Shown here: in pieces, positions 1 to 64,000 of the stretch
How positions within the stretch are numbered: the first letter of the stretch is position 1
How the letters are laid out: every line of letters begins with the position of its first letter
Assembly: GCF_029633825.1 (NCBI RefSeq)
Contig: NZ_CP090641.1
Location: 2,852,001 to 2,916,000 of the forward strand
DNA length: 64,000 bases
DNA from: Burkholderia contaminans
Lineage (GTDB): Bacteria > Pseudomonadota > Gammaproteobacteria > Burkholderiales > Burkholderiaceae
Reading direction: 5' to 3'
Notes under the pieces: generated by a model
What the model saw: only the letters and a program-made list of their open reading frames with translations
Database searches by the model: none
Told to the model about the DNA's origin: nothing
Translations under genes and position numbers: made by a program

Positions 1-136
1 CTTGCGCGAGACGGGTGGCTTCGGAGGTGATCTGTCGTTTCATGACGGGTCGGTGGCGCGCGGAACGCGGATCATCGTTGGTAATCAGACAATTCAGTAT
101 TGATCCGAGGATTCGAACATAGTTGCGCGAACTGTC

Positions 137-142
137 TATAAT
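137..142 (+). promoter_or_regulatory. Candidate -10 box for fdnG operon
   Basis: A perfect TATAAT hexamer lies 43 bases before the chosen fdnG start. No good -35 box is seen at 16-18 bases, the nearest being TTCGAA at 112-117, so an activator may be needed. No clear FNR palindrome was found, only isolated TTGAT-like half sites around 98-104. The call rests on sequence alone. Confidence 0.4.
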
Positions 143-185
143 TCCTTTCAGTTTCCTCACCCCCACAATAACGCCGAGACCAGCC

Positions 186-3100
186 ATGCTACAAATGTCC
201 CGGCGCCAGTTCCTGAAGGTGACGGCTACGTCGCTTGCCGGATCGAGTCTAGCCCTGATGGGCTTCTCTCCATCCGAAGCGCTTGCCGAAGTCCGACAGT
301 ACAAGCTGGCGCGCACAGTCGAAACGCGCAACACCTGTCCTTACTGTTCAGTAGGTTGCGGCATCCTGATGTACAGCCTCGGAGACGGCGCGAAAAACGC
401 CCAGCCGAGCATCGTCCACATCGAAGGCGATCCCGACCATCCGGTCAATCGCGGCACGCTGTGCCCGAAGGGCGCGAGCCTGATCGACTTCATCCACAGC
501 CCGAACCGCCTGACGCACCCCGAGTATCGTGCGCCCGGCTCGGACAAGTGGGAACCGATTTCGTGGAATGACGCGCTCGACCGCATCGCGAAGCTGATGA
601 AGGCCGATCGCGACGCGAACTTCGTCGAGACGGCGGAAGACGGTGCGAAGGTCAACCGATGGCTGACCACCGGCATGCTGGCCGCGTCGGCGGGCAGCAA
701 CGAAGTCGGCTACCTGACGCACAAGACCATCCGCAGTCTCGGGATGCTCGCATTCGACAATCAGGCGCGTGTCTGACATGGCCCGACGGTGGCAGGTCTT
801 GCCCCGACGTTTGGCCGTGGAGCGATGACGAACCATTGGGTCGACATCAAGAACGCGGATGTGATTCTCGTGATGGGCGGCAATGCAGCCGAAGCCCATC
901 CGTGCGGTTTCAAGTGGGTAACGGAGGCGAAGGCGCACCGCAAGGCGCGGCTGATCGTCGTCGACCCGCGCTTCACGCGTACGGCCTCGGTGGCCGACTA
1001 CTACGCGCCGATCCGCACCGGCACCGACATCGTCTTCCTGGGCGGCGTCATCAACTATCTGCTGACGAACGACAAGATCCAGCATGAGTACGTGAAGAAC
1101 TACACGGACTTCTCGTTCATCGTGCGCGAGGATTTCGCGTTCAACGACGGCATCTATTCCGGCTATGACGCGGAGAAACACGCGTACCCGGACAAGTCGA
1201 GCTGGGACTACGAGCGCGGCGACGACGGCTTCGTGAAGGTCGACCCGACGCTGCAGCATCCGCGTTGCGTGTACAACCTGCTGAAGCAGCACTACGCGCG
1301 CTATACGCCGGACATGGTCCAGCAGACGTGCGGCACGCCGAAGGAGAAATTCCTGAAGGTGTGCGAGATGCTCGCGACCACGGCCGTTCCCGGCCGCGCC
1401 GGCACGGTGCTGTACGCGCTCGGCTGGACGCACCACTCGATCGGCGCGCAGATCATCCGCACCGGCGCGATGGTGCAGCTGCTGCTCGGCAACATCGGCA
1501 TCGCCGGCGGCGGGATGAACGCGCTGCGCGGGCACTCGAACATCCAGGGGTTGACCGACCTCGGGCTGATGTCGAACCTGCTGCCGGGCTACATGACGCT
1601 GCCGATGCAGGCCGAGCAGGATTTCGACGGCTACATCAAGAAGCGCGTGCAGCTGCCGCTGCGGCCGAACCAGTTGAGCTACTGGAAGAACTACAAGGCC
1701 TTCCACGTGAGCTTCATGAAGTCCTGGTGGGGCGACGCGGCGACCGCCGAGAACAACTGGGGCTACGACTACCTGCCGAAGCTCGACAAGCAGTACGACC
1801 TGCTGCAGGTGATCGAGCTGATGAATGCCGGCAAGATGAACGGCTACATCTGCCAGGGCTTCAACCCGCTTGCGGCGTCGCCGTCGAAGGTGAAGACGGC
1901 GGCCGGCCTCGCGAAGCTGAAGTGGCTCGTGATCATGGATCCGCTCGCGACCGAAACCTCCGAGTTCTGGAAGCATCACGGCGACTACAACGACGTCGAT
2001 TCGTCGAAGATCCAGACCGAGGTGTTCCGTCTGCCGACCACGTGCTTCGCGGAGGAAAACGGTTCGCTCGTGAGTTCGAGCCGCGTGCTGCAATGGCACT
2101 GGAAGGGCGCGGAGCCGCCGGGCGAGGCACGCAGCGACCTCGAGATCATGTCGGGGCTGTTCCTGCGCATGCGCAAGATGTACCAGACGGACGGCGGCAA
2201 GTACCCGGATCCGATCGTCAACCTGACCTGGCCGTACGCGAACCCGGAAAGCCCGACGCCCGAAGAGCTCGCGATGGAGTTCAACGGAAAGGCGCTCGCC
2301 GATCTGCCCGATCCGAAGGATCCGGCCAAGACGCTCGTGAAGAAGGGCGAGCAGCTGGCCGCGTTCGCGCAGTTGAAGGACGACGGCACGACCGCGAGTG
2401 GCTGCTGGATCTTCTGTGGTGCCTGGACGCAGGCCGGCAACCAGATGGGGCGGCGCGACAACTCCGACCCGACCGGCATCGGCCAGACGCTGAACTGGGC
2501 GTGGGCGTGGCCGGCGAACCGGCGGATCCTGTACAACCGCGCGTCGTGCGACGTCGCCGGCAAGCCGTTCGACCCGACCCGCAAGCTGATCGGCTGGAAC
2601 GGCAGCGCGTGGAAGGGGGCCGACATTCCCGACTTCAAGGCGGACGAATCGCCCGAAAACGGGATGGGGCCGTTCATCATGAACCCGGAAGGCGTCGCGC
2701 GCTTCTTCGCCCGGGCGGGGATGAACGAAGGTCCGTTCCCCGAGCACTACGAGCCGTTCGAGACACCGCTCGACGCGAACCCGCTGCACCCGAACAACCC
2801 GCAGGCGCTGAACAACCCGGCTGCCCGCGTGTTCCCGGACGACCGCGCGTCGTTCGGCAAGGTGGCGGATTTCCCGCACGTGGCGACGACGTACCGGCTG
2901 ACCGAGCACTTCCACTACTGGACCAAGCATGCGCGGCTGAACTCGATCATCCAGCCCGAGCAATTCGTCGAGATCGGCGAAGACCTCGCGAAGGAAGTCG
3001 GCGTCGCGCATGGCGAGCGCGTGAAGGTGTCGTCCAAGCGCGGCTACATCATCGCGGTCGCCCTCGTCACGAAGCGGATCAAGCCGCTGACGGTCGACGG

Positions 3101-3257
3101 CAAGAAGGTCCAGACGGTCGGCGTGCCGTTGCACTGGGGCTTCAAGGGTCTGACGAAGCCCGGCTATCTCGCCAATACCCTGACTCCGTCCGTGGGTGAC
3201 GGCAACTCCTATACACCGGAATTCAAGTCGTTCCTGGTGAAGGTCGAAAAGGCGTAA
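186..3257 (+). CDS. fdnG: Formate dehydrogenase-N major (alpha) subunit, selenoprotein
   Basis: Oxidises formate at a molybdopterin/selenocysteine centre and passes electrons to FdnH. The protein is 1023 residues when TGA 774-776 is read as selenocysteine at residue 197; E. coli FdnG has Sec196. The N-terminus has a twin-arginine signal (SRRQFLK, residues 5-11), so the enzyme is exported folded to the periplasm. Iron-sulfur cysteines C51, C54 and C58 (CPYCSVGC) are followed by CPKG. Reading resumes after the TGA as [17 protein letters not shown], as in the family, so the stop is not a nonsense mutation. ATG 186 is preferred over a TTG at 123 because the Tat signal then lies at the N-terminus; ATG 195 is also possible. 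First gene of fdnGHI. An automatic caller would split it into 123-776 and 789-3257. Confidence 0.95.
774..776 (+). other. Selenocysteine codon (in-frame TGA)
   Basis: The TGA falls between Val196 and His198 of FdnG, inside the conserved V-U-H-G-P motif of formate dehydrogenases. A tRNA-Sec, selA and selB lie downstream in the same window, which supports read-through as Sec. Confidence 0.93.
777..812 (+). promoter_or_regulatory. SECIS-like hairpin
   Basis: Immediately 3' of the Sec codon, GGCA (791-794) and TGCC (800-803) pair around a GGTCT loop (795-799), with flanking CGACGG/CCCGACG sequence extending the stem imperfectly. The apical GGUC/U loop is the element recognised by SelB in E. coli fdnG and fdhF. 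The fold was drawn by eye. Confidence 0.75.
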
Positions 3258-3267
3258 GGGGAAAGAG

Positions 3268-4182
3268 ATGGCATTGCAATCGCTGGATATCAAGCGCGTC
3301 TCGGCCACCACGACGCCACCGCCCACGGTGCGCGAACCGGTGACCGGGAGTGTCGCCAAGCTGATCGACGTATCGAAGTGCATCGGCTGCAAGGCATGCC
3401 AGACGGCATGCATGGAGTGGAACGACCTGCGTGACGAGGTCGGCACCAACGTCGGCGTGTACGACAACCCGGCCGACCTGAGCGAGCATTCGTGGACGGT
3501 CATGCGGTTCTCCGAATACGAGAACCCGGCCGGTGACCTCGAGTGGCTGATCCGCAAGGACGGCTGCATGCACTGCGAGGATCCGGGCTGCCTGAAGGCG
3601 TGTCCGTCCCCGGGCGCGATCGTGCAGTACAACAACGGGATCGTCGATTTCCACGAGGAGAACTGCATCGGTTGCGGCTATTGCGTGACCGGCTGCCCGT
3701 TCAACGTTCCGCGGATCTCGAAGAAGGATCATCGCGCGTACAAGTGCACGCTCTGTTCCGACCGCGTCGCGGTCGGCCAGGAACCGGCCTGCGTGAAGAC
3801 CTGCCCGACGGGCGCGATCGTGTTCGGCACCAAGGAGGACATGAAGCAGCACGCGGCCGAGCGGATCGAGGACCTGAAGGAGCGCGGCTTCGAGCATGCG
3901 GGGCTGTACGACCCGCAGGGCGTCGGCGGCACGCACGTGATGTACGTGCTGCACCACGCGGACAAGCCGTCGCTGTACCACGGGCTGCCCGACAACCCGT
4001 CGATCAGCCCGATGGTGAAGCTGTGGAAGGGCATCGCGAAGCCGCTCGCGGTGGCCGGCATCGCGCTGACGGCGCTCGCCGGGTTCTTCCACTATGTCCG
4101 GGTCGGTCCGAACGAGGTGAGCGACGAAGAGGAAAAGGCCGCGCAAGACGAGGCGCGACGCATCAAGGAGGACGCGAAATGA
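3268..4182 (+). CDS. fdnH: Formate dehydrogenase-N iron-sulfur (beta) subunit
   Basis: Carries electrons from FdnG to the membrane cytochrome FdnI. The 304-residue protein has four ferredoxin-type cysteine clusters ([42 protein letters not shown] with CVKTC) and one C-terminal membrane anchor around residues 258-277 ([20 protein letters not shown]). This matches the FdnH architecture. It begins 10 bases after fdnG with an AAGGGGAAAGAG ribosome site, and its stop overlaps the fdnI start (ATGA), so the three genes are one operon. Confidence 0.95.
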
Positions 4183-4805
4183 AACACGACGACCCCAACC
4201 TGATCGTCCGCTACTCGGCGAACGAGCGCACGAACCACTGGATCACCGCGATCACGTTCGTGCTGCTCGCATTGTCCGGGCTCGCGCTGTTTCATCCGTC
4301 GATGTTCTGGCTGACCGCGCTGTTCGGCGGCGGCCAGTGGACGCGGATCCTGCATCCGTTCGTCGGCCTCGTGATGTTCGTGTCGTTCGCGATCCTTGTG
4401 GTGCGCTTCTGGCACCACAACGCGCTCGACGCGGACGATCGCCAGTGGCTCAAGCAGATCGGCGACGTGCTGACCAACCAGGAAGACAAGCTGCCGCCTG
4501 TCGGGCGCTATAACGCCGGGCAGAAGCTGCTATTCTTTACGCTGGTCGCGTGCCTGCTGCTGCTCCTGCTGTCGGGAGTCGTGATCTGGCGGCGCTACTT
4601 CTCGTTCTACTTCCCGATCGGGGTGATCCGCGCGGCCGCTGTCGTGCATGCCGTGGCGGCCTTCGTGCTGATCGCGAGCATCATCGTGCACATTTACGCG
4701 GCGTTGTGGGTGAAGGGCTCGATCGGCGCGATGGTGCGCGGCACCGTCACGCTGGGCTGGGCTCGCAAGCATCACCCGAAGTGGTTCCGTGAAAGCGTGA
4801 AATAA
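4179..4805 (+). CDS. fdnI: Formate dehydrogenase-N cytochrome b556 (gamma) subunit
   Basis: Membrane cytochrome b that passes electrons from the beta subunit to quinone. The 208 residues contain four hydrophobic segments. Four histidines at H20, H59, H157 and H171 sit exactly two residues beyond the E. coli FdnI haem ligands (18, 57, 155, 169). ATG 4179 overlaps the fdnH stop and follows AAGGAGG (4164-4171), which decides the start. Last gene of fdnGHI. Confidence 0.94.
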
Positions 4806-4870
4806 CGCACCGGAGCGGGGCGGCTCGCCGATCGCGGCGGGCTGCTCCGTCAGCCGTCGGAACCGCCTGA

Positions 4871-4895
4871 AGCGCCGACCTGTCGGCGCTTGTTT
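4871..4895 (+). terminator. Hairpin after fdnGHI
   Basis: A 9-bp perfect stem (4871-4879 with 4882-4890) is followed by TGTTT. It lies 65 bases after fdnI and just before the inverted-repeat element. The 2-base loop as drawn would open to 4-6 bases in RNA. The T-run is weak, so termination may be partial. Confidence 0.45.
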
Positions 4896-5180
4896 GGGGT
4901 CTGTTTGCGCATGGAACGCGCATGCGAATGCCCGAAATCGCTCGCAGGGCAAGGAGTGAGGAGCGCCGTTTGGCCGAGCCAAACAAGAGACGAACGACGC
5001 CGCCATGTGGGCGATTTCGGGCATTCCCGTGGACTATATTTTTAAATTTGGGGTTGCCACGAGACGGGCCGCTCGCTGCGTTGCGCTCCTTGCGAATACG
5101 TCAGTATTCGCGGCGTCGCGCGTCTTGCGAGCGGCCCGTCTCGTGGCAACGCATGCGCGTTCCATGCGCAAACAGACCCC
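4896..5180. repeat. Nested inverted-repeat element between fdnI and fdhE
   Basis: The region can fold on itself almost end to end. Outer arms 4896-4926 and 5150-5180 are perfect 31-bp inverted copies. Inside are 4926-4941 with 5011-5026 (16 bp), 5053-5076 with 5127-5150 (24 bp) and 5092-5099 with 5104-5111 (8 bp, loop GTCA). Arms share edge bases, so alternative cruciform or RNA folds compete. No transposase is present. It fills the whole fdnI-fdhE gap and stops just before fdhE. It could be a miniature mobile element, a Burkholderia intergenic repeat, or a read-through control element; no family is recognised. Confidence 0.85.
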
Positions 5181-5195
5181 TTGGAAGACATATCT

Positions 5196-6131
5196 GTGAC
5201 ACAACGCATTCTCGAACCGACCGAGATCTCGACACTCGATCATTCGGCCATCCCGCGCTTTCGCCTGCCGGAGCGCGCCACCGCGTTCTCGGCGCGCGCC
5301 GCGCGGCTGCGCAAGCTGGCCGACCTGAACCCGATCAGCGGCTACCTGCGGCTGATGGCCACCGTCGCCGATGCGCAGCACGCGACGCTGCAAACGCTCG
5401 AACTGCCGCTGCCGTCGAAGGAAGCGATCGCGCGTGCGCAGGAGCATTCGATGCCGCTCGTGCCGGCGCTCGACGGCGAGCGCGATCCGCGCTGGCGCGC
5501 CGTGCTGTACGAACTGCTCGACCGCGTCGAAGGCGCCGGGCTCGTCAACCCGCAGCTCGCGAAGCTGCTCGACCGGCTGCGCCTGATGGCGCCCGCCGAA
5601 CTCGACGCGCAAGCCGACGCGATCCTCGCACTGCGTTTCGCCGAAGTCGACCCGGCTACCGCGCCGTTCCTGATGGCCGCGCTACAGGTCGTCTGGACGG
5701 ACCTCGCCAGCCGCATTCCGCCGGCCGACGTCCCGTATCTCGACCAGCCGGGGCTGTGCCCGGTGTGCGGCACGCATCCGGTCGCGAGCGTCGTGAGGGT
5801 GGGCGGCCAGTACCAGGGCTACCGTTTCCTGCAATGCGGGCTGTGCACGACCGAGTGGCACATGGTGCGCACGAAGTGCTCGCACTGCGATTCGACGAAA
5901 GGCATCGCGTATCACGGGATCGAGGGCGGCAGCGAAGCCGTCAAGGCCGAATCGTGCGACGAGTGCAAGACCTATCGCAAGATCGGCTATCAGGACAAGG
6001 ACTACGAGTTCGAGCCGCTGGCGGACGATCTCGCGAGTCTCACGCTCGACCTGCTGATGAACGAGGCCGGCTACCAGCGCAGTTCACCGAACCCGCTGCT
6101 GTGGCCGGATGTCTCGCGGGACGCCAATTGA
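5196..6131 (+). CDS. fdhE: FdhE formate dehydrogenase accessory protein
   Basis: Needed for maturation of the respiratory formate dehydrogenases; it is a cytoplasmic rubredoxin-like protein. The 311 residues contain four CxxC pairs (CPVC, CGLC, CSHC, CDEC) in the C-terminal half, and motifs such as TEWH and AESCDEC match E. coli FdhE (309 residues). GTG 5196 is chosen over TTG 5181 because GGAAG at 5183-5187 is correctly spaced before it and the length then fits. It lies between the inverted-repeat element and selA. Confidence 0.92.
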   Translation: MTQRILEPTEISTLDHSAIPRFRLPERATAFSARAARLRKLADLNPISGYLRLMATVADAQHATLQTLELPLPSKEAIARAQEHSMPLVPALDGERDPRWRAVLYELLDRVEGAGLVNPQLAKLLDRLRLMAPAELDAQADAILALRFAEVDPATAPFLMAALQVVWTDLASRIPPADVPYLDQPGLCPVCGTHPVASVVRVGGQYQGYRFLQCGLCTTEWHMVRTKCSHCDSTKGIAYHGIEGGSEAVKAESCDECKTYRKIGYQDKDYEFEPLADDLASLTLDLLMNEAGYQRSSPNPLLWPDVSRDAN

Positions 6132-6204
6132 CGGCACGGGCCGGCGCGGTGCGCGAGCACCGGCGCCGGCCCGCTGCGAAGCATGAGACTGGAGCCACCA
6201 CGAC

Positions 6205-7644
6205 GTGACCGAACCCGGTTTGAATGAATTGAATGCGGTGCTTGCGCGCGTACCGTCTGTCGAGCGCGTGCTGTCGTCGGCGCCGCTGCAACCGCTGCTC
6301 GCCGACTATGGCCGCACGCGCGTGCTGAACGCCGTGCGTGCCGAGCTCGAGCGCTGGCGTACCGCCGCGCAGCACGATCCGGCTGCGGCCGAGCCGCTCG
6401 ACGAGCCGCGCATCGCCGCGGCCGTCGCGCATGCGCTGGCCGCGCAGAGCGCGGGCGCGGTGCGCGCCGTGTTCAACCTGACCGGCACCGTGCTGCACAC
6501 GAACCTCGGGCGCGCGCTGTTGCCCGACGACGCGGTGCGCGCGGTGGTCGACGTGCTGACGCGGCCGGTCAACCTCGAATTCGACCTCGCCACGGGCCGC
6601 CGCGGCGATCGCGACGACCTGATCGACGATCTGTTGTGCGAACTGACGGGCGCGGAGGCCGCGACCGTCGTCAACAACAATGCGGCGGCCGTGCTGCTGG
6701 CGCTGTCGGCGCTGGCGACGAAGCGGGAAGTCGTCGTGTCGCGCGGCGAGCTGGTCGAGATCGGCGGCGCATTCCGCATCCCCGACATCATGAGCCGCGC
6801 GGGCGCCAGGCTGCGCGAAGTCGGCACCACCAACCGCACCCATCTGCGCGACTACGCGGACGCCATCGGCCCGCGCACCGCGCTGCTGATGAAGGTTCAC
6901 TGCAGCAACTACGCGATCAGCGGCTTCACGAAGGAGGCGACGCTCGCCGAACTCGCGCCGCTCGCACGCGAGCACGGGCTGCCGGTGGCCGTCGATCTCG
7001 GCAGCGGCACGCTCGCCGACCTGTCGCAATGGGGTTTGCCGCACGAGACGACCGTGCAGGAAACCGTTGCCGCCGGCGCAAACGTTGTCACGTTCAGCGG
7101 CGACAAACTGCTCGGCGGCCCGCAGGCCGGCCTGATCGTCGGCGATCGCGCGCTGATCGCGAAGATCAAGAAGCATCCGCTCAAGCGCGCGCTGCGCGTC
7201 GGCAAGCTGACGCTCGCGGCGCTCGAGCCGGTGCTGCGCCTCTACCAGTCGCCCGAGTTCCTGCGTGACCGGCTCACGACGCTGCGGCTGCTGACGCGCC
7301 CGCAGCGCGAGATCGCCGAGGCTGCCGAACGCGTGCGTCCGGCGCTGCAGGCCGCGCTCGGCAGCGGTTTCGACGTGACGGTCGAGCCGATGTTCAGCCA
7401 GATCGGCAGCGGCGCGCTGCCGGTCGACCAGTTGCCGAGCGCCGGGCTCGTCGTGCGCACGGCGGACGGCAAGCGCGGCGGTCGCGCGCTGGCGCAACTC
7501 GAGAAACGGCTGCGCGCATGGCCGCGCCCGGTGATCGGGCGCGTGGCCGACAATGCGCTGCGGCTCGACCTGCGCTGCCTCGAAGCCGCCGACGAAGCGG
7601 TGTTCGTCGCGCAATGCGTGCCGCTCGCGGGGCCCGCTGCATGA
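6205..7644 (+). CDS. selA: L-seryl-tRNA(Sec) selenium transferase
   Basis: Converts Ser-tRNA(Sec) to selenocysteinyl-tRNA(Sec) using selenophosphate and PLP. The 479-residue protein is close to E. coli SelA (463). The PLP lysine is K301 in [12 protein letters not shown], and the family pattern [18 protein letters not shown] is present near residue 90. The start is GTG 6205, preceded by TGGAG. The stop overlaps the selB start (ATGA at 7641-7644), implying translational coupling. Confidence 0.95.
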
Positions 7645-9564
7645 TCGTCGGTACCGCCGGACACATCGACCACGGCAAGACGACGCTGGTGCGCGCGCTG
7701 ACGGGCGTCGACACCGATCGCCTGAAGGAAGAGAAGGCGCGCGGCATCTCGATCGAGCTCGGTTACGCGTATACGCCGCTCGACAACGGCGACGTGCTCG
7801 GCTTGATCGACGTGCCGGGCCACGAGAAGCTGATTCATACGATGGCGGCCGGTGCATGCGGGATCGACTTCGCGCTGCTCGTGATTGCGGCCGACGACGG
7901 CGTGATGCCGCAGACGCGCGAGCATCTCGCGATCCTGCAGCTGCTGGGCGTCACGCACGGCGCCGTCGCGCTGACGAAATGCGATCGCGTCGACCCTGCG
8001 CGGGTGGCCGACGTGCGAGACGAGATCGCCACGTGGCTGAACGACTCGACGCTCGCCGGCGTGCCGATCTTCGAAACGCGTGCGACTGCCGCGGACGATC
8101 CGGGCGTCGCTGCGTTGAAACGTTACCTGGCGGATGCGGCGATCGCGTGGCGCGCCCGGCGCGATGACGGGCTGTTCCGGCTCGCGGTCGATCGCGTGTT
8201 TACGCTCGCGGGGCAGGGCACCGTCGTGACGGGCACCGCGTTCGCGGGCCGCGTCGCGACCGGCGACACGCTCGCGATCGTGCGCACGGGCGGTGCGGCC
8301 CGCGTGCGCAGTATCCACGCGCAGAACCGGCCGGTCGAGGCCGGCCGCGCGGGCGAGCGTTGCGCGCTGAATCTGGCCGGGGTCGACAAGGCCGATGTCG
8401 AACGCGGCGATACCGTCGCCGATGCGCGGCTCGTCGCGACGTCGCCGCGTCTGGACGTCGAACTGACGCTGCTCGAGGATGCGGGGCTCACGCTGACGCA
8501 CTGGGCGCCATTGCACGTGCATCTCGGCACGCTGCATCGCGTGGCCCATGTCGCGCTGCTCGACGGCGACACGCTCGCGGCCGGCCAGCGGATGCGCGTG
8601 CAGCTGGTGTTCGACGAGCCGGTGTTCGCGCTGCCGGGCGACCGCTTCATCGTCCGCAATCCGCAGGCAACGCGTACCGTCGGCGGCGGCCGCGTGCTCG
8701 ATCCATTCGGGCCGGCACGCAAGCGTCGTACACCCCAGCGCCGCGCGTGGCTCGATGCGCTGGCCGAATGGCTCGACGAAGGACGCCTCGATGCGCTGCT
8801 CGCGCAGGCGCCGCTCGGTATTGCGCGGACGACGCTCACGCACCTGACGGGGTTCGCGCCGAATGTGCTGGCGTTGCCTGGCGATGCGTTGGCGATCGGG
8901 CAACGCGATGCCGCGTCGAACGAAGGCGCGGTGATTTCGCAGGTGCACTGGCGCGCGCTGCAGACGCGGGCAATCGAGACGCTGCGCACGTATCACGAAC
9001 GCATGCCCGACGAACAGGGGCTCGACGCCGCACGCCTGCGGCGGATGGCTGCGCCGCTCGTCGGCGATGCGCTGTGGCGTGCGCTCGTCGATGCGCTGGT
9101 CGCGGGCGGCGAAGTCGCGCGCAGCGGGCCGTGGCTGCATCTGCCGTCGCATTCGGTGAGCCTCGAGCCGCGCGAGGAAGTGCTGGCGCAGCAACTGCTG
9201 CCGCTGCTGCATGCGGGGCGCTTCGATCCGCCGTGGGTGCGCGACCGGCCCGCGACACGGGCGCGGCCGAGGACGCGGTGCGCACGCTGCTGCGCAAGCT
9301 CGCGCGGCGCGGCGACGTGCAACAGGTCGTGCGCGACCTGTTCTATCATGCGGACGTCGCGCGCGAACTGGCGGCGCTGGTCGCGCATCTCGCGCCGTCG
9401 CGCGGCGGCGGGCTCGATGCGGCGACGTTCCGCGACGCGACGGGGCTCGGTCGCAAGCGCGCGATCCAGATTCTCGAGTTCTTCGATCGGGTTGGGTATC
9501 TCGCTTCCACCGCGATCTTCACTACCTGCGGCCTGACAGCGGTTGGGCGGGTATTCAGGCGTAG
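7641..9564 (+). pseudogene. selB: Selenocysteine-specific elongation factor SelB, frame broken twice
   Basis: SelB delivers Sec-tRNA to the ribosome by binding the SECIS hairpin. The N-terminal GTPase is intact: GHIDHGKT (G1), DVPGHE (G3), TKCD (G4), then EF-Tu-like domains and the first winged helices. Reading is then lost. Near 9245 it must move by -1 to continue as ARDTGAAEDAVRTLLRKL, and near 9497 by -1 again to end as RFHRDLHYLRPDSGWAG at TAG 9562-9564. Both changes fit loss of one base. Restored length would be 641 residues (E. coli 614). Unrepaired, the reading frame ends at 9536 with an aberrant tail, damaging the C-terminal winged helices that bind SECIS. It may be real decay or sequence error; the intact fdnG, selA and tRNA-Sec favour error. 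Confidence 0.85.
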
Positions 9565-9596
9565 GCGCTCGTTGTTCTTCGGTTTCTTTTTCCCAC

Positions 9597-9692
9597 GGAA
9601 GGCATTCGTATCCGGTGGTACGGCTGGACTTCAAATCCAGTTGGGGGTGTCAGACACTCCCGGGTAGGTTCGACTCCTGCTGCCTTCCGCCA
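9597..9692 (+). tRNA. selC: tRNA-Sec (anticodon TCA)
   Basis: A 96-base gene with encoded CCA (9690-9692). It has an 8-bp acceptor stem (9597-9604 with 9681-9688), longer than a normal tRNA, an anticodon stem CTGGA/TCCAG with anticodon TCA at 9631-9633, and a long variable arm. These features define bacterial selenocysteine tRNA. It starts 33 bases after the restored selB end, so the whole selenocysteine machinery except selD is linked. Confidence 0.96.
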
Positions 9693-9939
9693 GTCATGGC
9701 TTCCCGCGCATTCCGGCGACTTCCGTCAACGCCCCGCAGATCGATGATTTCAAAGTGATCTTTGGGTGGCGGTGTGCTTGCGGCTTCCACTCGTGTTCCG
9801 CACAGACGGGCAGTGGTGGTGTCAGGCATGGAGCCTCCGTGGAAGACAGGAACAAAACCGGAGACACGAGCTTTCGGCGCGCAGGCTCCCCTATTTTCAG
9901 GCCGAAACAAGATGGCAGCGGCAGGCAGCCGTGCGGATG

Positions 9940-10995
9940 CTATCGCCGGCTGGCATCACGCAGTAGCCCGAGGCGCACGAGGCTTTCGGCCGTGGCGACA
10001 ATGGCGTCCTCGCGTGGACGGGGCGACCAGCCGAGCAAGCGGATGGCCTTCTGGCTGGTAGCGTTCAGATTGCGGCCGAGCAGCGGCAGCGATCCTCGCA
10101 GCGCGGGATCCCTGAGTGCGCCGATGCGTACCAGCCAATCGGGCAGCACCCGGGTGGACACATGGCGCGCGGCATCCCCCATGCGCGCTTTGAGCAGTTG
10201 CGCGACTTCGGCGAGCCACATGCTTTCGCCGGCGATGGCAATGAAGCGCTCGCCGTTCGCGGCTTCGTGGGTCATCGCGCGCACGTGCAGGTCGGCGACA
10301 TCGCGCACGTCGACGAAACCGGAATTGATTCGCGGATTGCCCGGCTGGCCGTCCAGCATGCCCCGGATCAGGCGGATGGAGTGCGAATAGTCGTCGCCGA
10401 GCACGGGCCCGAGAACCGTCACCGGATTGATCGCGGACAGTTGCATGCCGCGTCCTTCTCGCGCGACGAAATCCCACGCCGCGCGTTCCGACAACGTCTT
10501 CGACTTCTGATAAGGCCAGACGTCGGCGGCCGTCAGGTTGCTCCAGTCGGTCTCGTCGAAGGGGCGGCTCATTGGCCCGTGTCCGGCGCAGATCGCACCG
10601 AAAGCAGAGGTCAGCACGACGCGTTTTACACCGGCGTCCCGCGCCGCACGCAGCACGCGCAGCGTGCCTGCTACGGCGGGCTTGACCCAATCGCCCTCAC
10701 TCGTCTGCGTGCCGGTGGGCGTGGGCGACGCGCCATGCACGACGTAGGCGCAGCCGGCGGTTGCCTGTTGCCAGCCGTCGCCAGCGAGGAGATCCGCCGC
10801 GACGAATGACAGACGATCTCCGGGTGCTGCGCCGCCTCGTTCGAGCTGGGCGCGCACCTGCGTCTCGCGCGTGAGCGAGCGAACGGTGGTTCGCACCTGA
10901 TAGCCTCGATTCAGCAGCGCCAGGATGCAGTGTTGTGCAATGAAGCCGGTGCCGCCGGTTACGAGAACCGATTTGAGGCTGGTATTGCTGTTCAT
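9940..10995 (-). CDS. NAD(P)-dependent epimerase/reductase (dihydroflavonol reductase-like)
   Basis: An extended short-chain dehydrogenase of 351 residues. The nucleotide motif GGTGFIAQ is near residue 15, and the catalytic pair is in YQKSK (about residues 172-176) with an upstream SAFGAI segment. This resembles dihydroflavonol 4-reductase and methylglyoxal-type reductases; the substrate cannot be told. It is transcribed away from the AraC regulator at 11090, with 94 bases between the starts, so the two are a likely target and regulator pair. Confidence 0.85.
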   Translation of the reverse strand: MNSNTSLKSVLVTGGTGFIAQHCILALLNRGYQVRTTVRSLTRETQVRAQLERGGAAPGDRLSFVAADLLAGDGWQQATAGCAYVVHGASPTPTGTQTSEGDWVKPAVAGTLRVLRAARDAGVKRVVLTSAFGAICAGHGPMSRPFDETDWSNLTAADVWPYQKSKTLSERAAWDFVAREGRGMQLSAINPVTVLGPVLGDDYSHSIRLIRGMLDGQPGNPRINSGFVDVRDVADLHVRAMTHEAANGERFIAIAGESMWLAEVAQLLKARMGDAARHVSTRVLPDWLVRIGALRDPALRGSLPLLGRNLNATSQKAIRLLGWSPRPREDAIVATAESLVRLGLLRDASRR

Positions 10996-11089
10996 GTCGT
11001 TGATTGTCGAGGATGAAGAACCGGGAGGTTAAGACCCGGCCCGCGGCTTGTTAATGCTCTATAGTGCGATTTACTTGCGCGACAGTACG

Positions 11090-12100
11090 ATGATGAGTGA
11101 CGACCCCTTCTCCGACATCCTGAGACTCACGAACGCCGAATCGCTGGCGACGGGAGGCTTCTCCGCCGGCGGCGCTTGGGCCGTTCGATTTCCGGCACCG
11201 GACAAGATCAAGTTCTTTGCGGTGGTAAAGGGCGCGTGCTGGGTTTCCATCGACGGAGAAGAAACGCCCATCCGCTTTGGGCGCGGTGACGTCGGGTTGC
11301 TGACGGCAAAGCGGTCTTTCGTCCTCGCAAGCGACCCTTGCGTTCCGCCGGTCGACGCGATGGCGTTGTTCTCGGGCGCCGGAAAGTCGACGGTGAAACT
11401 GGGCGATGGCGACGATTTCGCGCAGATCGGCGGACACGTACTGCTCGATCCGGTCACGGGCAGCTTGCTGTCGGACGTTCTGCCGCCATGGATTCACGTG
11501 CCGGCCGTCTTGCCGCAGGCCGTGAAGGTCCGCTGGCTTCTCGAGCAACTCGTGGAAGAGCGTGCAGCCGACCTGCCTGGGGCACAACTCGTATCGGCCC
11601 AGCTTTCCCAACTGCTGTTCATTCAGATACTGCGCGCACATCTGAAAACGTCCGCGTCCTTGACGGGATGGCTGCGCGCGTTCGGCAACCCGCGCATCGC
11701 CCCCGCATTGCGACTGATGCACGGCGATCCCGCTCGTTCATGGCATCTGGACGAGCTTGCCGCCGCGTGTGCGATGTCGCGGACCACGTTCGCTTCTCAC
11801 TTCAGGGCGAGCGCCGGTGTCGCGCCGCTGGCCTATCTTGGCGAGTGGCGCATGCGTCTTGCCGAGCGCCGTTTGCGCGACGAGAACATGCCGGTCGCGG
11901 TGCTTGCGCAGTCGCTCGGCTACTCGTCCGAAAGCGCATTCAGTCATGCGTTCAAGCGCATGTCCGGGCATTCGCCGAAGGCGTATCGTCATATCGTACG
12001 GACTGCTTCTGAAGGCGTGGGCGGAGAGCGGGGCCGCGTTCGTGCGGACGTCGAGGCTACCGGTTCGACGCTGCAGTCGCTTCCATCGGAACCTCGGTGA
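11090..12100 (+). CDS. AraC-family regulator with N-terminal cupin-type sensor
   Basis: A 336-residue transcription factor. The N-terminal half (SDDPFSDILRLTNAESLATGGF onward) is the AraC-associated cupin domain, and the C-terminal 100 residues hold the two helix-turn-helix motifs (LDELAAACAMSRTTFASHF and VAVLAQSLGYSSESAFSHAFKR). ATG 11090 is chosen because the domain then begins at the N-terminus; 11093 is equally possible. TATAGT at 11061-11066 may be its -10 box. A tail of about 35 residues follows the HTH. It probably controls the divergent reductase. Confidence 0.85.
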   Translation: MMSDDPFSDILRLTNAESLATGGFSAGGAWAVRFPAPDKIKFFAVVKGACWVSIDGEETPIRFGRGDVGLLTAKRSFVLASDPCVPPVDAMALFSGAGKSTVKLGDGDDFAQIGGHVLLDPVTGSLLSDVLPPWIHVPAVLPQAVKVRWLLEQLVEERAADLPGAQLVSAQLSQLLFIQILRAHLKTSASLTGWLRAFGNPRIAPALRLMHGDPARSWHLDELAAACAMSRTTFASHFRASAGVAPLAYLGEWRMRLAERRLRDENMPVAVLAQSLGYSSESAFSHAFKRMSGHSPKAYRHIVRTASEGVGGERGRVRADVEATGSTLQSLPSEPR

Positions 12101-12233
12101 AATGCGCGAGCGACCCGCGGATCGGATCGCGGGCATGTCGGATTCACGGCCCTCAAGACAGGCGTTGCCCTTCCTTACGCAAGGATCCTGTCAGGTGACG
12201 CAACGCGTCCAGCAGTTCGACGGCGGGCGCGGG

Positions 12234-12271
12234 GAGCACGCCGCCCGACACAGCTGCGTTGTCGCGTGCTC
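12234..12271. terminator. Hairpin between convergent araC-type and tkt genes
   Basis: An outer 8-bp stem (12234-12241 with 12264-12271) encloses an inner CGACA/TGTCG pair. It lies just past the transketolase stop and could act on either strand. There is no clear T-run. Confidence 0.3.
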
Positions 12272-12273
12272 GA

Positions 12274-14328
12274 CTAGTGCATGCCGTTATCTCGCAGCAC
12301 GTCCCGCGCGGCACGAACGATCGCCTCTACCGTGATGTCGAATTTCTCGTACACGTCGTTGATTTTTCCGGACTCGCCGAAGCTGTGCATGCCGACAAAT
12401 CGGCCTTTCGGGCCGATGTATCGCTCCCATCCCAGTTCGACCGCGGCCTCGACCGCGACTCTCGCAGGAGACGCGCCCAGCACAGCCTCCTGGTAATCGC
12501 GTGGCTGCTCCTCGAAGAGCAGGCGGCACGGCATCGATACAACGGTCGTCGGCACACCTTCCTTCTGCAGGATGTCGCGAGCCTGGACAGCGAGGTGAAC
12601 CTCCGAGCCTGTCGCGAGCAGCGTGAGTCGGCGCGGTCCGCCATCGGCCTTCCGCAAAATGTAGGCGCCACGCGCCGACTCGTTGTCGTTGCCGGGCTCG
12701 TTGCGCACGAGCGGGACCGGCTGTCGCGACAATGCGAGGAGCGCAGCCCTGCGGGGCTGTTCGAGAATCAGTTCCCAGCACTCTGCCGCTTCGATTGGAT
12801 CGGCCGGCCGATACACGGCGAGCTGCGGAATGGCCCGAAGTGCCGCGAGATGTTCGACGGGCTGATGGGTCGGGCCATCTTCTCCGAGGCCGATCGAATC
12901 GTGCGTCATCACAAAGATGGATCGCACCCGCATCATCGCGCTCAACCGGATCGCCGGGCGGCAGTAGTCCGAAAAACAAAGGAAGGTACCGCCGTACGGA
13001 ATCAGGCCGCCATGCAGTGCAATGCCGTTCATTGCAGCGGCCATGCCGTGTTCGCGGACGCCGTAGTGGAGATACGAACCTTTGAACTGGCCAGGCTCGA
13101 TCGCGATTTGATTCTTCGTCTTCGTATTGTTGGACACCGTAAGATCCGCCGAGCCGCCGAGCAATTCCGGAATCGCGTCAAAGAGACGATCCAGCACTTC
13201 GCCGCTGGCCTTGCGGGTGGCCATTTCACTACGACTGGCAATAAACGCCTGCCGTGCCGCGGCAATTGCCTGCTTCCAGTCATCTGGAAGCTTGCCCGCA
13301 TTGCGCCGCTCGAATTCGGTACGCAGCGCCTGCGGCGCCCGGCCGACGCGTTCTTCCCACGCGAGTCTCGTGTTGCGGCCGCGCGCCCCGATCTCTCGCC
13401 ATGCCTTCAGCAGGTCATCCGGGATTTCAAACGGCGGCGAATGCCAGTCGAGGGTCTGTCGTGCGCCCGCGATTTCGTCCTCGCCCGGCGCGTCGCTATG
13501 CGCGCGCTCGGTCCCGGCCTTCGTCGGAAAGCCGAACCCGATGATCGTCCTGCATGCGATCAAGGTCGGTCTGTCATTCGTTGTTCGAGCGGTTTCGATA
13601 GCGCGCCGAATCGCATCCGTGTCGTGACCGTCGATTTCCAGGACGCGCCATCCGGCCGCGTGAAAGCGCTCGATCTCGTTGTCCGAGACCGCGAGGCTGG
13701 TGGCGCCGTCGATGGAAATCGAATTGTTGTCCCAAAACGCAATCAGTCTGCCCAACCGGAGGTGGCCGGCCAAGGAGATGGCCTCGTGGCTGATGCCTTC
13801 CATCAGGCAACCGTCACCGAGAAATACGTACGTGTAGTGATCGACAAGATCATCGCCGAAGTGCGCATTCATGATGCGCTCGGCCAGCGCCATTCCGACG
13901 GACTCCGCGAGGCCTTGTCCGAGGGGGCCGGTCGTCAGTTCGATTCCCTCGGCGTGCGAGTACTCCGGATGGCCCGGCGTCTTGCTGCCGACTTGCCGGA
14001 AGCGCTTGATCTCGTCCAGGGTCATGTCGGAATAACCCGTCAGGTAGAGGAGGCTGTAGAGGAGCATCGACGCGTGTCCGTTGGAAAGCACCAGCCGGTC
14101 TCGATCGATCCAGTGGGGCGCGGATGCATCGAATTGCATGAATTCCTTGAACAGGACCGTCGCGACGTCAGCCAATCCCATTGGCGCACCAGGATGACCG
14201 CTGTTGGCTTTCTGGACGGCATCCATTGCAAGGAAGCGAATGCAGTTCGCCAGCGCGCGAAGATGTGGGTCTCTTGGGGGCGGCACGGCTTTGGGCGTCG
14301 CCCGGGAATGTGCGGTGGGATCACTCAT
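12274..14328 (-). CDS. tkt: Transketolase
   Basis: Thiamine-diphosphate enzyme moving two-carbon units between sugar phosphates in the pentose phosphate pathway. Length 684, typical for the family. The first signature is residues 31-51 region (RFLAMDAVQKANSGHPGAP), the ThDP motif follows (GDGCLMEG with WDNNSISIDG), and the second signature is GEDGPTHQPVEH. No other sugar-phosphate gene is adjacent, so it may be a second copy rather than the housekeeping gene. Its start, at 14328, has an AGGAGAACC ribosome site. It is convergent with the AraC gene. Confidence 0.93.
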   Translation of the reverse strand: MSDPTAHSRATPKAVPPPRDPHLRALANCIRFLAMDAVQKANSGHPGAPMGLADVATVLFKEFMQFDASAPHWIDRDRLVLSNGHASMLLYSLLYLTGYSDMTLDEIKRFRQVGSKTPGHPEYSHAEGIELTTGPLGQGLAESVGMALAERIMNAHFGDDLVDHYTYVFLGDGCLMEGISHEAISLAGHLRLGRLIAFWDNNSISIDGATSLAVSDNEIERFHAAGWRVLEIDGHDTDAIRRAIETARTTNDRPTLIACRTIIGFGFPTKAGTERAHSDAPGEDEIAGARQTLDWHSPPFEIPDDLLKAWREIGARGRNTRLAWEERVGRAPQALRTEFERRNAGKLPDDWKQAIAAARQAFIASRSEMATRKASGEVLDRLFDAIPELLGGSADLTVSNNTKTKNQIAIEPGQFKGSYLHYGVREHGMAAAMNGIALHGGLIPYGGTFLCFSDYCRPAIRLSAMMRVRSIFVMTHDSIGLGEDGPTHQPVEHLAALRAIPQLAVYRPADPIEAAECWELILEQPRRAALLALSRQPVPLVRNEPGNDNESARGAYILRKADGGPRRLTLLATGSEVHLAVQARDILQKEGVPTTVVSMPCRLLFEEQPRDYQEAVLGASPARVAVEAAVELGWERYIGPKGRFVGMHSFGESGKINDVYEKFDITVEAIVRAARDVLRDNGMH

Positions 14329-14963
14329 CGGTTCTCCTGTTTTGGCTCGGAAGGATGAGGCCGCGGCGCAATATCCATGCCTTTCCCGGCGCGACTGTCA
14401 CGTCGGGTGACGACGATCCCAACGTCGCCATGGTGACGTGGGGGCCCTCGAGCGTAGCAGTCGGCGATGGTGTTCAGACGGCTTCGCGTTCCCGTTGTGC
14501 CAATCGGATCGCTTTCAATCGTCGAAGTCGATGTCGTTATTTTGTAATGTTCGGGTGAAAGTTTTCATTTTTGTTTTTAATGATTGAAATAATAAACAAA
14601 AATATAAATTCACAAATGAAATGCAAGTTGAGTGCATGTCATGGCGATCGATTCAATCAGTGATATCAATCATCATGAGAAATCGAGTGCTCGGCGTATG
14701 ATGCATGCTCACGATCGCCCTGAATTCAAATGGTCGGCACACGGCTGGTCTCACGATCCTGCAGCCGCAAATAATCAAAAAGTCGTTTTGCAATGGGCGA
14801 CCCAGAAATAGAAAAAGCATTTCCAAGCGCATCCGCCGTGGTATGTCGCGTGCATCAAGAGAGATGTCCGGTCGCCCGTGAGGTTGTCGTGAGTGCTCAA
14901 AGGAGACCGCCGCTCCCGTGACAAAGAAGGGGATGCCCTTTCAATTGTCGACGGGGATCCATA
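14329..14963. other. Gene-free region with AT-rich island
   Basis: No convincing gene is seen. Bases about 14540-14640 and 14765-14830 are strikingly AT-rich against a very GC-rich background (runs such as AATAATAAACAAAAATATAAA). The region probably holds promoters for tkt (leftward) and for the double-HTH gene and its cluster (rightward). AT-rich upstream DNA of this kind is often bound by H-NS-type silencers; that is inference. Confidence 0.6.
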
Positions 14964-15412
14964 TTGAAACTCACCACACGTGAGACAGTCGTGTTGGGCC
15001 TGATTTCGCGAGGCCTTACCGACCGTGAAATCGCGGCCGAACTGTCCGTTTCCGTCTATACCGCGCGCAAGCATCGCGAAAATCTCCTCAATAAATTCGG
15101 CTTCAGGAAATCGGCGGAGCTGACCATGCGCTATTTCGCTCTTTTTCCTGATGTGCTCAAAAAAACGGTATTCGGCATCGTCCCGACCCGTTCTCGTCGC
15201 GCGAACGCGAAATCCTGAATCTGCTTGCCGCCGGCATGAGCGACAAGCAGGTCGCTCGCGCGCTCGGCATCAGCGACCAGACCGCCCGCAAGCATCGCGC
15301 GCATCTTCTCGGCAAGACCGGCTCGCCCAACATCTGCGCGCTTCTCCATACGGCCGTGCTGTCCGGCTGGCTCCCCGTTCCCTTTCACGTTACCGAGCCC
15401 GGCTCGCCGTAG
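14964..15412 (+). CDS. Double LuxR-type HTH regulator, frame broken at an A7 run
   Basis: Two LuxR-type DNA-binding domains lie in tandem. The first is TTRETVVLGLISRGLTDREI...SVSVYTARKHRENLL; the second, in the -1 frame, is FSSREREILNLLAAGMSDKQVARALGIS...TARKHRAHLLGKTG. The first frame alone ends at 15218 (84 residues). They join exactly if one A is added to, or the ribosome slips -1 on, the run of seven A at 15159-15165 (LKKNGIRHRPDPFSS). The product would be about 149 residues with no receiver or ligand domain, like GerE-type regulators. The start is TTG 14964, with GGGGAT upstream. It sits ahead of the repeat-protein cluster, which it may control. Confidence 0.7.
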
Positions 15413-15610
15413 CGAGACGCGTACCGCATTTGCCGTATGGAACCGGCAGGACCCGACTCGCAGAATCGATCTGCCGATTCGTCCGATGTTTCCGCCGACC
15501 CATGCGTACCGGGCCGATGGATGCGTGGACGGCCGGCATGTCGACGGCGCACACGACGCAGGGCCTGCGAGTCGTGCTCCGACTGATTCCTCTTCATTAA
15601 GGATTCGAAA

Positions 15611-16738
15611 ATGACTCATGTACACCATGCATTGCCGGGGGTATCGCACGCGGTCTCGGGATATGTTCCGGCTTACGCGACGGCGGTTGCGCAAGGGGAG
15701 TTCGCGCCGCAGGGCATCGGCGGCGCGGTCATCGGCACGGCCGCGCCGGTGCTCGGCGAGCTGCTCGGCCGGCTCGGCGGGCTGCTGCCGTTCGCCGCGC
15801 AGCCGCAGGCGGCGTTCGCACCGCAAGGCGTGTTCGGCGACATCCTGAAATCGGTCGCGCCGACCGTCGGCACGGTCGCGGGGCAACTGGGTGGGCTGCT
15901 GCCGTTCTCGGCTCAACCGCAAGCGGCGCTTGCGCCGCAAGGCATTGGCGGCGCGGTCATCGGCACGGCCGCGCCGGTGCTCGGTGAACTGCTCGGCCGG
16001 CTCGGCGGGCTGTTGCCGTTCGCTGCGCAGCCGCAGGCGGCGCTCGCACCGCAAGGCGTATTCGGCGACATCCTGAAATCGGTCGCGCCGACGATCGGCA
16101 CCGTCACCGGGCAACTGGGTGGGCTGCTGCCGTTCTCGGCCCAGCCTCAGGCGGCGTTCGCGCCGCAGGGTATCGGCGGTGCGGTCATCGGCACGGCCGC
16201 GCCGGTGCTCGGCGAGTTGCTCGGCCGGCTCGGCGGGTTGCTGCCGTTCTCGGCTCAACCCCAAGCAGCGTTCGCACCGCAGGGTGTATTCGGCGACATC
16301 CTGAAGTCGGTCGCGCCGACGGTCGGCACCGTCGCCGGGCAACTGGGTGGACTGCTGCCGTTCTCGGTCCAGCCGCAGGCGGCGTTCGCACCGCAAGGCG
16401 TGTTCGGCGACATCCTGAAGTCGGTCGCACCGACGGTCGGCACCGTCGCCGGGCAACTGGGTGGGTTGCTGCCGTTCTCGGTCCAGCCGCAGGCGGCGTT
16501 CGCACCGCAAGGCGTGTTCGGCGACATCCTGAAATCGGTCGCACCGACGGTCGGCACCGTCGCCGGGCAACTGGGTGGGTTGCTGCCGTTCTCGGCTCAG
16601 CCGCAGGCGGCGTTCGCGCCGCAAGGCATCGGCGGCGCCGTGATCGGCACCGCCGCGCCGGTACTCGGCGAGCTGCTCGGCCGGCTCGGTGGGCTGCTGC
16701 CGTTCGCGGCGATCCCCGCCCAGCCGGCATTCCACTGA
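15611..16738 (+). CDS. Tandem amphipathic-repeat protein (nine 38-residue repeats)
   Basis: A 375-residue protein of unknown function. After a 30-residue leader (MTHVHHALPGVSHAV...) come nine 38-residue units of two types. Type A begins FAPQGIGGAVIGTAAPVLGE; type B begins FAPQGVFGDILKSVAPTVGT. Both end GLLPF[AS][AV]QPQAA. The order is A-B-A-B-A-B-B-B-A. Each unit has an amphipathic or hydrophobic helix-like core and a Pro/Gln/Ala linker. There are no cysteines and no classical signal peptide. Start ATG 15611 follows TTAAGGATTCGAAA. It stands first in a run ahead of a subtilase gene, 161 bases away. It could be a pore-forming or structural polymer, or a precursor cut at its linkers. Confidence 0.85.
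   Translation: MTHVHHALPGVSHAVSGYVPAYATAVAQGEFAPQGIGGAVIGTAAPVLGELLGRLGGLLPFAAQPQAAFAPQGVFGDILKSVAPTVGTVAGQLGGLLPFSAQPQAALAPQGIGGAVIGTAAPVLGELLGRLGGLLPFAAQPQAALAPQGVFGDILKSVAPTIGTVTGQLGGLLPFSAQPQAAFAPQGIGGAVIGTAAPVLGELLGRLGGLLPFSAQPQAAFAPQGVFGDILKSVAPTVGTVAGQLGGLLPFSVQPQAAFAPQGVFGDILKSVAPTVGTVAGQLGGLLPFSVQPQAAFAPQGVFGDILKSVAPTVGTVAGQLGGLLPFSAQPQAAFAPQGIGGAVIGTAAPVLGELLGRLGGLLPFAAIPAQPAFH
15701..16735 (+). repeat. Nine tandem 114-bp repeats inside the repeat-protein gene
   Basis: Each unit is 114 bases (38 codons) and starts with the codons for [FL]APQG. Units 6, 7 and 8 (all type B, about 16271-16612) are nearly identical at DNA level, pointing to recent unequal crossing-over. Copy number is likely to vary between strains. 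The last unit diverges at its end (AAIPAQPAFH). Confidence 0.9.
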
Positions 16739-16899
16739 CCTGTCGCGACAGTAGACCTGCGCCACCCGCGGCCTCCGCGGTGGCGTATCCGATGGACGCG
16801 CGTCGCGCAACGACCCGATCGCTCCGGGGCGCGCGTCCGTCGCTTGCGACCGACTGACCCACGGCGTGCCTCGAGTGTCGCGCCACGAAGGAGATTGCG

Positions 16900-18600
16900 A
16901 TGGACAAGGACAAGAAGCCCGCCGCCGCGAAGGCGGCAGCCGTGCCGGCGGACGGTGCCGCCGCACCGGATGTCGTGCCGCCCGATTCGGCCGATGAAGC
17001 GGTTCATGTGACGAGCGGCAAGCGCCAGTATCTGATTGCGCCCCGGCGCGGCGTGCTTGCTCGCCAGGCCGCGGTGACCCCGATGTCGGCCCACGACCTC
17101 GACAATGCGGTCGGTCGGCTGCCCGGCGTCGAAGTCGTGCGCGTGATCAATAGCCACAAGAATGCACAGATGATGTCCGCGCGGCCCGACGAGGCGACCG
17201 ACACGTACGTCGTCAAGATGGACCCCGCGCACGCGCAGCTGCTGCAGGCGACGGCGCCGCCGGAAATGATCGTCGAGGAGGACCATCCGCTCGGCTACGG
17301 GAAAAAGCCGCAACAGGAGTCCGGGGCCGAGCTTCGTCCGCAGGCGGCGATTGCGTCGACCATCCTGCGCCCGGTGACGATCCGCGTGCTGGGCGCGGAC
17401 GATCAGCCCCAACCCGGCATTCCGGTGACGCTCACGGGCGACGGCTTCCCGGTGAGCGGCACGACCGACGCGCGAGGCGAAACGACGCTGGCCGTCGCGC
17501 AGATGGCGCCCGGTCCGCTCCAGTCGCTGGCGGTGCGGCCGTCGCACACGTACTGGAATGTCCACCTGTCGGCGCCGCTGCTGTCGAGCGATCAGGCGAA
17601 TGTGGTGCGCCTGACGCCGTTGTCGCAGCCGAACCCGAACGTGCCGCCGCATGCCCCCTTCGGGTGGGGGCAGCGCCTGATGGGCCTCGACGAGCTTCCC
17701 GCCACGGCGACGGGGCGCGGCGTGCGCGTCGCGATCGTCGATTCGGGGGCGGACGCGTCCCATCCGCTGCTGAACCATATCGTGCGCGGCGCCGATCTGA
17801 CCAACGACCAGAACCCGGATACGTGGAAGGACGACGTGATCGGCCACGGATCGCATTGCGCGGGCGTGATCGCCGCGCGCATCAGTCCGCAGGCTGCCGA
17901 CGCGCAGATGGCGATGCGCGGCTTCGCGCCCGACGCGGAGATTCACGTGCTGAAGATCTTTCCCGGCGGCCAGTTCAGCACGCTGATCCAGGCGCTCGAC
18001 TATTGCATCGATCACGACATCGACGTCGTGAACCTGAGCCTGGGCGCACCGCAGGCGTCGCTCGCGGTCGAGCAGAAGCTGATGGAGGCCGTGCAATCGG
18101 GCGTCGCATGTATCGTCGCGGCCGGCAATTCGGGCGGACCCGTCCAGTACCCGGCGTCGTCGCCATACGTGCTCGCGGTGTCGGCGCTGGGACTGCATCG
18201 CGAGTTGCCCGTCAACACGTGGGAGCAAACGCAAATCGTCGCGCAGGCTGCGACGGCTGAAGGCCTCTTCTCGCCGACGTTCTCATGCCACGGCCCGCAG
18301 ATCGGCGTGTGCGGACCGGGGGTGGGTGTCGTATCGACGGTGCCGGGCGCGGCGTTCAACGCCGAATCCGGCACCTCGATGGCGGCGCCGCACATCACGG
18401 GGCTCGCGGCGCTGCTGGTGAGCGATCCGCAGATCGCCGGCCATCTCGGGCCGCGCAGGCCGGAGCGCGTCGCCGCACTGTTTCAGCTGATCCGGATGAT
18501 CTGCACGCCGATCGTTCAGTACGACGTCACGAACCGCTTCGGCGCAGGCCTGCCGCGCTTCCAGAACCTTCGGCAGCTGTTGCAGCAGGCGGGCCGCTGA
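16900..18600 (+). CDS. Subtilisin-like serine protease (S8), no signal peptide
   Basis: A 566-residue peptidase. The catalytic triad is visible: Asp in VAIVDSGAD, His in GHGSHCAGVIAA and Ser in SGTSMAAPHITG; the oxyanion Asn is in AAGNSGG. The first ~270 residues form a prodomain-like region with a carboxypeptidase-regulatory-like beta segment (TIRVLGADDQPQPGIPVTLTGDG). The N-terminus is a charged, Ala-rich stretch (MDKDKKPAAAKAAAVPADGA), not a Sec or Tat signal, so export must be by another route or it acts inside the cell. AAGGAGA precedes ATG 16900. Located between the repeat protein and a secreted RNase T2-like protein; it is the obvious candidate to process the repeats. Confidence 0.88.
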   Translation: MDKDKKPAAAKAAAVPADGAAAPDVVPPDSADEAVHVTSGKRQYLIAPRRGVLARQAAVTPMSAHDLDNAVGRLPGVEVVRVINSHKNAQMMSARPDEATDTYVVKMDPAHAQLLQATAPPEMIVEEDHPLGYGKKPQQESGAELRPQAAIASTILRPVTIRVLGADDQPQPGIPVTLTGDGFPVSGTTDARGETTLAVAQMAPGPLQSLAVRPSHTYWNVHLSAPLLSSDQANVVRLTPLSQPNPNVPPHAPFGWGQRLMGLDELPATATGRGVRVAIVDSGADASHPLLNHIVRGADLTNDQNPDTWKDDVIGHGSHCAGVIAARISPQAADAQMAMRGFAPDAEIHVLKIFPGGQFSTLIQALDYCIDHDIDVVNLSLGAPQASLAVEQKLMEAVQSGVACIVAAGNSGGPVQYPASSPYVLAVSALGLHRELPVNTWEQTQIVAQAATAEGLFSPTFSCHGPQIGVCGPGVGVVSTVPGAAFNAESGTSMAAPHITGLAALLVSDPQIAGHLGPRRPERVAALFQLIRMICTPIVQYDVTNRFGAGLPRFQNLRQLLQQAGR

Positions 18601-18679
18601 CGGCGCGCGAGCCGCGCCGGCCGTCGGCCGATTCGTCGGCCGGCGCAAATCGTCACACACACACGAGGAGAACCACATC

Positions 18680-19339
18680 ATGTCGACCCTGTTACGCATG
18701 ACCCGGGCTGCCTGCGTCGCCAGCCTGATTCTGACCGGAGCCGGCGCGCACGCGCAGGACTGGACGCTGGCGCTGTCCTGGAAGCTCGGTGCGTGCGTCG
18801 GCGGCGAGGGTGCCCAGACGTGCACGGCAGGCCAGCCGTCAGCGGTGCGCCAGGCCGCCGACGGCGCGCCGATCCGGATCACGGCGATCGGCCTGTATAC
18901 GCCGCGGCGCGACTGCGACACGGCGCCGGTGCCGGCCGGCACGCTGTCCGACGATGCCGCGCCGTATATCGCACCCGCGAGCGCCGACGATTTCCAGCAG
19001 CACTGGAATCGCTACGGAAGCTGCACGGGGTACGCGCCCGCCGGTTACGCCGCCGAGATCGCGGCCATGGCGCGTGCGGTCGGCCTCACGAATCTCGGCC
19101 GCTACCTCGGCGAGCATGACAACAAGGTGGTGCGGCTCGACGAGCTGAAGAACGCGCAACTGCATGATTTCTTCCTCGGCGCGGACAAGTCCGTGCAGTT
19201 CCTGTGCACGCCCGACGGACGGCTCGCGGAAGTGCGCTACCGGCTGCGCGACTGGTCCGACGTGTTCGTGTATCGCGACAAGGGCGGCATGCTCGTCGTG
19301 GCGCAGGGCGGCAATTGCGGCGACGAAGTGCGGCTGTAG
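18680..19339 (+). CDS. Secreted RNase T2-like protein lacking catalytic residues
   Basis: A 219-residue exported protein; signal peptide residues 1-25 with cleavage after AHA. The mature part follows the RNase T2 plan: WTLALSWKLGAC matches the first strand, ITAIGLYTP aligns with the first active-site motif (FTIHGLWP), and FQQHWNRYGSC with the second (E-x-x-K-H-G-x-C). The catalytic His is replaced by Ile, and Glu, Lys and His by His, Arg and Tyr. The Cys pattern is kept. It is probably a binding or inhibitor version of the fold rather than a nuclease. The assignment is by motif, so moderate. A GAGGAGA ribosome site precedes ATG. It lies 79 bases after the protease and 34 before the next gene. 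Confidence 0.65.
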   Translation: MSTLLRMTRAACVASLILTGAGAHAQDWTLALSWKLGACVGGEGAQTCTAGQPSAVRQAADGAPIRITAIGLYTPRRDCDTAPVPAGTLSDDAAPYIAPASADDFQQHWNRYGSCTGYAPAGYAAEIAAMARAVGLTNLGRYLGEHDNKVVRLDELKNAQLHDFFLGADKSVQFLCTPDGRLAEVRYRLRDWSDVFVYRDKGGMLVVAQGGNCGDEVRL

Positions 19340-19373
19340 CGCACGTTGCGAGCCGACACGCGGGGGAGTCGAC

Positions 19374-20432
19374 ATGGAAACGCATCGTTCGTGGTTCAGG
19401 ACACAGGCGGACGAATCGCCCGCCGCGGACGGCGCTGACGCAGCCTCGTCGAGGCGCGATCTGGTCGGGCAGTTGCTGATCGAATGCAGCGCGATGGCGC
19501 GCTACGCGTTGCAGCACGGGATTGCCGTCGCCCCCGACCTGATCGCGCAATTGTCGATGCTGATGGCCGGGGTGCCGCATGCCGCGGCCGATACCGCGGT
19601 GGCCGATGCGTCGTCGGTGCACGGCGCATCGTACGCGCTTGCCGCGATTCATCGCCGGCTTGCCGTTGCGATCGCACCGGCCACGCCGCAGGCCGTCACG
19701 CTGCTCGACCGCGAACTGCGCGTCCGCTCGCGCCTTGCGTGGTTGGGGCCCGTGCCGCTGATTCGCGCGCTGACGCTGTCCGCCGCGACGTTCCTGGTCG
19801 CCGTGATCGCGACGTCGCTGTCGCCGGAAGTGTCCGTCGCGAATATCGACCAGGGGTTTCTCGATTCGCACGGCACCCAACTGCTGTGGAATGCGCTGTT
19901 CCTGCTGTTCTGCGCGGGGCTCGGCGCATCGTTTGCCACGCTGTTCCAGGCGCATCGCTACGTCGCGAATTCGACCTACGACCCGAAGTACGACGCGTCG
20001 TACGGCGCGCGGCTGATTCTCGGCGTGATCGCCGGCCTGATCCTGGTCGAGCTGCTGCCGCCGCACCTGTACGACGGCGGCAGCATGCGCAGTTTCGGCA
20101 AGCCGGCGCTTGCGATGCTCGGCGGGTTTTCGGCGACGGCCGTGCATCGGCTGCTGCACCGGCTCGTGGAGACGCTCGAGACGCTCGTGCGCGGCGATAC
20201 CGCTGCCGCCGCGCAGGCGACGTTCGAAGCGCATCGCGCCCATGCGGCGACCGAGCGCGTGCAATGGCAAAGCGAACTCGCGGCGGATCTGCTGCGGCTC
20301 CAGCAATCGCTTGAAGCGGGCATGCCGCCCGATGCAATCAAGCAGCGGCTCGCCGACTTCACGCGCGCGATGCTGTCGGCGGACGTGCCGCAGGCAGGGC
20401 GTCGCGACGGCGCAAGCGCAATCGGGGAATGA
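19374..20432 (+). CDS. Inner-membrane protein of unknown function
   Basis: 352 residues, no family recognised. Four hydrophobic segments occupy about residues 128-148, 163-183, 203-220 and 243-258, between a cytoplasmic-looking N-terminal domain of 120 residues and a C-terminal helical region rich in Ala, Gln and Arg (about 280-345). GGGGGAG precedes ATG 19374. Its stop overlaps the start of the next membrane protein (ATGA at 20429), so the two are translated together and may form one complex. Confidence 0.75.
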   Translation: METHRSWFRTQADESPAADGADAASSRRDLVGQLLIECSAMARYALQHGIAVAPDLIAQLSMLMAGVPHAAADTAVADASSVHGASYALAAIHRRLAVAIAPATPQAVTLLDRELRVRSRLAWLGPVPLIRALTLSAATFLVAVIATSLSPEVSVANIDQGFLDSHGTQLLWNALFLLFCAGLGASFATLFQAHRYVANSTYDPKYDASYGARLILGVIAGLILVELLPPHLYDGGSMRSFGKPALAMLGGFSATAVHRLLHRLVETLETLVRGDTAAAAQATFEAHRAHAATERVQWQSELAADLLRLQQSLEAGMPPDAIKQRLADFTRAMLSADVPQAGRRDGASAIGE

Positions 20433-21385
20433 CCATGCTCTTTCTTTACAACTGGCCGTCGTGGCTGATGGGGTTGTTCATCGTGATCGCAACCGTGTCG
20501 GCAGCGCTGGGCGCCTATGCGCTGTTCCGGTGCATCCTGCCCGTCGACCTGCTGCCCGAGCAGCGGGCGATGGCGATCACGATGGTGTCGGTCATCACGA
20601 CGATCAACTCGTTGCTCATCGCGTTTTCGGCGATCAGCGTGTGGGACGCCTACAACGGCGCGGAGCACACCGTCGAGGCGGAGGCGACCGCGGCCGGCGA
20701 GCTGTCGCGCGATCTCGCCGCATTCGGCGACCCGGTCGCCAATGCGGCGCGCGACGCGCTGCGTGCCTATCTCGACGGCGTCGTCCGTGACGAGTGGCCG
20801 AAGATGCAGCAGCAGGCAAGCGCGGATGCGCAGGCGGCGGCCCGCTTCGATCTCCTGTTCGACCTGGCGAACCGGATCGAGCCGCGCAGCGAACGGCAGC
20901 GCGTGCTGCTCGGCGAGGTGCTCGCGCGAGCGAACGAAATGGCGAAGCATCGCGAACAGCGCCTGCTGACGCTCGACGCGGCGATGCCGGTCACGCTGTG
21001 GGGCGTGGTGGTGCTCACGAGCGTCTTGTCGTTTCTGCTGCTCTACCTCCTCCCGGGTACGCGTTTCCACATCGCGCTCGTGACGAGCTGGGCGCTCACG
21101 CTCGGCCTCGCGTTCTTCTTCGTGCTTGCCGTCGACCGTCCGTTCGCGGGCGAAGTCAGCGTCAAGCCCGAGCCGCTGCGCGCGATCGTCGCTGCGATGG
21201 ACGGGCAATCGCGGCGTAGCGGCCCGGCCGCGTCGCGCGACGTTCCGGCATTGCCGCGCAGCCGGCGGCGGACGCGCGCGGACGACGCGGCCGTGGCGTC
21301 CGCCACGACCGTTTCCCCACCGCCGGGCGAGCGCACCACGCGCCTGCCTGATCAGATGCAAGGAGACCACGATGACACTCGATGA
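20429..21385 (+). CDS. DUF4239 bestrophin-like membrane protein
   Basis: 318 residues with two N-terminal membrane segments (about 8-30 and 45-70, the latter around ITMVSVITTINSLLIAFSAISVW), a soluble helical middle, two C-terminal segments (about 188-207 and 215-235) and a basic, disordered tail. The layout and the central helices match DUF4239 proteins, distantly related to bestrophin channels. It overlaps the preceding gene by 4 bases and the following GH19 gene by 14, so all three are coupled. A channel or pore role is inference. Confidence 0.75.
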   Translation: MTMLFLYNWPSWLMGLFIVIATVSAALGAYALFRCILPVDLLPEQRAMAITMVSVITTINSLLIAFSAISVWDAYNGAEHTVEAEATAAGELSRDLAAFGDPVANAARDALRAYLDGVVRDEWPKMQQQASADAQAAARFDLLFDLANRIEPRSERQRVLLGEVLARANEMAKHREQRLLTLDAAMPVTLWGVVVLTSVLSFLLLYLLPGTRFHIALVTSWALTLGLAFFFVLAVDRPFAGEVSVKPEPLRAIVAAMDGQSRRSGPAASRDVPALPRSRRRTRADDAAVASATTVSPPPGERTTRLPDQMQGDHDDTR

Positions 21386-21914
21386 ATTCCGGGCCGCCGC
21401 CGCCGTGTCCGCCACGCTCGCGCAACGCTGGCATCCGGCGCTTGCCGACGCGATGGCCGAGTTCGGCATTTCGACACCTGCACGCGTGGCGGCGTTCGTC
21501 GCGCAAACAGGCCACGAGACGCTCGGCTTCACGCTCACGCGCGAGTTGTGGGGGCCGACAGCCGCGCAGCGCGCGTATGAGCCGCCGTCGCGCAAGGCTA
21601 TCGAGCTCGGCAATGCTCAGCCGGGCGACGGCAGGCGCTTCCTCGGACGCGGGCTCATCCAGATCACGGGGCGTACGAACTATCGCGAATGCGGCAACGC
21701 GCTGGGTGTCGATCTGGAGCGCGAGCCGGAACGCCTCGAGCACGAACCGCTGGCCGCGCGTTCGGCGGCCTGGTGGTGGGCGCGGCACGGTTGCAACGCG
21801 ATCGCCGACTCGGGCGATTTCGTGTCGCTGACGAAACGCATCAACGGCGGCGTCAACGGACTCGAGGACCGGATGCGCCGATGGGCGATCGCGAAGCAGG
21901 CGATGTGTCTGTGA
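21372..21914 (+). CDS. GH19 family chitinase/endolysin-like enzyme
   Basis: A 180-residue hydrolase of the compact bacterial/phage GH19 type. The catalytic Glu is in QTGHETLGF (residue about 50), followed by RFLGRGLIQITGRTNY, the family's second signature. Such proteins cut chitin or peptidoglycan and are common as phage endolysins. There is no signal peptide, so access to the wall would need a holin-like pore or lysis. The start overlaps the DUF4239 gene by 14 bases, with AAGGAGA at 21360-21366. Two membrane proteins directly upstream make a lysis-cassette arrangement. Confidence 0.85.
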   Translation: MTLDEFRAAAAVSATLAQRWHPALADAMAEFGISTPARVAAFVAQTGHETLGFTLTRELWGPTAAQRAYEPPSRKAIELGNAQPGDGRRFLGRGLIQITGRTNYRECGNALGVDLEREPERLEHEPLAARSAAWWWARHGCNAIADSGDFVSLTKRINGGVNGLEDRMRRWAIAKQAMCL

Positions 21915-21961
21915 GTGTGCGGCATGCAGCGAGGACTGACCAACCAACGGAGGGCAATATC

Positions 21962-22942
21962 ATGAACGCGCGAATCTGGGGTGAATTCAAAACGATACGG
22001 GGTGCGTTGATCGCGGCGGCGATCGCGGTGGGCGCGCTGCCAGGGTACGCAATGGCGGAAATCGAATGCCAGCGTGTCACCGTGAAAGAGGGGAGCGCGT
22101 TGAATTCGACGTGGGGAAAAGACCTGCATCATCTGCAAAGCACCGGCGATGTCGACAATACCGTCAACTCGCTGTGCAGCCCCGACTGGGTTCATGCCGA
22201 CGATTACTGGCTCTATGGCAACTATTACCCGCTCCACCGCGGGCATTCCAAGCAGGGCGATGGCGCGCGCCTGTTCGTCCAGTCGAGGCCGAAACAGCCC
22301 GAGCTGGCCCGATACCTTTGCAAGGACACTGGCGTGAATGGTGCGATACCGTATGAGAAGGCGACGCCGATCGGCGTATTCGCTTACGAAACCTTCGTGC
22401 CGAAGACGTCGAAGGCGACCGACATCGCGAAGCAAGTTGAATTGCATGTGCTGTGCGTAGACAGGAACGCGCGAGGACAGGGGCTGGGCATCCAGATACT
22501 CAATGAGGCTGTGCAGCGCGTGACTGAGGGCGTCAGTGACGACAAGAGGGTTCGCATGCAGCTGACCTCGCACGTGAAGGCGCACGATTTCTACGACAGG
22601 CTCGACATGACATGCCGTGACGAAGGAGAAAGCGGTGCCATCGCGCGTGTCTACGAGCGCACACTGACCCACGGCGAGCGTATCGAAAGGCGTCGTCCGA
22701 TCTATTACATGGACTTGCATGACAACGGGCAATGCAAACGAGTGACGTTCGGCTGTGGCCATCGAGACAACTATGACAAGCTGCGAAAACTGGCGTTCGA
22801 CTCGGAAGCAAGTTACGAGCACGGACACGACAACGAGGTATTTTTTATCGGTGACTGGGCGGGCGACTACGGGTGCGACGCTGACGCGGCGCCGATAAGT
22901 TACGACGACGTGATCCGGAAGCTGGACGGTCACACCCAATGA
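21962..22942 (+). CDS. Exported GNAT-like acetyltransferase-domain protein
   Basis: 326 residues with a signal peptide (about residues 1-32, ending GYAMA). The middle has the acetyl-CoA binding pattern of GNAT enzymes (VELHVLCVDRNARGQGLGIQ, about residues 160-179) followed by the typical helix and HDFYDRLDM near 205. Several cysteines suggest disulfides. GNAT enzymes need acetyl-CoA, which is absent from the periplasm, so an exported one is odd: it may act in another cell, bind another ligand, or be inactive. GGAGGG precedes ATG 21962. It starts 47 bases after the GH19 gene. Confidence 0.6.
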   Translation: MNARIWGEFKTIRGALIAAAIAVGALPGYAMAEIECQRVTVKEGSALNSTWGKDLHHLQSTGDVDNTVNSLCSPDWVHADDYWLYGNYYPLHRGHSKQGDGARLFVQSRPKQPELARYLCKDTGVNGAIPYEKATPIGVFAYETFVPKTSKATDIAKQVELHVLCVDRNARGQGLGIQILNEAVQRVTEGVSDDKRVRMQLTSHVKAHDFYDRLDMTCRDEGESGAIARVYERTLTHGERIERRRPIYYMDLHDNGQCKRVTFGCGHRDNYDKLRKLAFDSEASYEHGHDNEVFFIGDWAGDYGCDADAAPISYDDVIRKLDGHTQ

Positions 22943-23188
22943 CGTACCGGAGGCGGTTGCATTGTCGAGCAACGTGCCGCATCCGACAGGCAGCCGCCCC
23001 CTCTGTTTTCCGCCACGCCACCGTCGGCATCGTGTTGCGCGATCCAAACCGTGCTCACGGTCGAGATTGGAAAAACTTGATCGGTAAAAGCACTGAAACG
23101 CGGTGAATTTTTTCCCCGCTATAGTGGAATGGCTGGTCACGGTTGCGGTATCGCTGCTGGCCAGGTCATGACTGTAGAAAGGTGCTAT

Positions 23189-23401
23189 ATGAAAAACAAA
23201 ATCGACAAGACCGTCGGACCGATCTGGGGTGTGGCAGCAGGATTGCTTCTTGCTGGTGCGGGATTGAGTTTTGGTATTTTCCCGGCGGCGCTGCGCAGCT
23301 CGGGCAGCGCAAACGACTTCATGGCGTCAGGCGCCGCGATGCTGGGCATCTTCCTGGTCGTCTATTCCACGCGCGAATTGCGAAGAAAGCGCGTGCACTG
23401 A
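23189..23401 (+). CDS. Small two-helix membrane protein
   Basis: 70 residues, no family recognised. Two hydrophobic segments (WGVAAGLLLAGAGLSFGIF and ASGAAMLGIFLVVYS) and a basic C-terminus (RELRRKRVH). ATG 23189 is preferred over ATG 23129 and 23168 because AGAAAGG lies just before it. It follows a 246-base gap that ends in CTATAGT, a possible promoter, so it may be transcribed separately from the preceding cluster. Confidence 0.6.
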   Translation: MKNKIDKTVGPIWGVAAGLLLAGAGLSFGIFPAALRSSGSANDFMASGAAMLGIFLVVYSTRELRRKRVH

Positions 23402-23462
23402 GCGTTCGCGCGCCGCTGATTCCCGACGATCGACACGAGCCGGGCGACGGCTCGCACGTGTG

Positions 23463-23888
23463 TTACGTCTTGCGGATTTCGTGGTTGTAGACGAGTTCGA
23501 CGATTCGCTTCGTCGGAATACTCGCGCGCAGGCGGTCGACATTGTCGATCGGAAACCACTTGCATTTCTCGATCTCGTTGCTCGCTTGCGGTATCTGGTC
23601 CGGCCCGACCTCCGCGAAGAACACGTGATGGATCTTCGCGAGCCCGGTGAACTGCATCGAGTACACCAGATCCTGGCCGGTCATGCCGGTTTCTTCGCAC
23701 AATTCGCGATGCGCGGCTTCGAGCGGTGTTTCCCCGCGCTTGATCGTGCCGCCGGGAAGGGCCCAGCGCGACGCCGCACGCGTGACGAGCAACACGCGCT
23801 CTTCGCGATAGCAGACGACGGTCGCGCGTTCCTTGATCGGAACGGCAGTCGTTTCGGGGGCTTGGTCGGGCGCGAGGGTTTGGGGCAT
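23463..23888 (-). CDS. Nudix hydrolase
   Basis: 141 residues. The Nudix box is complete: GGTIKRGETPLEAAHRELCEETG (G-x5-E-x7-REUxEExGU), residues about 46-68. Such enzymes hydrolyse nucleoside diphosphates linked to another group; the substrate is not predictable here. Convergent with the small membrane protein gene and not linked to its other neighbour. Confidence 0.9.
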   Translation of the reverse strand: MPQTLAPDQAPETTAVPIKERATVVCYREERVLLVTRAASRWALPGGTIKRGETPLEAAHRELCEETGMTGQDLVYSMQFTGLAKIHHVFFAEVGPDQIPQASNEIEKCKWFPIDNVDRLRASIPTKRIVELVYNHEIRKT

Positions 23889-24105
23889 GCTGCGATTCTA
23901 ACCAGCACAAATCGATCGGCCAAGGCCGCTTGACCCGGTTTGACGATTGATTGCCGCCGATGCGCGGCCGGCACGCTGCGTGCGCGCCCAAAGCACACGG
24001 CCGGCGGCGGGGCCGTGCGCCGGACCGCCGATGCCGATTGGCACGACGACCGACGCGGCCCATCACGCGTGCCACGTTGTCATGCGGTTCGCACCGCGAT
24101 TGCTT

Positions 24106-25494
24106 TTACTTCTTCTCCGGCAGGAACCAGTTCATCACGAGCGCGCAGATGCCGCCCGTCGCCACGCCCGATTCCAGCACGTTCTTCAGCGCGTGCGGCA
24201 GGCTGTTGAGGATGTCCGGCACTTGCGACACGCCGAGGCCGAGCGCGAGCGACACCGCGATGATCAGCAGTGCGCGACGATCGAGATGGACGCCCGCGAG
24301 GATGTTGATGCCCGATGCGGCCACCGCGCCGAACATCACCATCGCCGCGCCGCCGAGCACGGGCTCCGGCACGGCCTGCAGCACGCCCGCGACGACCGGG
24401 AACAGGCCGAGCACCACGAGCATCCCCGCGATCCAGATGCCGACGTAGCGGCTGGCGACGCCGGTGATCTGGATCACGCCGTTGTTCTGCGCGAACACCG
24501 AGCTCGGGAACGTGTTGAACACGCCGGCCAGCAGCGAGTTCGCGCCGTTCACGAGCACGCCGCCCTTGATCCGTTGCATCCACACCGGGCCCTCGACCGG
24601 CTCGTTCGAGATCTTGCTGGTGGCCGTGACGTCGCCGATCGCTTCGAGCGACGTGACGAGGTAGATGATCAGCATCGGCACGAACAGCGCCCACGAGAAG
24701 CCGATGCCGAAATGCAGCGGCGTCGGGACCTGGAACAGCGCGGCCTGGTGCATGCCGGTGAAATCGAGGCGGCCGAGGAACGCGGCCGCGAGATAGCCGA
24801 TCACGAGCGCGATGACGAGCGCGGTGCTGCGCACCCACACGATCGGCACGCGGTTCAGCAGGATGATCGTGCCGAGCACGAGGCCCGACAGCGTCAGGTT
24901 CTCCGCGCTCGCGAAGGTGCCCTTGGCCATCGCGCCATAGCCGCCGCCCATGCTGATCAGGCCGACCTTGATCAGCGTGAGGCCGATCAGCAGCACGACG
25001 ATGCCGGTGACGAGCGGCGTGATCAGGCGCTTCACGAACGGCAGGATGCGCGACACGCCCATCTCGACGAACGACCCGGCAATCACGACGCCGAAGATCG
25101 CGGCCATCACGGTCTCGACCGGCGTGCCTTGCTTGACCATCAGGCTGCCGCCGGCGATCAGCGGGCCGACGAAGTTGAAGCTCGTGCCCTGGACGATCAG
25201 CAGGCCGGCGCCCAGCGGGCCGAAGCGCTTGCACTGGACGAAGGTGGCGATGCCGGAAATCACCAGCGACATCGACACGATCAGGGTCGTATCGCGGCTG
25301 GATACGCCGAGCGCCTGGCAGATCAGCAGGCCGGGCGTGACGATCGGCACGATGATCGCCAGCAGGTGCTGCAGCGCGGCGACGAAGGCGACCATCGGCG
25401 CCGGCCGGTCGTTCGGGCCGTAGACGAGGTCGCGCGCCGAATCTGCGGCGTCGGCGCCGTGAGCGGCGGGTTGGGCGGAGGAGGCGGGTTGCAT
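24106..25494 (-). CDS. NCS2 family xanthine/purine permease
   Basis: A 462-residue, 12-14 helix nucleobase:cation symporter. The family signature FAQNNGVIQITGVASRYVG (about residues 325-343) is the form seen in XanQ/XanP-type xanthine carriers rather than uracil carriers. The conserved TSLEAIGDVTATS segment lies just upstream. Proton-driven uptake of xanthine or urate is the likely role. It stands alone; the next gene upstream (LysR, same strand) starts over 1 kb away and is probably unrelated. Confidence 0.88.
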   Translation of the reverse strand: MQPASSAQPAAHGADAADSARDLVYGPNDRPAPMVAFVAALQHLLAIIVPIVTPGLLICQALGVSSRDTTLIVSMSLVISGIATFVQCKRFGPLGAGLLIVQGTSFNFVGPLIAGGSLMVKQGTPVETVMAAIFGVVIAGSFVEMGVSRILPFVKRLITPLVTGIVVLLIGLTLIKVGLISMGGGYGAMAKGTFASAENLTLSGLVLGTIILLNRVPIVWVRSTALVIALVIGYLAAAFLGRLDFTGMHQAALFQVPTPLHFGIGFSWALFVPMLIIYLVTSLEAIGDVTATSKISNEPVEGPVWMQRIKGGVLVNGANSLLAGVFNTFPSSVFAQNNGVIQITGVASRYVGIWIAGMLVVLGLFPVVAGVLQAVPEPVLGGAAMVMFGAVAASGINILAGVHLDRRALLIIAVSLALGLGVSQVPDILNSLPHALKNVLESGVATGGICALVMNWFLPEKK

Positions 25495-25636
25495 GGCGAG
25501 CGGGCCGGACAGGGTGGAAAGTGCGGCATTTTAGCCGAACGGCCCGCCCGCGCCGCTGCAATGGCGGTGATTCGGCAGATCGGGAAAACGGTGGCGGACC
25601 GGTGCCCGGGCCGGCCGTGACCGCGGCGCCCGTCGG

Positions 25637-26593
25637 TCAGCGGGGCGGTCGCAACGCAGGCGCGGTCGGGATGACGGTCGGGGCGGTGATCGCGTGGAAC
25701 CCGGGCAGCTCGGGAATCCGTTGCTCCATGAACTGCAGGAACGTGCGGGTCCGGAGCGGCAGATACCGGCGCGACGCATAGACGAGGTGCAGCGCATGCG
25801 GCGGCACCATGTCCCACTTCGGCAGCAACCGGACGAGTCGACCGCTGTCGATCAGGTCCTGAACGAGCCACGCGGGCCCGCTGCCCACCGCGTTTCCGGC
25901 AAGAAAGCATTCCCGCAGCGCCATCGAGCTGTTCACGCGATACCGGCCGCGCATCGGAACGACGACCTGTTCGTCGCCGCGCGCGAAGGCCAGTTCGTTG
26001 CCGATGTCCGCGCGTGCGTAGCCGACATACTCGTGCTTCGCGAGATCGTCCGGCCGGCGGAGCTTCGGTGCCCGCGCCACGTACGCCGGCGTGGCGACCA
26101 GCAGGCGCGGCGACGACGCGATGTGGCGCGCCACGGCGTCGGGCGGCAGCAACTGGCCGAGGCGAATGGCGACATCGACGCCTTCCTCGACCAGGTCGAT
26201 CACGCGGTCGGTCAATTGGAGCTCGACCTCGATCTCCGGCCACGCGGCGAGGAATTCGAGCACGAGCGCGTTCAGCCTCAGCTCGCCCAGCCCCAGCGGC
26301 GCATTGACGACCAGCTTGCCGACCGGCCGCACCGTTTGCCCGCGCACTTCAGCCACCGCGCTCGCATATTCGTCGATCACGCGCTTGCACCGATCGTAGA
26401 ACCGGCGGCCTTCGTCGGTGGGCGCGAGGCTCGTGGTCGAGCGTTCGAGCAGGCGAACGCCCAGTTCCTTCTCGAACGCGGCGACGATCTTGCTGATCGT
26501 CGGCTGGCCGGTGCCTTCCTCCCGCGCGACCGCCGAGAAATTGCCGAGCTCGATGGCGCGGACGAACACGCGCATGGATCGCAGCGAATCCAT
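25637..26593 (-). CDS. LysR-family regulator
   Basis: 318 residues: N-terminal winged helix (MDSLRSMRVFVRAIELGNFSA...GTGQPTISKIVAAFEKELGVRL) and a C-terminal substrate-binding domain. It is divergent from the SDR gene at 26697, with about 100 bases between the starts, the usual arrangement for a LysR and its target. Confidence 0.92.
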   Translation of the reverse strand: MDSLRSMRVFVRAIELGNFSAVAREEGTGQPTISKIVAAFEKELGVRLLERSTTSLAPTDEGRRFYDRCKRVIDEYASAVAEVRGQTVRPVGKLVVNAPLGLGELRLNALVLEFLAAWPEIEVELQLTDRVIDLVEEGVDVAIRLGQLLPPDAVARHIASSPRLLVATPAYVARAPKLRRPDDLAKHEYVGYARADIGNELAFARGDEQVVVPMRGRYRVNSSMALRECFLAGNAVGSGPAWLVQDLIDSGRLVRLLPKWDMVPPHALHLVYASRRYLPLRTRTFLQFMEQRIPELPGFHAITAPTVIPTAPALRPPR

Positions 26594-26696
26594 CTTATTC
26601 CTTCATGGAATGAACCTTATTCGAGTCTCCCACATTCCTGTGCAATGGAGAATGACCTAACGTTCGCGAACCTTCAATCCCTGATGAGGAGTCGAC

Positions 26697-27434
26697 ATGA
26701 ACGAGGCAACGCAATCTTCGGCACTGGACGGTGCGCACGTCGTGGTATTCGGCGGGAGTTCCGGCATCGGTCTCGCGGCCGCAGCGGCCGCGAAGGCAAA
26801 AGGCGCCAGTGTCACGCTGGTGGGCCGGACCCGCGCGAAACTCGACTCTGCCGCACAGGCGATCGGCGGCGCGCGCGTCGCGGTGGCCGACATTGCGGAC
26901 CGCCATGCCGTGCAGGCGGTATTCGACACGATCACGCGCGTCGATCACCTGGTCGTCACCGCCGGCCGGTTCATTGCCGGCAAGCTGAACGAGACCGATC
27001 CCGATCACCTGCTCGCCGCGCTGCAGGAGCGTATCGCCGGGCCGGTCTATGCGATCCGCGCTGCGTTGCCGCTGATGCCCGCGACCGGTTCGATCGTGCT
27101 GACAGGCGGGCAACTGTCGGATCGTCCGGCCGCGCAAGGCACGTCGGTCATTGCCGCGGCCGTGCGCGGGGTCGAGGCGCTGGCGCAGTCGCTCGCACTG
27201 GAACTGAAGCCGATCCGCGTCAACGTGATTGCGCCCGGCTTCGTCGAGACGCCGCTGTACGACGCGTTCGGCCCGGACGCGCGCGATGCGATCCTCGCGG
27301 GCGCGGCGGCGGCATTGCCCGGCGGCCGTGTCGGGCGCGCCGATGAAGTGGGGGAAGCGATCGCGTTCCTGCTGGGCAACGGCTTCATGAACGGCGAGAT
27401 CCTGCACATCGACGGCGGCGGCCGGTTGGTCTGA
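26697..27434 (+). CDS. Short-chain dehydrogenase-like protein without YxxxK
   Basis: 245 residues with a clear SDR nucleotide site (GGSSGIGLA, near residue 19) and the C-terminal INVIAPG-like and GEILHIDGGGRLV motifs. Where the catalytic Tyr-x-x-x-Lys should be, the sequence reads GTSVIAAAVRGVEAL, with neither residue. The upstream SIVLTGG segment is present. It is either a variant with another catalytic set or a non-enzymatic SDR. Divergent from its likely LysR regulator. Confidence 0.85.
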   Translation: MNEATQSSALDGAHVVVFGGSSGIGLAAAAAAKAKGASVTLVGRTRAKLDSAAQAIGGARVAVADIADRHAVQAVFDTITRVDHLVVTAGRFIAGKLNETDPDHLLAALQERIAGPVYAIRAALPLMPATGSIVLTGGQLSDRPAAQGTSVIAAAVRGVEALAQSLALELKPIRVNVIAPGFVETPLYDAFGPDARDAILAGAAAALPGGRVGRADEVGEAIAFLLGNGFMNGEILHIDGGGRLV

Positions 27435-27442
27435 GCCGCGCG

Positions 27443-28420
27443 TCAGCCTGCCGAGCGCATGCTGGTGCGGCGTGCCGGCGGGCGCGGCGCGCGGCCATCC
27501 GGATACGCGCGCTGGCAGACGGCGATCACCGCATCGCGCAAGCGGCGGTGCACGGGGTCGCCATGCATGCGCGGATGCCAAAGCGCCGACACGAGGATCT
27601 CGGGCAGGCGCGCCGGGATCTCGAAGCTGCGCAGCCCGAGGGCCTCCGTGAGCCCCGGCGAGACCGCGTTGCCGAGGCTCGACCGTGGCACGAGCGCGAT
27701 CAGGTCAGTGCTGGCCGCGACACGCATCGCATCGGGGTAGCCCGGTACGACGACATGCACGGTGTGGCTCGGGCCGCCCTTGTCGGTCGAGTCGTCGGCC
27801 GGCCCGCCGAAATCGCCGAGCTGCGACGCGATCACGTGACGGCAGGCCGCATAGCGCGCGGGCGTGATTCTCCCCGATGCAAACAGCGGATGCCCGGCGC
27901 GTGCCACCGCGACGTGCCAGTCGTGAAACAGCATGCGGGTGTGCAACTCGGGGGCATCGTCGCCGCGCTTGCCGATTTCCAGATCGACGGTGCCGTCGCG
28001 CAGCGCCTGCGGATCGCGATCGGGCTTCGGGACGAAGCGGATGCGCACCAGCGGCGCGATTTCGCCGAGTGCGGCGACCACCGGGCCGGACAGCATTTCC
28101 ATGAACGATGCGGCCGCGCGAACGGTGAATGTGGATGCGTGCGTCGCGATGTCCACGTCGGCCGTCGCCGGCCGCAGCACCGCGCGCGCATCGCTTGCGA
28201 TCGCATGCACGCGGTCGCGCAACGCGGCGGCGTGCGGTGTCGGCACGAGCTTGCGCCCGGCGCGCACGAGCAACGGATCGCCGGTGGACATTCGCAGCCG
28301 CGTGAGCGTGCGGCTCATCGCGGACGTGCTCAGGCCAAGCCGGCGTGCGGCGCCGGTCACGCTGCCTTCCGACAGCAGCACGTCGAGCGCGGCGACGAGA
28401 TTCAGGTCGATGTCTTCCAT
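27443..28420 (-). CDS. LysR-family regulator
   Basis: 325 residues; the winged helix begins at the N-terminus (MEDIDLNLVAALDVLLSEGSV, ARRLGLSTSAMSRTLTRLR). The start at 28420 is chosen over longer in-frame possibilities up to 29008 because LysR proteins of this subgroup begin M-x-x-x-DLNL. The C-terminus has a basic, Pro-rich tail. It ends 9 bases from the end of the preceding SDR gene (convergent) and is divergent from the SDR at 28554. Confidence 0.9.
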   Translation of the reverse strand: MEDIDLNLVAALDVLLSEGSVTGAARRLGLSTSAMSRTLTRLRMSTGDPLLVRAGRKLVPTPHAAALRDRVHAIASDARAVLRPATADVDIATHASTFTVRAAASFMEMLSGPVVAALGEIAPLVRIRFVPKPDRDPQALRDGTVDLEIGKRGDDAPELHTRMLFHDWHVAVARAGHPLFASGRITPARYAACRHVIASQLGDFGGPADDSTDKGGPSHTVHVVVPGYPDAMRVAASTDLIALVPRSSLGNAVSPGLTEALGLRSFEIPARLPEILVSALWHPRMHGDPVHRRLRDAVIAVCQRAYPDGRAPRPPARRTSMRSAG

Positions 28421-28553
28421 GGCGACAGGATACGCCTCTGAGCGATTTGACATGGCGCTGGATGCAACTATAAGTTGAATCCAGTGCGTCTGGCGCCTGT
28501 CGTGGTGCGCACCTATAGTGGCTGCATGACGAAACCCGGCAAAGGCGGAAACC

Positions 28554-29270
28554 ATGCAATCAACTGTATCGGACGGAAATGCGCCCGCGATCCTGCTCGT
28601 CGCGGCGTCACGCGGCCTCGGGCTCGCGATGGCGGAGACGTTCCTGGACAAAGGCTGGCGCGTGACGGGCACCGTGCGCGCAGGAGCGGGGCGCACGAAG
28701 CTGCACGACCTCGCCGACCGGTTCGACGGCCGGCTCGGCATCGAGACGCTCGACATCTGCGAGCCGGCGCAACTGGCCGCGCTGCGCGAGCGGCTGTCGG
28801 GCCGGCGCTTCGACATGCTGTTCGTGAATGCGGGCACGACGAACGAACCCACCGAAACGATCGGCGAAGTGACGACCGACGAGTTCGTGCGCGTGATGAT
28901 CACGAATGCGCTGGCGCCGATGCGTGTGATCGAGACGCTGCAGGGTCTCGTGACCGAGGACGGCCTGATCGGCGCGATGTCGTCGGGGCAGGGCAGCGTC
29001 GCGAACAACGTCAGCGGGATGCGCGAGGTCTATCGCGGCAGCAAGGCCGCGCTGAATCAATTCATGCGCAGCTTCGCGGCGCGTCAGGCCGATACGCGGC
29101 GTGCGATGGTGCTGATGGCGCCCGGCTGGGTCCGTACGGAACTGGGTGGGCCCGATGCGCGCCTGACGATCGAGGAAAGCGTGCCGAGTCTGGTGAACGT
29201 GTTGATCGCAAAGCGTGTGCGCCCGGGGCTCGACTATCTCGACTACCTGGGGAGGACGGTGCCGTGGTAG
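28554..29270 (+). CDS. Short-chain dehydrogenase/reductase
   Basis: 238 residues. Nucleotide motif AASRGLGLA near residue 19, NAG at about 92, Ser in SSGQGS and catalytic YRGSK at about residues 162-166, so this SDR is complete. The substrate is unknown. It is divergent from the LysR at 28420, which is its likely regulator. Confidence 0.9.
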   Translation: MQSTVSDGNAPAILLVAASRGLGLAMAETFLDKGWRVTGTVRAGAGRTKLHDLADRFDGRLGIETLDICEPAQLAALRERLSGRRFDMLFVNAGTTNEPTETIGEVTTDEFVRVMITNALAPMRVIETLQGLVTEDGLIGAMSSGQGSVANNVSGMREVYRGSKAALNQFMRSFAARQADTRRAMVLMAPGWVRTELGGPDARLTIEESVPSLVNVLIAKRVRPGLDYLDYLGRTVPW

Positions 29271-29477
29271 CCGGCGCGTCGCGCGAGTAGAGGCCACTGG
29301 CGATCCGCCGTGTCGTTCGCGGCGCGGTGGCGGCACTGCGAAGGTCGCGCCGATTCAATACAATGCGACGACCCGCCAGTGACACGGCGTTGCGCCGTCG
29401 CGTTCGAATCCTTCCGGTTCGCCGCGCATTGCGTGCGTCCCCGTCGTGACGGCCCCCAGTCGAACACGGAGCGCAAC

Positions 29478-29813
29478 ATGAACGAACCTTACCTGCAGGT
29501 CATCGCGCATTTCTACGCCAAGCCCGGCAACGGCGACCGCGTGGTCGAATTGCTCGCGGAGCTCGCGCCCCTGACGCGCGCCGAGCCGAAGAATCTCGAC
29601 TACGCGTATTTCCGGTCGCCGGAGGACCCCGACCACGTCGTGATCCTCGAACGCTACCGCGATGCGGACGGCCTCGACGTGCATCGGGAAACGCCGCATT
29701 TCCAGCGGATCGGGTTCGGCGCGATCATCCCGTTGCTCGATCGTCGCGAAGTGTCCAGCTACATGGTGCAGCCGGACACCGGCACGGCGACGCCACCGGG
29801 AGGCGCCCGATGA
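29478..29813 (+). CDS. Antibiotic biosynthesis monooxygenase (ABM) domain protein
   Basis: 111 residues with the ferredoxin-like ABM fold pattern (LQVIAHFYAKPGNGDRVVELL... LDYAYFRSPEDPDHVVILERYRD). Family members are small cofactor-free oxygenases or simply dimeric binding proteins. It overlaps the alcohol dehydrogenase gene (ATGA at 29810), so the two probably act on the same compound. Confidence 0.85.
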   Translation: MNEPYLQVIAHFYAKPGNGDRVVELLAELAPLTRAEPKNLDYAYFRSPEDPDHVVILERYRDADGLDVHRETPHFQRIGFGAIIPLLDRREVSSYMVQPDTGTATPPGGAR

Positions 29814-30967
29814 ACCCGTTTCAATTCCGTACCGTTCCGACGCAGGTCGTCGAATTCGGCGCCGCGCGGCGGCTCGGCGCGTTGTTGCGCGAGCGCTTTC
29901 CGGCGCTCGTGCGGCTGTGCGTCGTCACCGACGCGTTCCTGCATCGCAGCGGCGTGCTCGCGCCCGCGCTGGAGAGCCTCGCCGCGCACGGCTGGCAGGT
30001 CACCGTGATCGACGACGTGATCGCCGATCCGCCCGAGCACGTGGTGCTGGACGCGACCGAACGGGCCGTCGCGGCCGATGCCGAGATCGTGCTCGGCCTG
30101 GGCGGCGGATCGTCGATGGACGTCGCGAAGCTCATCGCGGTGCTCGCGCCGGGGCAGCAGGCGCTGGCCGACATGTACGGCGTCGACAAGGTCGCGAGCG
30201 CGCGGCTGCCGCTCGTGCAGATGCCGACGACGGCCGGCACCGGCTCGGAAGTGACGGCCGTGTCGATCGTCACGGTCGGCGAGGCGCGCAAGATGGGCGT
30301 CGTGTCGCCGCACCTGTTCGCGGACGTCGCGATCCTCGACGCCGAACTGACGCTCGGCCTGCCGCGTGCGGCCACGGCCGCGACGGGCATCGACGCGATG
30401 GTACATGCGATCGAGGCCTACACGTCCGCGCGGCTGAAGAACCCGGTATCCGACATGCTGGCCGTGCACGCGCTGACGCTGCTGTCGCGCAACCTGCTCG
30501 CGGCGTGCGACGACGGCCGGAATCGCCACGCGCGCGAGGCGATGCTGGTCGGCGCGATGTTCGCGGGGCAGGCGTTCGCGAATGCGCCGGTCGCGGCCGT
30601 GCATGCGCTGGCCTATCCGGTCGGCGGGATCTTCCATGTGCCGCACGGGCTGTCGAATGCGCTCGTGCTGCCGCACGTGCTGCGTTTCAACGCGCCGGCC
30701 GCCGCGCCGCTGTATGCGGAACTCGCGGCGATCGTCGCGCCGTCGGCGACGGGCAGCGATGAAGCGCGCACGCACGCGCTGATCGCCGAGATCGACCGGC
30801 TGATCGTCGCGACGGGCATTCCGCGCACGCTGCGCGAGGTCGGCATCGGGGAGGGCGACCTGCCGAGGATGGCATCGGATGCGATGCTGCAGACGCGCCT
30901 GCTCGTGAACAATCCGCGCGAGGTGACGGAGGCCGACGCGCTGGAGATCTACCGGCAGGCGTGGTGA
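29810..30967 (+). CDS. Iron-containing alcohol dehydrogenase
   Basis: 385 residues, group III (iron) alcohol dehydrogenase. The NAD site is GGGSSMDVAKLI near residue 100, the PTTAGTGSEV motif follows, and metal-binding histidines are in AMVHAIEAYTS and HVPHGLSNALVLPHV. It reduces an aldehyde or ketone or oxidises an alcohol; the substrate is not predictable. Coupled to the ABM gene. The downstream neighbour runs in the opposite direction. Confidence 0.92.
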   Translation: MNPFQFRTVPTQVVEFGAARRLGALLRERFPALVRLCVVTDAFLHRSGVLAPALESLAAHGWQVTVIDDVIADPPEHVVLDATERAVAADAEIVLGLGGGSSMDVAKLIAVLAPGQQALADMYGVDKVASARLPLVQMPTTAGTGSEVTAVSIVTVGEARKMGVVSPHLFADVAILDAELTLGLPRAATAATGIDAMVHAIEAYTSARLKNPVSDMLAVHALTLLSRNLLAACDDGRNRHAREAMLVGAMFAGQAFANAPVAAVHALAYPVGGIFHVPHGLSNALVLPHVLRFNAPAAAPLYAELAAIVAPSATGSDEARTHALIAEIDRLIVATGIPRTLREVGIGEGDLPRMASDAMLQTRLLVNNPREVTEADALEIYRQAW

Positions 30968-31052
30968 CGCGGCGAGCGCGTCGTGCCGCCCGTCATGCAT
31001 TCACGATGTGCTCGGGACCGCGAGCGGCGCGTGGCCGCCCGCCAGGTCGCCG

Positions 31053-33233
31053 CTATGCGCTCGACGCGTCGGCGCCGGCTGCCACCACGTATGCCGAAGC
31101 CTGCTTCGTGCCGTCCGGCCGCGCTTGCAGATAGACGCCCTGGATTTCCGGCTCGAAACCCGGCAGCGCGTTGATCCCGGCTTCGAGCGCACGGAAGTAG
31201 TCGAGCGCCGGACCGCCCCATGCTTCGCCGGGCACCACGCAGAAGATGCCGGGCGGATAGGGCAGCGCACCTTCCGTCGCGATCCGGCCTTCGATGCGAT
31301 CGAGCGTGACGAGCTCGACGTTGTTGCGGATCAGCTCGGTATTCGCGGCCTGCGGCAGCATCGCCTGCTTCGGGAACTGCGCACGCCGGAACATCTGCTT
31401 CTGCAGATGCTTCATGTCGTGGCTGCGGTAGAAGTCGTGCATCCGCTGGCACAGCTGCCGCAGGCGCATGTTGCCGTACAGCTCCGGATACGCTTCGCAC
31501 AGCGATGGAATCGCTTCGCGCAGCGGCGTGTCCTGGTCGAGGTGGCGCTCGAACTGCGCGAGATGCGCGACCAGATGCTGCAGCTTGCCGAAACTTTCGG
31601 AAGGCGTGAGCAGGAACAGGATCGTGTACAGGTCGGCCTTCTCGGGCACGACGCCGTGCTCGCGCAGGTAGCGCGCCAGGATCGGCGCCGGCGCGCCGAA
31701 CGCCGCGTACTCGTGCGTGTCGCGATCGATGCCGGGCGTCGTCAGCAGCAGCTTGCACGGGTCGACGAAATACTGATCGTCGGCATAGCCTTCGAAGCCG
31801 TGCCACGTGTCGGCCGGATGAAAGCGGAAGAAGCGCAGGTCGTCGACGATCTGCTCGGTCGGGTAGTCGGCCCACGGGCGGCCGTCGATGCTCTGCGGAA
31901 CGAACGGCCGGATCTGGCGGCAGGTCTTCAGCAGCAGCTTGCGCGCATCGACGCCGTGCGCGACGCAGTCGCGCCACAGGCGCTTGCCGGCCGGCCCCGC
32001 ATGCATCTGCGCATTGACGTCGAGCGCGGCGAACATCGGGTAGAACGGGCTCGTCGACGCATGGATCATGTACGCGTTGTTGAAGCGCCGGTGATCGCAG
32101 AAGCGCTTCTGGCCTTCGATGTGGCTGTCCTTCTTGTGGATCTGCGAAGTTTGCGAGAAGCCGGCCTGCTGCTTGTGCACCGACTGCGTGACGAAGATGC
32201 CGGGATCGTCGGGGCCGAGCGTGAGCATCAGCGGCGAGCAGTCCTGCATCATCGGGATGAACTGCTCGTAGCCGACCCACGCCGAATCGAACAGGATGTA
32301 GTCGCACAGGTGCCCGATCCGGTCGACGATCTCGCGTGCGTTGTAGATCGTGCCGTCATAGGTGCCGAGCTGGATCACCGCGAGCCGGAACGGGCGCGGC
32401 AGGCCGGCGCGCTCCGGTGCGACGTCGCGGATCGCGTCGCGGATGCGCGTTTCGTCGAGTGCCGCGCTGTCGACGCCGCCGATGAGGCCCCACGCGTTGC
32501 GCGCGGTCTCGAGGTAGACCGGCCGCGCGCCCGACAGCACGAGCGCGCCGAGGTGTACCGACTTGTGGTTGTTGCGGTCGAACAGCACGAGATCGTCGGG
32601 CGCGAGCAGCGCGCTGGTGACGACCTTGTTCGACGTCGACGTGCCGTTCAGCACGAAGTACGTCTTGTCCGCGTTGTAGATCCGCGCGGCATTGCGCTGC
32701 GCTTCCAGTGCGGGGCCTTCGTGGATCAGCAGGTCGCCGAGCCGGACATCGGCGTTGCAGAGGTCGGCGCGAAAGATCGTCTCGCCGAAGAAGTCGAAGA
32801 ACATCCGGCCGAGCGGGTGATTCGAGAAGAACTGGCCGCCCTGGTGGCCGGGGCAGTCGAATTCGACATAGCCGCGCTGCACGTATTCGCGCATCACCTT
32901 GAAGAACGGCGGCAGCAGGTTTTCGCTGTAGATGTCGGCGGCGGCCGAGATCTGCCGGCCGTAGTAGTGGCGCCCTCCGTGGCGGAGCTGGATCACGCCG
33001 TTCGCGCTCGGCAGGATCGACGGCGGCACTTCCTGGCCGGGCTCGACGGCGACGAAGAACGGAATCGCGAACCCGGTTCTTTCGACCGTTTCAAGCACCT
33101 GTTGCGCCGATTCGATTCCGACGACGATGGCCGCGATATTCGTGAAATCGGTCTGGAATACGTCGACCTGTTCGTGCGTGGTGACGAAGGCGCCGATCAG
33201 CGCCGGCTCGACTGCGATTTTCAACAGGCTCAC
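31053..33233 (-). CDS. speF: Inducible ornithine decarboxylase
   Basis: A 726-residue PLP decarboxylase of the Orn/Lys/Arg group. The PLP lysine lies in SVHKQQAGFSQTSQIHKKD, the form seen in E. coli SpeC/SpeF. The family's N-terminal wing domain, core and C-terminal domain are complete. It converts ornithine to putrescine and, with a PotE antiporter, consumes protons. GTG 33233 is chosen because GGGAGAG precedes it and the length fits; an open upstream frame to 33659 has no family similarity. The gene is divergent from the TnpB element and adiA. SpeC is the alternative name; the potE gene nearby favours speF. Confidence 0.9.
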   Translation of the reverse strand: MSLLKIAVEPALIGAFVTTHEQVDVFQTDFTNIAAIVVGIESAQQVLETVERTGFAIPFFVAVEPGQEVPPSILPSANGVIQLRHGGRHYYGRQISAAADIYSENLLPPFFKVMREYVQRGYVEFDCPGHQGGQFFSNHPLGRMFFDFFGETIFRADLCNADVRLGDLLIHEGPALEAQRNAARIYNADKTYFVLNGTSTSNKVVTSALLAPDDLVLFDRNNHKSVHLGALVLSGARPVYLETARNAWGLIGGVDSAALDETRIRDAIRDVAPERAGLPRPFRLAVIQLGTYDGTIYNAREIVDRIGHLCDYILFDSAWVGYEQFIPMMQDCSPLMLTLGPDDPGIFVTQSVHKQQAGFSQTSQIHKKDSHIEGQKRFCDHRRFNNAYMIHASTSPFYPMFAALDVNAQMHAGPAGKRLWRDCVAHGVDARKLLLKTCRQIRPFVPQSIDGRPWADYPTEQIVDDLRFFRFHPADTWHGFEGYADDQYFVDPCKLLLTTPGIDRDTHEYAAFGAPAPILARYLREHGVVPEKADLYTILFLLTPSESFGKLQHLVAHLAQFERHLDQDTPLREAIPSLCEAYPELYGNMRLRQLCQRMHDFYRSHDMKHLQKQMFRRAQFPKQAMLPQAANTELIRNNVELVTLDRIEGRIATEGALPYPPGIFCVVPGEAWGGPALDYFRALEAGINALPGFEPEIQGVYLQARPDGTKQASAYVVAAGADASSA

Positions 33234-33761
33234 GCGAACTCTCCCGTAAATGTGCGGAAAACGGGAGCGGCATTCGCACGGGCGCGTAATCCGCGTAATC
33301 CGTGAAATCCGTGAAATCCGGCACGCGCCGCAGCCGATTGAAACGCTCCCGCGAATGCTGAATGCCGAATGACGCGGCGCACGAAAAAGCCCTGTATGGT
33401 GCGGCCCGGCCGCCGCCGGGCAACGCACGGCGCAGCCGATCGTAGCAACAAAACCTGACGAATTCAATCGACCGGAATCGATCCTCAGATTATCGGGCGA
33501 GAACGATCGAATAATCGGGAATCGGCATGCTGCAATGCACATCAAAATGAACCGTTCGTGAAACGCGATTTGAAAACGACCGATCGTTTCACCGAATCGT
33601 CTGCTTTTCATCAAATGGCATCTATGGCATAGTCGGCTCCGAATTGGATGGCGAATCAAACCGGATTTGCGAGCGTCTCACGCCGCCGCCCGTGGCCTGC
33701 TGTCCGCGTGCTCGTGAGACGAATTAAACCCAACGAAGCATCGGATCAACGAGGGCAAAAA
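33234..33761. promoter_or_regulatory. Long leader/promoter region of speF with 9-bp tandem repeats
   Basis: No gene is supported here. Four 9-base units lie in tandem at 33283-33318 (CGCGTAATC twice, then CGTGAAATC twice), about 50-85 bases before the speF start. Further left the sequence becomes AT-richer (33440-33650), probably the promoter. In E. coli, speF has a regulatory leader peptide; no equivalent could be recognised. Confidence 0.55.
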
Positions 33762-33900
33762 CTTGACGTCCTCCCGCGCCTAAAGGCGAAAGATTCCCAC
33801 ATCTGGCGATGCACGTCCGCATCGGAGAATGTTCATAGCAGCGTTGGTATCTCGATCATGTTCGACACCACAGTTACTGCAGGTCCACTCTCTTATTCGC
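33762..33900 (-). ncRNA. Predicted TnpB guide RNA (omega RNA) scaffold
   Basis: In TnpB elements the guide RNA overlaps the 3' end of tnpB and ends at the element's right end, with the guide copied from flanking DNA. Here the scaffold would span roughly the last 120 bases of tnpB and the short 3' tail with the GGCG/CGCC-type hairpin at 33776-33788. The guide would begin at about 33761 and read leftward. The upstream limit is a guess from the family. Confidence 0.4.
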
Positions 33901-34832
33901 AGTCCCGCGATACCTTTCGGTCGCGTCGTGCTGTCTTTCGATCCGCACGCCGAACAGGACTGGGTCGAACCGCTTTCGTCGACTTCCTCGAACGTGGCTC
34001 CGTGCGCGATCGCTTTGTAGCGGAGCTTGTTTCGGAAGGACGACCAGGATGCGTCGTAGACGCTCTTCGCCATCCTGGTTCTGGCGAGTTTGACAGCCGA
34101 TACGTTGCCGATCGCGATGTAATCGAAGCGCCGCACCAGATCGAGCGCGAGCTTGTGCTGGAAATCGGCACGGGCGTTCGCCACCTTGGCGTGCAGCTTC
34201 GCGATATGTCGCTTGTGCTTTCGCGCCCGTTGCGCTTTCGCCAGCTTTTCCGCCGCTCGTCGACCGAACTGGTCATTGGGCAGCTTCTCTCCGGTCGAAA
34301 GTGTGGCGAAGTCTTTCAGGCCGAGATCGATGCCGACACCGGAACGGATAGGTCGGGCCGGAACATCCGGCGTCTCGATCACGATGTTCAGAAACCAGTT
34401 GCCACGCGCATCTTGCGCAAAGTTGGTCCCGTCCTTGATCTTGCCTTCGGGAAGCAGCCGGCTGTTGAACACGCGAAAGGTGTTGCCGGCGAAGCGAAAT
34501 GCGTTGCCTTCGCGCTTCAGGTCGCGGCCCTTCAGCGGCACCCAGCCCAGCGATTTCCTGCCGCGATAGCGCAGGTAGGGCCGACGGTGCTGACTGCGCG
34601 ACTTCGCATATTGTTCGCACGTCGCGTTGACCGTGCCGGAGTGGATGCCGAGTTCCTTGCTACTCCCCGTCGTCAGCACGTTCAGGTCGAATCCCGTCGG
34701 CCACTTCTTGCTCCACTTGAGCGCGTGCTTCTGCGTGTCATTGCAAAAGTTCCAGACGTAGTTCACCGCACGGCTCTGCTTGTTGAGCAGTCCGTTGAGC
34801 GACTTTACGCGGTAGCGGTAGACAAGAATCAT
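33780..34832 (-). CDS. tnpB: RNA-guided nuclease TnpB (IS200/IS605 accessory protein)
   Basis: 350 residues. TnpB is a programmable DNA nuclease guided by an RNA from its own 3' end. The N-terminus (YRYRVKSLNGLLNKQSRAVNYVWN) and RuvC-like core are present: first Asp in GVGIDLGLKDFATLS, zinc finger CSACG...CSNCG, and last Asp in HDRDTNAAMNI. The usual middle Glu (I-x-x-E-D/N-L) is replaced: the sequence reads DYIAIGNVSAVKLARTRMAKS. Many TnpB relatives share this GNVS/GDVS form, so it may be a rearranged active site rather than a dead one. No stop or frame damage is seen. Confidence 0.9.
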   Translation of the reverse strand: MILVYRYRVKSLNGLLNKQSRAVNYVWNFCNDTQKHALKWSKKWPTGFDLNVLTTGSSKELGIHSGTVNATCEQYAKSRSQHRRPYLRYRGRKSLGWVPLKGRDLKREGNAFRFAGNTFRVFNSRLLPEGKIKDGTNFAQDARGNWFLNIVIETPDVPARPIRSGVGIDLGLKDFATLSTGEKLPNDQFGRRAAEKLAKAQRARKHKRHIAKLHAKVANARADFQHKLALDLVRRFDYIAIGNVSAVKLARTRMAKSVYDASWSSFRNKLRYKAIAHGATFEEVDESGSTQSCSACGSKDSTTRPKGIAGLRIREWTCSNCGVEHDRDTNAAMNILRCGRASPDVGIFRL

Positions 34833-34886
34833 GCCGGTGATCCTATCCGGTGGAAGAAGCTGCCTGTCAACAGCATTCCTTTCCTT

Positions 34887-34904
34887 CCCGCCATCAATGG
34901 CGGG
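34887..34904. repeat. Left-end hairpin of the TnpB element
   Basis: CCCGCCAT and ATGGCGGG (34887-34894, 34897-34904) form a perfect 8-bp stem about 55-70 bases upstream of tnpB and 21 bases before the adiA start. Subterminal hairpins of this type are bound by TnpA in IS200/IS605 elements. Confidence 0.65.
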
Positions 34905-34924
34905 ATTTCTCGGAGCAAATTCTG

Positions 34925-37225
34925 ATGAACACTTCTGTCGGTGGCATTCGTCGTCTCGGCATGCGCGCGCTGCTCGTCGACGACGAGATCACGCAGGAAA
35001 CCGCGACCGGGCGTGCGGTCCGCACGCTGAGCGCGGAGCTCGTGCAGCGCGACATCGACGTGCTCACGGCCACGTCGGCCGACGATGCGATCATGCTGAT
35101 CCGCTCCGATCCGTCGATCCAGTGCGTGCTCCTCGACTGGGATCTCGGCGTGGACGGCCATGGGCCGTCCGAGGCCGTGGTCGACGCGATCCGGCATCGC
35201 AACGCCAACGTGCCGATCTTCCTGCTGGCCGACCGCAGCGTCGCATCGTCGGTGCCGTCCAAGGTGATGGGCCAGGTCGACGATTTCGTGTGGCTGCTCG
35301 AGGATACGGCCGACTTCATCGGCGGGCGCATTCACGCGGCGATCGAACGCTATCGCGCGACGGTGCTGCCGCCGATGTTCGGCGCGCTCGCGAAATTCTC
35401 GCGCGTCTACGAATACTCGTGGCATACGCCCGGCCACACCGGCGGCACGGGCTTCCTGAAATCGCCGGTCGGCCGCGCGTTCTTCGAGTACTTCGGCGAA
35501 GCGCTGTTTCGTTCCGACCTGTCGATCTCGGTCGGCGAGCTGGGCTCGCTGCTCGACCACTCGGGCCCGATCGGCGAAAGCGAGCGCTACGCGGCCCGCG
35601 TGTTCGGCGCGCATCGCACATATCACGTGACGAACGGCTCGTCGACGTCGAACCGCATCATCCTGATGGCGAGCGTGAGCCGCGACCAGATCGCGCTGTG
35701 CGACCGCAACTGCCACAAGTCGGCCGAGCACGCGATGACGATGTCGGGCGCGATCCCGACCTACCTCGTGCCGACGCGCAACCGCTACGGGATCATCGGG
35801 CCGATCGCGTCCGAGCGTCTCACGCAAACGGCGATCCGCGAGGCGATCGCGTCGAACCCGCTCACGGCCGGGCTGGCCGATCGCCAGCCGAAGCACGCGA
35901 TCGTCACCAACTCGACGTACGACGGCCTGTGCTACAACGTCGCGCGCGTCGAGGAACTGCTCGGCGCGAGCGTCGACCGGCTGCATTTCGACGAAGCGTG
36001 GTACGGCTATGCGCGTTTCAACCCGATCTACCGCGATCGCCATGCGATGCACGGCGACCCGCGCGACCATCATGCGGATCGCCCGACGGTGTTCGCGACG
36101 CAGTCGACGCACAAGCTGCTGACCGCGCTGTCGCAGGCGTCGTACATCCACGTGCGCGACGGCCGCAACCCGATTCCGCATGGCCAGTTCAACGAAACAT
36201 TCATGATGCACGCGTCGACGTCGCCGAACTACGCGATCATCGCGTCGAACGACGTCGCGGCCGCGATGATGGACGGCCCCGGCGGCGCGGCGCTCACGCA
36301 CGAGTCGATCGAGGAAGCCGTCGCATTCCGGCAGATGATCGCGCGGATGAACAGCGAGTTCGGCGCGAAGGGCGACTGGTTCTTCGAGTGCTGGCAGCCC
36401 GACACCGTGCTCGAGACGCGCACCGGCCGCACGCTGCCGTTCCACGATGTATCGCCCGAGCTGCTCGCGAGCGACCCGTCGTGCTGGGTGCTGCGTCCCG
36501 GCGCGCAATGGCACGGCTTCGGCAATATCGAGGACGGCTACTGCATGCTCGATCCGATCAAGGTGTCGATCGTCACGCCGGGCGTCGCGCCGGCCGGCGG
36601 GCTGATGCCGGTCGGCATTCCGGCGAGCGTCGTGACCGCGTATCTCGATGCCCGCGGGATCGTCGTCGAGAAGACCACCGACTTCACGATCCTGTTCCTG
36701 TTCTCGATCGGCATCACGAAAGGCAAGTGGGGCTCGCTCGTCAGCGCGCTGTGCGACTTCAAGCGCGACTACGACGCGAACCTGCCGCTCGACATGGCGA
36801 TTCCGTCGCTCGCGAAGGAGCACGGCTCGCGCTATGCGGGCATGGGGCTGAAGGACCTGGCCGACACGATGTTCGCGGCGATGGAGCAGCTCGGCACGAC
36901 GCGGCTGATGTCGGAGGCGTTCTCGATCCTGCCGAAGCCGGAGATGAGCCCGGTGCGCGCGTACGAGCATCTGGTGCAGGGCCGCGTCGAGCAAGTCACG
37001 CTCGAGGAGCTGGCCGGGCGCACGGTCGCTACCGGCGTCGTGCCGTATCCGCCGGGCATTCCGCTCCTGATGCCGGGCGAGAGCGCGGGGCCGGCGGGCG
37101 GCCCGGTGCTCGGCTACCTGAAGGCGCTCGAAGCGTACGACCGGCGCTTCCCGGGCTTCGCGCACGATACGCACGGCGTGGAAGTCGAGGACGGCACGTA
37201 CCGCGTGTATTGCCTGACGGCCTGA
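34925..37225 (+). CDS. adiA: Biodegradative arginine decarboxylase
   Basis: A 766-residue PLP decarboxylase (E. coli AdiA about 755). The N-terminal wing domain is receiver-like (MRALLVDDEITQETATG), and the PLP lysine is in STHKLLTALSQASYIHVRDGR. The run HFDEAWYGYARFNPIY and the C-terminal VPYPPGIPLLMPGE match AdiA better than LdcC or SpeF. It converts arginine to agmatine and consumes a proton, protecting against acid. ATG 34925 has poor ribosome-site sequence (GGAG at 34912); an in-frame ATG at 34850 lies inside the TnpB element, so the native start region may have been altered by the insertion. It is followed 46 bases later by a PotE-type antiporter. Confidence 0.88.
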   Translation: MNTSVGGIRRLGMRALLVDDEITQETATGRAVRTLSAELVQRDIDVLTATSADDAIMLIRSDPSIQCVLLDWDLGVDGHGPSEAVVDAIRHRNANVPIFLLADRSVASSVPSKVMGQVDDFVWLLEDTADFIGGRIHAAIERYRATVLPPMFGALAKFSRVYEYSWHTPGHTGGTGFLKSPVGRAFFEYFGEALFRSDLSISVGELGSLLDHSGPIGESERYAARVFGAHRTYHVTNGSSTSNRIILMASVSRDQIALCDRNCHKSAEHAMTMSGAIPTYLVPTRNRYGIIGPIASERLTQTAIREAIASNPLTAGLADRQPKHAIVTNSTYDGLCYNVARVEELLGASVDRLHFDEAWYGYARFNPIYRDRHAMHGDPRDHHADRPTVFATQSTHKLLTALSQASYIHVRDGRNPIPHGQFNETFMMHASTSPNYAIIASNDVAAAMMDGPGGAALTHESIEEAVAFRQMIARMNSEFGAKGDWFFECWQPDTVLETRTGRTLPFHDVSPELLASDPSCWVLRPGAQWHGFGNIEDGYCMLDPIKVSIVTPGVAPAGGLMPVGIPASVVTAYLDARGIVVEKTTDFTILFLFSIGITKGKWGSLVSALCDFKRDYDANLPLDMAIPSLAKEHGSRYAGMGLKDLADTMFAAMEQLGTTRLMSEAFSILPKPEMSPVRAYEHLVQGRVEQVTLEELAGRTVATGVVPYPPGIPLLMPGESAGPAGGPVLGYLKALEAYDRRFPGFAHDTHGVEVEDGTYRVYCLTA

Positions 37226-37271
37226 ACGAGCGACCGGCCGCGCGGCGGCCTCACATCGAAGGATCGACATC

Positions 37272-38657
37272 ATGGAAAACGCAGCGCGCATGTCCGACGC
37301 GGCCACCGCGGCCGCGCCGAAGAACCGGATGAACGTCTGGCAGCTGACCATCCTCACGGCGGTCAACATGATGGGCTCCGGCATCATCCTGCTGCCGTCG
37401 AAGCTCGCGCAGGTCGGCACGATCTCGCTGCTGTCGTGGATCGTCACGGCCGGCGGCTCGCTCGCACTGGCCTATGCATTCGCGCGCTGCGGGATGCTGA
37501 GCCGCAAGCCGGGCGGCATGGGCGGCTACGCGGAATACGCGTTCGGCAAGGCCGGCAACTACATGGCGAACTACACGTACGGGCTGTCGCTCGTGATCGC
37601 GAATGTCGCGATCGGTGTGACGGCCGTTGGCTACGGCACCGTGCTGTTCGACGCGACGCTGTCGCCGCTGCAGACCGGCCTGTGGACGATCTTCCTGCTC
37701 GTGCTCACGACGGTCGCGAACTTCGGCGGCTCGCGCATCACCGGCCGGATCGGCGCGGTGACGGTGTGGGGCGTGATCATTCCGGTCGTCGTCGTGTCGC
37801 TGATCGGCTGGTTCTGGTTCAGCGGCGCGACCTGGGGCGGCGCATGGAATCCTAACAACCTGCCGTTCGGGCCGGCCGTCGGCAGCTCGATCGCGGTGAC
37901 GCTGTGGGCGTTCCTCGGGCTCGAATCGGCGTGCGCGAACTCGGACGCCGTCGAGAATCCGGAGCGCAACGTGCCGATCGCCGTGCTCGGCGGCACGATC
38001 GCGTCGGCGATCTTCTACATCGTGTCGACCAACGTGATCGCGGGGATCGTGCCCAATGCGATCCTCGCGAAATCGAATGCGCCGTTCGGCATCGCGTTCG
38101 CGACGATGTTCACGCCGACGGTCGGCACGATCGTCACCGCGCTGATGGTGATCGCATGCATCGGCTCGCTGCTCGGCTGGCAGTTCACGGTCGCGCAGGT
38201 GTTCAAGAGCTCGGCGGACGTCGGCTACTTCCTGCCGGTGTTCGCGCGTGCGACGCGCACCGGCACGCCGATCGTCGGGATGGTGATCCTGCTGGTCGCG
38301 CAGGTCGCGCTGGCGCTGATGACGATCAGCCCCGAGCTGAGCAGCCAGTTCCAGAAGATCGTCGATCTCGCGGTCGTCACGAACCTCGTGCCGTACGTGA
38401 TGTCGATGGCCGCGCTGATCACGATCCAGAAGGTCGCGAAGGTGCCGCCCGCGAAGGCGCTGCTGACGAACGTGATCGCGATGGTGGCCACCGCGTACAG
38501 CTTCTATGCGCTGTTCAGCTCGGGCGAGCAGGCGCTGATGCTCGGCGGCCTGTGCGTGTTCCTGGGCTGGACGCTGTTCGGCTTCGTCAGCGCGCGCTTC
38601 TACCAGATGGAAGTCGACGCCCACGTGAAGGAGCCGGGGAAGTCGCTGCAGGCGTGA
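37272..38657 (+). CDS. potE: Putrescine/ornithine antiporter (PotE family)
   Basis: 461 residues, 12 membrane segments, APC superfamily. Long stretches match E. coli PotE, for example LTILTAVNMMGSGIILLPSK, GGMGGYAEYAFGKAGN and LWAFLGLESACANSDAVENP. PotE swaps external ornithine for internal putrescine. Here it stands behind adiA rather than speF, so it could also exchange arginine/agmatine, but its sequence is PotE-like rather than AdiC-like. AAGGATCG precedes the start. Confidence 0.9.
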   Translation: MENAARMSDAATAAAPKNRMNVWQLTILTAVNMMGSGIILLPSKLAQVGTISLLSWIVTAGGSLALAYAFARCGMLSRKPGGMGGYAEYAFGKAGNYMANYTYGLSLVIANVAIGVTAVGYGTVLFDATLSPLQTGLWTIFLLVLTTVANFGGSRITGRIGAVTVWGVIIPVVVVSLIGWFWFSGATWGGAWNPNNLPFGPAVGSSIAVTLWAFLGLESACANSDAVENPERNVPIAVLGGTIASAIFYIVSTNVIAGIVPNAILAKSNAPFGIAFATMFTPTVGTIVTALMVIACIGSLLGWQFTVAQVFKSSADVGYFLPVFARATRTGTPIVGMVILLVAQVALALMTISPELSSQFQKIVDLAVVTNLVPYVMSMAALITIQKVAKVPPAKALLTNVIAMVATAYSFYALFSSGEQALMLGGLCVFLGWTLFGFVSARFYQMEVDAHVKEPGKSLQA

Positions 38658-38663
38658 TACCGG

Positions 38664-38681
38664 CGGCGGCAAGCGCCGCCG
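38664..38681. terminator. Hairpin between potE and convergent LysR
   Basis: CGGCGGC and GCCGCCG pair around AAGC in the 24-base gap between the two convergent genes. There is no T-run, so it is only a candidate two-way terminator. Confidence 0.35.
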
Positions 38682-39590
38682 TCATCGGGCAGGGCGGGCC
38701 AGCAGCGGCGGGAGGTCGTGCTTCAGCAGGTCGACGACGGCCCGCACGCGTGGCGGCAGCGGCCGCTGCGCGTGCACGAGCACGTTGAGCGCGAAATCGG
38801 GAATCACGTACCGCGGCAGCAGCTCGACGAGCGTGCCGGCCGCGAGCGCGTCGGCGCAGGCCGGCTGCTGGACCACGCCGATGCCGCCGCCGGCCACGAT
38901 CGTGTCGAACATCGGGCGCCAGTGGCTCGTCGTCATGATCGTGCGGATGCGCGCGTAGTCGAGCGCGTCGCCGTCGCGCTGCAGCGGCAGCCTCTCGCTC
39001 GCGAAGACGCCTTTAACGCGGATGAACGGGTGGTTCGCGAGATCGGCCGCCGTGTCGATCGGGCCGTGCCGCTCGAGATACGACGGCGCGGCAACGAGCC
39101 GGCGGCCGACCGTGCCGACCGGATGCGCGACGAATCCGCCGTCGCCGAGTTGCCCGACGCGGATCGAGATGTCGACGCCTTCCGTGACCAGATCGACGAT
39201 GTCGTCGTTCAGGACCAGATCGATGTGCAGGTTCGGATACGCAGTGCGGACATGCATCAGCACACCCGGCAGCACGACCTCGCCGACGCATTGCGGCGCC
39301 GCGAGCCGGATCGTGCCGTCGAGCGCGTTTTCCGTTTTCGAGACCGACGCGACCGCTTCGTCCGCCGATTCGAGCAGCGCCTTGCTGCGTTCGTAGAAGA
39401 TCCGGCCTTCCTCGGTGCACGTGAGGGTGCGCGCGCTGCGCAACAGGAGCCGTGTGCCGAGATGCTTCTCCAGTCGCTCGATGCGCTCGCTGACGGCCGG
39501 CTGGCCCATGTCCAGATCGCGCGCCGCGCCGGACATCGTGCCGCGCTCGACGACCCTCACGTAAATGCGCATCGTCGCCAGCAAATCCAT
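38682..39590 (-). CDS. LysR-family regulator
   Basis: 302 residues. The winged helix is N-terminal (MDLLATMRIYVRVVERGTMSG, DMGQPAVSERIERLEKHLGTRLL) with a LysR substrate domain. The start at 39590 fits the family; longer frames to 40238 overlap the divergent gene. It is divergent from the glycolipid-binding gene at 39765 and convergent with potE. Confidence 0.9.
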   Translation of the reverse strand: MDLLATMRIYVRVVERGTMSGAARDLDMGQPAVSERIERLEKHLGTRLLLRSARTLTCTEEGRIFYERSKALLESADEAVASVSKTENALDGTIRLAAPQCVGEVVLPGVLMHVRTAYPNLHIDLVLNDDIVDLVTEGVDISIRVGQLGDGGFVAHPVGTVGRRLVAAPSYLERHGPIDTAADLANHPFIRVKGVFASERLPLQRDGDALDYARIRTIMTTSHWRPMFDTIVAGGGIGVVQQPACADALAAGTLVELLPRYVIPDFALNVLVHAQRPLPPRVRAVVDLLKHDLPPLLARPAR

Positions 39591-39764
39591 GAAGTCGCGC
39601 CCCTTGTCCGGTTCCGGTTGATGCCGATCGACGGATGGTACCAAAGCAGCACTGCCGGAAGGTGCGCGGCGAACCGATACTGACCATCGGTTGACGAGGC
39701 CGCGTGTGTTCGCCGGTGCGATGGGGGACAATCGGCTTCCGTGCGCTCGACCGGAGACGATGAC

Positions 39765-40349
39765 ATGACGCAACAGGATGAAGCGGTGCGTACGCGCTGC
39801 GTCGCATGGCAGGTCGTGCAGACGTGGCAGGCAGCCGAATGGTGCCGACTCGGCGAGTCGCGAACGGGAGTCGACCTGTCGGGATCGGTGTCGGGTGCGA
39901 TCGACGGCTCGCCGTTTCGCATCGAATACGCAATCGCATGCGGCCCGGACTGGCTCACGCGCTCGGCATGCATCACGCAGTGGGGCGGGACGCAGCCGCC
40001 GCGGCAGTGGGATATCCGCTGTGACGCAGGGCGATGGACGATCGATGGCGTCGACGTCCCGGCGCTCGCGGGCGCGACCGACCTCGATCTCGGTTTCAGC
40101 CCGTCGACGAATACGCTGCCGATCCGGCGGCTCGGGCTGGCCGTCGGCGAAGCGGCCGTGATCCATACCGCGTGGCTGCGCTTTCCGGATTTCACGTTCG
40201 TGCGCGGCGAGCAGCGCTATACGCGCACGGCGGAGCATGTGTACCGCTACGAAAGCGGCACGTATGCGGCCGATATCGCAGTCGACGAAGCGGGTCTCGT
40301 CACCGACTACGACGAATGGCGGCGCATCGGCGCGGCCCCCACACGCTGA
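39765..40349 (+). CDS. Putative glycolipid-binding protein
   Basis: 194 residues resembling the putative glycolipid-binding family (PF06475): CVAWQVVQTWQAAEWCRL at the start, then WDIRCDAGRWTIDGVDVPALAGATDLDLGFSPSTNTLPIRRL, the most conserved part. It has no signal peptide. The biochemical role of the family is poorly known. ATG 39765 is preferred over GTG 39741 because GGAG lies 8 bases upstream. Divergent from a LysR gene. Confidence 0.8.
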   Translation: MTQQDEAVRTRCVAWQVVQTWQAAEWCRLGESRTGVDLSGSVSGAIDGSPFRIEYAIACGPDWLTRSACITQWGGTQPPRQWDIRCDAGRWTIDGVDVPALAGATDLDLGFSPSTNTLPIRRLGLAVGEAAVIHTAWLRFPDFTFVRGEQRYTRTAEHVYRYESGTYAADIAVDEAGLVTDYDEWRRIGAAPTR

Positions 40350-40391
40350 TTCACGCGTATCACCGCGCCGCCGCGCGTTGGCCGCGATGCG

Positions 40392-41384
40392 TCAGCGTGC
40401 GCTCGCGACCGACAGCTTGCCCGGAATCAGCTTCAGCGCGCTGAATGCGTCCGCGATGTTCTGCTGATACGCGAGCGTCGCGTCGCTGATCGGCTGCACG
40501 CCGTAGCCGGCGCGCTTGAGTGCGACTTCGAGCGTCGGCGCGTCGAGGCCGACGAGCGGCGACAGTTGCGTGGCGACTTCGGGCACATGGTCGCGCGCCC
40601 AGCGGTCGACCGCGTCGACTTCGTCGAGCAGCGCGCGCACCACCTGCGGGTGAGCGGCCGCGTATTTGCGCGCCGCGAGGTAGTACTGCGTATTGCGCAC
40701 GAGCCCTTCGCCGTTCGCGATCACGCGCGCGCCGATCTGCCGCTCGGCGGCGGCCAGGTACGGATCCCAGATCACCCACGCATCGACGTTGCGCTGCACG
40801 AACGCCGCGCGTGCGTCGGCGGGCGTCAGGTAGATCGGCTGGATGTCGGCATACGTGAGGCCCGCATGTTCGAGCGCCTTCACGAGCAGGTAATGGACGT
40901 TCGAACCCTTGTTGAACGCGACCTTCTTGCCGCGCAGCTGCGCGACGTTGCGGATCGGCGAATCGGGCAGCACGACGATCGCCTCGCCCTGCGGCGCGGG
41001 CGGCTCGTTGCCGACGTAGACGAAATCGACGCCGCCCGCCTGCGCGAAGATCGGCGGCGTCTCGCCGACCGTGCCGACGTCGATCGCGCCGGCGTTCAGG
41101 CCTTCGAGCAATTGCGGGCCGGCCGGGAATTCGAGCCATTGCACGGTGACGCCCTGGCTCGCGAGCCGCTTCTCCAGCGTGCCGCGCGCCTTGAGCACGA
41201 CGAAGTTGCCGTATTTCTGGAAGCCGACGCGCAGCCGCGTGCCGCTGTCTTGCGCATGTGCAGGCAGGCCCGCGAGCGGGCCGAGCGCGAGCCCGGCCAG
41301 CCCGGCGGCCGCGCCTTGCAGCCACTGGCGGCGATGCGGGTTCGCCGGTGTCGGTTCAACGTCTGCGTGCGGTGTGTCGTTCAT
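40392..41384 (-). CDS. ssuA: Aliphatic sulfonate ABC transporter binding protein
   Basis: 330 residues of the SsuA/TauA type. A twin-arginine-like signal (RRQWLQGAAAGLAGLALG, cleaved after AHA at about 45) leads to the binding domain: LRVGFQKYGNFVVLKARGTLEKRL, then VGTVGETPPIFAQA and FNKGSNVHYLLVKALE, all typical of sulfonate binders. It captures alkanesulfonates in the periplasm. No permease is adjacent on this side; it may use the transporter at 46.3-49 kb. Confidence 0.85.
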   Translation of the reverse strand: MNDTPHADVEPTPANPHRRQWLQGAAAGLAGLALGPLAGLPAHAQDSGTRLRVGFQKYGNFVVLKARGTLEKRLASQGVTVQWLEFPAGPQLLEGLNAGAIDVGTVGETPPIFAQAGGVDFVYVGNEPPAPQGEAIVVLPDSPIRNVAQLRGKKVAFNKGSNVHYLLVKALEHAGLTYADIQPIYLTPADARAAFVQRNVDAWVIWDPYLAAAERQIGARVIANGEGLVRNTQYYLAARKYAAAHPQVVRALLDEVDAVDRWARDHVPEVATQLSPLVGLDAPTLEVALKRAGYGVQPISDATLAYQQNIADAFSALKLIPGKLSVASAR

Positions 41385-41689
41385 CGAGGTGTCCTGCGTG
41401 CGGGTTCACGGGCCGCGCGCGAAAGACGGCGCGGCCGGCGCACGGCGGCCCCGATGCGGGCGATGCGCGCCACGGGCCGGCCCGTGCCGGATCCAGGACG
41501 ATACGGCCGTGCAGGCCGGCGGCCAACCAACGAATCCGCATATGCAAATCAGCGGCCGGCCACGCGGCCTCGTTCGGGCCGGTGATCGGCACGAGAACCC
41601 GCCGGCACGGGCGCGCCGCGTCGGCGAATCCGCACCCGCACCCGCACACGCACAGCCGCCCGGCATTCGACGCACGACTGCCGCGACCC
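41385..41689. other. Gene-free stretch
   Basis: About 305 GC-rich bases between the binding protein and the DUF427 gene, both on the minus strand. It presumably holds the promoter of the binding-protein gene. No repeat, RNA gene or plausible coding region was seen. Confidence 0.5.
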
Positions 41690-42097
41690 TCAATCGGAGC
41701 CGGCCGGGATTTCCTCGATCGAATCGACGCGATCCGGATAGAACGCGAGGTGCCCGCGGATCGCATCGACGGCCGGATACGGCGCCTCGTAGGTCCAGAC
41801 GGCATTGACCGCGCGCTCGCCGCCGACCGGAATCGAGTAGTAGGCGGCGTCGCCCTTGTACGGACAGTACGTCGCGTGATTGGTGCGTTGCAGCAGTGTC
41901 AGGTCGGTGTCCTCGCGCGGGATGTAGAACACCGCCGGGTAGGCGGCTTCGCGCAGCGCCAGCGCGCGGCGCGTATCCGCGACGACCCGGCCGGCCGCCT
42001 TGACCACGACGCGCCGCGGGTGCAGTTCGACCGTGATCGGGTGATCGGGGCCCGGCGTCTTCACCGGGCGAGCAGACGTATCGGAGCTGACAGGCAT
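41690..42097 (-). CDS. DUF427 domain protein
   Basis: 135 residues matching DUF427: RVVADTRRALALREAAYPAVFYIPREDTDL, then HATYCPYKGDAAYYSIPVG and WTYEAPYPAVDAIRGHLAFYPDRVD. The conserved acidic and Tyr/His residues are present, but the function of the family is not settled. The start at 42097 follows a strong AGGAGGA site, which decides it over longer frames. Confidence 0.88.
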   Translation of the reverse strand: MPVSSDTSARPVKTPGPDHPITVELHPRRVVVKAAGRVVADTRRALALREAAYPAVFYIPREDTDLTLLQRTNHATYCPYKGDAAYYSIPVGGERAVNAVWTYEAPYPAVDAIRGHLAFYPDRVDSIEEIPAGSD

Positions 42098-42386
42098 CGT
42101 ATGTCCTCCTGGAATCGGCGGCGCGGCGGCGCCGGGCGAATCCCGGCGCGCCCGTGCCGGCGTTGGCCAGCCGATACGATGCGCCATTTCGGGCAAGTCT
42201 GCAGGGGGCCGGAAGACGGCGGCGCGAAACGGCCGCCCGGCGCTCGGGTGGACGTTTTCATGCACGGGCAGCGGGTTGCATCCACGACGATAAGCAACGC
42301 GAAATTAATTGGTAAGCGATCGCCGGGAGGCGCGCGAAGATCGGCCGTCGTCATTTGCATGACAGCTCTTTCCTGTCTCCGTCACC

Positions 42387-44048
42387 ATGAAGAATGCTTT
42401 CGTTTCGTCAGCTGCGCGCCGTGCGCGCGGCACACCCCATGTCGCCGCCGCCCTGCGCTGCATCGCGGCGTCGCTGCTGCTTGCCGGCGCGGCCACGCAG
42501 GCGCTCGCCGCGCCGTCCGGCAAGACGCTCGTGTTTTGCACCGAAGGCAGCCCGGCCGGCTTCGATCCGGGCCAGCATACGACGAGCACCGATTTCGATG
42601 CGAGCACGTACCCGGTCTACAACGGGCTCGTGCAGTTCAAGCGCGGCACGCTCGATCTCGAGCCGGCGCTCGCGACGAGTTGGGACGTGTCGCCCGACCA
42701 GCGCACGATCACGTTCCACCTGCGGCGCGACGTGAAATTCCAGACCACCGCGTGGTTCAAGCCGACGCGGCCGTTCCAGGCCGACGACGTCGTCTTCACG
42801 TTCCACCGGATGCTCGATCCCGACGATCCGTTCCGCAAGGCCTATCCGGTCAGCTTCCCGTATTTCAGCGACCTCGGCTTCGACCGCAACATCGAGCGCA
42901 TCGACAAGGTCGACGACTACACGGTGCGCTTCGCGCTGAAGACGCCCGACGTGGTGTTCGTGCGCAATCTCGCGATGGCGTTCGCGTCGATCCTGTCGGC
43001 CGAGTATGCGTCGCAGCTCGCGGCGCGCCATCGCGAGGCCGACATCAACCAGTTCCCGGTCGGCACGGGGCCGTTCCTGCTGCGCACGTACCAGAAGGAC
43101 GCGCTGATCCGCTACGACGCGAATCCCGACTACTGGAAACCGGACGACGTGAAGCTTTCGCGCCTCGTGTTCGCGATCACGCCCGATCCGGCCGCGCGCC
43201 TGCAGAAGCTGGTGGCCGGCGAGTGCCAGATATCGGCGTTCCCGCGGCCGGCCGATCTCGACACGGTGCGGCGCGACCCGAAGCTGACGTTGTTCTCGGG
43301 AATGGGCTTCAACGTCGGCTTCGTCGCGTACAACACGCAGCATGCGCCGCTCGATCGCGTCGACGTGCGGCGCGCACTCGACATCGCGATCGACAAGTCG
43401 GCGATCGTGAAGACCGTGTTCAACGGCGACGCGAAGATCGCGACGAATCCGATGCCGCCCGCGCAATGGTCGTACAACCCGCGGCTGAAGGACGCGCCGC
43501 GCGACCCGGCGGCCGCGAAGGCGCTGCTCGCGCAGGCCGGTTTCCCGAACGGCTTCGACCTGACGCTGTGGGCGATGCCGGTGCAGCGCCCGTACAACCC
43601 GAACGCGCAGTTGATGGCGCAGCTGATCCAGCAGGACTGGGCGAAGATCGGCGTGCGCGCGAAGATCGTCAGCTATGAATGGGGGGAATACAACCGCCGC
43701 GCGAAGCACGACGGGCAGCACGACGCGATCCTGTACGGCTGGTCGGGCGACAACGGCGACCCCGACAACTGGCTCGGCACGCTGCTCGGTTGCGACGCGG
43801 TGCACGGCAGCAATCTCGCGAAGTGGTGCAACCAGGATTTCGAGAAGCTGGTGGACGCGGCGCGCTCCAATGGGGACGTCGCGAAGCGCACGGCGCTGTA
43901 CGAGCAGGCGCAGGTCGTGTTCAAGGACCAGGTGCCGTTCACGCCGATCGCGACGTCGATCGTGTCGCTGCCGGTGTCCAAGCGCGTGCACGGGCTGACG
44001 TTCTCGCCGCTCGGCGGGCATCGCTTCGACGGAGTCTGGCTGGATTGA
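42387..44048 (+). CDS. Peptide/dipeptide ABC transporter binding protein
   Basis: 553 residues of the DppA/OppA class, with signal peptide (about 1-41, ending ALA). Conserved pieces include LVFCTEGSPAGFDPGQHTTS at the mature start, FTFHRMLDPDDPF, VGTGPFLLRTYQKDALI and YNTQHAPLDRVDVRRALDIAID. It is DppA-like (dipeptide or haem binding). No permease or ATPase of this system is in the window, so it is an orphan within a sulfur-scavenging region. Confidence 0.88.
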   Translation: MKNAFVSSAARRARGTPHVAAALRCIAASLLLAGAATQALAAPSGKTLVFCTEGSPAGFDPGQHTTSTDFDASTYPVYNGLVQFKRGTLDLEPALATSWDVSPDQRTITFHLRRDVKFQTTAWFKPTRPFQADDVVFTFHRMLDPDDPFRKAYPVSFPYFSDLGFDRNIERIDKVDDYTVRFALKTPDVVFVRNLAMAFASILSAEYASQLAARHREADINQFPVGTGPFLLRTYQKDALIRYDANPDYWKPDDVKLSRLVFAITPDPAARLQKLVAGECQISAFPRPADLDTVRRDPKLTLFSGMGFNVGFVAYNTQHAPLDRVDVRRALDIAIDKSAIVKTVFNGDAKIATNPMPPAQWSYNPRLKDAPRDPAAAKALLAQAGFPNGFDLTLWAMPVQRPYNPNAQLMAQLIQQDWAKIGVRAKIVSYEWGEYNRRAKHDGQHDAILYGWSGDNGDPDNWLGTLLGCDAVHGSNLAKWCNQDFEKLVDAARSNGDVAKRTALYEQAQVVFKDQVPFTPIATSIVSLPVSKRVHGLTFSPLGGHRFDGVWLD

Positions 44049-44097
44049 CGAGCGGGTCGCGCGGACGCGTGTTTTCGTCCGCGCCGTGTGATGACGG

Positions 44098-44129
44098 GAA
44101 AAGCCGGCGCGATGCAGTGCGCGCCGGCT
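44098..44129 (-). terminator. Rho-independent terminator of the sulfonate operon
   Basis: A perfect 10-bp stem (44102-44111 with 44120-44129) with an 8-base loop is followed, reading leftward, by TTTT then CCCGTC. It lies 20 bases beyond the stop of the TauD gene at 44149. A second hairpin, 44059-44084, may serve the convergent binding-protein gene. Confidence 0.7.
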
Positions 44130-44148
44130 GCCGGCAGGTCGCGTCGGT

Positions 44149-45096
44149 TCAGTTGAGCGCGACCGCTGCCGCGGCCTCGACCGGCGAGCCTTCGAGCGCG
44201 ACCGACGGCCGTCCGTCCGGGCCGACCGGCACGTCGCCGATGAGCGTCGTGCGATACAGCTGGCGGTCGAAGTCGAGATCGAAGATGTCGACCGGCGCGA
44301 GGTGGGCGGTCGCGCGGTTGTCCCAGAACGCGATGCTGCGCGGTTCCCACTTGAAGCGGATCGTGAATTCCGGCCGCGTCACGTGTTCCCACAGCAGTTC
44401 GAGCAGCGCCTGGCTCTCGCGCGGCGTCAGCCCGACGACCGATTTCAGGAAGCTCGGGCTCACGTACAGCGCGCGTTCGCCGGTCTCCGGATGCACGCGC
44501 ACGAGCGGATGCTCGGTGACGAGCGGCCGGCGTTCGACCGCCTCGTCGAACGCGCCGGTGGCGCGCGCACCGGCCGGCGGCGTGAAGCGGTGAATGCCGC
44601 GCAGGCCATCGACGAAGCCGCGCAGCGGTGCGGACAGCGTTTCGTAAGCCCGCACGAGGTTCGTCCAGTGCGTGTCGCCGCCGTACGGCGGGATCGTCAC
44701 GCCGCGCAGAATTGACGCCCAAGGCGGGTTCACGGCGGCAGTCACGTCGGTGTGCCAGCCGGTCCACGGGCGGCGCACCGGTTCGCCTTCGAAGCGCGTC
44801 GCCTTGCGATGCTTCGCGATCGAATAGACGGCCGGGTGCCCGTCGACATGCCCGAACACCGGGTGGCCGACCGTCGGCTCGCCGAACTGCGCGGAGAACG
44901 CGACATGCTGCTCGTGCGTGAGGAACTGTTCGCGGAAGAAGATCACGCGCCATTTCAGCAGCGCGGCGCGGATCGCCGAGATCTGCGGCGTGGTCAACGG
45001 TTGCGTGAGGTCGACGCCGCGGATTTCCGCGCCGATATGGGCGGACAGCGGAATCACGTCGACCGGCTGGGCGGCGGGTTCGAGTAGGGCGCTCAT
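44149..45096 (-). CDS. tauD: TauD-type 2-oxoglutarate dioxygenase
   Basis: 315 residues. The Fe(II) ligands are in WHTDVTAAV (H-x-D) and, distally, WDNRATAHLAP (His), with a 2-oxoglutarate-binding Arg nearby. Enzymes of this type release sulfite from taurine or related sulfonates. The start at 45096 follows CCAGGAGCG; a longer frame to 45138 is less likely. Last gene of the minus-strand sulfonate operon. Substrate may differ from taurine. Confidence 0.85.
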   Translation of the reverse strand: MSALLEPAAQPVDVIPLSAHIGAEIRGVDLTQPLTTPQISAIRAALLKWRVIFFREQFLTHEQHVAFSAQFGEPTVGHPVFGHVDGHPAVYSIAKHRKATRFEGEPVRRPWTGWHTDVTAAVNPPWASILRGVTIPPYGGDTHWTNLVRAYETLSAPLRGFVDGLRGIHRFTPPAGARATGAFDEAVERRPLVTEHPLVRVHPETGERALYVSPSFLKSVVGLTPRESQALLELLWEHVTRPEFTIRFKWEPRSIAFWDNRATAHLAPVDIFDLDFDRQLYRTTLIGDVPVGPDGRPSVALEGSPVEAAAAVALN

Positions 45097-45254
45097 GTGA
45101 CGCTCCTGGCGGAAGTGGAGGGGACGGAGGGCCGACATCGTTGCGCGGGTGCGCGTCGGTCCGGAGGCGGGAAGTGCATGGTCGGTGTCCGGTAGCGGAA
45201 AGCGGGGCAGGCACGGCGGCGCGCATGGAGCGCCGCCGCCGCGCGACGCGGGCG

Positions 45255-46208
45255 TTATTGCAGCGTCGCCCCCGGCCCCTTCAGCACGACGCTCTGGCGG
45301 CCGTCGATGCCGACCGGCACGTCGCCGTGCACGGTGGCGCGGCGCACGACGCGGCGCGCATCGCCGTAGTCGTTGATCGCATAGTGCTGCGTTGCGCGGT
45401 TGTCCCAGATCGCCACGTCGCCTTCCTGCCAGCTCCAGCGCACGGTGTTCTCGAGGCGCGTCACGTGTTCATGGAACACCTGCAGCAGATGCGCGGAATC
45501 CTGCGCCGACAGCCCCTTGAGCCGCTGCACGAAATGCCCGAGCACGAGCGTGCGTTCGCCGGTTTCCGGGTGGACGCGCACGACCGGGTGCTCGGTTTCG
45601 TAGACGGTCGACGTGAACACTTCGCGGTAGCGCTTCAGTTGCGTATCGTCGGCATGCACGTGCGTCGACGCGTAGTCGTACGCGTTGGTATGCAGTGCCC
45701 ACAGCGTGTCGGCGAGCGCGCGCAGCGGGTCGGGCAGGTTGGTGTACGCGGCGGCCGTGTTGGCCCACACGGTGTCGCCGCCGAACGGCGGAATCACGAC
45801 GGCACGCAGGATCGAGATCTTCGGGTACGCATCGACGAAGGTCACGTCGGTATGCCACGAATTGGCGCGCGCGCCGTGCGCGGAATCGAGTTCGAGCAGG
45901 TGCGCGCTGCCGTCGACGGATGGCACGGTCGGGTGCGCGACGGTCTTGCCGAAGCGGCGTGCGAACGCTTCCTGCGCGGTGTCGTCGAGATGCTGCTGGC
46001 CACGGAAGAACAGCACCTTGTGGCGCAGCAGCGCGGCCTGGATCGCGTCGAACGTCGCCTCGTCGAGCGTGCCCGACAGCCGCACGCCGGCGATCTCGGC
46101 GCCGATCCGGCCGGCGACCTGGCGAAGCTGGAGCGGCGTGGCGGCCGTGCGCGGCGCGGCGTGCGAAGCATGCGAAGACGGGTGAGCGGCGTGCTGGACT
46201 TCGGACAT
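45255..46208 (-). CDS. TauD/AtsK-type 2-oxoglutarate dioxygenase
   Basis: 317 residues; a second, distinct dioxygenase. Ligands are in SWHTDVTFVDAYPKISILRAVVIPPFGGDT and WDNRATQHYAINDYGD, and the C-terminal Arg is in RRVVRRATVHGD. The pattern is close to alkylsulfatase AtsK, which cleaves sulfate esters; a sulfonate substrate is also possible. A His/Ala-rich N-terminus of about 25 residues precedes the domain. It lies between tauD and the ABC ATPase gene. Confidence 0.85.
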   Translation of the reverse strand: MSEVQHAAHPSSHASHAAPRTAATPLQLRQVAGRIGAEIAGVRLSGTLDEATFDAIQAALLRHKVLFFRGQQHLDDTAQEAFARRFGKTVAHPTVPSVDGSAHLLELDSAHGARANSWHTDVTFVDAYPKISILRAVVIPPFGGDTVWANTAAAYTNLPDPLRALADTLWALHTNAYDYASTHVHADDTQLKRYREVFTSTVYETEHPVVRVHPETGERTLVLGHFVQRLKGLSAQDSAHLLQVFHEHVTRLENTVRWSWQEGDVAIWDNRATQHYAINDYGDARRVVRRATVHGDVPVGIDGRQSVVLKGPGATLQ

Positions 46209-46356
46209 CGGGAGTCTCCTGGAGTCGGATCGGTCGAGTCTCCATTCAAGCAGGGACCGCGCGCAATCGGAACCGATGAATCGTCACAACCTTAGCGTGG
46301 GCGCAGCGATGATCGATATGCATCGTCATGCTGAGCAATGCGGTGCGTCGTGCGCG

Positions 46357-47202
46357 CTACCACGCCAGCCGCCATTCGCCGATCCGGTGCGGGCGCGGCG
46401 TGTCGATGCGCCGGCCGCCCGGGCGGTCGTCGCCCGGCGGTTCGTGGTCGTCGAAATCGGCGAGCACGGTGTCGCGCAATCGCGCGAATGCGGGCGAATC
46501 GCGCCGGCGCGGGCGCGGCAACGCGACATCGACGATGCGTTCGATACGGCCCGGGCGCGGCGCCATCGTCACGACGCGGTCGCCGAGATACACGGCTTCG
46601 TCGACGTCGTGCGTGACGAGGATCATCGTGATGCGCTCCTGTTCCCAGATGCGCAGCAGTTCGTTCTGCATCCGCGCGCGCGTCTGCGCGTCGAGCGCGC
46701 CGAACGGCTCGTCGAGCAGCAGCACGCGCGGGCGGTTCACGAGGCCGCGCGCGATCGCGACGCGCTGCGCCATCCCGCCCGACAGCTGGTTCGGATACGC
46801 GTGCTCGAAGCCGTTCAGCCCGACGAGCGCGATGTGATCGGCAACCGCGCGCCGCTTCGCGGCCGCGTCGAGCGGCGCGTTGCGCAGCGCGGCCTCGATG
46901 TTCTGCGCGACGGTGAGCCACGGGAACAGCCGGTGATCCTGAAACACGATCCCGCGCTGCAGCGACGTGTCGTGCACGCGTTCGGCACCGGCCCGGATCT
47001 CGCCCGCGTAATCGGTATCGAGCCCGGCGATCAGCCGCAGCAGCGTCGACTTGCCGCAACCGCTCGAGCCGACGATCGTGACGAATTCACCGGCGCGCAC
47101 GTGCAGCGACACGTCGTCGAGTACGGCGAGCGCCGCGCCGCGTTGCGCGTAGTGCTTGCTCACATGGAGGATGTCGAGCGAATCGGAGGCGAGAGTCGTC
47201 AT
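46357..47202 (-). CDS. ssuB: Sulfonate ABC transporter ATPase
   Basis: 281 residues. Walker A GSSGCGKST, signature LSGGMAQRVAIARGL and Walker B VLLLDEPFGALDAQ are intact, with the H-loop in VTHDVDEAVYLGDRV. It is SsuB/TauB-like and powers uptake through the adjacent permeases. The gene begins 40 bases after the permease gene ends. A Pro/Arg-rich tail of some 50 residues follows the core. Confidence 0.9.
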   Translation of the reverse strand: MTTLASDSLDILHVSKHYAQRGAALAVLDDVSLHVRAGEFVTIVGSSGCGKSTLLRLIAGLDTDYAGEIRAGAERVHDTSLQRGIVFQDHRLFPWLTVAQNIEAALRNAPLDAAAKRRAVADHIALVGLNGFEHAYPNQLSGGMAQRVAIARGLVNRPRVLLLDEPFGALDAQTRARMQNELLRIWEQERITMILVTHDVDEAVYLGDRVVTMAPRPGRIERIVDVALPRPRRRDSPAFARLRDTVLADFDDHEPPGDDRPGGRRIDTPRPHRIGEWRLAW

Positions 47203-47242
47203 GGCGGTGCGAGGAAAAGGGGGACGAGGAAGAGTCAGGCGA

Positions 47243-48064
47243 TCAGCGCGCCAGGTCGCCGCGCCGGGCCAGCACCTTGCGCTCGATCGCGCGCGCGACC
47301 GCGTTCAGCGCCCAGCCGGTCACGCCGACGACGATGATCCCGAACAGCACGAGATCCATCCGGAACTGTTCGCTGCCGTCGATCAGCGTGTTGCCGATCC
47401 CGCTGCCGGCGACCAGCAGGTATTCGGCGCCGAGCGTCGCGAGCCACGAATAGATCAGGCCGAGATACAGCCCGGTGAAGATCGACGGCAGCGCGGCCGG
47501 CAGGATCACGTAGCGCACGAGCTGGAGCCGCGAGTAGCGCAGCGCGCGGGCGACGTCGACATACGCGCGCGGCACCGCATGAATGCCGTCGCAGGTGTGC
47601 GCGGCAACGGGCAGCAGCGCGGCGAGCGACAGGAATACGACCTTGGCGACGTCGCCGAGGCCGAACCACACGGAAATCAGCGGAATCCATGCGAACAGCG
47701 AGATCTGCTTGAACGTGTCGAAGCTCGGGCCGACCATGCGCGCCGCGACGCGCGACAGCCCGAGCACGGCGCCGAGCAGCAGCCCGCCCGTCGCGCCGAG
47801 CACGAAGCCGCACGCTTCACGTGCGAGCGACGCGGACAGCGCACGGCCGAGTGCGCCGCTCGTGGCCTGCGCCCGGGCGGTGCGCAGCACGTCGGCGGGG
47901 CCGACGAGCAGCCCGCTGTTCACGAGGTGCGCGGAAGCGATCGCCCACCACAGCGCGAACGCGACGAGCGGCAGCACGAAGCCGCGCCAGTCGGGCGCGC
48001 GCAGGCGGCGGGTGGCCGTGGTGGCAGGCGGGGTGGCGTCAGGCGCGGCAGCAGGATACGTCAA
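47243..48064 (-). CDS. ssuC: Sulfonate ABC transporter permease
   Basis: 273 residues with six membrane segments and the permease loop contacting the ATPase (EACGFVLGATGGLLLGAVLGLS; YVDVARALRYSRLQLVRYVILPAALP, the EAA-type motif). SsuC/TauC type. It forms a pair with the permease gene at 48104, so the transporter is probably a heterodimer in the membrane, or two alternative permeases. Confidence 0.88.
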   Translation of the reverse strand: MTYPAAAPDATPPATTATRRLRAPDWRGFVLPLVAFALWWAIASAHLVNSGLLVGPADVLRTARAQATSGALGRALSASLAREACGFVLGATGGLLLGAVLGLSRVAARMVGPSFDTFKQISLFAWIPLISVWFGLGDVAKVVFLSLAALLPVAAHTCDGIHAVPRAYVDVARALRYSRLQLVRYVILPAALPSIFTGLYLGLIYSWLATLGAEYLLVAGSGIGNTLIDGSEQFRMDLVLFGIIVVGVTGWALNAVARAIERKVLARRGDLAR

Positions 48065-48103
48065 GGGAGGGACTCCTTCGGTGGCGCGGGCAGCGGCGGC
48101 CGA

Positions 48104-48946
48104 TCAGCCGCGGAACGCGGACGGCACGCCGCGGCGCAAGCGTGCTTCGAGCGCATCGAGCAGCCGGTTGATCAGCAGGCCGACCGCACCGACGACGATC
48201 ACGGCCGCCATCACGAGATCGAGCTGGAACAGTTGCCGCCCGTACACGATCAGGTAGCCGAGCCCTTCGGACGATGCAACGAGCTCGACGACGACGAGCG
48301 CGAGCCACGACTTCGTGAACGCGAGCCGCACGCCGGTCGCGAGCGTCGGGATCGCGGCCGGCAGCACGACGTGCACGATGCGTTGCCGGCGCGTATAGCC
48401 GAATACGCGCGCGACTTCATCGAGCGCGGGTGGCGTCTGGCGAAACCCTTGCAACGTGCTCAGCGTGACGGGGACGAGCGCCGCATGCGCGATCAGCAGG
48501 TACTTGAGCGGCTCGCCGACGCCGACGAGCAGCAGCAGGAACGGCAGCCAGCCGAGCACCGGAATCTGCACGATCGCATTGAAGCTCGGCAATACGTAGG
48601 CTTCCAGCGTGCGCGACAGGCCGAGCGCCACGCCGGTCGCGAAGCCGAGCAGCGTGCCGGCGGCGAAGCCGACCAGCACGCGCTGCAGGCTGACCAGCGT
48701 GTGGCGCACGAGGTCGCCGCTCGTCGCGAGATCTTCCAGTGAATCGAACACGCGCTCGGGCGGCGGCAGGATCTGCGGCGCGATCCAGCCGCGCGCGCTG
48801 CCGACGCTCCATAGTGCGAACAACAGTGCGGGCAGCAGCCACGGCGCGAGCCGCCACGACCACCGCTTCACGGCCGTCGCACGGTGCGGCGGCGCGGCGA
48901 GCGCGTCACGCTCGGATGACGGAAGGGAAAACGCGGTGTCGCTCAT
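48104..48946 (-). CDS. Sulfonate ABC transporter permease (second)
   Basis: 280 residues, same family as its neighbour but clearly different in sequence. EAA-type motif ALDEVARVFGYTRRQRIVHVVLPAAIP and six membrane segments. Located 39 bases from the next permease and 15 bases from the preceding binding-protein gene, so it belongs to the same transcript. Confidence 0.88.
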   Translation of the reverse strand: MSDTAFSLPSSERDALAAPPHRATAVKRWSWRLAPWLLPALLFALWSVGSARGWIAPQILPPPERVFDSLEDLATSGDLVRHTLVSLQRVLVGFAAGTLLGFATGVALGLSRTLEAYVLPSFNAIVQIPVLGWLPFLLLLVGVGEPLKYLLIAHAALVPVTLSTLQGFRQTPPALDEVARVFGYTRRQRIVHVVLPAAIPTLATGVRLAFTKSWLALVVVELVASSEGLGYLIVYGRQLFQLDLVMAAVIVVGAVGLLINRLLDALEARLRRGVPSAFRG

Positions 48947-48961
48947 CGGGGCAGGTCCGGG

Positions 48962-50029
48962 TCAGGAAAGCGGCTTGCCGGCCGCGTCGTAGCGTGGCCA
49001 GTAGCTTTCGAGCTTCAGCGTGCGCAGCGCATTGTCGAGATACTTCGGCTCGAACCAGCCGTCGACGTCGACCGGCTGACGGATCAGCTTCAGCGCCAGC
49101 GCATCCTGCGCGACGGACTTGTAGCGCGCGACGAAGAACGGATCGATCAGCGGCGACAGGCGATCCTTCAGCCGCTGGTTCGCATAGTCGGCCTGCCACG
49201 ACGATACCGGCACGCCGCTTTTCGCCCATAGCTTGAACAGCGCGTCGCGGTTCGCTTCGTCGGACGACCATTGCGCGCCCTTCACGAGTGCGGTGACGAC
49301 GCGCTGCACGATGTCCGGATGCGCGCGCTCGAATTCGTCGAGCACGAGCAGGTGGGTCTGGCGCGTGAGCTGAGGGCCGTCGTTCTGCGATTCGTAGATG
49401 ATCTTCGCGAGCCCCGCGTCGCGCAGCTTGTACAGCTGGTAGTCGCCCACCGACGCATCGATGCCCTTCGACGCGAGCGCGGCGAGCGAGCTCGCGGCGT
49501 CGAGATTGATCACGCGCAGGTCGCGTTCGCTGAGGCCGTTCTTCGCGAGCGCGTTGTCGGCGACGAGCTGCAGGTTCGTGCCACGGAAGATCGACACGCG
49601 GCGGTCCTTCAGGTCCTTGATCGAACGGATGGGGGAGTCGGGCGGCACCGCGATCTTGACGCCCGAGCGCACGCTCGCGGCGAGCAGCAGGCGCGTCTTG
49701 ATCCCGTTCGCCCGTGCGAGCACGGCGGGCAGGTCGCCCTGGTAAGCGAAGTCGAGCGCCTTGTTGGCGATCGCCTCGTTGACGGCCGGCCCCGCGCCCT
49801 TGAAGAACAGCCACTCCACCTTGATGCCGTCGGCCGCGAACTCCTTTTCGACCAGCTGCTGCAACTGCGCGGTGGCCGCACTCGATCCGCCGAACGTCGG
49901 CGGATCGCCGGCGCCTTGCTGGGCGACACCGATGCGGATGGTGGCGGGCTTGTCGGCGTGCGCGGCGGCGGCCGGCAACGCAATGAGGGACGCGATCAGC
50001 AATGAGCGAAGCAGGCGCAGTGGAAGCAT
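48962..50029 (-). CDS. Sulfonate ABC transporter binding protein
   Basis: 355 residues with a signal peptide (about 1-25, ending AHA) and an SsuA-type domain: IRIGVAQQGAGDPPTFGGSS, VEWLFFKGAGPAVNEAIANKALDFAYQGDLPAV and VSIFRGTNLQLVADNALAKN. It delivers the substrate to the adjacent two-permease transporter. First of the tightly spaced genes 48962-44149 in transcription order. Confidence 0.88.
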   Translation of the reverse strand: MLPLRLLRSLLIASLIALPAAAAHADKPATIRIGVAQQGAGDPPTFGGSSAATAQLQQLVEKEFAADGIKVEWLFFKGAGPAVNEAIANKALDFAYQGDLPAVLARANGIKTRLLLAASVRSGVKIAVPPDSPIRSIKDLKDRRVSIFRGTNLQLVADNALAKNGLSERDLRVINLDAASSLAALASKGIDASVGDYQLYKLRDAGLAKIIYESQNDGPQLTRQTHLLVLDEFERAHPDIVQRVVTALVKGAQWSSDEANRDALFKLWAKSGVPVSSWQADYANQRLKDRLSPLIDPFFVARYKSVAQDALALKLIRQPVDVDGWFEPKYLDNALRTLKLESYWPRYDAAGKPLS

Positions 50030-50366
50030 GAATCGATGGTCCGGAATGTTGGGAAGCGAGGCTGTGCAACAGCCTGTCGAGGCATTCTCGGCGACGTGCG
50101 GGGACCGGACAAGAAACGATTTGAACTATGCTTATCGCCGCATCGGGGGGCGCGGAAGCGGGCCCGCGGGCCGTCGTAACGGGGCGCCGATGGCTCGCCA
50201 TCCCGCATCGGTGATGCGAGGCGGTACACCGGCCGGAGGGATTGGCGGCTCAGGGGGCCAGAACGGGCGCGCCGCAGCAGCACGAGCAACGCGATCGTCG
50301 TCACGAGAGGCCCGATCTACCTCCGGATGGCGCGGCCACGTCGATCGCAGCCAGGCGCGTCATCGT
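50030..50366. other. Gene-free stretch
   Basis: About 337 bases between two binding-protein genes of the same strand. No convincing gene or repeat was found. It probably contains the promoter of the 50029-to-44149 transcript. Confidence 0.5.
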
Positions 50367-51353
50367 TCAGGCCGATACGTTGCGGATCGCGATCGATGCG
50401 ACATCGACGCGCCGCGGCAGGATCGCATCGGCCGCCGCGCGGTCGGCGACACGCTGCAGCACGTCGATGTCCGCGCCGCTGAGGCTGCGCTGCGCAAGCG
50501 CGGCCCGGTGCGCGATGTCGGTGGCCGCGTCGGGCGGCAGGCGCGTGAGCGACGCATAGACGCTCGCATAGTCGGCCGGATGCGCGAGCGCCCATTGGCC
50601 CGCGCGGGCGAGCCGCTCCAGCACGTCGGCGAGCGCCGCGCGCTTCGCGCGATCGTCGAGGGTTTCGATCGGCGACGTCAGGAATGCCAGCCCGGAATTG
50701 ATGCCGCTGCCGTCGCGGACGATGCGCGCGCCGCGCCGTACCGCATGGCCGTAGTACGGGTCGAACGTCGCCCAGATGCCGATCCGCTTCGCCTCGAATG
50801 CAGCGAACGCATCGACGGGCAGCACGAAGCGCACGTCGACATCACGCGGCGCGAGGCCGTGTTCGCGCAGCGCGCCGTACAACTGGTACTGCGAGATGCT
50901 GCCGCGCGCGGACGACACGACGACGGTTTGCCCTTTCAGGTCGGCGACGGTGCGGACCGGCGAATCGGGCTGTACGACGATGCCGAGCGACGCCGGCGAG
51001 CCGACGCGCGTCGCGACGATCCGCAACGACGGGTCGCCGAGTGCGGCCGTCAGCACGGGCAGGTCGCCGGCCGGCGCGAGATCGATCGCGCCCGCGCGCT
51101 GCGCCTCGAACAGCGGCGCCGCACCCTGGAAGTTGGCCCAGCGAAACCGGTAACGCGTGCCGTCGAGCACGTGCGCGGCTTCCGCGAGCGCGCGCAGGCC
51201 GCCGGCCCGGTCGCCGAGCACGAGCGTGACGCCCGACAGGTCGGCGCCGGCCGCATGGGCGGGCCGTGCGATGCCGCCGGCGAGCGGCGCGGCGGCGAGG
51301 GCGGCAAGCCGCTGCAGCACGCGGCGGCGCGGCGGGGCGGAGGAGGGATTCAT
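50367..51353 (-). CDS. ABC transporter binding protein (SsuA/NitT type)
   Basis: 328 residues. The N-terminus has consecutive arginines (RRRVLQRLAALAAAPLAGG) and a cleavage site after AHA, a possible Tat-like signal. Domain pieces: FRWANFQGAAPLFEAQRAGAIDLAPAGDLPVLTAAL and VVSSARGSISQYQLYGALREHGL. It is a third SsuA-type binder. The start at 51353 follows AGGAGGGATT sequence on the opposite strand only; a weaker site precedes it, and longer frames are not supported by the family. Confidence 0.82.
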   Translation of the reverse strand: MNPSSAPPRRRVLQRLAALAAAPLAGGIARPAHAAGADLSGVTLVLGDRAGGLRALAEAAHVLDGTRYRFRWANFQGAAPLFEAQRAGAIDLAPAGDLPVLTAALGDPSLRIVATRVGSPASLGIVVQPDSPVRTVADLKGQTVVVSSARGSISQYQLYGALREHGLAPRDVDVRFVLPVDAFAAFEAKRIGIWATFDPYYGHAVRRGARIVRDGSGINSGLAFLTSPIETLDDRAKRAALADVLERLARAGQWALAHPADYASVYASLTRLPPDAATDIAHRAALAQRSLSGADIDVLQRVADRAAADAILPRRVDVASIAIRNVSA

Positions 51354-51510
51354 CGGCGGGGTGTCCTCGGTGATCCGCGCGCAGGCGGCGCGGCTGCCGG
51401 GCAGGTTACGGAATCGGTTTCCGGCCGACAAACATCGAATCGTGCAATGCATATTCGTGCGGCAACGGCCGGCAGGGTCGCCATCGCCGCACGCGGGTTT
51501 CAGGCGGCGC

Positions 51511-52389
51511 TTACGCGGCGGACGGAACCGTCCGCAGGAACGCGCGTACCGCCGGCGCCTTTTCGAAGCGCCGGTGCGCGAGCGCCAGTTCCGACGTGAT
51601 CGGCTTGCCGACGATCGGCCGGTACACGACGCCCGGCAGCGACACGCAGCCGGCGAGCGCATCGGGAATCACCGCAACCCAGCCATTCACGGACACGCAT
51701 GCGAGCACAGCGAGCAGGCCGCCCGGGCGGGCGGCGATCAGTGGTGCGAAGCGGCCGCGGCGCGCGACTTCGAGCGTGCCGCGCTCCTGTTCGGGCACCG
51801 CGAAGCGCGCGTCGGCGAGGTCGGCTGCGCGAATGGCGGCCATCGATGCGTAGCGCGACCCGGCCGACACGGCCGCGACGAACACGTCGCGCTGCAGTGT
51901 GACGACCCGCAGGCCGCCGGGCAGCGGCAGCGGCGGACGCACGTACGCGAGGTCGATCCGGCCGGTGTCGAGCTGGTTCGCGACGTCGTCCATCGGCACT
52001 TCGCGCAGGTTCAGCTCGATGCGCGGGTGCGCGTCGCGAAACGCGCCGACGGTGCGCTGCAGGGTGCCCGAATAGACGGCCGACGACACGTAGCCGATCT
52101 CGATCCGGCCGAGTTCGCCGCGCTCGGCCAGGGCAGCGAGTTCGCGGCCGCGCTGCAGATGCTCGACCGCGGCGCGTGCCTCGGCGAGATAGGCCTCGCC
52201 GGCCGCGCTCAACGTGACGGCGCGGCGCGACCGGTGAAAGAGGCGCACGCCGAGCACGCGCTCGGCCTCCTGGATCTGCCGCGTGAGCGCGGGCGGCGCC
52301 ATGTCGAGCGCTTCGGCCGCACGGGCGAAGTGCAGGTGCTGCGCGACGCTCAGGAACGCGCGCACGTGGCGGAATTCGAGTCGGTCCAT
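51511..52389 (-). CDS. LysR-family regulator
   Basis: 292 residues: MDRLEFRHVRAFLSVAQHLHFARAAEALDMAPPALTRQIQ is a standard LysR HTH. ATG 52389 is preferred over TTG 52407. Similar regulators often control aromatic or efflux genes; it is divergent from the MFS gene at 52490 (100 bases apart), which is its most likely target, although the sulfonate genes lie downstream. Confidence 0.9.
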   Translation of the reverse strand: MDRLEFRHVRAFLSVAQHLHFARAAEALDMAPPALTRQIQEAERVLGVRLFHRSRRAVTLSAAGEAYLAEARAAVEHLQRGRELAALAERGELGRIEIGYVSSAVYSGTLQRTVGAFRDAHPRIELNLREVPMDDVANQLDTGRIDLAYVRPPLPLPGGLRVVTLQRDVFVAAVSAGSRYASMAAIRAADLADARFAVPEQERGTLEVARRGRFAPLIAARPGGLLAVLACVSVNGWVAVIPDALAGCVSLPGVVYRPIVGKPITSELALAHRRFEKAPAVRAFLRTVPSAA

Positions 52390-52489
52390 GATTGCAATTT
52401 TCGTCAATAAAATAGCATCGGTGTGTCAATGACAGGCAATACGGGCCGAGCCTAGCATACGGCTCGTTCTTCCTGTTCCGGAGTAGTCA

Positions 52490-54060
52490 ATGTCCCAGCC
52501 TTCCCCGGCGTCGCGCGCAGGCGCGGCTGCCGCCGCGCCCACGGGTGCCCGCCTGCCCGCCGCCGCGACGCTCGCCGTCGCGTCCGCCACCTGCTCGCTG
52601 ATCGTGCTCGATACCAACGTCGTCGCCGTGTCGCTGCCGAGCATCGCGCGCAGTTTCCACGCGAGCTTCGCCGATATCGAATGGGTCGTGAGCGCCTACA
52701 TGACCGCGTTCGCCGCATGCCTGCTGCCGGCAGGCGGCCTCGCCGACCGCTTCGGGCGCAAGCGGATGCTCTTCACGGGGCTCGCGCTGTTCTTTCTTGC
52801 ATCGCTCGGCTGCGGCGTCGCACCGACGGCCGGCTGGCTGATCGCCGCGCGGGCGGTGAAGGGCGGCGGCGCCGCGCTGCTGCTGACGGCCGCGCTCGCC
52901 GTGATCGCGAACCGCTTTCCGGACGGGCGCGAACGGGCGCGCGCATGGGCGATTTGGGGCATGTGCATGGGGATCGCGACGGCCATCGCGCCGCTCGTCG
53001 GCGGCGCGATCACGCAATGGATCGGCTGGCGCTGGGTGTTCCTGCTGAACCTGCCCGTCTGCCTGCTGCTCGCGGCCGGTGCACACGTTGCGATCGACGA
53101 GTCGCGCGATCCGCACGCGAAGCGCGTGGACGTGGCCGGCAGCCTGCTGTTCGGCGCGGCGCTCGCGTGCGCGATCGCAGCGCTGATCGGCGCGCCGTCG
53201 CACGGCTGGTGGTCGGTGGCGACGCTCGGCCGGCTCGCGCTGGCCGCCGCGCTGTTCGCGGCATTCATCGGCGTGGAGCGCTGGCAGGCGCGGCCGATGA
53301 TCGATCTCGCGCTGTTCCGCCAGCCGCGCTTCGTCGGCGCCGTGCTTGCGATGTTCGGCTATGCGGCGTGTGCGCAGGTGATGATGACGTTCCTGCCGCT
53401 GTACCTGCAGAACGGGTTCGGGATGCCGGCGATCGACGCGGGGCTCGGGATGCTGCCGTTCGCGTTCGCGATGATCGCGGGGCCGTCGCTCGGCGCGGCG
53501 CTGGCCGCGCGCGTGTCGTCCGACGGCGTGCTGGCGGGCGGGCTCGCGCTGATCGGCACGGGCAACCTCGCAACCGCGGCGCTGACGGCCAGCGGCGACT
53601 ACCGGCTCGTCGCGCTCGGCATGTTCGTGACGGGTTGCGGCGCGGGCATCATGAACGGCGACACGCAGAAGGCGATCATGGCGTGCGTGCCGCCGAACCG
53701 CACCGGCATGGCATCGGGCATCAGCACGACGACGCGTTTCTCGGCGATCGTGACGGCCGTCGGCGTGCTCGGCGCGGTGCTGGCGGCGAGCACGCAGGCG
53801 CGGCTCGACCGGCTGCTGTCCGCCGCGCCCGGCCTGAGTGCATTCGCCGACGCACAGTTCATGTCGAGCCTGCTGGCCGGCGACCGGCGCGGGCGCTCGA
53901 GCGTGTGCCGCCGTCGGCCGCCGGCGCGCTCGCGCAGGCGGCGCCCGTCGCGTTCGCGAGCGGGTTCGCCGATGCGCTGACGGTGAGCGGCGGGCTTGCG
54001 CTGATCGCGGCCGTCGTTGCCTACAAGTTGCTTGAGCAACCGATGCGCGACGGCGCGTGA
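52490..54060 (+). pseudogene. MFS drug-efflux transporter (DHA2, 14-helix), frame broken near the end
   Basis: An EmrB/QacA-type transporter. The first 463 or so residues are intact: LDTNVVAVSLPSIARSFHAS, the motif A loop GGLADRFGRKRM, and later helices. At about 53885-53890 the frame must move by -1 to continue as ALERVPPSAAGALAQAAPVAFASGFADALTVSGG...LLEQPMRDGA, ending at 54060; this fits loss of one G. Unrepaired, the protein ends at 53980 with a basic, non-membrane tail and lacks the last helix. Restored length about 523. It may be sequence error. Divergent from a LysR gene. Confidence 0.85.
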
Positions 54061-54147
54061 CGCACGGGGCGGCCCGCGCGGGGCACCGGGCGCGACCCGG
54101 CGGAACCATCAAGCTCGCGCGTTCCGGTTTCACGCAGCGTATTCCGG

Positions 54148-54300
54148 ATGTCATCGACGTTCGAGATTCTGCTGCCCGTGTTCGGGCTGATCGAGGCAGG
54201 GTTCCTGTGCAGACGGCGAGGGGTGCTTGGGCCGGCCTCAGCCTCGGATCTCAACCGATTGATCGGTTGTCGGGCCGTGCGGCGGATCGACGGAGATTGA
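54148..54300 (+). pseudogene. Remnant of an AEC (auxin efflux carrier) family transporter
   Basis: A 50-codon fragment. It begins MSSTFEILLPVFGLIEAGFLC and continues through GVLGPASASDLNRL, the first helix and loop of AEC transporters, then diverges (IGCRAVRRIDGD) and stops. Full members have about 310 residues and continue ...NRFVVWLALPALLF. No further AEC sequence follows. It lies between the MFS gene and a convergent LysR gene, marking a deletion or recombination join. Confidence 0.65.
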
Positions 54301-54342
54301 ACTGCGTGTCAGCTGGTTGTCGCGCCGATCGATCACGCGCGA

Positions 54343-55521
54343 TCAATGCGACTTCGTCGCGAGGCGATGGATGCGTGCCGCATGGGCGACACGCCGAGGA
54401 TGCGACGCGTGGCAATGCGTTGCCGGCCTGCGGCGCGTGCGTCGCGCGGGTTCGGGTGTATCGGCCTCGGCCGGCGTGCTGTTCCGCGCGTCGACGTCCA
54501 AGACCGCACCGGCCGCCACTGCCGCCACCGCCGGCTGCATCGCGTCGGCATCAAGCCACGCACGCGTCGCTTCCGCGATCAGCCCGCGCAACCAGCGCAC
54601 GCCCTCGACGCACTCGCCCGATTCGTTCCAGGTCATCCGGTACACGATGTCCGGCGGTTCGGCCGGCAGCGCGACGGCGGCGAGCGGCAGCAGCTTCGCG
54701 TAGTGCCGCGCGAGCCGGTACGTGGTGGTCAGCAGCATGTCGGTGCGCACGAGCGCATGCGCGGCGAGTTCGAAATGCGGCAGCGTGACGACGATCCGCC
54801 GCTGCAGGCCCACGCGTTCGAGCTGCCTGTCGATCGCGCCGGACGCCTCGAGCCACGACGGTGTCGGGCACAGCTGCGGCGCTTCGGCAAACTCGGCCGC
54901 CGTCATCGTGCCGCGCCGCGCGAGCGGATGCGTCGCGCGCATCAGGCACACGACGCGATCGTCGAACAGGTCGTCCTGCCGGAACCGCGACGAGCGTGCA
55001 GGGCGATTGTCGATCACGACGTCGAGTTCGCCGTCGGCCAGTGCGCGCTCGTCGTCGAAGCCGTCGCCGAGCGGGTGAAACACGAGTTGCGCGTCCGGTG
55101 CGCGTTCGCGGAACAGCGCGACGAGCTTCGGCACGAACAGCACGTTCAGGTAGTCGGGGCAGCCGATCCGGTAGGTGCGCACCGACGTGCGCGCGTCGAA
55201 CCTCGGCTGCTGGATGCGGATGAAGTCGATCACGCGCAGCGCGTTGCGCAGCGGCTCGATCAGCCGCGCGCCGAACTCGGTCGGCACCATCCCGTAGCGG
55301 CTGCGCACCAGCAGCGGATCGCCGAGCAGCGTGCGCAGGCGCTTGAGCGCGGCGCTGGTGGCCGGCTGCGACATGTTCAGGCGCACGGCCGCACGCGACA
55401 CGGTGCGCTCGGTCAGCAGCACGAGCAGGATGCGCATCAGCCGCGCATCGAGCACGTCGAGAGAGACCGCGGCGTCAGGCGCGTCGCCGGGCAGGGCGTT
55501 CGGGTCTAGTGGGGCCCGCAT
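54343..55521 (-). CDS. LysR-family regulator with C-terminal extension
   Basis: 392 residues, some 70 longer than usual. The HTH is LDARLMRILLVLLTERTVSRAAVRLNMSQPATSAALKRLR, followed by a normal substrate domain up to about residue 320. The rest is low-complexity (TPEPARRTRRRPATHCHASHPRRVAHAARIH). The extension runs into the region of the AEC remnant, so the original stop may have been lost by the same rearrangement. It is 62 bases from the racemase gene on the same strand and may regulate it and the permease. Confidence 0.85.
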   Translation of the reverse strand: MRAPLDPNALPGDAPDAAVSLDVLDARLMRILLVLLTERTVSRAAVRLNMSQPATSAALKRLRTLLGDPLLVRSRYGMVPTEFGARLIEPLRNALRVIDFIRIQQPRFDARTSVRTYRIGCPDYLNVLFVPKLVALFRERAPDAQLVFHPLGDGFDDERALADGELDVVIDNRPARSSRFRQDDLFDDRVVCLMRATHPLARRGTMTAAEFAEAPQLCPTPSWLEASGAIDRQLERVGLQRRIVVTLPHFELAAHALVRTDMLLTTTYRLARHYAKLLPLAAVALPAEPPDIVYRMTWNESGECVEGVRWLRGLIAEATRAWLDADAMQPAVAAVAAGAVLDVDARNSTPAEADTPEPARRTRRRPATHCHASHPRRVAHAARIHRLATKSH

Positions 55522-55582
55522 GCCGATCCGCCTCCCGGCGACCCGATGCCCGAGTGCGACGCAGCAGCGGGCCGGCGCCGCG

Positions 55583-56311
55583 TCATTGCGCGAAGGTGCC
55601 CGGCCAGCCGACGATCCGCTTCGGGCGCGGCGGCGCGTACGTGCGGACTTTCGACGTTTTCAGCTTCAGGCGCACCAGCGACTCGGCGAGCGCGACGGCC
55701 GCCGATACGCCGTCGACGACCGGCACGCCCGTGCATTCCTCGATCTGCCGGTCGAGGCCGGCCATCCCGCCGCAGCCGAGGCAGATCACTTCCGCGTGAT
55801 CGTCCTTCACTGCGCGCTGCGCCTGGCCGACGATCGACTCGATCGCGCGGGCCGGATTCTCCTCGAGTTCGAGCACCGCGAGGCCGCTGGCGCGCACCGA
55901 CGCGCAGCGCGCGTCGAGCCCGGCGAGCTTCAGGCGATCCTCGATCAGCGGCACCGTGCGGTCGAGCGTCGTGACGACCGAGTAGCGGTGGCCGAGCAGC
56001 ATCGCGACGCTCGCGGCTGCTTCGGTGATGTCGACGACGGGCACCGTCAGCAGTTCCTGCAGGCCTTCGCGGCCGTGTTCGCCGTAGCCGGCCTGGATCA
56101 CCGCGTCGTACGGCTCGTCGTAGTGCATCACGCGATCCATCACGGCGATCGCCGCGAGGTAGCTCTCGAAGTTGCCTTCGATCGACTCCGCGCCGAAGCG
56201 CGGCGTCAGCCCGACGATCTCCGTACCCGGCGATGCGGAGGCCTGCGCCTGCGCGGCGATCGCGTCGGTGATCGACTCGGTTGTGTTGACGTTGACTACC
56301 AGGATCCTCAT
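55583..56311 (-). CDS. Asp/Glu/hydantoin racemase family protein
   Basis: 242 residues. The start (MRILVVNVNTTESITDAI) and overall pattern are those of hydantoin/allantoin racemases. These use two cysteines; the second is present (CLGCGGMAG), but at the first position the motif is AGYGEHG where ACFGDPG is usual, so that Cys is Gly. It may be a hydrolase/decarboxylase-like relative or an altered racemase. It starts 22 bases after the NCS1 permease gene ends, so the two are co-transcribed and likely share a hydantoin or allantoin-type substrate. Confidence 0.85.
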   Translation of the reverse strand: MRILVVNVNTTESITDAIAAQAQASASPGTEIVGLTPRFGAESIEGNFESYLAAIAVMDRVMHYDEPYDAVIQAGYGEHGREGLQELLTVPVVDITEAAASVAMLLGHRYSVVTTLDRTVPLIEDRLKLAGLDARCASVRASGLAVLELEENPARAIESIVGQAQRAVKDDHAEVICLGCGGMAGLDRQIEECTGVPVVDGVSAAVALAESLVRLKLKTSKVRTYAPPRPKRIVGWPGTFAQ

Positions 56312-56333
56312 TGCGACTCCGTATGCAGGTGTT

Positions 56334-57884
56334 TCAGTGTCGGGCGCAGGCGACCGCGATGGGTTCGCCCGAACGCTCCTCGTAATGCCGGTTGCGATCG
56401 GCCAGCAGCCAGTACACGCTGCCCGCGATGGCCGCGCCGAGCAGCCACGAGAACGGCGTCATCGCGCTGAAGGCCGGCACGACGGCGAGCGTGATCGAGA
56501 TCAGCGCGGACGGCACGAGCGCCGAGAGCGCCTTGCGGTTCACGCCGCGCGTGTAGAAATAGGCACCGGTCGGCGCTTCGGTATAGAGGTCGGGCACGTT
56601 CACGCGCTGCTTGCGCACGAGCCAGTAGTCGACCGTGATGATCCCGTACAGCGGGCCGAGCAGCGCGCCGAGGCCGGACAGGAAGTAGACGATCACGATC
56701 GGGCTGTTGTACAGGTTCCACGGCAGGATCAGCACGGCGACCGTCGCGCTGATCAGGCCCGCGCGGCGGAACGACAGGCGGTGCGGCGCGAGGCTCGTCA
56801 GCACGAACGCCGGTGCGACGAAGTTCGCCATGATGTTCACCGCGACCGTCACGATCAGGAACGCGACGCAGCCGAGCACGAGGAACAGCTTGTTCGGCAC
56901 CGTCGCGATGATTTCCGTCGGGCTGTGGATGATGTGGCCGTTCAGCTTGAACTGCGCGCCGGCGAGCACGAAGCTGATCGTCGCGAACACGAGGATGTTG
57001 ACCGGCAGGCCCCAGAAGTTGCCCACGCGCACCGTCTTCGCGCTCGGCGAAGAGCGCGCGAAATCGCAGAAGTTGAGCACCAGCGTGCCGTAGATCGCGA
57101 GCCACAGCGAGCCGCCCGCGAAGATCTCCGTCCACATCCTGAAGCCGGTCAGCGGCTTGCCGATCGACATCGCGAGATGGCCGCCGGTGCGGCTGAACAT
57201 CCACGCGGCGAGCGACAGCGTCGTGACGAGGATCACCGGGCCGGCGAGCCCCTCGTACTTGCGCACCATTTCCATCCCGTACGTGAGGATGCCGATCTGT
57301 ACGAGCCAGATCGCGACGAACGTGACCCAGCCGAGCGTCGACAGCCCGAAGATCGCGTCCTGGTCGAACGCGGCGAGGCCCGGCCAGATCGCGGTGAGCA
57401 GCACGCGCAGCACGACCGACGCGAGATAGGTCTGGATGCCGAACCATGCGATCGCGATCACCGCGCGGATCATCGCGGGCAGCAGCGCGCCGTAGATGCC
57501 GAAGCTCATCCGGCTGATCACCGGGAACGGCACGCCGGTCTTCTGGCCCATGTAGCCGGTGAGGTTCATGAAGGTGTACACGAGCACCGCGCCGATCGCG
57601 AGCGATGCGAGCATCTGCCAGCCCGACAGGCCGAGCGCGAACAGCCCGATCGCGAACGAGTAGTTCGCGATGTTGTGCACGTCGTTGGTCCACAGCGCAA
57701 AGATGCTGTAGCGGCCCCACGTCCGGCCCTCGGCCTTGGTCGGCGCGAGGTCGGGGTTGTGCAGCCGCGGGCTCAGCACGGGGTCGCGCGCCGCCGAACC
57801 GGTTCGATGCGATGCGTCGTCCGCGCCGGGCACGATGCCCGGGCGGTGGGTGGCTTCCAGTTGCACGCCGTTGTCTCCTTCCAT
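56334..57884 (-). CDS. NCS1 family nucleobase/hydantoin permease
   Basis: 516 residues, 12 membrane segments. NCS1 landmarks include SIFALWTNDVHNIANYSFAIG, GVPFPVISRMSFGIYGA, NFCDFARSS and GPLYGIITVDYWLVRK. The family imports allantoin, hydantoins, cytosine or thiamine. The following racemase-family gene suggests a hydantoin or allantoin. A 50-residue N-terminal tail precedes the first helix. Together with the racemase and LysR genes it probably forms one unit. Confidence 0.88.
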   Translation of the reverse strand: MEGDNGVQLEATHRPGIVPGADDASHRTGSAARDPVLSPRLHNPDLAPTKAEGRTWGRYSIFALWTNDVHNIANYSFAIGLFALGLSGWQMLASLAIGAVLVYTFMNLTGYMGQKTGVPFPVISRMSFGIYGALLPAMIRAVIAIAWFGIQTYLASVVLRVLLTAIWPGLAAFDQDAIFGLSTLGWVTFVAIWLVQIGILTYGMEMVRKYEGLAGPVILVTTLSLAAWMFSRTGGHLAMSIGKPLTGFRMWTEIFAGGSLWLAIYGTLVLNFCDFARSSPSAKTVRVGNFWGLPVNILVFATISFVLAGAQFKLNGHIIHSPTEIIATVPNKLFLVLGCVAFLIVTVAVNIMANFVAPAFVLTSLAPHRLSFRRAGLISATVAVLILPWNLYNSPIVIVYFLSGLGALLGPLYGIITVDYWLVRKQRVNVPDLYTEAPTGAYFYTRGVNRKALSALVPSALISITLAVVPAFSAMTPFSWLLGAAIAGSVYWLLADRNRHYEERSGEPIAVACARH

Positions 57885-58115
57885 GTGCGGGGCGCGAAAC
57901 CGGCAACGTGGGAACGCTGCGCCGGCCCGGCCGCCGTGGACGTTATGTCTCGTATGTGTTCGCGAGTATGGGAGGCCGGCAACGCGATGGGAAATTAAAT
58001 ATTCGGTTGGCCGTCATTTGAAAAATGAATGGAAGCGGCCAGCCGCGGTGGCTGGACAAGGCACGCGAATTGCGCGCCTGCGGGCTCCATCCACATCGAC
58101 ATCAGCGGAGGTGTC

Positions 58116-58379
58116 ATGCAGCGATATTCACTTCGTCACGTATCGCGAGCCGTCTTCGCCGGCCTCCTGATTGCGGGCCTGGCGGCAGGCGCGGGCTGCC
58201 AGAAGAAGAGCGACAACGGCGGCGCAAGCTCGGACTCGAGCGCAACGGGCGGCATGTCGGCCGCCCCGTCGACCGCACCGTCGGGTACGCCGAGCAGCGG
58301 CGCGGCCGGCAGCAGCGGCGACAGCGGCGCGAGCTTGCCGGGCGCGGCTTCCGCGCCGGGCGGCGCGAGCGGCGGCTGA
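58116..58379 (+). CDS. Small Ser/Gly/Ala-rich lipoprotein
   Basis: 87 residues. Residues 1-28 form a signal with a lipobox-like end (GLAAGAGC), so Cys28 may be lipidated, although the -3 position is Gly rather than Leu. The mature part is low-complexity Ser, Gly, Ala and Pro, likely a flexible surface linker. GCGGAGGTG precedes ATG 58116; the longer frame from 58029 lacks a site. No function known. Confidence 0.65.
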   Translation: MQRYSLRHVSRAVFAGLLIAGLAAGAGCQKKSDNGGASSDSSATGGMSAAPSTAPSGTPSSGAAGSSGDSGASLPGAASAPGGASGG

Positions 58380-58577
58380 CGCGCGGAGCGGACGTCGCGC
58401 CGGCTGCGCGCGGGTGCGCCGTCCGTACGAAGGGTGCCGTGCCGGTCCGGCACGTGCGCCCGGAGACGTGCGTGCGCAGCCGCGCACATGAAAGATTTGC
58501 AAGGACCGTTGTAGCGATTCCCGGGCCGTCGGCGGCAGCCCTGATGCCGACGCGCGCGGGCCGGACAAGGAGGTGCA

Positions 58578-59126
58578 ATGCAGAACGCGGAATCGAACCC
58601 GACCCCTGAAAAGCAGCGGGAACAGATCGAGAAGAGCCCGGTGAAGACGCCGGCGGCCGGCGACATGCCCGACGCGGCGACCCAGGCGGCGCAGGTCGCG
58701 CAGCATCCGCTGACACCCGAGAAGATTGCCGGGAAGATGCCGACCGGCCTGCCGCCGATCGAGCGCGGCACGCAGGCGCCCGACAGCGGCGATCCCGTGC
58801 GGCGAGCGGCCGCCCGGATCCCGACGCTCGACAACGCGAACATGGCGATGACCGACAACACGGTCGACGTCGACGGCAAGGGCATGGAAGCCGCCGCGGG
58901 CGCGTCGAAGTGGCACGACAACGTGATTTATTCGAACGCGTCGCTCGACGAAGCGGTCGAGACGCCCGACGAAGGGCTCGGCGGGATCGAGAGCCGACCG
59001 TCCGGCAACATGCCGCAGATCGCGACGCGGCCGGGCTGGCGCGTCCGCCATATCGGCGATGTCGACGTCGAGCACGGCGACCGCACGCGCGCCGAGCATG
59101 TGATCGTCCTGGAGCGGAACAACTGA
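58578..59126 (+). CDS. Hypothetical protein (DUF3005-like)
   Basis: 182 hydrophilic residues, no signal or membrane segment. The C-terminal half, with SNASLDEAVETPDEGLGGIESRPSG and PGWRVRHIGDVDVEHG, recalls the Burkholderia DUF3005 family as remembered; this is not certain. The N-terminus is rich in Pro, Glu and Lys and probably disordered. AAGGAGGTG immediately precedes ATG 58578. Confidence 0.65.
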   Translation: MQNAESNPTPEKQREQIEKSPVKTPAAGDMPDAATQAAQVAQHPLTPEKIAGKMPTGLPPIERGTQAPDSGDPVRRAAARIPTLDNANMAMTDNTVDVDGKGMEAAAGASKWHDNVIYSNASLDEAVETPDEGLGGIESRPSGNMPQIATRPGWRVRHIGDVDVEHGDRTRAEHVIVLERNN

Positions 59127-59143
59127 CCGCGTGACGGGAAGAT

Positions 59144-59175
59144 GCGGCGGGCGGCACGATCGCGCCGCCCGCCGC
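59144..59175. terminator. Strong hairpin between convergent genes
   Basis: A perfect 12-bp GC stem (59144-59155 with 59164-59175) with an 8-base loop lies between the stop of the DUF3005-like gene and the stop of the DUF4397 gene. It has no T-run but could terminate both. Confidence 0.5.
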
Positions 59176-59190
59176 CATCATCGGCGGTCC

Positions 59191-59952
59191 TTATTGCGGA
59201 CCGAGTTCCTGCGCGGACGTATCGGCGTCGTTGCCCTGCGCAACCAGCACGTGGATATCGTTCGGCGTCACGTCGCCGACCCCGCCCGACGGGATCGTCA
59301 GGAGTAGCCAGTCGGCGTTGTTGTTGATGGTGACCGGCGCGGTCTTGAGGATCGGCGTCTTGCTGCCGGCCGTCGTGACGATCACCTGGTAGCTGCCGCC
59401 GTTCAGGTAGATCGAATCCTGCGTCGATGCCGGTACCGCGTTCTGGTAGGCCGCGCCCGCGAGCGTCGGGCTTTGCGTCGTGATGTCGGTGCCGGGCGGA
59501 ACGACGTACACGTCGACGTTCTGCGCGTTCGGCGACGCGTTGAAGCTGCGCACGCGCGCCTTGTCCGACAGCAGGCCCTTGTCGTACGGATCGTCGATCA
59601 CGGAGATCAGCGACGTCGTGCTCGGCAGCGCGATCGTCGTGTAGTGATGGCCGTTTGCCGCGCTGAACGATTGCGCGGCGATGGTCGACGTCGTGCCGGA
59701 GAGGTCGTAGCTCGCGTTCTGCGTGCCCGAGTCGACGTCGTGATAGCGCGTCACGCCCTTGTACGCGACGTTGCCCTGGTCGAGCTTCGCGTTCAGGTAG
59801 TAGTCGAGGTTGGGCCCGGCCGGCACCGCGTTGATGAAGCGCGCCTGCGGCTTCGAGATGCCGAGTTCGGTCCCGGCATCATCGCCGCCGCCGCACGCTG
59901 CGAGTACGGAAATGACCGAGCACAGGGCCACTATCGTTCGTATTGATTTCAT
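59191..59952 (-). CDS. DUF4397 domain lipoprotein
   Basis: 253 residues. The signal ends in VLAAC, a clear lipobox, so it is lipidated and faces the periplasm or surface. Two DUF4397-type beta repeats follow: ARFINAVPAGPNLDYYLNAK and VRSFNASPNAQNVDVYVVPPG. The family is found in secreted and surface proteins of unknown role. The start at 59952 gives the signal peptide; longer frames continue into unrelated sequence. Confidence 0.85.
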   Translation of the reverse strand: MKSIRTIVALCSVISVLAACGGGDDAGTELGISKPQARFINAVPAGPNLDYYLNAKLDQGNVAYKGVTRYHDVDSGTQNASYDLSGTTSTIAAQSFSAANGHHYTTIALPSTTSLISVIDDPYDKGLLSDKARVRSFNASPNAQNVDVYVVPPGTDITTQSPTLAGAAYQNAVPASTQDSIYLNGGSYQVIVTTAGSKTPILKTAPVTINNNADWLLLTIPSGGVGDVTPNDIHVLVAQGNDADTSAQELGPQ

Positions 59953-60212
59953 GTCGTCCTCTCGTTCAGGAAACCTGCTTGCGATGCGGGATCGCCGCGC
60001 GAAGGATCGCGCGGTGCGCAGCGCCGGTTGGAAGGAAGATGGCTGTCCGCCGGATGGCGGGCGCGGAGATGACGCAAGCGATGTGCCTGCGCGGAGAAAA
60101 AGCCGGGGAAAGACGGCGGCGCGGGGGCGCGAAGCGCGCACGCGCCGGGCTGGCGGCGTGCGCGGGATGACACGGGGAGCGTTGGGGCGGGCCGCGCGAT
60201 CGGCGCGGTTGT

Positions 60213-60243
60213 AAAAAGGCAGCGTCGCGCGGGCGGCGCGCTG
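60213..60243 (-). terminator. Candidate terminator after the ACS-type MFS gene
   Basis: Reading leftward, an imperfect GC-rich stem (CAGCGCGC...GCGCGACGCTG) is followed by CCTTTTTAC, immediately beyond the stop at 60246. The T5 run supports intrinsic termination. Confidence 0.5.
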
Positions 60244-60245
60244 TG

Positions 60246-61553
60246 TCAGCGGTTCACGAGCCGGGCCGGATACGCGAGCGCGAGTGCGCAGCCGACCAGC
60301 ATGCACGCGGCGAAACCGTACAGCCCCGCGCTTTGCGAATGGAACGTGTCGCGCAGCCAGCCGATGAAGTACGTGCTGCCGAACCCGCCGAGGTTGGCGA
60401 TCGAGCACGCGAACGCGATCCCGCCGGCGGCGGCCGAGCCCTTCAGGAACGTCGAAGGCAGGGCCCAGACGACCGGCATGGCGGCGGCCGCGCCCGCATT
60501 GATCAGCGAGAACAGCAGGACCGTGCCGAACGTGCCGTGCGACGACGATGCCGCGATCGCCAGCGCGACGGCCGACACCACGAACGGCACGACGATATGC
60601 CAGCGGCGTTCGCGCGCGCGGTCGGAACTGGCGCCGCAGTACAGCGTGGCGAGCACGGCCGCGGCATTCGGGATCACCATCAGCCAGCCGATGTGATACG
60701 CATCCTTCACGCCCGTGTCGCGCAGGATCGTCGGCAGCCAGAAGCTCACCGCGTAGAGGCCGAGCAGCACGCAGAGGTCGATCAGGCCGAGCGCCCAGAC
60801 CTTCGGATCGGAGAACGCCTTGCCGAGTGCATGGCTCTTGTTGCCGGACGGATCGGCATCGAGGTTCGCACGCAATGCATGCTTCTCGTCGGCGTTTAGC
60901 CACTGCGCGGATTCGATGCTGTTGGGCAGCCAGCGCAGCACCGCGAAGCCGAGCAGCACCGACGGCAGCGCTTCGAGCAGGAACAGCCACTGCCAGCCGC
61001 CGAGCCCGTGCGTGCCGTCGAACGCGCGCATGATCCACCCGGAGATCGGGCTGCCGATCATGCTCGACAGCGGCAGCCCGACCATGAACAGCGCGACGAT
61101 GCGCGCGCGACGCGCATCGGGATACCACTGCGTCAGGTACAGCAGCACGCCGGGCAGGAAGCCGGCCTCGGCCGCGCCGAGCAGGAAGCGCACGATATAG
61201 AACTGCATCGGCGTGTGCACGAACATCGTCGCACCCGACAGCAGGCCCCACGTGATCATGATCCGCGCGATCCACAGCTTTGCGCCGACGCGTTGCAGCA
61301 CCAGGTTGCTCGGGACTTCGAACAGGATGTAGCCGGCGAAGAACAGGCCGGCGCCGAGCCCGTACACGGTATCGCTGAACTTCAGCGCGTCGAGCATCTG
61401 GAGTTTCGCGAGCCCGATGTTGATGCGGTCGAGATAGGCCGCGAAGTAGCACAGGCAGAAGAGGGTGATCAGGCGCAGCGTGACCTTGCGATAGAGATTG
61501 CCGTGCAGCGCGTCGTCGGGGGAAACGGCGGCGCTCGGGTGTGCGGTAGACAT
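60246..61553 (-). CDS. MFS transporter, anion:cation symporter (ACS) family
   Basis: 435 residues, 12 helices. The start of the domain (LRLITLFCLCYFAAYLDRINIGLAKLQM) and FEVPSNLVLQRVGAKLWIARIMITWG are typical of ACS carriers for organic acids such as phthalate, 4-hydroxyphenylacetate, tartrate or sugar acids. ATG 61553 is chosen because the domain then begins after a short tail. The MarR gene at 62087, divergent across 530 bases, may regulate it. Confidence 0.88.
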   Translation of the reverse strand: MSTAHPSAAVSPDDALHGNLYRKVTLRLITLFCLCYFAAYLDRINIGLAKLQMLDALKFSDTVYGLGAGLFFAGYILFEVPSNLVLQRVGAKLWIARIMITWGLLSGATMFVHTPMQFYIVRFLLGAAEAGFLPGVLLYLTQWYPDARRARIVALFMVGLPLSSMIGSPISGWIMRAFDGTHGLGGWQWLFLLEALPSVLLGFAVLRWLPNSIESAQWLNADEKHALRANLDADPSGNKSHALGKAFSDPKVWALGLIDLCVLLGLYAVSFWLPTILRDTGVKDAYHIGWLMVIPNAAAVLATLYCGASSDRARERRWHIVVPFVVSAVALAIAASSSHGTFGTVLLFSLINAGAAAAMPVVWALPSTFLKGSAAAGGIAFACSIANLGGFGSTYFIGWLRDTFHSQSAGLYGFAACMLVGCALALAYPARLVNR

Positions 61554-62086
61554 GGGATTGCCCCTGTTCGAATGTGACGGATGAATGGGTGGCCGATCGA
61601 CGCGAGCGGGCGTTCCGCTGCGCACTGGAGTCTGTATATCACGGCAATTAAATAGCGTACACACTAGAAAATACCGAATCGAACAGGCACGATTCCGGCC
61701 GTGTGACGGAAAGCGATTTCGTGAGAAACACCACGTGTTTAACGAGGTTTTTGATGGATTCGTATGCACGTTGAAAGCGGGCGGCGAGACGAGGTCGCAT
61801 GCACAAAATTCGTGCGTATGCGCTTAAAAGTAAAGTGTGTGCACGAAAGTCCGCCGATGTGCGCAAGCACGTGCGCGGCAGCAGGTCGAACGCGCATGGC
61901 TCGCCGTCTCGGCGGCATTCGCGGCCGGCAATGCGCAGCCGTCGGGCGATCGTCAGGCGCGCTGCGCGCCGGCGGCCGCGAATCCTGATGCACCGCAATG
62001 AAGCGGCAACCCGGCTGAGGGCCGGGTCGAATTGAGGGTGTACACTGCTTGCCTTTCCATTACACGTGGCGCGGGCCTGCACTTTC
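61554..62086. promoter_or_regulatory. Divergent regulatory region with GTGTACAC-like sites
   Basis: No gene is supported in these 533 bases. GCGTACAC at 61655-61662 and the palindrome GTGTACAC at 62038-62045 share seven of eight bases, one near each divergent start (MFS and MarR). They are candidates for the MarR operator. The region around 61640-61850 is less GC-rich than its surroundings. Confidence 0.45.
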
Positions 62087-62533
62087 ATGGCGTCTTCCAA
62101 GGATTCCTACGACTTTCACGACCAGGTCGGGCACCTGCTGCGCCGCGCGTATCAGCGGCACGTGTCGATCTTCCAGGAGGCGATCCCCGATTCGGATCTC
62201 ACGGCCGCGCAGTTCGTCACGCTGTGTGCGGTCAAGGAGCGCCAGGGGTGCTCGCTGAACGACATCGTCAAGGCGACCGCGATCGACCAGGCGACGATTC
62301 GCGGCGTGGTCGACCGGCTGAAGGCGCGCGCGCTGATCGAGGTGCTGCCCGATCCGAACGACGGCCGCAAGCTGATCGTGCGCGCAACCGCGACCGGCCT
62401 CGCGCTGATCGACCGCACGGTGCCGTTCGCGCGGCAGGTGACGGAGCGCACGTATGGCGCGCTCAATCCGGGCGAGCGGGTCGCGCTGCAGTTCCTGCTG
62501 CGCAAGATGATGGAAGAGGAAGGCGACGCGTGA
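62087..62533 (+). CDS. MarR-family regulator
   Basis: 148 residues with a MarR winged helix: LNDIVKATAIDQATIRGVVDRLKARALIEVLPDPNDGRKLIVRAT. ATG 62087 (MASSKDSYDF) is preferred over GTG 62066. MarR proteins repress transport or degradation genes until an aromatic or other acid binds; the neighbouring ACS transporter fits such a role. Confidence 0.88.
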   Translation: MASSKDSYDFHDQVGHLLRRAYQRHVSIFQEAIPDSDLTAAQFVTLCAVKERQGCSLNDIVKATAIDQATIRGVVDRLKARALIEVLPDPNDGRKLIVRATATGLALIDRTVPFARQVTERTYGALNPGERVALQFLLRKMMEEEGDA

Positions 62534-62596
62534 TGCGCGTCGCTCGCGGGGAGGGGGAGCCGCTCCGCCTGGCCCCCGCGACGCAGCCCGCGACTT

Positions 62597-64000
62597 CTAA
62601 GCCGTGCCGGTTGCCACCTGCACGCCACCGCCATCGGCCTTCATCAACCGGCCTGCGTCGCGTAACGCCGCCCGGACCGTCTCCGGCGTAAACGGCGGCG
62701 CGTAGAACCGCACACCGGTCGCATCGAACAACGCGTTCGCGACGGCGGCCGGGCCCGGCACCGACGCCGATTCTCCCGCGCCGAGCGGCGGCTCGCCTTG
62801 CCTCGGCATCAGCACGACGTCGACGTCCGGCACTTCCGCGAAGGTCAGGATCGGATAGCTCGCCCATTCGCGCGACGCGACCTTGCCGTCGGCGAAGCGC
62901 ACGCGCTCCTTCAGCGTGCGGCTCAATACCTGGATCACGTTGCCGTGGATCTGGTGGCGCACGCCATCGGGGTTGATCATCGTGCCCGTATCCTGGCCGA
63001 CCGTGACGCGTTCGATGCGGATCTCGCCCGACACGCGATCGACGCTCAGGTCGACGATCCATGCCGACCACGCCGCGCCGAAGCCGGGGAAGCGGCTGTG
63101 CACGTAGCGTGCATAGGCGATCCCGCGGCCGCGCACGAGCCGCGACGTAGCGGGATCATGCGGCGCGCCTGGCACGCGCGGCGTCCAGCCCGCGCGGTCG
63201 GCCACGGCCTGCAGCAGTTCGGTCGCGCGCGTGTCCCGCAGGTGGCGCAGCCGGAACGCGAGCGGGTCGACGCCGGTCAGCGCCGCGCATTCGTCGACGA
63301 ATGCATCGTGCGCGAACGAGTTCGGCAGCGCCGACACGCCGCGCAGCCACGATGCGCGCACCAGCGGCGCGAGATCCTCGCAGACGAAGCGGCGATGCGG
63401 GCTCGCGTACGGCGACACGGCCGTGCGGTCGCCCATCTCGAACACGCGCGGCTCGGGCGCGATCGTGCCGGTCAGCAGCGCCGCGAGCAGCGGCGCGTCG
63501 TTCGACGGGTAGCGCGTCGTGAAGTCGTAGCCGAGCAGGCGGCCGTCGCGCGTGACGGTGCCGCTCACCTGCATCGACTGGCCCGCGCCTTTCGGTTCCC
63601 ACAGATGTTCGTCCGCGCGCGACAGCTGCACGCGCACCGGGCGGCCGACCGCGCGCGACAGCAGCAGCGCGTCGCCGCATACGTCGTCCGCGCCATTGCG
63701 GCCGTAGCAGCCGGCCGCTTCCATCCGCACCACGTCGAAATCGGCTTCGTCGCGCGCAACGAGCGTCGCGAGGTCATGGCGCAGCGACACGGGATTCTGC
63801 GTGCCGGACCACACGGTGATCCGGCCGTTGCCCGGTTCGCGATAGTCGGCGAGCGCGCATGACGGGCCGATCGAGCCGTGCATCTGGAACGGCCACGCAT
63901 AGGTGCGCGACAGCGTGATCGTGTCGGGCTGCGCGCGCGCCGCATCGACGTCGCCTTCGTCGAGCAGCACGCGGCGTTTGGCCGGCGCGGCGGCGATCGC
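62597..64000 (-). CDS. Molybdenum hydroxylase large subunit (xanthine dehydrogenase family), 5' end outside window
   Basis: The C-terminal 468 or so residues are visible; the frame runs off the right edge, so the start is missing. Molybdopterin-binding features include WPFQMHGSIGPSCALADY, VWSGTQNPVSLR, EAAGCYGRNGADDV and, near the end, GAGESASVPGPAAVANALFDATG, where the Glu is the catalytic base. The pattern resembles isoquinoline 1-oxidoreductase beta or nicotinate dehydrogenase subunits. The small iron-sulfur subunit should lie beyond the window. The product hydroxylates a heterocycle or aldehyde; substrate unknown. Confidence 0.85.
   Translation of the reverse strand, partial: AIAAAPAKRRVLLDEGDVDAARAQPDTITLSRTYAWPFQMHGSIGPSCALADYREPGNGRITVWSGTQNPVSLRHDLATLVARDEADFDVVRMEAAGCYGRNGADDVCGDALLLSRAVGRPVRVQLSRADEHLWEPKGAGQSMQVSGTVTRDGRLLGYDFTTRYPSNDAPLLAALLTGTIAPEPRVFEMGDRTAVSPYASPHRRFVCEDLAPLVRASWLRGVSALPNSFAHDAFVDECAALTGVDPLAFRLRHLRDTRATELLQAVADRAGWTPRVPGAPHDPATSRLVRGRGIAYARYVHSRFPGFGAAWSAWIVDLSVDRVSGEIRIERVTVGQDTGTMINPDGVRHQIHGNVIQVLSRTLKERVRFADGKVASREWASYPILTFAEVPDVDVVLMPRQGEPPLGAGESASVPGPAAVANALFDATGVRFYAPPFTPETVRAALRDAGRLMKADGGGVQVATGTA

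Follow-up and report, generated by a model that had tools for sequence, protein, structure and literature searches.

A conserved Burkholderiaceae cassette of a repeat protein, a subtilase, two membrane proteins and an endolysin beside a predicted frameshift regulator gene

We analyzed a window of 64 kb (the whole stretch of DNA under study) and found that its gene run from a two-frame HTH gene to a phage-type endolysin is, judging from comparative sequence analysis, a real and conserved gene set, that is, a system, and that this neighbourhood is not due to chance. The HTH gene is apparently the dedicated switch of the cassette, and release of its products through wall opening is plausible. Direct reading of the window confirmed the genes and gaps, and the layout given in the initial annotation, with genes in one direction separated by small gaps or overlaps, agreed at all positions. 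From rep to the GNAT gene the gaps are 161, 79, 34, -4, -14 and 47. The features are as follows.

14964-15218, + strand, frame 0: HTH1, LuxR-type (Pfam GerE E 7.5e-11), TTG start
15152-15412, + strand, frame -1: HTH2, second LuxR-type HTH (GerE match and pN/pS)
15159-15165, + strand: A7 slippery run (CTC AAA AAA ACG), predicted -1 shift site
15422-15440, + strand: conserved site TACCGCATTTGCC-N2-ATGG, predicted control element of rep
15611-16738, + strand: rep, repeat protein with 9 units of 38-40 aa, without N-terminal hydrophobic segment
16758-16787, + strand: GC-rich hairpin 3' of rep, putative partial terminator or stabiliser
16900-18600, + strand: subtilase (S8; Pfam E 4.9e-38) with N-terminal propeptide-like domain and catalytic D281, H316 and S493
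18680-19339, + strand: RNase T2-like protein without catalytic His
19374-20432, + strand: TM1 membrane protein, 3 predicted TM segments and a conserved non-membrane N-terminal half
20429-21385, + strand: Bestrophin-like (PF14023) membrane protein (Pfam E 4e-49; hydropathy)
21372-21914, + strand: GH19 phage-type endolysin (Pfam, PHROG, PDB endolysins), without N-terminal hydrophobic segment
21962-22942, + strand: GNAT-domain protein (Pfam E 6.7e-6), hydrophobic N-terminus, optional member

Gene order, distribution and a sister cassette

The order rep-subtilase-(T2)-TM1-Bestrophin-like-GH19 recurs in four genera (Burkholderia, G112, G128 and Cupriavidus) and the genes flanking it differ among loci, the kind of neighbourhood result that the initial annotation had proposed as support for a system. 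Its opposite, homologues found mostly apart from one another, was not observed: among 299 Burkholderiaceae genomes, TM1 lies no more than 3 kb from rep in all 14 that carry rep. GH19 is kept in 12/12 distinct Burkholderiaceae loci holding the region, and the GNAT gene in two (L052 and L056, not L050, L051 or L055) of the five other Burkholderia-type loci holding it. Relatives of rep are present in Burkholderiales, Sneathiella and one Arenicellales bin. The subtilase adjoins rep in 20 of the 22 named loci, and in the remaining two (L064 and L078) rep stands at a contig end.

Parts of the cassette also occur separately. By tblastn, the Oxalobacteraceae loci hold rep and the subtilase without homologues of TM1, GH19 or GH24, except for D. 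guangzhouensis (L067), where GH19 follows rep, subtilase and a depolymerase, and TM1 is missing. The Arenicellales bin likewise holds rep and the subtilase without TM1, GH19 or GH24 homologues. Conversely, genus g24 carries TM1 and the Bestrophin-like gene without GH19 or GH24 in 3/3 loci read, from 12 such genomes.

TM1 is found, moreover, in a sister cassette with a GH24 endolysin, DUF2589 proteins, a PHA depolymerase and a phasin-like protein. GH24 is present in each of the 7 sister loci with enough sequence to cover its position, about 2.5-3.5 kb from TM1 with an opposite-strand regulator in between, so that TM1 and GH24 need not share one transcript. Across the two cassette types TM1 is accompanied by two non-homologous endolysin families, GH19 and GH24, which favours wall opening. 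The depolymerase and phasin-like genes occur together in 6/7 complete sister loci, and tblastn places a PHA depolymerase homologue within the rep cassette itself in D. guangzhouensis as well as in 6/6 of the Cupriavidus genomes read. The depolymerases of L060 and L067, the two that were run, passed the NCBIfam e_dPHAscl_type2 cut-off.

The two-frame regulator gene and its adjoining site

The initial annotation had described a double-HTH gene. Two HTHs are indeed present, but they do not share a single reading frame, HTH2 being encoded in the -1 frame. The HTH1 start codon is TTG in the window and ATG at the same position in the Cupriavidus loci; HTH1 also matches a CARF-protein profile in PADLOC. 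For the part of HTH2 after 15236, the GerE match scores 23.2 bits (E 5.2e-5; cut-off 23.5), and the first ATG, GTG or TTG of its frame in the window (nt 272) falls within the HTH itself. A run of six or seven A residues stands at ORF nt 195, at the same codon, in 13/13 loci read, in each case as zero-frame AAA AAA codons giving the slippery motif A_AAA; the A7 run of the window is its only A/T run of at least 7. In ten pairs with shared sequences, which are not independent, pN/pS for HTH2 was 0.12-0.52 in the -1 frame versus 0.73-5.77 in the other two frames, and for HTH1 0.18-0.88 in frame 0, indicating that both frames are under purifying selection as protein. The conserved run together with purifying selection in the -1 frame implies a programmed -1 shift, and the full double-HTH regulator apparently needs a predicted slip of the ribosome or polymerase. 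No conserved 3' stimulatory structure was found in five sequences (z from -1.5 to +1.2).

The 19-bp site next to this gene has its sole exact match in its own 9.4-Mb genome at this position, and in the 13 other cassette genomes it is confined to the cassette at up to one mismatch, making it cassette-specific in 14/14. Its chance expectation in the window is 0.01 at up to three mismatches. The same site stands 5' of the PHA depolymerase in 6/6 Cupriavidus genomes read. The HTH gene, which this conserved cassette-specific site adjoins, is very likely the switch of the cassette, as suggested earlier.

Properties of the encoded products

The rep array is a true tandem repeat (TRF score 1474) whose units are all net neutral and amphipathic. 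Its structure model has low confidence (pLDDT 49.8), and no match over cut-off was found in Pfam or NCBIfam. GC-rich hairpins follow both rep and the subtilase and could split or attenuate the transcript. The hairpin after rep in the window has a z of only -1.13, while rep 3' ends average -2.06 (n=22) versus -0.69 for 98 other genes; hairpins after rep would fit its production in excess.

The subtilase keeps its catalytic triad and aligns with subtilisin BPN'. Its N-domain is related to a stand-alone ORF, C6 (hhalign probability 98.1%), which lies between rep and the subtilase in nine Oxalobacteraceae loci. Assignment to the cyanobactin protease PatA (33 vs a curated cut-off of 421 bits), to mycosins (110 vs 279) or to IetS (27 vs 900) was rejected. 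The T2-like protein is weakly related to RNase I (NCBIfam E 6e-4, phmmer E 0.2). Both catalytic His positions of RNase T2, those of the CAS I and CAS II motifs, are missing in 6/6 aligned sequences including that of the window, and when aligned to RNase I 2ea1 the protein has RY for KH at CAS II. Its putative signal peptide was judged by eye, and the hydropathy scan reports no segment. That scan found no N-terminal hydrophobic stretch in rep, the subtilase or GH19, in keeping with their earlier description as signal-less.

TM1 has 352 aa, with TM segments predicted from hydropathy and the conserved N-terminal half seen in an alignment of 37 sequences; 305 TM1 proteins were found, 120 of which are listed. 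Its structure model (mean pLDDT 74.7) gave no Foldseek match at E 0.001. Neither TM1 nor the Bestrophin-like protein, whose family was formerly DUF4239, matched any PHROG or any described holin family in Pfam, NCBIfam or PHROGs. GH19 (Pfam family E 1.6e-12) is a phage-type endolysin by its PHROG (E 1.4e-66) and PDB matches, and its GHE...TRE region with the catalytic Glu aligns with the PWe2 endolysin, residue roles within that region being assumed. Of the holin/endolysin layout proposed earlier, the endolysin stands and a holin was not recognised by these matches, although either membrane protein could belong to a new holin family.

Possible functions and comparison with known systems

The reading that we favour, tentatively, is a self-contained inducible cassette with a frameshift-made regulator, a repeat protein and a latent protease, both released by envelope opening. 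A -1 ribosomal (or transcriptional) slip would produce the full double-HTH regulator, which would act at the 19-bp site, and the cell would then make much rep. The amphipathic, uncharged, glycine-zipper-like helices of rep may coat a membrane, a granule or each other, and the subtilase may be kept latent by its own N-terminal domain. TM1 and the Bestrophin-like protein would give the signal-less GH19 lysin access to the wall, and opening of the envelope in some or all cells would release polymer and protease. The sister cassette, which has another lysin along with its PHA depolymerase and phasin-like gene, would employ this opening device for different cargo. The two endolysin families beside TM1 agree with the release by wall opening proposed in the initial annotation. 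The gene order shared by four genera, the proximity of TM1 to rep, the A run with its -1-frame selection, the cassette-specific site, the hairpins after rep and the neutral amphipathic units also fit this reading. However, rep and subtilase without TM1 or either lysin in Oxalobacteraceae, and TM1 and Bestrophin-like genes without GH19 or GH24 in g24, argue against a pure release system. The missing holin match, the separation of TM1 from GH24 in the sister cassette and the hairpins, which may set rep and the subtilase apart from the membrane and lysin genes, likewise weigh against the reading.

Those separated loci point to another possible, though somewhat unlikely, explanation, in which rep and the subtilase alone form the functional unit, joined in Oxalobacteraceae by an inhibitor domain encoded as a gene of its own. 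The pair would be a polymer that forms granules, membranes or a matrix and the protease that remodels it, while TM1, the Bestrophin-like protein and GH19 would serve a second, separate function brought under the same control in Burkholderiaceae. The adjoining of the two genes, the position of C6 between them and the Oxalobacteraceae loci that lack TM1 and, except for GH19 in L067, the lysins fit this explanation, and the hairpins may set both genes apart from the membrane and lysin genes. However, the constant proximity of TM1 to rep in Burkholderiaceae and the retention of GH19 there, and also in D. guangzhouensis, speak against it. An unlikely alternative is a granule-harvest or self-digestion programme, in which the endolysin opens own or other cells, the subtilase digests protein, an extracellular PHA depolymerase digests PHB, and phasin-like and repeat proteins coat the released PHA granules. 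The depolymerases in the Cupriavidus and D. guangzhouensis cassettes, the site 5' of the Cupriavidus depolymerase, the depolymerase and phasin-like genes of the sister loci and weak Phasin_2 matches in three sister proteins are consistent with such a programme. Those matches (E 4e-5 to 9e-4) nevertheless lie below the Pfam cut-off, one Cupriavidus and one Duganella phasin-like protein tested had no Phasin_2 match, the Burkholderia, G112 and G128 loci yielded neither a depolymerase nor a phasin-like homologue by tblastn, and the T2-like "nuclease" is missing its catalytic His residues.

A killing or defence module, as also suggested in the initial annotation, would have the subtilase cleave rep, as a polyprotein, into membrane-active peptides. 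The rep units contain GxxxG motifs and weakly resemble frog antimicrobial peptides (E 0.024, below cut-off), and two PADLOC profiles match the protease, "subtilase" at E 1.9e-24 and IetS at E 3e-8. We consider this highly improbable, since all units are net neutral, no immunity gene came to notice, the IetS score falls far short of its curated cut-off and the only other PADLOC match is that of HTH1; nothing beyond generic subtilase profiles spoke for the earlier suggestion. A phage lysis remnant or a chance neighbourhood is extremely improbable: GH19 is of phage type, but the membrane proteins have no PHROG match, GH19 is kept at 63-91% across differing Burkholderiaceae contexts, and the closest GH19s (at least 87%) are confined to exactly the four cassette genomes among 65.

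A wider and rather unlikely proposal is that a frameshift-gated double-HTH regulator, acting through a dedicated, cassette-specific operator, governs a modular device of a new kind for opening cells. It would combine TM1 as a new membrane family, interchangeable GH19 or GH24, PHA-degrading enzymes and, as cargo, either DUF2589 proteins or a repeat polymer that coats granules or membranes together with its protease, all for programmed release or granule harvest. If true, this would be a release system whose membrane part differs from known holins and whose lysin and cargo vary by cassette type. It would also provide an unusually clean test object, a transcription factor of the host whose synthesis apparently involves recoding and which has an operator of its own. 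Extracellular PHA depolymerases and phasin-like proteins are linked to the cassette by the shared TM1 and, in Cupriavidus, by the shared site, a connection relevant to how a storage polymer made inside the cell becomes public.

Glycine-zipper and granule-coat proteins include phasins, perilipins and Cdz bacteriocins. Like them, rep has uncharged, amphipathic, GxxxG-rich helical repeats; in contrast, it has no match above cut-off and carries PQ-rich linkers. With propeptide-bearing subtilisin-like proteases such as subtilisin BPN', the cassette subtilase shares the catalytic triad and the S8 family by sequence, whereas an additional domain separates its N-domain from the catalytic domain, no signal peptide is visible, rep is its usual neighbour and the N-domain also exists as a separate gene in Oxalobacteraceae.

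Type 10 secretion uses a holin and a peptidoglycan hydrolase, as for Serratia ChiW/ChiX and the Salmonella chiA operon (PMC10109510, PMC9527704). The likeness to it lies in an endolysin-type wall hydrolase (here GH19), membrane proteins, a cargo enzyme and a regulator at one locus; the subtilase and rep lie in the same gene run and would be the cargo. Unlike Type 10 loci, the cassette has no recognised holin, TM1 being large with a conserved non-membrane half; its putative cargo is a repeat protein and a subtilase, its regulator gene carries a frameshift junction, and TM1 and the Bestrophin-like gene also occur without GH19 or GH24. Programmed -1 frameshifting at Z_ZZN tetramers is known in bacteria (PMC4066793), and the in-frame A_AAA tetramer and conserved two-frame overlap resemble such genes. 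In contrast to those genes, the one in the cassette is a host regulator with two LuxR-type HTHs, and its shift is predicted from sequence.

Gene order and conservation of the cassette

The genes and gaps described in the initial annotation were all reproduced directly from the sequence of the window, which lies on contig C2 of a 9.4-Mb genome. From left to right, with domains assigned using Pfam, NCBIfam and PHROGs, the cassette comprises two LuxR-type HTH parts (HTH1 in frame 0 and HTH2 in frame -1), a conserved 19-bp site, the repeat protein gene rep, and genes for a subtilase, an RNase T2-like protein, the membrane protein TM1 (three predicted TM segments), a Bestrophin-like membrane protein (PF14023), a GH19 protein and a GNAT protein. 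The subtilase has an intact catalytic triad (D281/H316/S493), and the GH19 protein is a phage-type endolysin. The T2-like protein is remotely related to RNase I, and the catalytic His is missing in all six aligned sequences, including that of the window, at what we take to be the motif positions. Further features of the region are:

Window 21962-22942: GNAT-domain protein, an optional member of the cassette, whose N-terminus is hydrophobic and signal-like
Window 9597-9692: tRNA-Sec gene, about 5.3 kb upstream of the cassette, with three called genes between
B. puraquae locus (L050) 5379-5474: tRNA-Sec gene, about 1.1 kb upstream of the cassette

The tRNA-Sec genes place the cassette in the selC region in both; scans of 11 further loci turned up no tRNA-Sec.

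The gene set had been proposed as a candidate system, to be supported by conserved order in unrelated genomes, and a tblastn neighborhood check across relatives found such conservation: Burkholderia and two other genera (G112 and G128) all keep the order HTH1-HTH2-rep-subtilase-T2-TM1-Bestrophin-like-GH19. In Cupriavidus (tblastn), it is unchanged except that T2 is absent and the HTH gene is divergent. Flanking genes vary among these groups, the right flank being common to three of four Burkholderia. D. guangzhouensis carries a divergent HTH gene, rep, subtilase, a PHA depolymerase gene, a 160-aa protein gene and GH19. Within its own genus, rep occurs in 4 of 65 genomes, and both the close subtilase (≥94%) and the closest GH19s (≥87%) are found in the same four; any subtilase match occurs in 43 of 65 (next best after the close ones, 34%) and any GH19 match in 22. 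Across 299 genomes of the family sample, rep was found in 14 and TM1 in 38; the listed positions put TM1 no more than 3 kb from rep in all 14 rep-positive genomes. Sequence evidence gives good support to both the cassette and its switch.

The probable two-frame switch and the 19-bp site

HTH1 and HTH2 lie in different frames at an identical 272-nt offset. A run of 6–7 A begins at ORF nt 195, a codon boundary, in all 13 loci compared (the window, three other Burkholderia, G112, G128, six Cupriavidus and D. guangzhouensis; duplicate contigs excluded), and in the window it is the sole A/T run of ≥7 within 64 kb. In these loci, frame 0 runs into a stop within nt 207-273, and the -1 frame has its stop at nt 62 in L055 (G112) and at nt 185 or 194 in the other 12; in D. 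guangzhouensis (L067), the shift bracket is narrowed to nt 194-207, containing little beyond the A-run. For HTH2, pN/pS was 0.12-0.52 in the -1 frame versus 0.73-5.77 in the other two frames (10 pairs that have sequences in common and are not independent). HTH1 gave 0.88 in the L054/L058 pair, a value resting on five changes only. The predicted slippage at the A-run may be ribosomal or transcriptional, the sequence being compatible with either; no conserved 3' structure was found after the run. Internal initiation is possible in L056, L058 and L067, where a TTG or GTG lies in the -1 frame between the A-run and the HTH core.

The 19-bp site, TACCGCATTTGCC-N2-ATGG, lies between the HTH gene and rep in the direction of rep. 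In the genome of the window, the site matches exactly once (in the cassette), once with two mismatches and 14 times with three; a reversed-pattern control gave 8 in all at ≤3. We then scanned 16 genomes (13 with the cassette plus G002, G085 and G377) at ≤2 mismatches. The exact site occurred only in cassettes, once in each of G018, G030, G033 and G128 and twice in each of eight Cupriavidus, where the second copy precedes the PHA depolymerase gene (six genomes read). The cassette site of G112 and the site before rep in D. guangzhouensis each have one mismatch. At two mismatches, scattered non-cassette matches appeared and the control pattern gave 4 in all; the genomes without the cassette yielded 0 (G002), 0 (G377) and 1 (G085) at ≤2. 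We infer that the HTH protein binds this site. A second, variant site, TACCTCATTTGCCGAATAG, lies 2.6 kb from the first in G112 (L055 12944), and G128 has a similar variant elsewhere.

The rep–subtilase core

A repeat-unit profile search returned 22 named loci, hosted by Cupriavidus, Burkholderia, Duganella, Massilia, Rugamonas, Noviherbaspirillum, other Oxalobacteraceae, a Sneathiella bin and an Arenicellales bin. The subtilase adjoins rep in 20; in L064 and L078, rep runs to the contig end. In nine Oxalobacteraceae loci (10 by an earlier gene call), a small ORF of ~98 aa, C6, lies between the two. Profile comparison ties it to the N-terminal domain of the subtilase (hhalign probability 98.1%, 68 columns), and hmmsearch with C6 matches this domain in several subtilases; from this profile kinship, we read C6 as a putative stand-alone inhibitor. 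No TM1, GH19 or GH24 homologues were found by tblastn in the C6-bearing loci.

The rep protein consists of nine units, each carrying a single acidic and a single basic residue (GRAVY 0.53-0.86). For seven unit types of our choice, 0-4% of shuffles reached the best 18-residue helical moment, and the structure model gives helical beads at low confidence. Nine homologues (P0003, P0013, P0014, P0028, L055, L056, L063, L068, L069) end in a hydrophobic residue then His (AFH, ALH, IYH, TLH, MVH, TIH), which may serve as a C-terminal recognition tail and is absent from P0017, P0019, P0021, P0025 and L073.

With gene ends from our simple gene caller, rep 3' ends folded better than those of other genes (mean z -2.06, n = 22, vs -0.69, n = 98; Mann-Whitney P 4e-5), as did subtilase 3' ends (mean z -2.50, n = 22); five loci were left out as duplicates or for bad rep ends, as were ends shorter than 80 nt, and other genes were sampled at ~35%. 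Given these folds, the gene run may be several transcripts or one attenuated transcript.

The sister cassette and possible envelope opening

TM1 also occurs in 24 genomes without rep, from which 13 loci were read. Twelve of these genomes belong to one genus (g24), whose three loci read all hold TM1 and Bestrophin-like genes among unrelated neighbors, with no GH19 or GH24. Next to TM1, each of the other 10 carries a DUF2589 gene as well as a LuxR-type gene; the latter is read from the opposite strand, and TM1 and the remaining genes therefore need not share one transcript. Two of the 10 carry the Bestrophin-like gene. The seven longer loci all have a GH24 phage-type lysozyme and ~205-aa repeated genes (C0), and six each have a PHA depolymerase gene and a phasin-like gene, with families assigned on single representatives and the Phasin_2 matches just under cut-off. 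Among six Cupriavidus rep cassettes read (tblastn), the depolymerase was present in six and the phasin-like gene in three. Side features of these loci are:

L083-L092: sister cassette with a DUF2589 pair and 2–3 tandem ~205-aa proteins that match nothing in Pfam
L060 4490-6733: gene for a phospholipase C whose Tat-signal match is weak, adjoining depolymerase and phasin-like genes; its cluster (C11) is present in seven Cupriavidus loci, the family being assigned on L060 only
L055 (G112) 1523-1903: GH24-like stretch (37%), ~2 kb past its GH19

The best single reading, which we hold tentatively, is that TM1, the Bestrophin-like protein and the endolysin would open the envelope and release rep and the protease. 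Unrelated endolysins recur near TM1, which favors envelope opening; TM1 loci without a lysin and rep loci without TM1 limit this reading. Because no holin was recognized in the cassette, we do not assign it to type 10 secretion, although it would work in a way similar to a type 10 secretion locus.
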